Positions 1 through 37,125 of a DNA stretch of 37,125 bases are shown here, piece after piece. The notes under the pieces are model-generated. The model made no database searches, was not told the DNA's origin, and worked only from the letters and a program-made list of their open reading frames with translations. The position numbers and the translations under genes are program-made. The stretch's first letter is position 1; each line of letters begins with the position of its first letter. The stretch is from Deltaproteobacteria bacterium (GTDB lineage: Bacteria > Desulfobacterota > Desulfarculia > Adiutricales > Adiutricaceae), in contig JAISFP010000312.1 of assembly GCA_031263525.1 (NCBI GenBank), positions 1 to 37,125 on the forward strand, written 5' to 3'.

Positions 1-125
1 GCCGTCCGCGCCACGGAGGAAGGCCGTCCAGGCCCCGGAGGAAAGCCTTCCTGCACCAGGAATGATGAAGATCTTGGTCCTGCTGAAGGTTCCCCCGCTT
101 TCGTCTGTGAACAGATACCCTACTT
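1..125. repeat. dispersed repeat, copy A
   Basis: This stretch shares blocks with positions 6240-6385: GGAGGAA followed by a CCTKCCTGCACCAGGAA-like block, then a GATGATCCGGGTCC-like block, then a CTGTGAACRGA block. The two copies are diverged but in the same order and orientation. No convincing gene lies in 1-775; open frames here are shadows of GC-rich DNA. Function unknown. Confidence 0.55.
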
Positions 126-569
126 CAAAAAGCCGTCCCGGTCAATCGCTTAATCTGCGCCGGTCGGGGGTTTCGGCGGGTCCGGGGGGCGTTTTCGCCG
201 ACCGTGAAGTCGTCCGGGGCAGCCGGGGGCTGACGTCCCGCGCTTCCGTCCACTTCAGGGCCGGGGGGGGGCTGAAGGCGATCTGGAGCAATTATTTTGA
301 GGCGGTCCTGGTGCCCTGCGGCGCGGGTGCCTCCCGGTAAGGTTGCGCTCTCGTCCGGGGGCGGTCCTCCGCAGGTCACGGCCCTGTCCGTGCGGGCCGT
401 CGTCTGCGGCGATCCCTGTCGTCCAGATCGTCCCGGAATCCCCTGCCGTCCAGGTATTTCGGCCTTTCCGGTCGCCCGGGAAACCGGTCGGTCCGGGCCG
501 TCCGGGGCGATTGCGGACTTCAGTTCAAAAAAATCTGTCAAGCAGCCCCCGGCGTGCCAGACGTACCCA

Positions 570-638
570 GCTGACCCCTCCTGCTCCCGCATGCCCACGC
601 TGGCCCCTCCTGCTCCCGCATGTCCACGCTGGCCCCCG
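570..638. repeat. 29-bp tandem duplication, about 2.3 copies
   Basis: A 29-bp unit beginning GCTGACCCCTCCTGCTCCCG is followed by a near-identical unit (GCTGGCCCCTCC...) and a partial third. The period is not a multiple of three, so it is probably noncoding. It lies in the spacer upstream of rseP. Confidence 0.7.
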
Positions 639-710
639 AAGGCCCTGCGGACTCCCGTCACCCCACGCTGACCCCGGACGGACCCGGACGGCGGACGAGA
701 GGGAAAGTCG

Positions 711-719
711 TGATATAAT
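711..719 (+). promoter_or_regulatory. extended -10 sigma-70 promoter for rseP-tsaB
   Basis: TGATATAAT is a perfect extended -10 element (TG, one base, TATAAT at 714-719). The -35 region is poor, as is usual for extended -10 promoters. Transcription would begin near 726, giving a leader of about 50 nt before the rseP ATG at 776. It is an AT-rich hexamer in otherwise very GC-rich DNA, which makes chance occurrence less likely. Confidence 0.6.
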
Positions 720-775
720 CCCCCCCGGACCGGCCTGTCCCGTCGCAGGAGGCCGGCTCCTTCAAGGAAGGGCAA

Positions 776-2236
776 ATGATAACCACCTTAGTGTCTTTCG
801 TCGTACTTCTCATAATACTCATCTTCGTCCACGAGCTCGGCCACTTCCTGGCCGCGAAGCTCCTGGGCGTGGGGGTCGAGCGCTTCTCGCTCGGCTTTCC
901 GCCCAAGCTGTGGTCGAGAAAGATAGGCGAGACCGAGTACCAGCTGGCCGTGCTGCCGCTCGGCGGATACGTGAAGCTCGTGGGGGAGGAGCCCGGCGTC
1001 GAGCTTCCCCCGGAGGACCTGAAGCGATCCTTCAACAACAAGCCCTTCTGGGTGAAGTCCATAGTTGTCCTGGCGGGGCCGGCCTTCAACCTCGTCTTCG
1101 CGGCGCTGGCCCTGTGGCTGCTGACCTGGGCAGTGGGCATCCAGCACGCGCGTCCGGTCCTGGGCCCCTTGGACCCGGAGAGCCCGCTCGCCAGGGCGGG
1201 GCTCATGATGGACGACACCGTGACGGCCGTGGACGGGAGGCCGGTCAGCTACTTCGACGAGCTCGCCGATGCCGGCCGCGACAGAAACGGGGCCCCGGTC
1301 AGGCTCACGGTCCTGCGCTCGGGCATGGAGCGCGAGTTCGAGGTCGCTCCGGTCAGGCGCGAGGGGACCACGCTCCTGGGCGACCGCACCGAGTACTGGC
1401 ACTTCGGCTTCACGGCCCGCGTGGCGCCGGTCCTGGACGAGCCCCTGGCCGGCAAGCCCGCCGCCGAGGCGGGCCTCATGAAGGGCGACCTGGTTACGGC
1501 AGTGGACGGGACCCCTGCGGCGGACTGGTCGGACGTGGTGCGCCTGATCCAGCGCCGGGGCTCGCCGGACGCCGCCGTCGTGGACGCCTCAGGGAACGCC
1601 GTGCCCATGAGGATCGACGTGGAGCGGGACGGCAGGGCCATGGGCTTCACCGTGATACCCGAGCTCGACCCCCGCCAGGGCCTGGACGGCGAGACCAGCT
1701 TCACGCCTGTCGTGGGCATAGTCCCGGAGACGGACATCGTCCGCGAGTCCGTGGGCCCGGTGACGGCCCTGGGCCTCGGCACCAGGGAGGCCTTCGGCAT
1801 GGCGGGGCTGACCGTCATGAGCGTCGTGAAGCTCGTGCAGCGGAAGATCTCCTCCAAGGTGATGGGCGGGCCCATCATGATAGCCGAGATAGCCGGCAAG
1901 AAGGCCCGCGAGGGACTGGCCGACTTCATCTGGCTCATGTGCTTCATCTCGGTGAACCTCTGCATCCTGAACCTCCTGCCCCTGCCGGTCCTGGACGGCG
2001 GGCAGTTCGTCATCTTCGTAGTCGAGGCCGTGAAGCGGAGCCCCATCAGCCTCAAGGTGAGGGAAGTCACCCAGTGGGTGGGCGTGGCGGCCCTGGCCGG
2101 CCTCATGATCCTGGTCTTCTACAACGACATCTCCCGCATAGTGACCCGCTTCTCAGGACCTCCCGCCCCGTCCGTGACGGTGGGCGAGGCCGTCCCGGCC
2201 CCGGCGGACCCCGCCCCGGCAGCCGGGGGCGAGTGA
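776..2236 (+). CDS. rseP: RseP-type site-2 zinc metalloprotease
   Basis: Intramembrane protease of the S2P/M50 family, acting in the inner membrane; in characterised bacteria it cleaves anti-sigma factors and remnant signal peptides. The first membrane helix carries HELGH (H19, E20, H23), the zinc-binding motif. A C-terminal membrane segment carries NLLPLPVLDGG (about residues 399-409; D407 is the third zinc ligand of the LDG motif). Two PDZ-like stretches lie between (one with GLMMDDTVTAVDG, another with GLMKGDLVTAVDG). The 486-aa length slightly exceeds the E. coli protein (450 aa). The ATG at 776 places the first helix at the N-terminus and follows AAGGAAGGG. The tail is Pro/Ala-rich. It ends 3 nt before the tsaB start, so the two are probably cotranscribed. 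The substrate here is unknown; no rseA-like gene is in the window. Confidence 0.96.
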   Translation: MITTLVSFVVLLIILIFVHELGHFLAAKLLGVGVERFSLGFPPKLWSRKIGETEYQLAVLPLGGYVKLVGEEPGVELPPEDLKRSFNNKPFWVKSIVVLAGPAFNLVFAALALWLLTWAVGIQHARPVLGPLDPESPLARAGLMMDDTVTAVDGRPVSYFDELADAGRDRNGAPVRLTVLRSGMEREFEVAPVRREGTTLLGDRTEYWHFGFTARVAPVLDEPLAGKPAAEAGLMKGDLVTAVDGTPAADWSDVVRLIQRRGSPDAAVVDASGNAVPMRIDVERDGRAMGFTVIPELDPRQGLDGETSFTPVVGIVPETDIVRESVGPVTALGLGTREAFGMAGLTVMSVVKLVQRKISSKVMGGPIMIAEIAGKKAREGLADFIWLMCFISVNLCILNLLPLPVLDGGQFVIFVVEAVKRSPISLKVREVTQWVGVAALAGLMILVFYNDISRIVTRFSGPPAPSVTVGEAVPAPADPAPAAGGE

Positions 2237-2239
2237 GCC

Positions 2240-3307
2240 TTGCTCGCCGTCTCCTGGGACACGGCCACGGGCGGGCTGTCCATTGCCCTGTGCCGCCTGC
2301 CCGCCCCGGCCGGCGGGACAGGGGCGGTCCCGGAGATACTCTTTCGCGCCCGCGGCGAGGACGGGGGCACCCACTCGAGCGTCCTCCCGCCCCTGGCGGC
2401 AAGGGCCCTCGCCGAGGCCGGCCTCGCGCCAGGCGACCTGGACGCGGTCTTCGCCGGCCGCGGGCCGGGGAGCTTCACGGGCCTCCGCACGGGCCTCTCC
2501 TTCGCCAAGGGCCTCGCAATGGGGGCGGGCGTCCCGGCCGTGGGCGTGCCCACCCTGGAGACCCTGGCCGCGCCTTCCGCGGCCCGCGGCGCCCCGCGCC
2601 TCATGGCCCCGGTCCTGGACGCGAGGCACAGGGAGATCTTCACGGCCCTGTACCTGGCCTGGCCGGACTTTCCCGACGATACCAGCGACCCGGGCGGCCG
2701 GGACGGCCCGCCCGCCTTCGGCGCTCGGCACGGACGGGACTGCCCCGGGGGCCCCGTAGTTCCGGACGGTCGGGACTGCCTCGGGGGCCCTGGAGTTCAG
2801 GACGACCGGGACTGCCCCGGGGGCCCTGGAGTTCAGGACGACCGGGACTTCCCACGCGGTCCGGGCGGGGCGAGGGCCGAGCCCGTGCCCGAAATGGCCT
2901 CCGCCCATGACGGGACCGGGCCTGCCCCCTGGCTTTCCGCGCTCTGGCTGCCGAAGGCCGTGACGGGCATCCTGGTCCTCTCACCGGCCTCCTTCTACGA
3001 GGCCGTCTCCGGGACGATCGCGGCGCTCTCCGATGGGGGCGCGGCTCTCCCGCCGGGCCCTGTCGAGGTGCTAGGCCCTGGCACTGCCCTTCTGCCCGCC
3101 CCACCTGAAGGCTTCGTCACGGGCCCGGCGGACGGCCCGGACGCCGCAGTAGTGGCCCGCCTGGGCCAGCTGCGGCTGCTGAGCGAGGGCGCGGAACCGA
3201 ACCCTCCGCTTCCCCTCTACGGGAGGACGCCCGCGATCTTCACGACCTGGACGCCGCCGGCCCGCCTTCCGGCCCGCGAGGCCCTGGAGGGCCCCGCCGG
3301 AAGCTAG
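2240..3307 (+). CDS. tsaB: TsaB, tRNA threonylcarbamoyladenosine synthesis partner, with repeat insertion
   Basis: TsaB is the non-catalytic ASKHA-fold partner of TsaD in making t6A37 of tRNA in the cytoplasm. Seen here: the N-terminal strand VSWDTAT, the loop GRGPGSFTGLRTGLSFAKGLA-like block (about residues 73-93) and PVLDARHREIFTALY (around D127), all typical of the family. The start is a TTG at 2240, only 3 nt after the rseP stop; the protein begins at the expected place. It has 355 residues against about 230 for E. coli TsaB. The excess is largely a Gly/Asp/Pro-rich insertion at about residues 144-220 that includes three 12-residue repeats (36 bp each). The frame stays open and the downstream segment (ALWLPKAVTGILVLSPASFYE) still looks folded, so the gene is probably functional. 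The extreme C-terminus is also loose. Confidence 0.9.
   Translation: MLAVSWDTATGGLSIALCRLPAPAGGTGAVPEILFRARGEDGGTHSSVLPPLAARALAEAGLAPGDLDAVFAGRGPGSFTGLRTGLSFAKGLAMGAGVPAVGVPTLETLAAPSAARGAPRLMAPVLDARHREIFTALYLAWPDFPDDTSDPGGRDGPPAFGARHGRDCPGGPVVPDGRDCLGGPGVQDDRDCPGGPGVQDDRDFPRGPGGARAEPVPEMASAHDGTGPAPWLSALWLPKAVTGILVLSPASFYEAVSGTIAALSDGGAALPPGPVEVLGPGTALLPAPPEGFVTGPADGPDAAVVARLGQLRLLSEGAEPNPPLPLYGRTPAIFTTWTPPARLPAREALEGPAGS
2735..2853 (+). repeat. 36-bp in-frame tandem repeat inside tsaB
   Basis: Three units (2735-2770, 2771-2806, 2807-2842) plus a partial fourth encode RDCPGGPVVPDG, RDCLGGPGVQDD and RDCPGGPGVQDD. Period 36 keeps the reading frame. The units add cysteines to an insertion that TsaB homologues do not usually have. 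Confidence 0.9.
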
Positions 3308-3351
3308 CCGGACCTGTCCCTCGCCGCTCGCGAGGCCCCGGAAGGGACGGA

Positions 3352-3535
3352 AGGATTTGGATGAACCGGAAGGATCCGGGATAATCCTGGAGTATTCGGG
3401 AGGTTCCAGGATGATCCGGGCGGAACCGGGAGGTTCCGGAAGTATCCTGGAGGATCCGGAAGGATCCGGGCGGAACCGGGAGGTTTCGGAAGTACCTTGG
3501 AGGATTCGGAAAAATCCGGGAGGTTCGAAACGGCC
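3352..3535. repeat. about 50-bp degenerate tandem repeat built of GGATCCGG-like motifs
   Basis: The tsaB to FGE-protein spacer (3308-3620) is largely a repeat. Two adjoining 50-bp units begin GATCCGGGCGGAACCGGGAG, and earlier, more decayed units precede them. Inside each unit shorter 8-10-bp motifs (GGATCCGG, GGAGGTTCCGG) recur and can pair with themselves. A reading frame stays open across it and joins the downstream gene, but period 50 would rotate the frame, so coding is unlikely. Confidence 0.8.
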
Positions 3536-3620
3536 CGCTGTCCTCCCCCGCCCGCAAGCTCTCCTGTCCACAGCAGTTCCAGCCGCCCCGGGACCGGCCC
3601 GAGGCGCCCGGTACACAGCC

Positions 3621-4502
3621 ATGCCACCTGAGCCGAGAAACTTTCGGACGGCCTCCCCGCCCGGACTGGCCGGGATCGCCTCCGCGGCCCTCATTGCCGT
3701 CCTGGCCTCCATGCTGGGCCCGGCCCTCGCCGGCCTGGACGGGGCCCTGGCCCAGGACGGGAGATGGACCAACGGCATAGGCATGGACTTCGTGCTGATA
3801 CCTCCCGGCACCTTCGTCATGGGCGCGGAGCCCGGCGGCGACGGTGGGGCGGAGCCGGACGAGGGGCCCCCCCACCATGTGACGGTAACCCGGGGGTTCT
3901 GGTGTTCAGTGACCGAGGTGACCCAGGCCCAGTGGGAGCAGGTCATGGGCGCGGGGTCGTCTCCCGCCCTCTTTGCCGGCCCGGACAGGCCTGTGGAGAG
4001 GGTGTCCCACGGTGACGCGCTCGCCTTCGCGGACGCCCTGAACCGCCTGGAGAGGACCGAGCGCTACCGCCTCCCCACCGAGGCCGAGTGGACATACGCC
4101 GCCAGGGCCGGGACGGCCACGCCCTGGTCCTGGGGGGCGGACCAGGCGGACGCGGGCTCTTACGCCTGGTACCGGGAGAACTCCGGGAGGGAGACCAGGC
4201 CGGTCAAGCGCCGCCTTCCCAACCCGTGGGGGCTCTACGACATGCACGGCAACGTCTGGGAGTGGGTCTCCGACTGGTACGGGGCGGGATGGTACCTCGA
4301 GAGCCCTCTCTCCGACCCCCGCGGCCCGGAGACCGGGGCCGAGCGGGTGGTGCGGGGCGGCGCCTGGGACAATCAGGCGGTGCATCTCAGATCCGACAAC
4401 CGCGCGTCCCTGGTCCCCGGCACCAGGGACCAGAGCGTGGGCTTCCGGGTGGTGTTCACCTCCGGCCAGGTGAAGAAGAGGCTATACCAGGACGGGGGCT
4501 GA
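3621..4502 (+). CDS. secreted FGE/SUMF1-domain protein (formylglycine-generating-enzyme fold)
   Basis: A 293-aa protein with an N-terminal signal or anchor (hydrophobic IASAALIAVLASMLGPALAG near residues 16-35), then an FGE-sulfatase domain to the end. Family hallmarks are clear: MDFVLIPPGTFVMG, EVTQAQWEQVMG, RLPTEAEWTYAARAG, YDMHGNVWEWVSDWYG, RVVRGGAWDN and SVGFRVV. The domain has a single cysteine (GFWCSVTEV) and none in the C-terminal part where true formylglycine-generating enzymes keep their copper-binding pair. It is therefore more likely a structural or ligand-binding member of the fold than a sulfatase activator; no sulfatase is nearby. The ATG at 3621 is chosen because it gives a signal sequence; the frame is open upstream to 3357 but only through repeat. 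Probably periplasmic or surface-exposed. Confidence 0.88.
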   Translation: MPPEPRNFRTASPPGLAGIASAALIAVLASMLGPALAGLDGALAQDGRWTNGIGMDFVLIPPGTFVMGAEPGGDGGAEPDEGPPHHVTVTRGFWCSVTEVTQAQWEQVMGAGSSPALFAGPDRPVERVSHGDALAFADALNRLERTERYRLPTEAEWTYAARAGTATPWSWGADQADAGSYAWYRENSGRETRPVKRRLPNPWGLYDMHGNVWEWVSDWYGAGWYLESPLSDPRGPETGAERVVRGGAWDNQAVHLRSDNRASLVPGTRDQSVGFRVVFTSGQVKKRLYQDGG

Positions 4503-5149
4503 GTCGTCCTGCGGGGGAACGGGTCCGGCGTATGCGGGCGCGGGAGGCTCCTTTTCCTTCAGGTGCTCAGGGACTCTGCGGCTCCGCATGGACTTGCCGG
4601 CCGTTTCGTCCTGTGAGCTCTGCGCGGGAGGGACGGGACGTGCAGGGGTGCCGGCAAATTGTCATGAAGGCGAGGCAAGTCGGATCAGGCACTGCCTGTT
4701 TGCTTGTCTGTTTCCAGGCCGTTTGTATTCATGCCGTGCAGCTACCTGACTGAGAGTTCGGAGGCATGTTCCCCTGCATCAGCTGTTTGCCTACCGGAAG
4801 AAGTTGCCAGGGTAGGGATAAGTTGCGGAGCCAGTGCAGGACCAGGGAAGGGCAAGAGATGTTTGCCGGCTGGGGCGCCTAAATGGTCACGCCATGCCGC
4901 AAGAATTTGATACCCCCCTGCTGTGGTCCTCACGAAAGCCAATTGACTGGCTGCCCGGCCTCCGTCCGCCGTTTTGACACTGACGGGGAAGCTGTCCCGT
5001 GGATCACGAAAGAACAACGGTTACTGTTTTTCAGTATCCTCAGGAGACAAAGGTCCGATCCCCGCAACATCCTCAGGCGGCAATGCTCCGATCTCAACAT
5101 GAGCAAGGGAGGGGCATTCTTTCCACCGTACTCCACCTTGATGCACTTC
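4503..5149. other. gene-free spacer
   Basis: About 650 bp of mixed composition, visibly less GC-rich than the genes to the left. Short frames on both strands lack a ribosome-binding site and recognisable motifs. A weak duplication (ATCCTCAGGAGACAA / ATCCTCAGGCGGCAA) lies at 5036-5090. I see no RNA gene. Confidence 0.5.
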
Positions 5150-5797
5150 TCATGACCGTCCTTTGAAGAGGCAGCACATGATATTCCTCTCGGCCTTGCC
5201 AATGGCAATGGAGACAAGGATAGGATTTTTCATGGACAGCCCGTACCCTCTGCTGTGAATCTGGTGCATTCCCCTAATGGCGGCCGCGACAGAGCCTCTG
5301 GCATTTTCTGACATTTTGAGTTCAAAGACAGAATTCAAGGGGTCGAAACAAACCTCAAGGTCAAGATCTCCAGGATTCCCCGGCTTCTCGGAGCTGACTT
5401 TAGCCCAGGTCATCCAAAAACACGCATGTAACAAAGAACGGCAATAGTACTCGCCTTTCGATGTTTCAAGCTTGTCAGCCTGCGCAGACGGCTCTTGCTG
5501 AAGAGACACTTTAACCAAGTCTGTGCGCGTCACCTTTCCGTCTGTGATCTCGACTGTCTTGATCTCGGGAACGAGGACCGCGTCCAAATGGCCCGTGTAA
5601 CAAATCCCCGCAAGAAGACGGACTAACTCTCTTACCATGCCGGAAATGTCGACGGACGCCAGACAACTGGATAACTTTTCTGATACGGAGTCAACGTCAT
5701 CATCGTCTGCACCAACGGTCTCCAGGAATAGTTTGGAAATGGACTCGCGGACTTCAAGGTTGGGATATTCCAGAACAAATTTTATCTTGTCTACTTA
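5150..5797 (-). pseudogene. truncated PD-(D/E)XK nuclease domain of a DUF1703-type AAA-ATPase protein
   Basis: The open frame on the minus strand runs from a stop at 5800-5798 to 5150, about 215 codons; the first ATG is at 5638 but recognisable sequence begins before it (EYPNLEVRESISKLFLE). Intact members have an N-terminal AAA-ATPase-like domain, a YPNxEVRES-like linker and a C-terminal PD-(D/E)XK fold. Only linker and nuclease fold remain: GDLDLEVCFDPLNSVFELKM matches the D-(x)n-(E)xK core, followed by IRGMHQIHSRGY and PILVSIAIGKAERNI, as in the family. The ATPase part is gone, and the break coincides with the edge of the 210-bp repeat at 5796. Composition is less GC-rich than neighbours, suggesting transfer. 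The cellular role of this family is not established. Probably dead. Confidence 0.75.
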
Positions 5798-6005
5798 GTT
5801 ACTGCTGAAAAACATAAGCATACGAAATCACTAGTCTTTTTCTGGATGCCTGATCCGCGCATGGAGAGTCAAAGCGGACTAAATTGAATTTTTATAATCA
5901 ATAATTATTTAATTCATAAAATTGATATCACGGCAACATAAGGGATGTTAATTGATTAACCGTAAATATATAACTAATTATTATCGACATCACCTTGAAA
6001 GAAAG
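5796..6005. repeat. 210-bp AT-rich direct repeat, copy 1
   Basis: It begins TAGTTACTGCTGAAAAAC and matches 8220-8429 along its whole length, with shared blocks GAAATCACTAGTCTTTTTCT, GGATGCCTGATCC, ATAATCAATAATTATT and AACTAATTATTATCGACAT. Both copies are 210 bp. No terminal inverted repeats or coding frame are visible. The left edge adjoins the point where the DUF1703-type gene is cut. The AT-rich DNA continues to about 6150 without a gene. Confidence 0.88.
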
Positions 6006-6239
6006 CTCTTTCCATCATTTGCGATTTCATATCAGTTCATTTATCCCAGTTTTTGTCCCAACTTGCCTTCTATGTGCCACATTTCTTCAACATCTCTAAC
6101 TCTGTATAGCTAAACACCATATAAACCTATGGTTTTCTACTAAATCTTCCTATTTCCTGAGAACTGCCGCTCTTCTCCACCTCCTGCAGGCAACCAGAGC
6201 ATGCGTTCACTGGCAGGTGGCCCTTGCCACGGAGGGAGC

Positions 6240-6385
6240 CTGTCCTGGACCCGGAGGAAGGTCGCCATTGCCATGAAAGGAACCTGTCCTGGACCCGGAG
6301 GAAGGCCTCCCTGCACCAGGAACGAGGATGATCCGGGTCCAGCCGTGTTTATCCTGCTTTAGCCTGTGAACGGACACTGGCCAGA
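6240..6385. repeat. dispersed repeat, copy B, with internal duplication
   Basis: Related to 1-125 (GGAGGAAGGCCTCCCTGCAC, GATGATCCGGGTCC, CTGTGAACGGACA). It also duplicates internally: AGCCTGTCCTGGACCCGGAG and AACCTGTCCTGGACCCGGAG lie about 50 bp apart. From here to 6590 there is no convincing gene. Confidence 0.6.
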
Positions 6386-6590
6386 TATCAGTCTAGTGAT
6401 GTTGGAGCGTACCTGACAGCAAAATTCAAATTTAAGACTTAGAACATAAACATAACTTTCAACTTAAATCCCGTAAACCCAGAAAATATTTAGAAGGAGA
6501 GCCGGAAGGAGGAGAAGGAGATCCTGAAGAAGAGGCAGTGCTCAAAAATCCGGACTTCCCTCGGACGCCGCTGGACGTCCCACGCGAGGG

Positions 6591-7748
6591 TCAGGAGGCG
6601 GACCGGAAGAGCAACTGCTCAGTAAGCTCGCGAAACACGGCCTCCCTGCCTTTCCCCCAGGCTCCCGGCCAGGCCGCCTTGTCGTTCAGGATGCGCTTCA
6701 GCTCCCCTGCCGCCTCACGCATGAAGCTAGCAGGCGATCCCCCGCCATTGAAGCTGATATCCGCTATCCGGACGGCAGGCCCTTCATCCGGCTCCAGGGC
6801 GTTCATGGCGTCCCTTACGGAATCGCGGACCCGTGACAGGGCGTCCCGGCGGTCACGGAGGACCGACCCGTGGGCGGTCAGGATTCCCCGGTAGTCCTCC
6901 AGAGCCCTTCCGGCCGCCTCCATCGCCGTCAGGCCCGCAGGACCCCCAGACGCGCGGGAGACCGCCTCCCTTAACCCGCCGGGGTCCCCGAGCCCACCGG
7001 ACCCCGCGATCATCTCGTCCAGACGTGGCAGGTAGACGTCCAATATCCTGGCAGCCAGGCTTCCCGCGTGCCCGCGCGAGGCCTCAAGAACCGTGACGAA
7101 GATGGTCATCGTCCCCCTGACCTCATCCAGATCATGGTCATGCGCGACAGCCGAGCAGAGCCTGCCGCTCATGTCGCAGACGTTCTTCACCGCCACGGCG
7201 GACTCGATCAGATCGCGCCCGGAGGCGGTCGTCGCGAGCCGGTCCAGCTCGTCCGCCGACAGCTCCACTCCCTGGCGGCAAAGCATCCTGCTCGAGCGCA
7301 CGTTCATCCGCCTGATCCTGGAATAGTTCGCGGCAATGGCTCGCCTGAGCGACCTGAGCCGCCCGTCTTCCGGGCCGCCTGCCGGGGAAGTTCCGGCCTG
7401 CGCCAATCCGTCGCGGCCTTCATGGGCACCTGAAACGCCTGACCCGCCGCGGATCAGGGGACGTTCCTCCACCAGCACGGCAATCCGGGCCCTCATGGAA
7501 GAATTTTTCCGCTCCAGGCGACCGGAGGCCCGCATCGCCCTCGTGACGCCGTCCGACAGAAGCAGCCGGAGCGTCGTAGCCATGAGCCTGTCATGCGCCG
7601 CATTCCGGGCGTTTCCGTCATCCCTCCGCGTTTCAAGGAAGGCTTTCAAGGCGTAGTTTAGCCGGTACACCCTGATCTGCCCCACGTAGTAGACAAGGCC
7701 GATGACTGCAAAGACCAGGATGACAACCAATACGATTGCATCGCCCAT
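6591..7748 (-). CDS. membrane-anchored helical protein of unknown function
   Basis: 385 aa. An N-terminal transmembrane helix (about residues 4-26, AIVLVVILVFAVIGLVYYVG) is followed by a long, mostly helical, charged region with a likely coiled coil around residues 60-100 (RLERKNSSMRARIAVLVEER) and further heptad-like helices. No catalytic motif is recognised. Topology suggests a single anchor with a cytoplasmic helical body, or the reverse. The ATG at 7748 follows GGGAGGAAG at good spacing, and an extended -10 promoter lies about 80 bp upstream. It stands alone on the minus strand between repeats. Long TM-plus-helical-bundle proteins of this kind can be chemoreceptor-like or envelope-structural, but no HAMP or MCP signature is present, so I assign no function. 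Confidence 0.8.
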   Translation of the reverse strand: MGDAIVLVVILVFAVIGLVYYVGQIRVYRLNYALKAFLETRRDDGNARNAAHDRLMATTLRLLLSDGVTRAMRASGRLERKNSSMRARIAVLVEERPLIRGGSGVSGAHEGRDGLAQAGTSPAGGPEDGRLRSLRRAIAANYSRIRRMNVRSSRMLCRQGVELSADELDRLATTASGRDLIESAVAVKNVCDMSGRLCSAVAHDHDLDEVRGTMTIFVTVLEASRGHAGSLAARILDVYLPRLDEMIAGSGGLGDPGGLREAVSRASGGPAGLTAMEAAGRALEDYRGILTAHGSVLRDRRDALSRVRDSVRDAMNALEPDEGPAVRIADISFNGGGSPASFMREAAGELKRILNDKAAWPGAWGKGREAVFRELTEQLLFRSAS

Positions 7749-7828
7749 TAAAGCTTCCTCCCGACCGCTCTCTCTTCCTCCCGCAGCCGTTCACTCCCTT
7801 CGTCCGACCCAGCGGTCAGTTTCCCTGA

Positions 7829-7837
7829 AGTATACCA
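7829..7837 (-). promoter_or_regulatory. extended -10 promoter for the 385-aa membrane protein
   Basis: Reading the minus strand, TGGTATACT forms TG, one base, TATACT. The -35 region at 17-18 bp is weak. The start would lie about 75 nt before the ATG at 7748. Confidence 0.45.
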
Positions 7838-8014
7838 GCACGGAACGAACAGCGCCATACCCGACGAGACCTACCGAAGGCGGGAACTCCCGTGACTTGA
7901 CAACGGAAGCGCCCTGCCAACGGACATCGCCAATGAGGCGCCCCCCAAAGCCTGGACACGAATTGCCCAAAATTGAGAAATGGGGCAACTACAACATATT
8001 GAAACATGGGGGAA

Positions 8015-8118
8015 GGTTAGAGGGGACGGTTAGAGGGGAAGGTTAGAGGGGAAGGTTAGAGGGGAAGGTTAGAGGGTAAGGTTAGAGGGTAAGGTTAGAG
8101 GGTAAGGTTAGATGGAAA
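8015..8118. repeat. 13-bp tandem array, 8 units (GGTTAGAGGGGAA)
   Basis: Eight units in register at 8015, 8028, 8041, 8054, 8067, 8080, 8093 and 8106. Units 2-4 are GGTTAGAGGGGAA and units 5-7 are GGTTAGAGGGTAA, so variants are clustered, as expected from stepwise duplication. One strand is strongly G-rich with repeated GG and GGGG runs and could fold into a G-quadruplex. No coding frame is plausible because the period is 13. Confidence 0.97.
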
Positions 8119-8219
8119 GATGATGGTTTATGTGCTGGCTCCTTCTTATCGATCAGCTTTGCTTTATGGCCCGAATAAATTTATCGCAATTTTCAAGGTT
8201 AGGCAATATCAAATGTAGA

Positions 8220-8429
8220 TAGTTACTGCTGAAAAACCTAAGTATGTGAAATCACTAGTCTTTTTCTGGATGCCTGATCCACGTCTGGAGGGTCAAAGCG
8301 AACTGAATTGAATTATTATAATCAATAATTATTAAATCATTAAAATTTCTATCACGTCAACAAAAGGGATATTAATTAATTATCCCTAAATAAATAACTA
8401 ATTATTATCGACATAATCTTGAAAGGAAG
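8220..8429. repeat. 210-bp AT-rich direct repeat, copy 2
   Basis: Same element and orientation as 5796-6005, diverged at scattered bases. The copies bracket about 2.2 kb that contains the 385-aa membrane protein and the 13-bp array. No flanking target duplication is obvious. Confidence 0.88.
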
Positions 8430-8653
8430 ACTGGCCACGGCTCTCAACTGCGGACTCGGGGCTTGCAGGAACCTGTAATGTGCCGCACGGGGCCGAGTCC
8501 TCTCGGCCTGGACTCCTGGCCGGGAGGCAGGCCCGAGGCCAGGGGGACGGCCAGGTTCTTTCAATTATTGCCTGTACAGGATATTGCGGCGGGGAGCGAC
8601 ACGTGGCTTGACGCTGTCCTGTCTCCCGAGCGTCTTTCAAGGGCCCAAAACAG

Positions 8654-8709
8654 AACGGGGCCCGTATCCGGGCCCCGTTTGGCCCCCGAAGGGGGCTTTC
8701 CTTCGGGGG
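8654..8709. other. two consecutive strong GC hairpins, terminator-like
   Basis: AACGGGGCCCG (8654-8664) pairs perfectly with CGGGCCCCGTT (8669-8679) around a 4-nt loop. A second stem, CCCCCGAA (8683-8690) with TTCGGGGG (8702-8709), follows; within it CCCCCGAAGGGGG is an alternative shorter hairpin. On the minus strand the first stem is followed by a T-rich CTGTTTTGG. They could terminate an unrecognised transcript; the surrounding 8430-9719 has no convincing protein gene. Confidence 0.6.
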
Positions 8710-9145
8710 AGAGGTGTCTGTTCGTCGTCTCGTCAGGGCGGCCTTCCCTTCCAGGGTGTAGAAGGGGGGCCGGAGTCAGGAAATTGCTATAGGCTGGTCT
8801 CCTTTCGGGCGCGGGAGTGCCCGCTCGTGCCCGGACTGTCTGGCTCCCCCGCCCCGGGGTCCCGTGCGGGGGCCTGCGGGAGAAGCCTGCGGGGGGCTTG
8901 CGTGTCTTGGGAGGATACGGGGGGAGGCGACTGATCAGGACGCCTCGGGGCGGCGCCGGCCGCCCTTTCCCCGGCATGGAGGCCCTGGCTGTGGAGGGTT
9001 TCCGCCAGTATCCCCCGGCGAAGAAAGCTGGACGTTGTCAAAGGCTGGCACGGGGCTCTCCGGCGCGGGGCGGGGGCCTGCCTGTCCCGCTCGGGTCTGA
9101 TGCCCGTGCCGGCTCTGCAGGCCGGGACCCGGAGGGCCCACCCGA

Positions 9146-9658
9146 CCGGCGGGCCACGGCTGTTCGGGGCCCGCCGGCGGTGCCTGCGGAGGATCTTGGA
9201 AAATCCTGCGAAAATCCTGCGCGGAAGGGGGGCCGGGACGGGCCGCGTCCGGCCCCCCTGTCCCGATGCCTCTCTCCGCCGACGGTGCCGGCTGTCAAGG
9301 GCCGGCGCCCAGTCATGCGGGGGGATCGAAATTATCTCTCTGAAACGGGCTTCCGGGACAGCGAGCGTTCCGGGGCCGGCCCTGTCAGCCCTCCCGACCG
9401 GCGGGCTCCGGCTGTTCAGGGCCCGCCGGCATTGCCTGCGGAGGATCGTGCCGAAATCGAGTCCCGCTCTGGGCCCGTGCGGTCCGTGCCCCGATCCCCG
9501 GCCATCTTCCGACTGGCCGCGTCCCGGAACTTTGCCGTCGCCGTCCCGCTCCGAGTTCTCCGTGTCCCGGCCCTGACATCGCCCTTTCCGACACGCGTCG
9601 GCATCGGGGGAGTCGCCTCTCCCCGCCCGGCGGGCCCGGGCTGTTCTGGGCCCGCCGG
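9146..9658. repeat. three copies of a REP-like palindrome about 240 bp apart
   Basis: Copies at 9146-9177, 9398-9429 and 9627-9658. Each has a CCGGCGGGC-type left arm and a GCCCGCCGG-type right arm (10, 9 and 11 pairs) around a conserved CGGCTGTTC-like loop. Each is followed within a few bases by TGCCTGCGGAGGA. Spacing is 252 and 229 bp. The conserved loop and tail indicate a true repeat family and not chance GC pairing. The DNA between the copies has no convincing gene. Confidence 0.85.
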
Positions 9659-9719
9659 CTTGCCTGCGGAGGAACTGGGCTTTGTCTGTGCCGTTGGGGA
9701 AACTCTTCGGGCCGGGGGC

Positions 9720-10337
9720 CTAGTGCAGGGTGGGGGTCATGGTAACCGCGCCGGTGATGTCGTGCGGGAGCCTGACCTTCTCCAGTGTGCGCTTCAGGGG
9801 CTCTATGCCCTCGGCGTCCGGGTAGCACATCGCGATGATGCCCATGAAGGTGATGGTCTCCGCGATGGCCTCCAGGAGGAGGGTCTTCTGGCCCTTCAGG
9901 TCGTGGTCGAGGTTCTCGACCACGGGGGCGAGATACGAGAGCACCTTCGCGGCGGCGACGGCGGAGTGCCTGGTGGCGAGCGAGAGGCTCGTGCCGGGGA
10001 AGTTCACCTGCCCGGCCTCGGCTGCCACGACGCGGGCGAGCTCGCCGAACTCCTCGTCCATGAGCCGCCTGGCCTCGTCGGGGATGTCCTCCTCCCTGCC
10101 GCCGACCACGGCGAGCTCGGCCATGCGCCCTAGCGTCCTGGACAGGACCGTGTACCGGTCCCAGGCGAGGTTCAGGTCGCTTATGAGGGAGGGGAGATCC
10201 TCCATCTGCTTCTTGGCGGCGCGGACCGCATCCACGACGTCGGGCGGCATTCCGGCGGCTCCGGGGAAGTCCAGGACCCCCGCCAGGAGGGCGCTTATGT
10301 CGAACATGGAGTCGAAGTCGTCGGTTACTATCATCAT
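9720..10337 (-). CDS. small flagellin-like protein downstream of flagellin
   Basis: 205 aa, start at the first of two ATGs (10337) preceded by GGAGG at good spacing; the upstream in-frame extension to 10463 is GC-rich spacer. The middle (about residues 66-118) resembles the flagellin D1 helix hairpin: RMAELAVVGG, then DEARRLMDEEFGELARVV, then NFPGTSL, against RMKELAEQAA, RDIINSEYQMMAAEIDR and EFNGVKLL in the adjacent flagellin. It lacks the conserved flagellin N-terminus (SSGLKING) and the C-terminal D0 helix (SQANALP-type), so it cannot polymerise as a normal flagellin. The rest is helical with one cysteine (MCYPDAEG). Position after fliC on the same strand suggests coexpression. Possible roles are cap, chaperone or filament accessory protein; this is inference. 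Confidence 0.75.
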   Translation of the reverse strand: MMIVTDDFDSMFDISALLAGVLDFPGAAGMPPDVVDAVRAAKKQMEDLPSLISDLNLAWDRYTVLSRTLGRMAELAVVGGREEDIPDEARRLMDEEFGELARVVAAEAGQVNFPGTSLSLATRHSAVAAAKVLSYLAPVVENLDHDLKGQKTLLLEAIAETITFMGIIAMCYPDAEGIEPLKRTLEKVRLPHDITGAVTMTPTLH

Positions 10338-10554
10338 GGCTGTCCTCCGGTGCTCCCTCGGGCGGGGCCCTGTGTCCAGGGGGCCGCCGGCCCCCGTCTC
10401 CGGGCCCTCGGGCCCTCTCCTCGCGGGCCTCCCTGACCCCCTGGGGGCCGGGAAGCTCTTCATCTCACGGGCTCATGGCCCGTGCCCTTCTCCGGGCCCT
10501 GCGGCCCCCTTCCTTCCTTTAACCGGCGGGGGGCCGGCCGGCCTCTTCAGGTCT

Positions 10555-11000
10555 TCGGCCTTTCCGGCCGGCCCCCGCAGGTATCGCCGGCCTTTCCGGT
10601 CGGCCACCCGGGCCTTCCCGGCCTTCAGGCCGGCCCTCCCGGATTTTGCCGGCCTTTCCGGCCGGCCCTTGCAGGTCTCGCCGGCCTTTCCGACCGGCCC
10701 TCCCGGGCATTCCCGGCCTTCCGGCCGGCCCTCCCGGGCCTTCCCGGCCTTCCGACCGGCAATCCCGGACTTCGCCGGCCTTTCCGGCCGGCCCTTGCAG
10801 GTCTCGTCGGCCTTTCCGGCCGGCCCTTGCAGGTCTCGCCGGCCTTTCCGGCCGGCCCTTGCAGGTCTCGCCGGCCTTTCCGGCCGGCCCTTGCAGGTCT
10901 CGCCGGCCTTTCCGGCCGGCCCTCGAAGGTCTCGCCGGCCTTTCCGGCCGGCCCTCGAAGGTCTCGCCGGCCTTCCGGCCGGCCCTTCCGGGCTTCCCCG
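10555..11000. repeat. 32-bp tandem array of GCCGGCC hairpins between flagellin and flagellin-like gene
   Basis: The 717-bp spacer is dominated by repeats of period 32, most regular from about 10780 to 10975 (a CGCCGGCCTTTCCGGCCGGC core plus CCTTGCAGGTCT), becoming degenerate to the left. In the direction of transcription (minus) each unit reads GCCGGCC-GGAAA-GGCCGGC, a 7-bp hairpin with a purine loop. Period 32 is not a multiple of three, so coding is unlikely although several frames stay open. In the flagellin transcript it would form a row of hairpins between the two cistrons. Confidence 0.92.
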
Positions 11001-11054
11001 GCTTCTCCGGGGCCCTCTTCAGGGCCTGCCGGACTTCCCGGCTCCCGGCCTCCC

Positions 11055-12914
11055 TTACCCGTTCAGAAGCGACATGGCCATCTCGGGGAGGGCGTTGGCC
11101 TGGGAAAGGATGGACACCGCGGCCTGGCTCAGGACCTGGTTGCGCACGAAGTCCGTCATCTCCGTCGCTATGTCCACGTCGGAGATCCTGCTCTCCGCGG
11201 CCTGGCCGGTGTCGTACATGATCTCGCGGTTGGTCAGAGTGTTCTCCAGGCGGGTGATGTAGGCCCCGAGTCTCGCCCGGCAGAACTCCTTCTTGGCTAT
11301 GGCCCGGTCCAGGGCGTCCAGGGCCTCCTGGGCGTTGGACTGGGTGCGGATCGAGGCCCCGGCCCAGTCCCCTCCGGAGGCGTTCTGGATCTCGGTGAAG
11401 GTCTCGCGGTTGAGGCCCAGTATGAAGCCGTCCTTCTCGTTCCCGAAAGTTCCGAACTTCGCGCCCCCGAAGCCGTAGAAGTTCAGGTCGTAGGCATTGC
11501 CGCTGGCGCTGGACCCCGCGTTCAGGATCCAGAGGTCCCTCTGGTCGCCCGTGTCCCGGCCGTCCAGGCGCACCGACCAGGTGCCCAGGCCGGTGGGCTG
11601 GGCCTTCAGGACCCCCCAGGCCTCGCCGCCGTTCCCGAACCAGCTCCCGTCCCGTCCGCTCTCCTCGGTCTCGTCGTTGTACCACATGATCGTGGAGGAG
11701 TGGCCGGGAATGTCGGCGACCACGCCCAGCTGCTGGTCGCTCCCGAAGACGTCCATGTCGTGGTCGCCGCCTTCGCGGTTGAAGACGTAGACCGACCTGT
11801 AGCCGGGCCGGTACACGTAGTCCTCCAGCTTGGCCCAGTAGGTGTCGCTGTTCTCGTTCACCGCGGCGGCGAAGCACTGGGCGGCGCTGTAGAGCAGGGG
11901 GCTGGTGTAGGCGCTGGAGCTCATGGAGTAGAACTTGAACTTTTCGGGATCCTCGCAGGCCGCGCTGTTCATCGATGCGCTTCCCAGGAAGTAGATCTCG
12001 TCTCCGAGGCATATCCTGCTCACGCTGGAGTTGGCGTTGTAGTTCACGAGCGAGTCCACCGTCTCCTCGACCTTGAAATCTATCCTGACCCTCGACTGGG
12101 TCCCGCGGTTCACTGCGTCTATCAGCCTCTCCAGCGACGTCCCGCTCTGGATCTGATAGGCGCCCGCCACGTAGCGGCCGCGGTTAAGCTCGGTGTCATC
12201 GTCCTCGCCCAGGTCCCAGTTGTAGCCGTAGCTGAAGATCTGCCCGGATGCCCAGCCTTCGACGGGCCTGCTGAGCGAGGGGATGCCTCCCCCGCAGCAT
12301 CCGTCGGCGTTACCGTAGCCCTCGAGGGCCGTGGTCGCCCAGATGTCGTTCTTCTCGTCGCCCGCGATGGCGAGGCCGGTGGACGCCGTGGCCCTCAGGT
12401 CGCAGATCTGGATGAAGTAGTAGTCCTCGGCGATGCTGTCGCGCATGCCGAAGTGGACCTTCAGCCCCTGGCCGCGGTGGCGGGGGTTGATGCTCCCGTT
12501 CAGGAGCTTGACGCCGTTGAACTCGGTGGCGTTGGCTATGCGGTCTATCTCCGCGGCCATCATCTGGTACTCGGAGTTTATGATGTCCCTCTGGAGGGTC
12601 GTGTAGGTGCCGGTCGCAGCCTGCTCGGCCAGCTCCTTCATCCTGATGAGCTTCTCGTCGATGACGGCCATGGCCCCCTCGGCGGTGTGCATGAGGCTCA
12701 GCATGTCGGCCACGTTCCTGATGCCCTGGTCGTTCACCTGGAGCTCCGTCCGCATCATCTCGCGGACTCCGTAGCCCGCGGGATCGTCGGCGGGGCCGTT
12801 AATCTTCAGCCCCGAGGAGAGCCTCGCGGTGTTGACCGCGAGCCTGGCGTAGTTCTTGCCGAGCATGTTCGATGCGAAGATGGCCGGCATGTTGTGGTTC
12901 AGGACGAGACCCAT
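11055..12914 (-). CDS. fliC: flagellin with large central domain and seven cysteines
   Basis: 619 aa. Filament subunit exported by the flagellar type III system. The N-terminal D0/D1 region (1-145) has ARLSSGLKINGPADDPAGYG, ADMLSLMHTAEGAM, RMKELAEQAATG and ATEFNGVKLLNG. The C-terminal D1/D0 region (about 510-619) has NAQEALDALDRAIAKKEF, RARLGAYITRLENT, SRISDVDIATEMTDFVR and SILSQANALP, ending LLNG. The central part (about 146-505) replaces the variable D2/D3 domains and is not recognised. It has cysteines at about residues 171, 206, 207, 302, 320 and 347, and one in the D1 helix (544, KKEFCRARLG); flagellins usually lack cysteine. The ATG at 12914 follows AAGGGGGC, and a sigma-28 promoter lies about 80 bp upstream. 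The symbol is used in the generic sense. Confidence 0.97.
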   Translation of the reverse strand: MGLVLNHNMPAIFASNMLGKNYARLAVNTARLSSGLKINGPADDPAGYGVREMMRTELQVNDQGIRNVADMLSLMHTAEGAMAVIDEKLIRMKELAEQAATGTYTTLQRDIINSEYQMMAAEIDRIANATEFNGVKLLNGSINPRHRGQGLKVHFGMRDSIAEDYYFIQICDLRATASTGLAIAGDEKNDIWATTALEGYGNADGCCGGGIPSLSRPVEGWASGQIFSYGYNWDLGEDDDTELNRGRYVAGAYQIQSGTSLERLIDAVNRGTQSRVRIDFKVEETVDSLVNYNANSSVSRICLGDEIYFLGSASMNSAACEDPEKFKFYSMSSSAYTSPLLYSAAQCFAAAVNENSDTYWAKLEDYVYRPGYRSVYVFNREGGDHDMDVFGSDQQLGVVADIPGHSSTIMWYNDETEESGRDGSWFGNGGEAWGVLKAQPTGLGTWSVRLDGRDTGDQRDLWILNAGSSASGNAYDLNFYGFGGAKFGTFGNEKDGFILGLNRETFTEIQNASGGDWAGASIRTQSNAQEALDALDRAIAKKEFCRARLGAYITRLENTLTNREIMYDTGQAAESRISDVDIATEMTDFVRNQVLSQAAVSILSQANALPEMAMSLLNG

Positions 12915-12990
12915 GGCTTTTGCCCCCTTGGAGAGACGCTCGAGAACGGTCGAGGATTTGTCGAAAGCCCTTCAACTATCCTCAGGACTC

Positions 12991-13017
12991 TTATCGTCAT
13001 TTCGCCAGGGGACTTTA
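12991..13017 (-). promoter_or_regulatory. sigma-28 (FliA) promoter for flagellin
   Basis: On the minus strand TAAAGTCC (13017-13010) is followed by exactly 11 bases and GACGATAA (12998-12991). The FliA consensus is TAAAGTTT-N11-GCCGATAA, so 13 of 16 positions and the spacing match. Transcription would start near 12985, about 70 nt before the flagellin ATG. Confidence 0.85.
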
Positions 13018-13429
13018 ACTTCTTTCGGGACTTTTTCACGTTCCCCCGGGGCAAGCTTCAGCTCTGGCGCGTAATCCGGCTCATGACTGGCTTCCGGAAG
13101 CCGGAGGATATCATCGAGACAATCTTCAGGCTGAAGGCGGCTGTCCCTCTCCGTAGCCTTTACCGCAAGGCTTCCGGCGAGATCGCCTTGCGGCTGGCCG
13201 CGGGAGTCCGGCAGGGGTGCCAGAGCAAAGTCTGGGAGAAGGCATCAGGGATGTCCTGGCCGTTTCCGCCGGCAAACCTCGCAGGCAGGTTAACCTTGCC
13301 GTCCCAAAATTCTTGAGACATGGCTCGCATTTGCCCGGAAACCTTCTCTACGGGTCCATGATGACATTGACTGAGACTCGGGGAAGAGATTGTGCAAGAA
13401 TTTTGAGAGCTATTGCGGAATATTTTCAC

Positions 13430-13640
13430 GAGACATTGCACGATATTCAAGCGAGACATTGCGTGAGATTCAGGAGAGGCATAGCGCGAGACTCCGGAGA
13501 TGAGCAGCCCGGTATTTTGTCGAGGCATTGTCTCGGACTTCGCAGAGGAGTTGCCTCGCTTCTCAGAGGAGTTGTCTCTGACTTCGGAGATGCGTTACCT
13601 CGGACTTTTCAGAGACATAGCGGGAGATTTAGGAGAGAAT
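13430..13640. repeat. degenerate about 25-bp repeat (GAGACATTGC motif)
   Basis: The sequence repeats variants of GAGACATTGC, CGAGATTCAGGAGA, GAGGCATTG and GGACTTCGGAGA at roughly 23-27-bp spacing through 13430-13640. The frames open across it read as repeated Arg/His-rich peptides in one frame and differ in the others, so I treat it as noncoding. The rest of 13018-13930 holds no recognised gene. Confidence 0.6.
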
Positions 13641-13964
13641 TTTCTGAAGACTTGGGAGGGGACGGCATCTGCCAGTCATTCGGCTTGCCTCGGCCGTCCT
13701 TCTGCAGGTGCCGGTGGCGTCTGTCTCTGGAACGGGGCCAGCCAGATTTTCTCCTGATGCCGGGGAGAGGGCGGCAGGTCTCCTGAGTTTCCCTCGCCCG
13801 GGACCGGCACCTGTCTCGCGTCAACTGGCAGACCGTCCTCCGTGGCCTGAGGTTCACTGGCCGCCCGGCCGCTGTGTCTCCCGTCCTCCTGCGGGCCTGG
13901 CCCCGGCGGTTGCAGGTCCATACGTATTGATTATATTACGCTTCCGGATAAATATTAGAAAATA

Positions 13965-14258
13965 TTGAAATCTTTTCCCACGTTATGGAAGCGAGTCATG
14001 GCAAAGAGATAGCAGAGCTGTGGTCCTGCACTGATTTCTCACCCCTGGAACGATAGCCAAAATTATAACAATAACCGAACTCGTAATATTACCCGTCCAT
14101 TTAAATGTCGGAATCTTCTCCCATATTTTGATAGCGAATCAGAGTGGGGAGACACCGGATTTGGGGGTTTGCCCGCCCTTTCCACCCCTGGACTGATAGC
14201 CAAATTCCGACATTTGAATGGACGGGTAATAACATTTAACCGAACTCGTAATACGATC
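13965..14258. repeat. AT-rich degenerate duplication with a 24-bp inverted repeat
   Basis: Two diverged halves (about 13965-14090 and 14111-14258) share, in order, an ATCTTYTCCCA block, a TAGCGARTCA-like block, CACCCCTGGA, GATAGCCAAA and TAACCGAACTCGTAATA. In addition 14091-14114 and 14204-14227 form a 24-bp inverted repeat with one mismatch and an 89-bp loop. No frame is coding. It resembles a small noncoding mobile element or a nested insertion. Confidence 0.75.
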
Positions 14259-14490
14259 CCGAAGGTGTCGGGGAGGGTCCTGAGCGACATCCAATAGAAA
14301 ACAGAGGGATTTCCCGGCTGGTTCGTGCGGAGAGAACGTCCGGCCTTGACGCGGGGGTGACATTTGCGACACGTCCCTGCAGCAGTTTGCGATAGTCCGG
14401 CGCGTCTCGTTCCGGTGCCCATGGGGGAGCAGGAAAGGCGAGGGGGGCCGGGAGAAGGACGGCCTGCATAAGGACGGCCTGCATGACGTG

Positions 14491-15204
14491 TCATTTGGTT
14501 TTATCGACAAATTCCAGCGAGTCGAGGAACGGGACGCATGTTTCCTTTGCAGGCTGGATGTCGCGGGCACTGGCGAGATCCGTGCCGGCCTCCTGGACTT
14601 TCGTGTCTGGCAGGACGCAGACGAGCGCCACGAACATCGTGTCGGAGAGGACCATGCGGAGCAGGGCCAGCTCCTTTTCCTCGCTGCCCGGGATTCGCGG
14701 GTCCTTGTTCCACAGTTCCGCGTCCGCCGCCCGGAGCCCCTTGAAGAAGAACTGGCGCAGGGCGCTCGACGAGCCCTGGTTGTGGTCGCTGGTTATCGCG
14801 AAATCGAGGAAGTCCGCCCACAGCCTGTCGACGCCAACCCTTTCCAGCACGAGTCTCTCGTCCTTGGTCATAACCGACACGATGGCCATGAGTATGACGG
14901 GTTTATCAGTCTCGGAGGCGTCTAGCGAGGCAATCTTGATTTTGCGTTCGGTGCCCGGGAGAAACGGGACCTGATCGTCCATGGCGTCCATGTCGGCCCT
15001 CTTCTTGAAGGACGAGGGGTACCTGACCGTGAAGGGACGCCCGCGCGTGTCCAGGCCGGCCTCGTCGCTCGAGAAGGTATCCCAGCCCGGCTGCGCGGGG
15101 GAAGGCTGCCCCCATGACGTCCCGGCGGATGCCAGGGACAGGGTAGCCGCGAGGGCGGCGGAAACGAGCTTCAGGATGCAAGGTGAAGTTCTGAGACGAG
15201 TCAT
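14491..15204 (-). CDS. secreted protein, possibly PsbP/DcrB-like fold
   Basis: 237 aa with a clear signal peptide (positively charged start, then LVSAALAATLSLASAGTSWG, likely cleaved near residue 33). The mature part begins with GRPFTVRYPSSFKKR, reminiscent of the first strand and turn of PsbP/DUF1795-like domains, and ends FLDSLEFVDKTK. Two cysteines in the mature part (about residues 195-225) could form a disulfide in the periplasm. The ATG at 15204 follows AAAAGGAT. It is a single-gene unit on the minus strand with its own promoter about 110 bp upstream. No enzymatic motif is visible; the fold suggestion is weak, and the safe name is secreted protein of unknown function. Confidence 0.8.
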   Translation of the reverse strand: MTRLRTSPCILKLVSAALAATLSLASAGTSWGQPSPAQPGWDTFSSDEAGLDTRGRPFTVRYPSSFKKRADMDAMDDQVPFLPGTERKIKIASLDASETDKPVILMAIVSVMTKDERLVLERVGVDRLWADFLDFAITSDHNQGSSSALRQFFFKGLRAADAELWNKDPRIPGSEEKELALLRMVLSDTMFVALVCVLPDTKVQEAGTDLASARDIQPAKETCVPFLDSLEFVDKTK

Positions 15205-15314
15205 GGGGAGTTATCCTTTTCCTGCGATATGCTGGAACGCGTCCGAGATCCGGGCTGACGGCACGGGCCCGGGACGGCGGCAGGCGTTTGCTCGTCCAGG
15301 GTTCATGCCCGTCA

Positions 15315-15344
15315 AAATTATCATGACTGTGCATTACTTGTCAA
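15315..15344 (-). promoter_or_regulatory. sigma-70 promoter for the secreted 237-aa protein
   Basis: On the minus strand a perfect TTGACA (15344-15339) precedes GATAAT (15322-15317, spacer 16) or TAATTT (15320-15315, spacer 18). The leader would be about 105 nt. Confidence 0.55.
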
Positions 15345-16459
15345 TTCCCAGCGGATCTGCATACGCCTCAGCAGCCCGTATTATTTTTCCTCTTGCATGT
15401 GTCAGTCGGCAATTGCCCAGTTACGGCATGGCAGCTATCCTGCCCGTATGAGGGAAATGAGCAGAAGCTCAGTCAGACTGATCATTAGCTTTCAAAGCTT
15501 TTCAATAGCTGTCATGATATGTAACTCAGAAATGTTTGTATTTATTGACGTGACTTTTAATGTTGACCTACATGACAAATCAGATATGGAAATTGAATCT
15601 ACAGGCATTTATTACATATTTTAAAACTAAAATTTTTAAAATTCATCATTTGTTTTGATTGTATGTAAAATACATTTTCCCAGCAATCAATGACAGGGCT
15701 GGGTGATACTCAAATTGTAGATCATTGATAATTTTTCGTTTTTACTAGTAATTTTTTTTTGAGAATGTTTAGAGTGACCACACTATTTAAAATAAATATA
15801 GATTTTTTCAAATCATTGGAAACAACTCGCTGATCCAACATAAATTATCAAATAACATCATGTTCAACCAATATTATTTTTTAAAAATGATCATATGAAT
15901 TATGAAAAGTCATAAATTTTAAAATTTCAAAAAGCAATTATATATTTGATAAGATTAGTCATTTTTACCATTTTAGCCATTGCCCCATGCTAGTCATGTT
16001 CGTCATGAAAGGGCGAACAGGTTCCAGGGCTCGGCGTCCATATGCCGTCATGAGCGCGTCGGGGAACTGTCCGTCACTGACATGTCCTCCAGAAAAAGCT
16101 CGCCCTCCGGAGCCCGCCAGTCATGGAGGTGACTTTCCGGGAGGCGTCCCGGACCCAAACCGCTCTCACTGAATGCCGCTTCCTGAATATTTCCGTCGCA
16201 GGGACGTTCCGGGCCATTCACCGGAGGCCGGGCAGTCTTCCCTGAGTGTTTTAGTGATTCGCCAGCCCAGCCATTCTCAACACTTGCATGTTCTCTCGGA
16301 TTGCGGGTATTCTGACGAGGTTCCTTCTTCTCCGTTTTCCCCGCTGTCCGGCCTGCCGGTAAGCACTGGCCTAAACCGGCGCATTTCCATGACGCCGGGC
16401 CCTGCCTCATAGCCCCCTTCCGTGTCCGCCCCGGCCCTGACGGCCCTCAAGGAGCTCTG
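15345..16459. other. gene-free spacer with AT-rich core
   Basis: About 1.1 kb between divergent genes. Positions 15450-16010 are strongly AT-rich with poly-T/A runs and no open frame of note; 16010-16450 returns to mixed composition. No DnaA boxes, tRNA or strong hairpin are seen. Confidence 0.5.
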
Positions 16460-16980
16460 ATGCCCCTTCCGGGAATCTTCATCATCGCGGTCGCGACAGC
16501 GGCGTCGTCGGCTCTGCTCCTTCGCCCGTCGCCTCTCCAGGCGAATGAAGCAAAGCGTGGGGCGGGGAGGACGGCAAAGGCGATGGCTCCCCGTCACAGG
16601 GCAATTCGTCACCTGCCGAGCCTCCCCTCCCGAATCCCGAGGCTTCAGAGCTCCCTGCCGAGCCTACCCTCCCGAATCCCGAGGCTTCAGAGCTCCCTGC
16701 CGAGCCGTCCTCCCGCAGTGCCGGCAGTTCAGAGTGCCCTTCCAAGCTGGCGGGCCCCCTGGCCGGGCAGTCCTTCGCGGAGGCAGGCGCGTCGGACGGT
16801 GCCCCTGTGCCTGGCACGGGCCGCAGGAAGCCTCGGCCTGGCGGCAGACCGCCGAAGGACCTCACGGTCCTGCCAGCACACGGCTTGAGCCTTTCCGCGC
16901 CCCGCAGCCGTTCTCCTCACGCCGCTCGATCCCTCCTCCTCCAACCGCATCGTGACGAGGTCTCCAATGCCCGTTCCTGA
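16460..16980 (+). pseudogene. membrane-anchored low-complexity protein, frameshifted; N-terminus resembles the next gene
   Basis: An ATG at 16460 with an excellent AAGGAG site begins MPLPGIFIIAVATAASSALL, closely resembling the next gene's MPVPEVVVIAVALAAAVILR. The original frame then becomes Arg-rich and unnatural, while a -1 frame from about 16549-16600 gives GKGDGSPSQGNSSPAEP, two 14-residue repeats PAEPPLPNPEASEL (42 bp, 16613-16696) and a stop at 16978-16980 that overlaps the next ATG (16967). The overlap is what translational coupling would look like. One missing base in a G-run near 16558-16570 would join the frames into about 173 aa. It may be a real mutation, a sequencing error or a programmed shift. 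Confidence 0.6.
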
Positions 16981-19159
16981 AGTCGTAGTCATCGCGGTCG
17001 CCCTGGCGGCCGCCGTCATTCTCCGTTCCGTCCCTCTCCTGGCCGCCGGCAGAAAGCCCGCAGGCTCGGACGACGGCGGGAGCCGCAAGGCTCCTTCCGG
17101 CAAGGCGGGGGGCCCTTCCGGCAAGGCCGGAGGCCCTTCCGGCAAGGCGGGGGTTCCTTCCGGCAAGGCCGAAGGCCTTTCCGTGAAGGCCGGGGTGTCT
17201 GACCGGAACGACGGTGCCATTTCCGGGAAGTCAGGGGAATGCCCGTCCTCCTTGAGAACCTGGGATCTCTTTGGGAAGGAGGATGTCCCCGGCCCGTGGC
17301 CCGAGTGGCGTTTTCCTGAGATGTGCAACGTGGCGGAGACGACCCTCTGTTACGCCATCACCAACTGGCGGCAGGGCGATACCGACGGGTCGCTGGAGTG
17401 CTGGACCAGGCTCGGCTGGCTGGCGGGGGGCATCTACGGCCATCTCGACCCCAGGGGCCCGGCGGCGTGGAGCCGGGCCGCCCTGCTGCAGCTCCGGGCC
17501 GGAGACGCCGAGTCGGCAGTTGAGTCCGGGTCGAGGGCGGTCCAGGCATACCGCGACATAGCAACGTCCGGGGACGGCGGGGGGCAGCAGGCCTGGCTCG
17601 GAGTTGACCGCCCCGTGGAGGAGGAATTCGCCGCGGAGACCCTGTGCAGGGCCGGCGAGGCCTACGGCTGGGGGGCCGGGACCCATGGCCGTGCCCCCGG
17701 GAACGGCAGGCTGACGGTCCGGTTCGCCGGTCCCGAACCGGACGGCGGCGGACACGGGCCCGGCGACGGAGACAGGGACGGGGACGTGTACGACGAAGAT
17801 GGCGTGTACGAACCGGAGACCTTCTTCAACGGGGTGTTGGAAGCTCCCGGCGCGGACGGAGACGCCGGCCCGGACGAGAGTCTCGCCCTGGACGAGCGAC
17901 TCTCCAGGTCACGCGAGACGATGGAGGAGCTCGAGACCCGGAACGGGCCCTCCCACCCGGACGCGCTGGCGGCAAGGATCCACTACCTGTGGTGGCTGGG
18001 AGGCATGCCCGGGACGGGGCCGGTCCTGAGCGACCCGGAGGTCCGGGAGGGGGATCGTTTCGAAGCGCTCGAGCTCTGCGACAGCCTCCTCGAGCTCGTC
18101 GGGAGGACCGTCGCGGTCCCGGACGAGACGCGGCTGGAGGCCCTGAGGCTCAAGGCGTATCTCCTGCACCGCTGCGGAAATCGCGAGGAGGCCCGCTCCG
18201 TCCGATCCGGGGTGGTGTCCGAGGCCAAAGAGCTCCTGGGCCCCCTCCACATCCTGACCCTTCAGGCGACGTCGGATCTGGCGGACTCGCTCGCGGCGGA
18301 CGGATGCAGCCTGGAGGCCGGGGAACTCTACTCGGCGGCCGCGGACGGCATGAGCCGCCGCTTCTCCGGGGACAGCACCGGCCTGGTGGGCACGAGGCTC
18401 CGGATGGCCAGGAACCTTTACGACCGGCAGGATCCCGCTCCCTCGGTCGGCATCAGGTTCGCCTGCGCCGCGGCCCTGGAAGCCGAGGACGGCCCGGCTT
18501 CCGGCACGTGGCTGGCGCTCATGGCGGAGATCTCGAAGGATCTCCTGAATGCCGGCGAGGAGGCGGCGGCCGCGAAGGTCCTGGAAAGGGCATTCCGCGC
18601 CTCGGCCTCCGCCCACGGCAGGGCATGCGCCGACTCCGTCCAGCTCGAGGACATGGCCGGCAATGCGCTTTCCCTAGCCGGAGACCACGAAGGCGCCGCG
18701 GCTTTCGCCCGGGACACCCTGTCCTACCGCAGGGGGGCCAGCGGCAAGGGCCGCGGCGGCAAGGACTGGCTCATCGCCCCCCTGCAGCTCCTGTGCCATT
18801 CGCTCTTCAGCTCCGGTCGCCCCGACCCCGAGGGCGCGGTCTCCGCGCTGCAGGAGGCGCTCGCCATCATGGACAGCAGGGACGGCCCGAGGAGCCCCGA
18901 AGCGATCCTGGCCCTCGCCCAGGCGGCGGATGCCGCCAGGAGGGCCGGGCTCAGGCGGGAGGAGCGGATGTTTGGCGACGAGGCCCTCCTCCGCGCCATG
19001 ACGGGCACGCTTGCCGGGCGTTCTGGCGGCAAGCGCTCTTCCGGGAAGCGTCCCGGCGTTCGTCCCGGCACGTCCGGGTCGACTGCCGCCAAGGGGCGTC
19101 CCGGCGGGAAGGCTAAGGGCGGGGGCAGGGCGGACGGCGACGGCGGGAAGAGGAAGTGA
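16967..19159 (+). CDS. membrane-anchored TPR protein (kinesin-light-chain-type repeats)
   Basis: 730 aa. The N-terminal anchor (about residues 5-28) is followed by a low-complexity linker with five 7-residue repeats of PSGKAGG type (21-bp units near 17095-17195). The body is alpha-solenoid: repeats of the 42-residue TPR type such as LLGPLHILTLQATSDLADSL...GCSLEAGELYSAAADG, then AGEEAAAAKVLERAFRASAS and DPEGAVSALQEALAIMD. The C-terminus (after about 680) is Gly/Lys/Arg-rich and disordered. TPR arrays bind partner proteins; no catalytic domain is seen. The ATG at 16967 is preferred to the upstream GTG (16952) because GACGAGG sits just before it. It overlaps the frameshifted upstream gene with a similar N-terminus, suggesting a duplicated pair acting together. 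Partner unknown. Confidence 0.85.
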   Translation: MPVPEVVVIAVALAAAVILRSVPLLAAGRKPAGSDDGGSRKAPSGKAGGPSGKAGGPSGKAGVPSGKAEGLSVKAGVSDRNDGAISGKSGECPSSLRTWDLFGKEDVPGPWPEWRFPEMCNVAETTLCYAITNWRQGDTDGSLECWTRLGWLAGGIYGHLDPRGPAAWSRAALLQLRAGDAESAVESGSRAVQAYRDIATSGDGGGQQAWLGVDRPVEEEFAAETLCRAGEAYGWGAGTHGRAPGNGRLTVRFAGPEPDGGGHGPGDGDRDGDVYDEDGVYEPETFFNGVLEAPGADGDAGPDESLALDERLSRSRETMEELETRNGPSHPDALAARIHYLWWLGGMPGTGPVLSDPEVREGDRFEALELCDSLLELVGRTVAVPDETRLEALRLKAYLLHRCGNREEARSVRSGVVSEAKELLGPLHILTLQATSDLADSLAADGCSLEAGELYSAAADGMSRRFSGDSTGLVGTRLRMARNLYDRQDPAPSVGIRFACAAALEAEDGPASGTWLALMAEISKDLLNAGEEAAAAKVLERAFRASASAHGRACADSVQLEDMAGNALSLAGDHEGAAAFARDTLSYRRGASGKGRGGKDWLIAPLQLLCHSLFSSGRPDPEGAVSALQEALAIMDSRDGPRSPEAILALAQAADAARRAGLRREERMFGDEALLRAMTGTLAGRSGGKRSSGKRPGVRPGTSGSTAAKGRPGGKAKGGGRADGDGGKRK

Positions 19160-19913
19160 CGGCCTCCCTCCGGGCCCGCCGGCGACTCTCCTGTTGCCCG
19201 CGCAGGGAAGTCCGGACCGGCGTCGGACCGGACGGCCCGCTGACTTCAGGCCGTCATTGCCCTCTCCGCCCGTCTTTCGGCCTTCCGGCTCCGCCTTCCG
19301 GGCTGGGTTAATCATGGGTTATCCCGCGCGTTCCACGGGCGTCGTCATGACGCCTGCCAGGCATGCCGGCGGACGGAGGGGCAGGGCACCTGCGCGGCAA
19401 GCCAGAAGGCAACGGGCGCACGGATTACCCTGTGTCCGGAGGGGAGCGCCCTGTCTCGCGGGCGCACGGACGGGCCCCTGACCGGAAAGCCGTTCCCCAC
19501 CGTCCAGCGAGGGGAGCGTGGACAAGGGCAGGGCGGGGACCGGGACGGGTGAAATGGGGATTCCGGTCGAACAGGCCGTCTCCTGGCCGAAACTGGGAGG
19601 AAGAGGTGACGGGGAAGATTTTGCGCGGCTCTTGCGCCCGAACCCCTGAATCTGAGCGGGAACGGTGGTAGAATGGGTGCCGCGTCAAAATCCTTCGCCC
19701 ATGACGCCGGCCCCCGGCCAGGAGGCCTTCCGGACGGCCTCCCAGCCTGCGGGTCGCCTCCCCCGGACCTCTCCCCGTTCCCGGCCCGGCTCCCCCGGTT
19801 CTGACCCTCCTCCGGTTCGGTCGCCCCGGTCGCTCTCTCTTGCCCGGACTCTGCCCTCCAAGCCATCCACGGGCCCCTGCAGGCCCTTCGTCCTTCTGCC
19901 CTTGCCAGGGCCG
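19160..19913. other. gene-free GC-rich spacer
   Basis: Open frames exist on both strands, as expected at this composition, but none has a ribosome site plus recognisable sequence. No RNA gene or strong terminator is seen. Confidence 0.5.
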
Positions 19914-20131
19914 CCGCCTGGTCCCATGTCCCAGGGCCGCCGCCTGATCCCATGTCCCAGGGCCGCCGCCTGGTCCCATGTCCTCCGGTCCTTGCCTGCC
20001 CCCCCGTCCCAGGGCCGCCGCCTGGCTCCATGTCCTCCGGTCCTTGCCTGGCCACCCGTCCCAGGGCCCCGCCTGGCTCCATGTCCTCCGGTCCTTGCCT
20101 GGCCATCCGTCCCAGGGCTGCCGCCTGGCCC
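19914..20131. repeat. 26-bp repeat expanding to a 52-bp higher-order repeat
   Basis: Two 26-bp units (CGCCTGGTCCCATGTCCCAG plus GGCCGC) are followed by three 52-bp units in which a CTCCGGTCCTTGCCTGGCC-like segment has been added, then a partial unit. The minus-strand frame reads as Gly/Arg/Gln-rich repeats. It lies just upstream of the beta-lactamase-fold gene; probably noncoding. Confidence 0.88.
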
Positions 20132-20254
20132 CTCCAAGGGCCATTGCCTGGCCCCAGCAAGGACCGAAGGCCGTCTCCGAGGACCTGTCTCGGGCCTCCC
20201 CCGAACTGCAGGGCCTCGAGCCCCGAAATTTACTCACTATCAGGTCCCAACCGC

Positions 20255-21640
20255 ATGATGATCCAGCGATATCCGAGCCTTCCCCCCAGCCGGGCCCTGC
20301 GTCCGGGCGTCGCCGCCCTCGCGGCGGCGTTCGCGGCCCTGGCCCTGGCGCTCTCGCTCTGGGCCCCGGGTACCCTCCTGGCCCGGAAGGCCGGGGCGAC
20401 GGCCGGCGCAGTCACGGTTGACGCCGTTGCCGGCAACTTCTCGGGCAATTCCGGGGCCGGAGGCGCGGAAGCCCCGGCGGAACTGGAGGACGCCCTCCGG
20501 GCCGTCCTGGAAGTGAAGATCGGGAAGGGCGACTACGCGGGGGCGGTCTTCGCGGGACGGGCGGGGGACAGGGAGGTCCTGGTGGCCGCGGGCATGTCCG
20601 ATCTCGTGAAGCGGACCCCCATGCCCCCGGACACCCTCTTCAGGCTCTCCTCGGTCTCCAAGGCCTTCACCTCCGTCCTGGCCGCCAGGATGGTGAAGTC
20701 GGGCGAAATCGGCCTGGAAGATCCCGTGACGAGGCACCTGCCCTGGTTCACGCCTGAGGCACCGGACGGAAGCACCCCGGAGATAAGGTTCCGCCACCTC
20801 CTGACCCACACGGCCGGGCTGGGCTACGGCTTCTCCGAGACTGACGACGGCCCCCTCCACCGGGCCGGGGTCTCGGACGGGTGCGGTGCCTCCCAGGGGC
20901 TCACCCTGGAGGAGAACATGAGGCGCCTGGCGGGGGTGCCGCTCCTCTTCGAGCCCGGGGAGAGATTCAGCTACTCCCTCGCCGCGGACGCGGCGGGCGC
21001 CGTGATGTCCGTAGCGGCCGGGAAGCCGCTTCAGGAGCTCATGCGGGAGAGGGTGCTGGACCCCCTGGGGCTCGGGGACACAGCGTTCCATGCCCTGGAC
21101 CCCTCCAGGCTGGGCAGGCAGTACGTCTACTCGAACAAGGGGCCCCGGCCCCGGCTCATGTCCGACCCCGAGCGCTACCCGCTGGGCCACGGGCGCCACC
21201 TGGACTTCAGCCCCTCCAGGGCCCTGGATCCCTCCGCCTGGCCCTCGGGAGGGTGCGGCATGGTCTCCACGGCGAGCGACGTCCTGAAACTTCTGGATGC
21301 CGTGCTCGCCCTGGCCGGGGGAACCGAGGAGGAGAGATGGTTCATGGAGGACGCCATAGCCCCCATGGAGGCCCAGAAGGGCGAGGGCTTCGGGGGCGGG
21401 TGGGCCTACGTCAGGGATCCAGGCCCCAGGCCGTTCTCGCGCGGAACCGTGGCCTGGGGCGGGGTCTACGGGCACAGGTGGTTTGCGGACCCCGAGGCCG
21501 GCGTCGCCGGAGTGCTCCTGACCAACACCTCCATGAAGGGAATGTCCGGCGACACAGTGGACCTCCTGGCCGAGCTCCTCTATCCCCGCCCTGATGAGGG
21601 GGGGCGAGGAGGACAGCGCCGCCCGGCCCCCAGGCGATGA
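20255..21640 (+). CDS. exported serine beta-lactamase-fold protein (class C/esterase-like)
   Basis: 461 aa, PF00144-type penicillin-binding/beta-lactamase-like protein. An N-terminal signal or anchor (about residues 15-42) is followed by the catalytic domain. The SxxK motif is SVSK (S133, K136) in FRLSSVSKAFTSVLAARM; a YSL motif (ERFSYSLAADAAG) stands where the Tyr of YxN is expected; VYGHRWF near the C-terminus stands at the KTG/HxG position. RHLLTHTAGLGYG and GGCGMVSTASDVLKLLDA are further family blocks. Substrates of such proteins range from beta-lactams to esters and D-amino-acid peptides and cannot be told here; YSL in place of YxN argues against a classical beta-lactamase. Two ATGs (20255, 20258) are equivalent. 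The stop overlaps an ATG (ATGA at 21637) of an open frame in the following repeat. Probably periplasmic. Confidence 0.9.
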   Translation: MMIQRYPSLPPSRALRPGVAALAAAFAALALALSLWAPGTLLARKAGATAGAVTVDAVAGNFSGNSGAGGAEAPAELEDALRAVLEVKIGKGDYAGAVFAGRAGDREVLVAAGMSDLVKRTPMPPDTLFRLSSVSKAFTSVLAARMVKSGEIGLEDPVTRHLPWFTPEAPDGSTPEIRFRHLLTHTAGLGYGFSETDDGPLHRAGVSDGCGASQGLTLEENMRRLAGVPLLFEPGERFSYSLAADAAGAVMSVAAGKPLQELMRERVLDPLGLGDTAFHALDPSRLGRQYVYSNKGPRPRLMSDPERYPLGHGRHLDFSPSRALDPSAWPSGGCGMVSTASDVLKLLDAVLALAGGTEEERWFMEDAIAPMEAQKGEGFGGGWAYVRDPGPRPFSRGTVAWGGVYGHRWFADPEAGVAGVLLTNTSMKGMSGDTVDLLAELLYPRPDEGGRGGQRRPAPRR

Positions 21641-21667
21641 GGCCGCCGGGGCAGTTTCCCCGGGACT

Positions 21668-21964
21668 CCTCGCCGGGACAGCTTCCCCGAGCCCCCTCGC
21701 CGGGACAGCTTCCCCGATCCCCCTCGCCGGGGCAGCTTCCCCGAGCCCCCTCGCCGGGACAGCTTCCCCGATCCTCCTCGCCGGGGCAGCTTCCCCGAGC
21801 CCCCTCGCCGGGACAGCTTCCCCGAGCCCCCTCGCCGGGACAGCTTCCCCGAGCCCCCTCGCCGGGACAGCTTCCCCGAGCCCCCTCGCCGGGGCAGCTT
21901 CCCTGAGCCCCCTCGCCGGGGCAGCTTCCCCGAGCCCCCTCGCCGGGGCAGCTTCCCGGAGCCT
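21668..21964. repeat. 27-bp tandem array, 11 units
   Basis: Eleven units of CCTCGCCGGGACAGCTTCCC plus CGAGCCC, varying mainly at A/G in GGGACAG/GGGGCAG and GAG/GAT; a decayed unit precedes. Period 27 keeps every frame, so long frames are open on both strands: plus 21594-22115 (SPLAGTASP repeats), plus 21637-21906 (PSPGQLPRA repeats, starting at an ATGA overlap with the previous stop) and minus 21411-22574 (GEGARGSCP repeats). None has a good ribosome site or a recognisable partner sequence, so I do not call a gene, but the period leaves that possible. Confidence 0.96.
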
Positions 21965-22111
21965 TCCGCCGGTGCTTCCCGGCCCCGGAACCGGGGAACT
22001 GGGCCTCCGTCGCCCGCCGCTCCTGCGGGGAACCGCCCCGCTTGCCCGACCGGCGCCCGGCCTCCGCCTTCCGCAGGGAGACAGGGACCGCCCGGGCCGG
22101 GCGAGTCTCGT

Positions 22112-22141
22112 TTGACATGCGATCGTTAGGGGGGTTATATT
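22112..22141 (+). promoter_or_regulatory. sigma-70 promoter upstream of rpoH
   Basis: A perfect TTGACA (22112-22117) is followed by 18 bases and TATATT (22136-22141). These are the only AT-rich hexamers in a long GC-rich stretch. Transcription would start near 22148, leaving a leader of about 540 nt before the likely rpoH start. Confidence 0.65.
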
Positions 22142-22387
22142 GTGTTAAGGTGGCTTTTTTCTTGCCGGCCCGAGGCCCGGCCGGGCGCGGCCTCCGGCCC
22201 CGGCGGCAGGGGCCGGTGCGCACGGGTTCGTATCGGGCCTGATCCCGGGCCTTCCAGGAGGTCCTCCGCCGCCTTTCCCGTGCCAGAGCCACCAGTCTCC
22301 CCCGGCAGACCTGACGGGCCGCTCCCCGGGGTCCACGAGCCTTGCGGGGCAGGCCTTTTCTCTTCCCGGCCCTGGTTGCCTGACGGC

Positions 22388-22565
22388 CTTCTTCCGGGCC
22401 CATGAGGCCGGACGTCCCTTCTTCCGGACCCATGAGGCCGGACGTCCCTTCTTCCCGGCCCCTGAGGCCGGGTTGCCCTTTTTCCCGGCACCCGAGGCCG
22501 GGGTGCTTTTTCCCGGCCCCCGAGGCCGGGTTGCCCTTTTCCCGGCCCCTGGGCGCCGGACATTT
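22388..22565 (+). repeat. about 30-bp hairpin repeats in the rpoH leader, 6 units
   Basis: Six units of 28-32 bp of the form CCTTCTTCCCGGCCCCTGAG followed by GCCGGGTTGC. In the third to fifth units CCCGGCC pairs with GGCCGGG (or one mismatch) around a 5-nt loop. The rpoH frame is open through the array, but the uneven unit length and Pro/Arg composition suggest leader and not protein. They would form serial hairpins in the rpoH mRNA. Confidence 0.8.
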
Positions 22566-22692
22566 CTCTTTCAAAGGCCCCAGCGGGCCAAGAGAGGCCA
22601 GACGATTGGAGGAACAAGCCTACATATTCCGCTCGGACGGGCCGGGACCGGACGTCCCGTACGTCGCCGGCGGTCCCGTGGACTGCGGGGAC

Positions 22693-23874
22693 ATGCGCGA
22701 TCTGAGTGATCCTGGCAGACGCTGCGACACTGACTTTTCCGGGGACGGCCATGAGCTCCAGGACACCGATGCCGACTCTGACGACGGCGCCGACGGGTTC
22801 GCTGGGTTCGGCGGGGACCGGGACTTCCCGGAGGACCCCGACGGCGACGGCCACGGGAACCATGACGGTCACGGGTTCGGCTTCTTCGCCGGCCCTCACG
22901 GGCCGGACGCCGACGGGCAGGGGGATCTCGCGGACGAGGAGCGCTTCCGCGCGAACCTCCCCGTCCCTGCGGAGGACCCCCACGCCCGCGTGCCCGCCCA
23001 GTGGAGGGGGGGCGGACGCGTATCCGAGGTCCAGGACTCCCTCAGGGCCTACCTGAACGAGGTGAGCCTAATCCCCATGCTTTCCAAGGAAGAGGAGCGC
23101 GACCTGGTGCGCGAGTACACCCTCACCGGTAGCCGCGAGGCCGGCCAGAGGCTCGTCACCTCCAACCTGCGGCTGGTGGTGAAGCTCGCCATGCAGTTCC
23201 AGTCGAGCTGGCTCAACAACCTCCAGGACCTCATCCAGGAGGGCAACATCGGCCTCCTCCACGCGCTGAAGAAGTTCGACCCCGGCCGCCAGGTGAAGTT
23301 CAGCTACTACGCCGCCTACTGGATCCGCGCCTACATCCTGAAGCACATCATGGACAACTGGCGCCTGGTCAAGGTCGGCACCACCCAGAACCAGCGCCGC
23401 CTCTTCTTCAACCTCCGCAAGGAGCAGGACAAGCTCCGGAAGGAGGGGTACGACCCCGCCCCCGAGCTCCTGGCCGAGCGGCTCGGTGTCTCCGTGAGCG
23501 AGGTGTCCGAGATGGACGCCAGGCTCTCCTCCGGACGCGAGGTGTCCCTCTCCAGCCCCATCGGCCCCGACATGGAGGAGTCCCAGGTGAGCATGGTGGC
23601 CGACCCCGGCGAGGGCGCGGACAGCCTGCTCGCGGACGCCCAGATCCGGACCATGGTCTCCGACAGGCTGGTCCGCTTCAAGAAGACCCTGGGCAAGCGC
23701 GACCGCGAGATCCTGGAGTGCCGGCTCCTCTCCGACGACCCCCTGACCCTCCAGGAGGTGGGCGAGTCCTTCGGCATCAGCCGCGAGAGGGTCCGCCAGC
23801 TGGAGGAGAGGCTGAAGAAGAAGCTCACCGCCTACCTTCTGGAGGAGCTCCCGGAGCTGAGCCTTTCCCAGTGA
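22693..23874 (+). CDS. rpoH: RNA polymerase sigma-32 factor (heat-shock sigma)
   Basis: Sigma factor of the RpoH group, directing heat-shock transcription. The core begins near 23020 with DSLRAYLNEVSLIPMLSKEE (region 1.2), followed by region 2 (TSNLRLVVKLAMQF, NLQDLIQEGNIGLLHALKKF, FSYYAAYWIRAYILKHIMDN), the diagnostic RpoH box QRRLFFNLRKEQ (23392 onward), region 3, and region 4 (RDREILECRLLSDDPLTLQE, then SFGISRERVRQLEERLKKKL, the -35-binding helix-turn-helix). The frame is open to 22402. I place the start at the ATG 22693 because the segment before it is hairpin repeat; this choice is uncertain and the ribosome site is weak. Even so the protein has an unusually acidic extension (many DGDG/DADSDDG runs) of about 110 residues before the core. 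Promoter at 22112; possible terminator at 23936. Confidence 0.93.
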   Translation: MRDLSDPGRRCDTDFSGDGHELQDTDADSDDGADGFAGFGGDRDFPEDPDGDGHGNHDGHGFGFFAGPHGPDADGQGDLADEERFRANLPVPAEDPHARVPAQWRGGGRVSEVQDSLRAYLNEVSLIPMLSKEEERDLVREYTLTGSREAGQRLVTSNLRLVVKLAMQFQSSWLNNLQDLIQEGNIGLLHALKKFDPGRQVKFSYYAAYWIRAYILKHIMDNWRLVKVGTTQNQRRLFFNLRKEQDKLRKEGYDPAPELLAERLGVSVSEVSEMDARLSSGREVSLSSPIGPDMEESQVSMVADPGEGADSLLADAQIRTMVSDRLVRFKKTLGKRDREILECRLLSDDPLTLQEVGESFGISRERVRQLEERLKKKLTAYLLEELPELSLSQ

Positions 23875-23935
23875 CGCCCTGCCGGAAGGCCGGCCTTTCG
23901 GGCCGGGCTCCCCGGCTCCCTCGGTTCCGGGCCTT

Positions 23936-23952
23936 CCGGGCCCCAATTTTTT
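23936..23952 (+). terminator. possible intrinsic terminator after rpoH
   Basis: A short GC hairpin (GGGCC, loop TTCCG, GGCCC, about 23928-23942) is followed by AATTTTTT. The stem is short but the T-run is clear. A second T-run (24010-24017) lies 65 bp on, in the duplicated copy. Confidence 0.5.
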
Positions 23953-24060
23953 GATTTCGCGCACCCTCTGGCACCCCGGCTCCCGCAGTTCCGAGCTCCC
24001 GGCCCCCGGTTTTTTTTGATTTCGCGCATCCTCTGGCACCCCGGCTCCCGCGTACCCTCG
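23941..24060. repeat. 65-bp duplication in the rpoH-TPR spacer
   Basis: A T-run followed by GATTTCGCGCACCCTCTGGC and ACCCCGGCTCCCGC occurs at 23947 and again 65 bp downstream with few changes, so the T-run of the possible terminator is duplicated. Further degenerate CTTCCGGCCCCGAG units continue to about 24150. The rest of the spacer to 24371 holds nothing I recognise. Confidence 0.8.
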
Positions 24061-24371
24061 CCTTCCGGCCCCGAGCTTCCGCGGCCCCGTACCTTCCGGC
24101 CCCGAGTTTCTCCTGTCCCGTCCCTTCCGGCCCCGGGCTCCCGCGATCCCCTGCCGTCCGACGGGCCGCCTCTCCGGTCCCGTGCCGCCCGGCCAGTCGG
24201 ATCCGGCGCTCCCCGGCTGCCCAGGTCCCTTGAGCCTCCATTCCCTCGGCCTTCGATTCCCCCGAGCCGGCCTCAGCGCCGGGGACGGATCCCGGCCGGG
24301 ACGCCGCCCACGTTCCCCACACCGGTCAGTTTCGCCTTCCGGCCGTAATCCCCCTCCGGGGTCCATACCTT

Positions 24372-26144
24372 ATGCCCTTCACTCACAAGTCCCAGTCCTT
24401 CCCGTGTGCCGCGCGCGCCCGGGCCGTCCAGGGGGCATCGGCGGCCTGCGGCCCCCGTGGCCTCCGGGGCCCGTGCCGGGCCCTGCTCCTCGTCCCGGCG
24501 CTGGCCCTCACGCTCGCCCTCTCCAGCTCCTGCGTCCCGGCAGGGGGGGCGGGGGGCGCCGCGGTCCGGAGCTACTACTACTTCCTCAAGGCCCAGTACG
24601 AGGAGCTCGCCCGAAACGACGACGCGGCGGTCAAGAGCATGCAGAGGGCCACCACCGAGGCCGGGGGCCCCTACTACCTGGAGCTCGAGACCGCCAAGAT
24701 GATGGCCCGCAACGGACGCATGGAGGAGGCCTCCGGATACGTGGACCGGGCCGCGGCCATGCGTCCCGACGACCCCGAGCCCAGGCTGTTCGCGGGGTAC
24801 CTGGCCTCCGTGTCGGGCCAGTGGCAGAGGGCCGAGGAGAACTACCTGGAGGCGCTGAAGCTCGACCCCACCAACGAGGAGGCGGTCAGCTTCCTGGGCG
24901 CCATGTACGCCGAGAGCGGCCGGCTGGACGAGGCCAGCGAGGCATTCTCGCGGCTGGGGACGCTCACACCGGGATCGTATCTTCCCGACTACTTCCTGGG
25001 CCGCGTGGCCCTGCGACAGGGCGACCGCCGCGAGGCGGCCCGCCACTTCGCGGCGGCCGTCGCCAAGAAGCCCGACTTCGTCGAGAGCTTGATCGAGCTC
25101 GCGCTCCTAAACGAGCAGTCCGGGGACCTCAGGGCCGCCGAGCGTAACTACCGCCAGATCATCCGCCACCGTCCCGACATCACCATGGCCAAGGCCAGGC
25201 TCACGAGGATCTTGGTCAAGACCGGCAAGCGCCGCGAGGCCCTGGCCCTCATCGAGGAGGTCTCGGGCACGGCAATGGGCGGCGAGGACGCCGGCATAAC
25301 CCTCGGCCTCATGTTCCTCGAGGACAGCCTCTGGCAGCAGGCGGCCGTCGAGTTCTCGGGGGTCCTGAAGCGCGATCCCCAGAACTCCAGGGCCCGCTAC
25401 CTGCTCGCGGTGACCCAGGGCGAGACCGGGCAGGTCCAGCAGGCCCTGGAGAACCTGGGAAGCGTCCCCTACCAGTCGGACGAGTACGTCGACGCCGTGC
25501 TGTACCAGGCGGCCATCCTCTCCAAGGAGAACCGCCGCCCCGAGGCCCTGGCCGCCCTGGCCCAGGCCAGGCGCAGCCATCCGGGGGCGCCAATGCTCCT
25601 GGTGGCGTCGGGCCGCATCATGGAGGAGCAGGAGCGCGTGGCCGAGGCGCTGGCCGTCTACCGCGAGGGGGTGAAGCTCTTTCCCGACTCGGCGGATCTC
25701 TTCTTCGCCCTGGGGGCGGCGGAGGACCGCCTGGGCCACCGTTCCGAGTGCCTGGCCGCCATGGCCAGGGCCGTGGAGCTCAACCCGGAATTCTCCGAGG
25801 CCCTGAACTACCTCGCCTACACCTGGGCCGAGGAGGAGCGGAACCTGAAGGAGGCCCTGACCCTGGCGCTCAAGGCCAACAACCTGAGGCCCGACAACGG
25901 CTACTACCTGGACACACTGGGCTGGGTATACTACCGCATGAACGATTTCGCGAAGGCCCTGCCGCTCCTGGAGCGCGCGGCCCAGCTTTCCGGCGATGAT
26001 CCCGTCGTGATGGAGCACCTGGGGGACGTCCTGGGCCGCGTGGGCCGCTCGCCCGAGGCCAGGCGGGCCTACGCGAGGGCCATAGAGAAAGGCCACGAGC
26101 ATCCGGAGACCATCAATGAGAAGCTCAAGCAGATCCTCCAGTAG
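24372..26144 (+). CDS. TPR-repeat lipoprotein or secreted protein
   Basis: 590 aa. N-terminal hydrophobic stretch (RALLLVPALALTLALSSSC, about residues 36-54) ends in a cysteine that could be lipidated, although serine and not leucine stands at -3, so the lipobox is imperfect. The remainder is a continuous TPR superhelix of about 13-15 repeats: AEENYLEALKLDPTNEEAVS, GDLRAAERNYRQIIRHRPD, ALAVYREGVKLFPDSADLFF, AMARAVELNPEFSEALNYLAY, KEALTLALKANNLRPDNGYY and ALPLLERAAQLSGDDPVVME. It probably acts as a periplasmic or outer-membrane scaffold. The last 29 nt overlap the frame of the next gene, a LolB-like lipoprotein, and the pair likely works together in envelope assembly (inference). The start ATG 24372 has only a weak ribosome site. 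Confidence 0.9.
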   Translation: MPFTHKSQSFPCAARARAVQGASAACGPRGLRGPCRALLLVPALALTLALSSSCVPAGGAGGAAVRSYYYFLKAQYEELARNDDAAVKSMQRATTEAGGPYYLELETAKMMARNGRMEEASGYVDRAAAMRPDDPEPRLFAGYLASVSGQWQRAEENYLEALKLDPTNEEAVSFLGAMYAESGRLDEASEAFSRLGTLTPGSYLPDYFLGRVALRQGDRREAARHFAAAVAKKPDFVESLIELALLNEQSGDLRAAERNYRQIIRHRPDITMAKARLTRILVKTGKRREALALIEEVSGTAMGGEDAGITLGLMFLEDSLWQQAAVEFSGVLKRDPQNSRARYLLAVTQGETGQVQQALENLGSVPYQSDEYVDAVLYQAAILSKENRRPEALAALAQARRSHPGAPMLLVASGRIMEEQERVAEALAVYREGVKLFPDSADLFFALGAAEDRLGHRSECLAAMARAVELNPEFSEALNYLAYTWAEEERNLKEALTLALKANNLRPDNGYYLDTLGWVYYRMNDFAKALPLLERAAQLSGDDPVVMEHLGDVLGRVGRSPEARRAYARAIEKGHEHPETINEKLKQILQ

Positions 26145-27210
26145 GCACGGACTCCAGGCGCCCGCCTCGGCCGGCCGCGCCCGCGCGGGGACAGCGGACA
26201 TGGCCCCCTCCTCGCGGCCGACGGCCGCGGACATGCCCCACTCCGCGCGGCCCGGGCCCGCAGGCACGGCACCTTTCGTCCGAACGACGGCTTCGGACAT
26301 GGCCCCCTCCGAGCAGCCGGCTGCAGGCACGGCACCTTCCGCGCTCCCCGGGCCCGCAGGCACGGCCCCCTTCGCCGCCGCAAGGCTTAAGGCCGCGCTG
26401 TGCATGGCGCTTCTCGCCTTCGCGGGCTGCTCCGTGGTGGGCATGGACCCCACCAGGGCCGCCTCCGAAAACAGGACGGCGACGGATCTGGCCCAGGCCC
26501 TCTGGGCAGACGCCGAGGACCTGCCCACCTTCGCCATGCGGGGGGACGCCACCTACAGGTCGGATAACTCTTCCAACTTCTTCCGTTTCGAGCTCGTCTG
26601 CCAGCGTCCCGGCTCGTTCCTGTTCACGGCATTCGACCCCTTCGGCTCGCCCGTCTTCCGCATAGCCACCGCCGGGGGGAAGCTTAGCGCCATCGACTAC
26701 TCCGGCAAGGCCTTCTACTCCGGGAGCGTCTCAGGGGAGGCGCTCGGCCTCATCCTGCCGCTCCCGCTCTCGCCCGAGGAGCTCCTGGCCGTGCTCTCCG
26801 GGTCGCTCCCGTTCCGTCCCGCCCTGGCCGAGGCCGAGGCTCAGTTCCCCGAAGGGGTCGGCGACGCCGTGATGCTTCTCCGCCCCGAGGCCGGCGTCCA
26901 GGCGGTGAGGGTCCAGGTGGTCGGGGACGCCCCCTGGACGGATGCCGCGGGCAAGATGATACGCCGCGTGTCGACCGGCACGGCGAACAGTCCCGACTTC
27001 CAGGTCACCTACGGGTCCTGGGAGAACTACCCGCGGGACGACAGGGGAGGGGCCCAGCGCCTGTTCCCGCGCTCGGTCTCGGCCGCCTGGCGCCAGTCGG
27101 GCGACCACTCGCTTGACGTCACCTACCGCGAGGTCAGCCTGGGCTTCGTCCCGCCGGCGGGCGTCTTCGGGCTGGAGCGGCCTTCCGGCTACTCCAGCCA
27201 GGCCCTCTAG
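26116..27210 (+). CDS. LolB/DUF4292-like outer-membrane lipoprotein with long N-terminal extension
   Basis: 364 aa if it starts at ATG 26116, which overlaps the preceding gene by 29 nt. A lipobox (AALCMALLAFAGCS) lies unusually far in, at about residues 92-106. Before it is a low-complexity stretch repeating GPAGTAPF, DMAPS and PSxxP, encoded by GC-rich repeats around 26190-26380. Later in-frame ATGs (for example 26200 or 26302) would shorten this. The mature part (AMRGDATYRSDNSSNFFRFE, then FLFTAFDPFGSPVFRIATAG, then GLILPLPLSPEELLAVLSG) has the features of the LolB/DUF4292 fold: a half-barrel that handles lipoproteins or lipid at the outer membrane. Known homologues have a normal-length signal peptide. 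Assignment to the fold is moderately sure; the exact role is not. Confidence 0.8.
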   Translation: MRSSSRSSSRHGLQAPASAGRARAGTADMAPSSRPTAADMPHSARPGPAGTAPFVRTTASDMAPSEQPAAGTAPSALPGPAGTAPFAAARLKAALCMALLAFAGCSVVGMDPTRAASENRTATDLAQALWADAEDLPTFAMRGDATYRSDNSSNFFRFELVCQRPGSFLFTAFDPFGSPVFRIATAGGKLSAIDYSGKAFYSGSVSGEALGLILPLPLSPEELLAVLSGSLPFRPALAEAEAQFPEGVGDAVMLLRPEAGVQAVRVQVVGDAPWTDAAGKMIRRVSTGTANSPDFQVTYGSWENYPRDDRGGAQRLFPRSVSAAWRQSGDHSLDVTYREVSLGFVPPAGVFGLERPSGYSSQAL

Positions 27211-27370
27211 CCGGCCTCCCGTCCGGGCCCCGCGGGCCCGTGACCCCCTTGCCCGCCTGGCGGCGGGCCCGTGACCCCCTCGCCCGCCTGGCCGCAGGCC
27301 CCGTCCCGGGGCCCGGGGCCGCCGGGAGCCGGGACCCGCCGCACGGGTGCCCGGCGAAAGGGACCAAGCT

Positions 27371-29995
27371 ATGGACCAAGGACGCAGAAGGCCGGGACAC
27401 GGGGGCACCGGGAGGCCCGGCGCGGGCGGCTGGGCAGACGACGAGGACGGTCGTGGCCCCCGCGACGCCCCGGAGCCCCTCCTGGACCCCATCCTGGATC
27501 CGTCCCTGGACTCCTCGCTCGAGCCCGGCGGGGAGGATTCCGACGGCGGGGTGAGGGACGTGGCTCACCCGGACTCCGTCCTGGCCCCCTATCCCGAGGA
27601 CGAGCCCATGGAGGAGCTCTTCCCCGAGGACGACGACGTGGTGGAGCCCGCCTCCCCGGATCCCTACGCCTTCCCGGCGGAGGATCCTGCGGACGGGGAC
27701 GGGCCGGGCGTCGGCCTTCCGGAGATCCCCGGCGGGGACGGCTTTTTTGCGGACTCCCCGGACTTCCCCGACTCCCGGGATTCCCCGGACTCCCCCGGCT
27801 CCGGCTGGGCGGACGGCACGGTCGGTGCGGTCGGCAGGGAAATGTCTGGCCGTGGCACCGGTTCCGGGCCTTATTCCGCTTCCGACCCCGACATCTACGC
27901 TGATATCGAGACTGAAGACGACGACGTCCAGGACGGCTTCGCGCTCGGCGACGATGACGGCGACGACGTCCCGGAGGCGCTGGACCTCTCCATAGCGGAC
28001 GTCGACGGGGGCCCGGACGATCTCCTGGATCCCGCAGGTCCCCTGGACCCCCTGGACTCGGCGGATCCCCTGGAGCCTACGGATCCGGCGGACCCGCTCT
28101 CCGGCGGCCACGCGGGCTTCAGGGACGCGGCCGACATCCCTTCCGGCCCGGAGTACAGGAGGCGGGGAAGGGGAGCGGCCCCGCCGTCCCCGAGGGTGCC
28201 GGTCTTCGACGGGGAGTTCTCGCCAGACGACATCCTGAGGGACATGGACGAGGTCCTGGGCAGCTTCGACGGGGCTGCCGCCCCGAGAAAGACGGTTGCC
28301 CCTGACCATGGCGGGGCCGGCGACATCCCTTCTTCCGCAGGCGCCTCCAGGCCCGGCGTGCGCCCCGCCCAGGGTGCCGACGCAGGTTCCCCGCCCGGCG
28401 CTTCGGTCCGGGCAGCCCTGGCCGACGGACCCGCCCCTGCCGCCGTCGCCGCCTCGCCCGGCGCTTCAGTCCGGGCCGGCGGAACCGTCCCTGTCGCGGG
28501 AGCCGTCTCCCGCCCGAGCCCGACTGCTCCTGACGGAGGGACCGCCCCTGCTGCCGGAGCCGCGTCCCGCGTCCGCCCTTCAGGCCAGGCCGGCGGAACC
28601 TCCCCGGCCGGCGAAACTGTCCGGGACTCGGGAGCCGCGTCCCCCGATCCCGGCTGCGGCTCCGGTTCCGGCTTCGGCCCCGAGCCCGGCTACGGTCCCG
28701 GCCCGGGACCGGCACCAGGAGGGCCCCCGCCGGACAGCTCCCGGCCCTCCGCGTCCCCCCTTCCTGACATGCCGGCCCCGTCCGGGGAGGCAGGCCCCGG
28801 CCCGGCCCCGAGATCCCGGCAGGCCAGGCCCGCCCGGCCCGGCCCGGCCAGGGAAGGGGCGTCCCCGCCCACGGTGGCCTACCGTCCCCCAGTGCCCGCC
28901 CGCTCCGGGCCCCAGGCCCCGGAGACGCGCACGATACTCCTCACGGACAGGGTGGATGCCGGGGCGCTGGCCCCTGACGTCCCGCCCCCTGCGTCCCGCA
29001 GGCCGGGCGGCGCCTCCATCCGGAGCACTTTCGCGACCCTGAGGCCGCCTTCGCCCGCCCCGCCGCAGGTGCCAGAGACCCCGCTCTTCCCGGAGCCGGT
29101 GGATCTCCTGGACGCCATGGGCACCGAGGAACCCGAGGGAGCCGCGTTTTCTGGCGTGCCTGCGGCCGACGAGGAGCCCTTCGACCTGGAAGCCGGCGAG
29201 CCCGTTGTCGCAGGCGACCCCTCAGACGCGGAAGCCGGCGAGCCAGCGGTAGCCGGGGAGCCTTTCTATGCTGACGCCGGCGGATCCGCGGTCGCAGGCG
29301 ACCCCGCTGATTCAGACGCCGGCGGGCTCGTGGTCGCCGGAGAGCCGGTCTTCGCCGGAGAGCCCGTGGTCGCCGGAGAGCCGGTCGATGTAGGCCTTGC
29401 AGATCGTCTGGACGACCTTGATGCCGCGGACCCCATCGTCACGGGTGACCCCGTGGACACGGACGGACCGGACGATGACGGTTCCTTGAACGTCGCGGGG
29501 CCAGCGGGTTCTCCCGAGCCCGTCACGCCGGCCGCACCGTTCGGCTCCGCCGGCTCCGGGGAGCCGTTCTGGTCACCCTGGCCTGCTGCTTCCGGGGGGC
29601 AGCCCGCTCCACCGGGATCCGCTGGGGCCGTCGTGTCCGGCGAGCCTCTGGGACAGGCCGAGCCCTCAGTCTCCGGGGTGCCGCTGGGTCAGGGCGGGCC
29701 CGCAGGCTCATGGGTGCCGCCGGGCCCCGCAGTCTCCGGGATGCCTTCCGGGCCCGCAACGCCTCCGGGCCAGGGGCATTCCCCAAAGATTTCCCCCCCT
29801 GACGCCGCATCAGGATCGGCTCCGGGTGTCAGTCCTGACGCCCGGGCCGCCGATATTGTTGTGTCGGGAGCCCACGGGCAGCGACTGGCCGCAGATCTCA
29901 CGCCCGAGGAACTCCGCGATCTTATAGAGAAGGCCGTGGAGAGCGGAGTGGCCAGGGCCCTCGCCAGGCACAGGGACGATCAGGACGAGCTCTGA
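27371..29995 (+). CDS. large acidic Pro/Ala/Gly-rich disordered protein with a C-terminal helix
   Basis: 874 aa, start at ATG 27371 after GAAAGGGACC (the frame is open upstream without a better start). No signal peptide or transmembrane segment is evident. Residues 1-280 are acidic (many D/E-P runs such as LLDPILDPSLDSSLE and ELFPEDDDVVEP); 290-560 are Pro/Ala/Gly-rich; 600-700 carry repeats of AGEPVVAGEP and DPADSDAGG type; the end returns to Pro/Gly. Only the last 35 residues look folded: DLTPEELRDLIEKAVESGVA then RALARHRDD, an amphipathic helix. This resembles the plan of polar scaffold proteins of PopZ type (acidic/proline disordered body plus C-terminal oligomerising helix), but I see no specific sequence match. 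It follows the two lipoprotein genes with a 160-bp spacer containing a 31-bp duplication. Confidence 0.78.
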   Translation: MDQGRRRPGHGGTGRPGAGGWADDEDGRGPRDAPEPLLDPILDPSLDSSLEPGGEDSDGGVRDVAHPDSVLAPYPEDEPMEELFPEDDDVVEPASPDPYAFPAEDPADGDGPGVGLPEIPGGDGFFADSPDFPDSRDSPDSPGSGWADGTVGAVGREMSGRGTGSGPYSASDPDIYADIETEDDDVQDGFALGDDDGDDVPEALDLSIADVDGGPDDLLDPAGPLDPLDSADPLEPTDPADPLSGGHAGFRDAADIPSGPEYRRRGRGAAPPSPRVPVFDGEFSPDDILRDMDEVLGSFDGAAAPRKTVAPDHGGAGDIPSSAGASRPGVRPAQGADAGSPPGASVRAALADGPAPAAVAASPGASVRAGGTVPVAGAVSRPSPTAPDGGTAPAAGAASRVRPSGQAGGTSPAGETVRDSGAASPDPGCGSGSGFGPEPGYGPGPGPAPGGPPPDSSRPSASPLPDMPAPSGEAGPGPAPRSRQARPARPGPAREGASPPTVAYRPPVPARSGPQAPETRTILLTDRVDAGALAPDVPPPASRRPGGASIRSTFATLRPPSPAPPQVPETPLFPEPVDLLDAMGTEEPEGAAFSGVPAADEEPFDLEAGEPVVAGDPSDAEAGEPAVAGEPFYADAGGSAVAGDPADSDAGGLVVAGEPVFAGEPVVAGEPVDVGLADRLDDLDAADPIVTGDPVDTDGPDDDGSLNVAGPAGSPEPVTPAAPFGSAGSGEPFWSPWPAASGGQPAPPGSAGAVVSGEPLGQAEPSVSGVPLGQGGPAGSWVPPGPAVSGMPSGPATPPGQGHSPKISPPDAASGSAPGVSPDARAADIVVSGAHGQRLAADLTPEELRDLIEKAVESGVARALARHRDDQDEL

Positions 29996-31405
29996 GGCGC
30001 ATTGCCTGCCAGTGCTCCTGACTTGCAGCATTTCTGGAAGTTGGCCTTGCCGTCACGCGCGCTCTCGCGCCCGGATGCCGGGCCGCCCGGCTCCTGGTCA
30101 TGCTTCGGGCCGTCATGGTTCCCGGCTTTCGGGTCAGCCGGCCTCAACCGGAAAAGGCTCATGGACGCACGGACGTCAAGGCGGGGATTTCCGCGTTCAA
30201 GACGCGAATCATCAATGCCGTCAGCCGAAAAGCCAAAAAATTCTGTTAGATGTCAAACTATAAATGAAACTGCGATTATGGCATTATGCATTGAACCACC
30301 GAAATTTTTAGCAATAACTATGGCAATCATATTTTTATTTTGGCTGATTTAGCATGAACAGCCCGAATTTTCAGAAATAAAGTTAATAAATTTTAATAAT
30401 TAAAACAAATATTATTGGCATATCGATATTTCCAGTTATTATCAATATGATTTTAAGTAATGATTGTTTATATTTTATGATTTTTAAGAACTGCCAGCAT
30501 GCAATTAATTTAATAATTAGTGGTTATGGCATTTAATCCCCAACCCATCAATGGGTATGACGATATATCAATTTTATAATGATAATTTATTAAAACATCA
30601 ATTAGCATTCCATGAGTTCCATAATATGTCTTATCTGTAATATTACAATTAATTCAAACGGAAACCATCTTGTGGTTCCTTACTTAATCAGTCAAATCTT
30701 TATTTATGGTAATTAATTAAACGTTTAAAATGATATCATTCTATGCCTGATCAATTAACACTTTCATGAATGATAGACAAATAATAATGAAATATAATTT
30801 TGCTTAACCCTCAGTGTTTAATACTATATCATGTATATGTATCTTATCAAATAATGATTATCTTATAATATCTCATAAATATCAGTGCTTCCAAAAGAAT
30901 ATCTTTTTTTATGAAAATATTTATCATATGTTATTCGTAAATTGTCTTGGTTTTCTGAAAAATTTTATTAATATATGATCAATTTATCAAACAAATTAGA
31001 ATATTTCAAACACTGCTGTGGCACATTAATCAAACAGCAACAGAAGAATCCTTTTTGTCTCCAGTCCGTCAGGACCTTTCCTGGCGAAGCCGTCAGGACG
31101 CCGGCGTTCCTTCCCTCCGGGCCCCAGACCTTCACTCCTTCCGGTCGTCCGTCCGCCACTGGATCCCTCCCCGCTGCCTCCGTGTCATGCGTACGCGCCC
31201 GGTGCCGCGCCCCGGTCGTCCGAGCCCTCCGTCCTCGCCTGCCGGGCCGCCGCCCCTTTGCCCGGCCCTTCCAAGGAACTTCCGAAGATATTCCGGGGAT
31301 CTTCCAAGGTTTTTCCTGTGAATTATCCAATCCAGCGCCCCGGGCGCGGTTCCGGAGCCGCGCGTTCAGGCGGCTACGCGGACCTTGCCGGCATCACAAA
31401 TAAAG
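29996..31405. other. gene-free spacer with an AT-rich island (about 30240-31060)
   Basis: The first 240 bp and last 340 bp are GC-rich or mixed; the centre is strikingly AT-rich over some 800 bp with many TTAATAATT-type stretches and no open frame of note. I looked for DnaA boxes (TTATNCACA), tRNA, long inverted repeats and transposase remnants and saw none; one imperfect palindrome (GGAAACCATCTTGTGGTTCC) lies near 30660. It may be foreign DNA or a bent, protein-binding region. Confidence 0.6.
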
Positions 31406-31434
31406 TTGCAATTTTTGGCGTGTTACGCTATTTT
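31406..31434 (+). promoter_or_regulatory. sigma-70-like promoter for the YfgM-like gene
   Basis: TTGCAA (31406-31411), 17 bases, TATTTT (31429-31434). The leader to the ATG at 31600 would be about 160 nt. Confidence 0.5.
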
Positions 31435-31599
31435 CCCGCTGTAAGCGGAAAGCCCGGCCCGGATCCGTCCGGCGCCGCCGGGGTCCCCGCCGCCTTCCCA
31501 GCATCCTCCAGAATCCCCCCTCCTGCCCGGGGCGGGCCTTCCGGCCCCGGGGCCTTCCAGGACCTCACGCCTCACAAGGAACAACCGGTCAAGCACTAA

Positions 31600-32847
31600 A
31601 TGAGCAGCAAGGTACGCCTGAAAGACCTTCTCAGGGAGAAGGACGCGTTTCAGACCATCTCCGATCGCCTCTACAACTTCTACCTGACCCACACCACCCA
31701 GGTGATCGTGGCCGCGCTGGCCGTGGTGCTGGTGATCCTGGGCACGGTAGCGGGAGTGGCCATATCGCGCTCCCGGGCCGCCAAGGCGTCCAGCGACTAC
31801 TACCTGGCCTACGTCGTGGGCGATCCGACCAGGACCCTGGCCGGCATGGAGGACGTCCGCAGGAAGTACGGCGACGACAGCAGGGCCGGAAGGCTCGCGG
31901 GCTTCGCGATGGTGGACGCCTACATAGGCCTGGAGCGCTACCAGGAGGCGAGGGAGCTGGCCGACAGCCTGGCCTCCGGCCTCCGCGGCCCGGAAACGGA
32001 CCTTGCCCCCATCATCTACAACCTCCAGGGATCCCTGGCCGAGCAGACGGGCGACCTGGAGGCCGCCTACGGCCACTACGAGGCCGCCTGGCTGGCCGTG
32101 GAGGCCCCGGTCCTGGGACCCGACGGAAGGCCTGTAAACGATCCCCTCTTCGCCCAGGCCTCCGGCCCCTTCCGCATGGAGCTCCTGAACTCCCGAGGCC
32201 GCGTGGCCCTGGCCCTGGGCCGCGTCGACAGCGCCCGGATGGCCTACGACGAGCTCCGGAACCGCTATCCCGGCACGCCGCGGGCCTACGCCGCGGCCTA
32301 CAGGCTGGACGAGAGCGAAAGGGCCGCGGCCGCGGCTGACGACACCGTCGTCCTGCCGGACACCCCCTCCGAGATAACCTCCGTGGATCTTCCGCCCGCA
32401 GGCGCCTCCGGGGTGACCTCCGAGGACCTGCCCCCCGCCGGGGCCTCGGCCCCGTCCGCCGGCGACGAGGCCGGAGGTTCGGGCGGTTCGGGGGCCGATG
32501 CCGCGCCTGCGGACGGTGACGCATCCGGCGACGATGCCGCCGCCGGAGACAGTGCATCTTCCGACGACGCCGCCGCTTCCGGAGACGATGCCTCCTCCGG
32601 AGACGATGCCGCTTCCGGAGAGGGCTCAGTTCCCGCCACTTCCCAAAACGAGGCGGCCCCGGCAGCCTCGGGCGACGGGGCGGCAGCCGGCGACGGGGCC
32701 GAGTCTGCCGCATCCGGCGACGGGGCGACCGGCAGCTCGGACGTTCCAGCATCTGGCGACACGGCCGCCGGGGCCGCGTCCGAGACAGGGGACCAGCCTG
32801 CGGACAGGCCCAGAAACTTCCGCTCCCGCTCGCGCAGGGCCAGGTAG
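31600..32847 (+). CDS. YfgM-like TPR membrane protein with Ser/Gly/Asp-rich tail
   Basis: 415 aa. A cytoplasmic N-terminus (RLKDLLREKDAFQTISDRLY) precedes one transmembrane helix (about 36-58, VIVAALAVVLVILGTVAGVA) and a TPR-like periplasmic region to about residue 245 (LAGFAMVDAYIGLERYQEAR, IIYNLQGSLAEQTGDLEAAY, NSRGRVALALGRVDSARMAY, ELRNRYPGTPRAYAAAYRLD). The order TM helix then TPR_21-type repeats matches YfgM, the ancillary SecYEG/periplasmic chaperone partner. The C-terminal 165 residues are low-complexity (SGDDAA, ASGDGAA, PPAGAS units) encoded by short GGAGACGATGCC-type repeats, and end in a basic RSRSRRAR; this tail is absent from typical YfgM. The ATG at 31600 places the helix correctly. 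Confidence 0.85.
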   Translation: MSSKVRLKDLLREKDAFQTISDRLYNFYLTHTTQVIVAALAVVLVILGTVAGVAISRSRAAKASSDYYLAYVVGDPTRTLAGMEDVRRKYGDDSRAGRLAGFAMVDAYIGLERYQEARELADSLASGLRGPETDLAPIIYNLQGSLAEQTGDLEAAYGHYEAAWLAVEAPVLGPDGRPVNDPLFAQASGPFRMELLNSRGRVALALGRVDSARMAYDELRNRYPGTPRAYAAAYRLDESERAAAAADDTVVLPDTPSEITSVDLPPAGASGVTSEDLPPAGASAPSAGDEAGGSGGSGADAAPADGDASGDDAAAGDSASSDDAAASGDDASSGDDAASGEGSVPATSQNEAAPAASGDGAAAGDGAESAASGDGATGSSDVPASGDTAAGAASETGDQPADRPRNFRSRSRRAR

Positions 32848-33009
32848 CCTGGCCCGGCGGCCTTCGCCCAGGCACGGGGACCAGCGCGGGAGCCAGGCTG
32901 CAGCCGCCCAGGCACCGGATTCTTTCTGACGGCCGGCCTTCCTGACGGACGGCGGGCCGTCGTTTTCTGATAGGAGGGCCATGATGCCTTCCGGCGGGCC
33001 GGCCTTCCG

Positions 33010-33735
33010 GAAGAGCCCGGACGGCCCCTGTCCGGCCTGCTTTCAGTAACGGCCCGGACGGCCCCCCGTCCGGCCAGCTTTCTGAAACGGTCAGGACGGC
33101 CCCCGTCCGGCCTGCATTCAGAAACGGCCCGGACGGCCCCCGTCCGGCCAGCTTTCATTGACGGCCCGGACGGCCTCCGTCCTGCCTGCTTTCAGAAACG
33201 GTCATGGCGCCCCCGTCAGGCCAGCTTTCATTAATGGCCCGGACGACCTCCGTCCTGCCTGCATTCAGAAACGGTCATGGCGCCCCGTCAGGCCAGCTTT
33301 CTGAAACGGTCAGGGAGGTCTCAGTCCGGCCAGCTTTCTTAAACGGCCAGGGCGGTCTCAGTCCGGCCTGCTTTCTGTAACGGACAGGGCAGCCCCCCGT
33401 CCCGCCTGCTTTCAGTAACGGGACGGCCCCCGTCCGGCCTGCTTTCATTAACGGCCAGGGCGGCCCCCGTCCGGCCAGCTTTCATTAACGGCCAGGGCGG
33501 CCCCGTCCAGCCTGCTTTCATTAACGGCCCGGATGGCCTCCGTCCGGCCAGCTTTCATTAACGGCCAGGGCGGCCCCCGTCCGGTCAGCTTTCATTGACG
33601 GCCCGGACGGCCCCAGTCCGGAGTGCTTTCAGAAACGGCCAGGGCGGCCCCCGTCCGGCCAGCTTTCATTGACGGCCCGGACGGCCCCCGTCCGGCCTGC
33701 TTTCAGAAACGGCCAGGGCGGCCCCCCGTCTGACG
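33010..33735. repeat. 37-bp hairpin array, 19 units
   Basis: Nineteen units recognisable by GCTTTC or GCATTC boxes about 37 bp apart (33040 to 33697). Each has the form GCTTTCATTAACGGCCAGGG then CGGCCCCCGTCCGGCCA. Where the sequence reads CGGACGGCCCCCGTCCG it forms a 7-bp stem with a CCC loop. Units tend to alternate between CCAGC and CCTGC before the box, hinting at an older 74-bp dimer. Period 37 excludes a continuous protein. There are no unique spacers, so it is not a CRISPR array. It fills the spacer between the YfgM-like and SPOR genes; 32848-33010 contains nothing recognised. Confidence 0.97.
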
Positions 33736-33854
33736 GGGCGCGGCCGGCAGGCCGGCCCGGAACCCCTCCGGACACGGACGAGGGCCCGGCGACCATCCCC
33801 CCGGGCCCGGACCTCAAGCTCTCCGGGCACCGAGACCTCCCAGGGAGGCCCCCC

Positions 33855-35423
33855 ATGGCATTCGACCGCGACGACCGAGACACCAGAGACGACCGCGATC
33901 CCATCCTTGTCGACCACGACGAGGACGTCGACGGTGAAGACGAGGAGTGGTACGAGGAGGACCTGGGCCCAGAGCCCGAGTACACCAGCACCGGCAAGTC
34001 CGGCCCGACCGTCAAGATAGTGGCCGTGTGCCTGGCAGTGGTCCTGGCGGCAGTCCTCCTCTACGTCTACTCCAGGACCTCCGGAGACCAGCCTGCCGTC
34101 CGGACGGCCGGGGCCGGGTCTCCTGTCGCGGCCGCCCCTTCCGGCGGCGATGCGGGAAGCCCCGGGACCGGCGGTCCCGCTGCTCCCGAGGGCCAGGCCC
34201 CGGGCGGCGACGCCGGGCCCGGAACCGAGACGGCCGGCACCGGGGCTCCTGCGGCATCGTCCGCCGGGACCGGCACCCCCCCGGCAGGCGGGACCATTCC
34301 TGCGGCGGTCGGGAGCCTCGTCCCCCCGTCGTCCCCCGAGCCCGACGTTTACTTTTCCCCGGGCCCGGACGCGCCAACCTCCGAGACGCCCGAGGTCGAC
34401 GTCACCACCCCCGATCCCGCAGACGATCCCGCCCTTGCAGCCGGGTCCGTTGCCCCGGCTGGCTCCGGCCCCCCGCCACCGGTGGCGGATCCCGCCGCGG
34501 CGGGCGATCCTGCCGACATCGAGGCGCTCTCGGCCTCGCAGGCCGGGACCGGGGCCGGCGACGGCGAGGATGCCGTTTCCGAGCCCGGAACCGGGACGGA
34601 GGCCGCCTCCGATGGTCCTGACGGCGAAGCTTCCGCAGAGCCCGAAGGCAGCGCCCCCGGCATCGTCGCTGACGGCGAGCCGGCGGGCGAGCCGGCCCCC
34701 CCCAGGGTCATACCCCAGCCCAGGAGGACCGATCTGCCCGGCTCCGCCGGGGAAGGGGAGGGCGCCTCCACGTCCGCCGCCGCAGCTCCTGCAGCATCGG
34801 CACCGGCCCCTGCCGCCTCCAGCCCCGCCGCTGCCGCTCCTGTAGCCTCCACTCCTTCCGCTTCCATGTCTCCCGCGGCAGCCCCGGCGACATCTGCCCC
34901 GGCGGCCTCCAGGCCTTCAGCTGCCGCCCCGGCGGCCTCCAGGCCTGCCGCTGCCGGACCGGCGACACCTGCCCCGGCGGCCTCCAGGCCTGCCGCTGCC
35001 GCACCGGCGACACCTGCCCCGGCGGCCTCCAGGCCTGCCGTTGCCGCATCGGCGACACCTGCCCCGGCGGCCTCCAGGCCTGCCGCGACCGTCCCCGCCG
35101 CGACGCCTCCTGCCGTCTCCCAGACCGAGGCCATAGCCTCCTCATGGACGGTCACCTTAAGCGGCGCGAGGGACAGGGCGGCGGCCCAGCGGATTTTGGA
35201 CAGCCTTAAGCCTCACGGCGGGTCCGCGCACTTCTACATCACCGAGGTCACCCCAAACGACGTCCCCTACTTCAGGGTGCGCATGGGCTTCTTCTCGTCC
35301 AAGGAGGTCGCGGACGCCGCCGGCAAGGACGTCTCCGACAAGGCTGGCGGCTATGCCGACTTCTGGTCGTCCCAGCCCACGGAGGCGGAGTTCAGCAACA
35401 ACGGGGGCAGGGTGGTCAACTGA
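33855..35423 (+). CDS. SPOR-domain membrane protein
   Basis: 522 aa. A short acidic cytoplasmic N-terminus (VDGEDEEWYEED) is followed by one transmembrane helix (about residues 54-74, VKIVAVCLAVVLAAVLLYVY), a long Pro/Ala/Gly periplasmic linker and a C-terminal SPOR domain (about 430-505: SSWTVTLSGARDRAAAQRIL, SLKPHGGSAHFYI, PYFRVRMGFFSSKEVADAAG). SPOR domains bind denuded septal glycans and usually target proteins to the division site, so this is probably a division or peptidoglycan-associated protein like FtsN/DedD in layout. The start at 33855 follows AGGGAGG; the frame is open back to 33669 but only into the hairpin array. The linker contains 15-residue repeats of ATPAPAASRPAAA type. Confidence 0.92.
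   Translation: MAFDRDDRDTRDDRDPILVDHDEDVDGEDEEWYEEDLGPEPEYTSTGKSGPTVKIVAVCLAVVLAAVLLYVYSRTSGDQPAVRTAGAGSPVAAAPSGGDAGSPGTGGPAAPEGQAPGGDAGPGTETAGTGAPAASSAGTGTPPAGGTIPAAVGSLVPPSSPEPDVYFSPGPDAPTSETPEVDVTTPDPADDPALAAGSVAPAGSGPPPPVADPAAAGDPADIEALSASQAGTGAGDGEDAVSEPGTGTEAASDGPDGEASAEPEGSAPGIVADGEPAGEPAPPRVIPQPRRTDLPGSAGEGEGASTSAAAAPAASAPAPAASSPAAAAPVASTPSASMSPAAAPATSAPAASRPSAAAPAASRPAAAGPATPAPAASRPAAAAPATPAPAASRPAVAASATPAPAASRPAATVPAATPPAVSQTEAIASSWTVTLSGARDRAAAQRILDSLKPHGGSAHFYITEVTPNDVPYFRVRMGFFSSKEVADAAGKDVSDKAGGYADFWSSQPTEAEFSNNGGRVVN
34959..35093 (+). repeat. 45-bp in-frame repeat inside the SPOR gene
   Basis: Three units starting at 34959, 35004 and 35049, each encoding 15 residues of the type PATPAPAASRPAAAA; shorter related units precede from about 34770. 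The period is a multiple of three and lies in the linker, so it alters linker length only. Confidence 0.9.
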
Positions 35424-35647
35424 AAGCGCCCGGCCCGGCCCTTTCCCTGTCGCCGGGGTCCGTCCGGGGCCCGGTTCACGCCTGCCGCCCCGGCCCTTCG
35501 GCATGCCCGAACACTGGTCTCTCGCCTCTCCGGCGAGCCCCGCCTCGTCCCTTCGGTCGGCCAGCGCCCGGCCTCTGGCGGGCCATTCAGGCCTTCCTGC
35601 AGGCTGTTTCCGGCCTCCGGACACCGCGGGCCCTCGCTCCCGGCCTC

Positions 35648-35677
35648 TTGACAGGGGGCTCCATTTAGCTGTATAAG
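35648..35677 (+). promoter_or_regulatory. sigma-70 promoter for tRNA-Gly
   Basis: TTGACA (35648-35653), 18 bases, TATAAG (35672-35677). Start expected near 35684; a short CCCTGC/GCAGGG hairpin (about 35686-35701) precedes the mature 5' end. Confidence 0.75.
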
Positions 35678-35712
35678 ATTTTCACCCTGCGTATGCAGGG
35701 CGTTCGGCCTGG

Positions 35713-35788
35713 GCGGGCATAGCTCAGTTGGTAGAGTACGAGCTTCCCAAGCTTGGGGTCGCGGGTTCGAACCCCGTTGCCCGCTCCA
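35713..35788 (+). tRNA. tRNA-Gly (anticodon CCC)
   Basis: A 76-nt cloverleaf with encoded CCA. Acceptor stem GCGGGCA/TGCCCGC, discriminator T (typical of glycine), D arm with AGCTCAGTTGGTAGAG, anticodon stem CGAGC/GCTTG around the loop TTCCCAA (anticodon CCC at 35746-35748), and T arm GCGGGTTCGAACCCCGT-like. It reads GGG codons. It has its own promoter and a strong terminator, and integrase remains follow immediately, so it is likely an integration site. Confidence 0.97.
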
Positions 35789-35824
35789 TTTACTGTTTCG
35801 GCTATAGTCGAACAAGTTCTCCAC

Positions 35825-35872
35825 ACGGGGATTTTCCTGGACTCATAAGAGGTTCAGGAGGATCCCCGTTTT
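35825..35872 (+). terminator. intrinsic terminator after tRNA-Gly
   Basis: ACGGGGAT (35825-35832) pairs with ATCCCCGT (35862-35869), with an inner TCCTG/CAGGA pairing, followed by TTTT. It lies 36 bp past the tRNA end and is probably its transcription terminator. Confidence 0.85.
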
Positions 35873-35970
35873 CATTTGCTGTCGATCTTGTCATTAACAT
35901 CCGTGCTGTCGGGGGAGACATTGGGGGATATCTTCCGAAGGAGGGGGGGCGTATCCCCCGACATGCCCGC

Positions 35971-36358
35971 ATGCTGACTTGTCAGCAGATAGACAACTCC
36001 AAGCCGGCAGATGCTCCTTTCAGACTGTATGACAGCGGGAACGGCCTGGGGCTCTACCTCCAGGTATACCCTGCCGGAGGAAAACTTAGGAGGCTTGCTA
36101 ACTCTTTCGAAGGAAAAAGGCATATTAACTAACTCTTTCGAAGGAAAAAGGCATATTAAGTCCTTGGGAGGGTGGTCTGACGTCAGCCTCAAAGAGGCAC
36201 GGGAGAAAGCGGCGGCTTTCAAAAAGGATATTTCCGAAGGGATTGACCCGGCCAAAGCGGAGTATGATACTCCTGCAACTTTCCGGGACGTCTCCCATGA
36301 GTGGGCGTCTCGTTTCCTCCCCGGCCTGGCCGACATCGCCTGGGGGATCGCCGCGTAG
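35971..36358 (+). pseudogene. P4-type phage integrase, N-terminal remnant broken by a 31-bp duplication
   Basis: The first frame (ATG 35971) gives NSKPADAPFRLYDSGNGLGL, then YLQVYPAGGKLRRL, typical of the DUF4102 N-terminal domain of tRNA-targeting tyrosine recombinases. It ends at 36132. The next frame continues SLGGWSDVSLKEAREKAAAF and KKDISEGIDPAKAE, the expected sequence (family: LGxYPxVSLAEAR...GIDP). Removing one copy of a 31-bp tandem duplication (36098-36159) joins the two exactly. The core-binding and catalytic R-H-R-Y domains are missing: the frame runs out at 36358 shortly after HEWASRF. So both an internal duplication and a 3' deletion have destroyed it. Its position just after tRNA-Gly indicates an old genomic-island boundary. 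Confidence 0.88.
36098..36159 (+). repeat. perfect 31-bp tandem duplication inside the integrase remnant
   Basis: CTAACTCTTTCGAAGGAAAA followed by AGGCATATTAA occurs twice without a mismatch (36098-36128 and 36129-36159). Thirty-one is not a multiple of three, so it shifts the frame. The identity of the copies shows it is recent. Confidence 0.97.
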
Positions 36359-36383
36359 CCGTCCACCCTTCGAAAGGACCCCC

Positions 36384-36652
36384 ATGCCCCAGCTCATTTC
36401 GTGCCCGATGTGCGCACGCCAGGTGTCCGATCAGGCCCTTTCCTGCCCCGGATGCGGATACCCGATCTCCGGTTCCCCAGCCCTGTCCCCGCCTTGCCAG
36501 CCCGTGGCGTCCCCTCCCGCCCAGCCTCAGCCGGGAACGGGACGCAGGTCCTCCGCGCCCTGGGCAAGTTCGGCAGGTGGACCCTCCACAACCTCGGCGG
36601 CATCATGGCGTTCATCATCCTGATAAGCATCCTGACCTCCATCTTCGGCTAG
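36384..36652 (+). pseudogene. zinc-ribbon membrane protein with a -1 frameshift
   Basis: ATG 36384 after GAAAGGA gives MPQLISCPMCARQVSDQALS then CPGCGYPISG, a four-cysteine zinc ribbon of the type found at the N-terminus of many small bacterial membrane proteins. After a Pro/Gln linker the frame turns into Ser/Ala-rich nonsense ending at 36623, while the -1 frame gives TQVLRALGKFGRWTLHNLGG then IMAFIILISILTSIFG, a convincing transmembrane helix, and stops at 36652. Joining them near 36535-36550 would give about 89 aa. It could be a mutation, a sequencing error or a programmed shift. Confidence 0.65.
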
Positions 36653-37064
36653 CGGAGGCCTCACGGCGGCCAGGGAGCCGCTCGCGCCATGATTTCCATC
36701 ACCCCCTTCACCCAAAGGCCCCCCCCTGCCCCTTGTCCGCTGCCCAAATTTCTGTCACTATATTTCTGATAAGGCCACCGTCTGCCCGGATTGCGAGCTC
36801 CCCCCCCGTCCTGTCTATGGCGCAGTCGAAAAAAAAGCTGGAGACTGGATGCCGAATCTGTCTTCATCGGCCTTCTGGTTGAAAAAGCTTTGGCAATCCT
36901 TCGGGATAGCCTCTGCTGTCTGTGCAATGACTGCTTCAGGCTCTCTTTTGGTGCGTCTGTTCGAGAAAGACGGGAACGCCCACACAACGGCCTTGGTCTT
37001 TTTCTCCATTTCCTTGTATTTGAACTTGATGGCGCCGGATTGAAACGGCGCACGGAGAATCCCC
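36653..37064. other. spacer with an unresolved small open frame
   Basis: A plus frame at 36849-37043 could encode 64 aa with two hydrophobic stretches (SFGIASAVCAMTASGSLLV and TALVFFSISLYLNL), and a minus frame at 36815-37066 overlaps it almost entirely. Neither has a convincing ribosome site; at most one is real, perhaps a remnant. Otherwise nothing is recognised. Confidence 0.4.
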
Positions 37065-37125
37065 ATGGACCCCGCCTATTTCGTGATACTGATCGGCCTG
37101 GGCATTGCCGTCTTCTTCACCGGAC
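37065..37125 (+). CDS. start of a membrane protein, cut by the window edge
   Basis: ATG 37065 follows CGGAGA at good spacing and begins MDPAYFVILIGLGIAVFFTG, an N-terminal transmembrane helix. Only 20 residues are in the window, so the family cannot be named. Confidence 0.6.
   Translation, partial: MDPAYFVILIGLGIAVFFTG

Follow-up and report, generated by a model that had tools for sequence, protein, structure and literature searches.

A 37-bp tandem array lies between a YfgM-like gene and a SPOR-domain gene

The window analysed here, a stretch of 37,125 nucleotides, belongs to a draft genome of 6.68 Mb (541 contigs, 74% complete). Within it, a gene for a YfgM-like TPR membrane protein is followed by a long spacer and by a gene whose product carries a C-terminal SPOR domain (Table 1). 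As the first-pass annotation had proposed, the spacer between these two genes contains an array of about 19 units of 37 bp at 33010–33735; Tandem Repeats Finder (TRF) places it at 33015–33726, with a period of 37, 19.4 copies and 79% match. A period of 74 bp scores slightly higher (9.7 copies, 83%).

Table 1. Features of the yfgM-SPOR locus, in window coordinates.
Feature	Position	Strand	Basis
YfgM-like TPR membrane protein gene, flanking the array	31600–32847	+	
Intrinsic terminator downstream of yfgM, also present in G005, the closest congener	32927–32966	+	Terminator scan, G005 alignment, folds
37-bp tandem array, ~19 units (minisatellite)	33015–33734	+	TRF, unit cutting, alignment
Two-unit (~74 bp) duplication, units 4-5 to 6-7, 93% identical	33150–33294	+	
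Second two-unit duplication, units 15-16 to 17-18, 91% identical	33550–33697	+	
SPOR-proximal 73-bp leader, conserved in congener G005	33782–33854	+	Alignment
SPOR-domain protein gene, flanking the array	33855–35423	+	Pfam PF05036, E 1e-8

Cutting the array at a GC(T/A)TTC core yields 18 full units plus end units, mostly 37 bp in length (range 33–38 bp). Alignment of the 18 units gives 14 invariant columns and a mean column identity of 84%. Within the unit, described previously as well conserved, the spacer is not uniformly GCTTTCATTAACGG: positions 8–11 vary among AGAA, ATTA, TGAA, ATTG and other sequences. The two alternating sub-types that had been described amount to a weak trend, with p = 0.056 for the difference between lag-2 and lag-1 identity (permutation), p = 0.043 for alternation of the first base between units (13 of 17) and p = 0.32 for alternation of CCGG and CAGG (10 of 17). 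The high identity between the duplicated two-unit blocks is compatible with growth in steps, through slippage or unequal exchange.

At least four stops interrupt each of the six frames, indicating that the array is not protein-coding, in agreement with the first-pass annotation. Furthermore, Markov shuffles of the sampled sequence contain no arrays of this class, indicating that the array did not arise by chance. With several head-to-tail copies of a unit longer than ~10 bp, and with block duplication of those units, the array has the properties of a minisatellite. A CRISPR array was considered and rejected, because the whole 37-bp unit repeats and there are no unique spacers.

Alignment with congener G005 reveals two conserved blocks on either side of the array. 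In particular, the block at 32922–32997 holds a strong intrinsic terminator (fold z −4.1 here and −3.0 in L021), while the block at 33782–33854 adjoins the SPOR start codon and likely contains the SPOR ribosome-binding site and possibly the SPOR promoter. Since the array sits between these blocks, no conserved signal assigns it to the SPOR transcript, an argument from anatomy. No sigma-70-type promoter-like site was found within 32600–34000. The array ends ~120 bp upstream of the SPOR ATG at 33855, and so does not stand just before the start codon, where it had been placed.

Downstream, the SPOR gene carries 45-bp repeats at 34881–35086 that form an in-frame Ala/Pro-rich linker, and a tRNA-Gly (CCC) gene follows at 35713–35788. 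An Rfam scan of the window returned this tRNA-Gly as its sole match, and no RNA family for the array.

The array occurs at a single locus among the genomes searched

Five congeners, as well as more distant members of the family, keep the yfgM-SPOR gene pair. The spacer between the two genes measures 1007 bp here, versus 457 (G001), 384 (G002), 225 (G003), 423 (G004) and 224 bp (G005) in the congeners, as read from gene ends. None of the five congener spacers contains the array or a single unit scoring above shuffled sequence, and the array is therefore not a conserved cis-regulatory leader of SPOR.

A search for the unit elsewhere in the genome, which the first-pass annotation had suggested as a check, found none in the 6.68-Mb draft: all 17 pattern matches fall inside the array. 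Likewise, the array is absent from 36 other genomes of the family, save for one 25-bp match near threshold. In viral contigs, the 16-mer core has 12 single scattered matches and none in tandem, consistent with chance.

The unit is palindromic, but its stem is marginal

The consensus unit is palindromic, as reported previously, and forms the stem GGCC-x-GGACGG / CCGTCC-GGCC, with ten pairs and one bulged base. Its stability is marginal, being reached by 34 of 1000 dinucleotide shuffles. Across the units, 162 of 177 stem cells (91.5%) are paired, compared with 153 ± 2.6 in a simple mutational null (8/5000); this excess is inflated, because units that arose by duplication share stem cells by descent, which are not independent observations. 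Variation in the stem comprises an A/G wobble common to half of the units, other one-sided wobble changes and many broken pairs. The one compensated pair, G-C to T-A, occurs in two units that duplicate each other. Stem substitutions in the array look largely neutral. The RNA of the whole array is predicted to fold better than shuffles (z −6.5), as expected for a repeated palindrome, while the minimum-energy fold of the 720-nt RNA keeps only about 8 of the 19 unit hairpins because the units pair with one another.

These data bear on two regulatory roles. In the first, the array would be a 5′ leader of SPOR, whose mRNA hairpins tune translation or decay and whose unit number tunes expression. 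The array precedes SPOR and shares its strand, and this position, the whole-array fold and the slight excess in pair retention are in line with such a role. The row of mRNA hairpins described in the first-pass annotation is not supported as a functional element of SPOR. However, the predicted folding is mixed rather than a hairpin row, the stem is marginal, a conserved terminator precedes the array and conserved SPOR-side sequence follows it, the promoter scan of the region is empty, and congeners lack the array despite their conserved gene order. We therefore consider a SPOR leader quite improbable.

In the second, the array would insulate transcription, its units serving as successive weak terminators (a GC hairpin and then GCTTTCATT) that back up the yfgM terminator. 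A T-containing spacer does follow each hairpin on the + strand, and one unit, at 33534, passes the terminator scan. However, the spacer is only weakly T-rich, the upstream terminator is itself strong and conserved, and the three terminator-like sites in the scan, two of which are the upstream terminator, do not clearly exceed the 1.2 ± 1.5 found in shuffles. An insulator is, accordingly, quite improbable.

Unrelated minisatellites are dense throughout the genome

To place the array in its genomic context, we surveyed non-overlapping arrays with a period of 15–130, at least 3 copies and a TRF score of at least 120. The 518 kb of this genome that were sampled hold 137 such arrays, corresponding to 26.5 per 100 kb and 6.7% of bases, versus none in shuffled controls. 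When their units are clustered, 129 of the 133 groups have a single member. By simple scaling, the whole assembly would hold roughly 1,800 arrays. Draft assemblies probably under-count arrays; of 129 arrays in the sampled contigs, 20 are located at the end of a contig or stretch. In the window itself, further large minisatellites with unrelated units are present at 10534–11017, 19905–20132, 21644–21963 and 22361–22561.

In small samples of relatives (48–320 kb), array density is 20.9 (G001), 10.5 (G002), 7.0 (G003), 4.2 (G004) and 16.0 (G005) per 100 kb in the congeners. Family members outside the genus have 3.1 per 100 kb, and the sampled relatives from the order and class have none. Within the genus, density is highest in the two assemblies of greatest size.

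The arrays share a GC-rich composition, with a GC content of 0.73 in their units versus 0.63 in the rest of the sequence. A single motif behind all arrays was rejected, as 6-mers such as GCCGGA are enriched at most ~3-fold and the units are simply GC-richer. A hairpin as the common design of the arrays is likewise unsupported, the unit hairpins of the class showing no marked excess (mean z −0.26 to −0.38). Of the 137 arrays, 82 have a period that is a multiple of three, an excess that would be expected if some of them fall within reading frames. A perfect 8-bp repeat, TATTCACA × 13, at one contig start (L177:1–106) differs from the GC-rich arrays found in other places.

Termite-gut metagenome work places Candidatus Adiutrix in the Adiutricaceae (PMC9137090). 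The named relatives with a YfgM match are metagenome-assembled genomes titled Deltaproteobacteria and Candidatus Adiutrix, and, judging from these relatives, the window probably comes from a termite-gut bacterium. A literature search found no paper on tandem repeats in this family and no usable baseline for tandem-repeat density in bacteria.

Repair genes are present, and mutS itself carries an array

This genome encodes MutS, MutL and SbcD, indicating that simple gene loss does not explain the repeat load. A missing mismatch-repair system or SbcCD hairpin nuclease was accordingly rejected as the cause, although altered function of these proteins could still play a part. The mutS gene carries an in-frame array of 48 bp × 8.1 at L175:4871–5255 (G000:C184:8870–9254), with units like SGSGPLPADVPAGGEA, located between conserved MutS regions.

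At approximately the same place in mutS, two congeners carry low-complexity inserts of other kinds. In sbcD, an insert of ~160 bp interrupts the match (L177:2094–2978, G000:C446) between profile positions 193 and 214, and a similar split is present in G001, G003, G004 and G005.

Discussion

The array is most likely a lineage-specific, GC-rich minisatellite without dedicated function, in a genome that carries a great many others of unrelated sequence. It probably grew between the conserved yfgM terminator and the SPOR leader through slippage or unequal exchange, with some of the steps adding two units at once; the stem may have aided expansion through replication stalling, and array length probably differs between strains. 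We infer the absence of function; a regulatory role, though conceivable, is required by no result here. Two observations speak against neutrality, namely the excess of paired stem cells, inflated as it is, and a consensus unit more stable than most of its shuffles. A neutral minisatellite, the reading that the first-pass annotation had set against its own proposal, is the better supported.

Two further readings were considered. An array of protein-binding sites, parS- or iteron-like or an anchor for a nucleoid protein, might be built on the invariant GC-TTC...ACGG plus the stem, and 14 invariant columns over 18 units could be read in this way. However, such conservation is expected from recent duplication, the unit is present at a single locus without dispersed copies and is absent in congeners, and the surrounding genome holds many unrelated arrays, making a binding array very improbable. 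Least plausible of all are mobile palindromic elements of the REP/BIME or MITE-like type: REP/BIME units are GC-rich and intergenic, as is the palindrome here, but the units of the array run strictly head-to-tail, in direct tandem arrangement, and the single locus, with no dispersed copies in the draft, contradicts mobility.

The array also resembles other intergenic repeats. The MIRU-type repeats of mycobacteria are likewise tandem, tens of bp long and located between co-directional genes, but MIRUs recur at many loci as one family, whereas the unit described here occupies one locus only. Bacterial minisatellites and VNTR loci of the MLVA type have been reviewed (PMC3899988), and VNTR-type loci are treated as minisatellites in PMC2884548, which also notes REP/BIME as palindromic units. 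The array shares with these loci its head-to-tail units of more than 10 bp, intergenic position, restriction to one lineage and multi-unit duplications. Its setting differs from the usual one, in that array density in this genome is far above that in the order and class relatives sampled (26 versus 0 per 100 kb).

By itself, a single array of this kind is ordinary; of greater interest is how many unrelated minisatellites the genome carries. With about an even chance of being correct, we propose that minisatellites have expanded genome-wide in a genus of bacteria related to the Adiutricaceae and probably living in termite guts, amounting in this genome to ~7% of sampled sequence, extrapolating to well over 1000 mostly unrelated arrays, and reaching conserved genes, including mutS. 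If this is true, the genus would serve as a natural model, in bacteria, of runaway growth of tandem repeats and its link to genome enlargement. If the density gradient (26 here, 4–21 in congeners, ~3 in other genera and 0 in the order and class) holds on complete genomes, the limits on bacterial tandem-repeat growth would become testable by comparing members of one genus.
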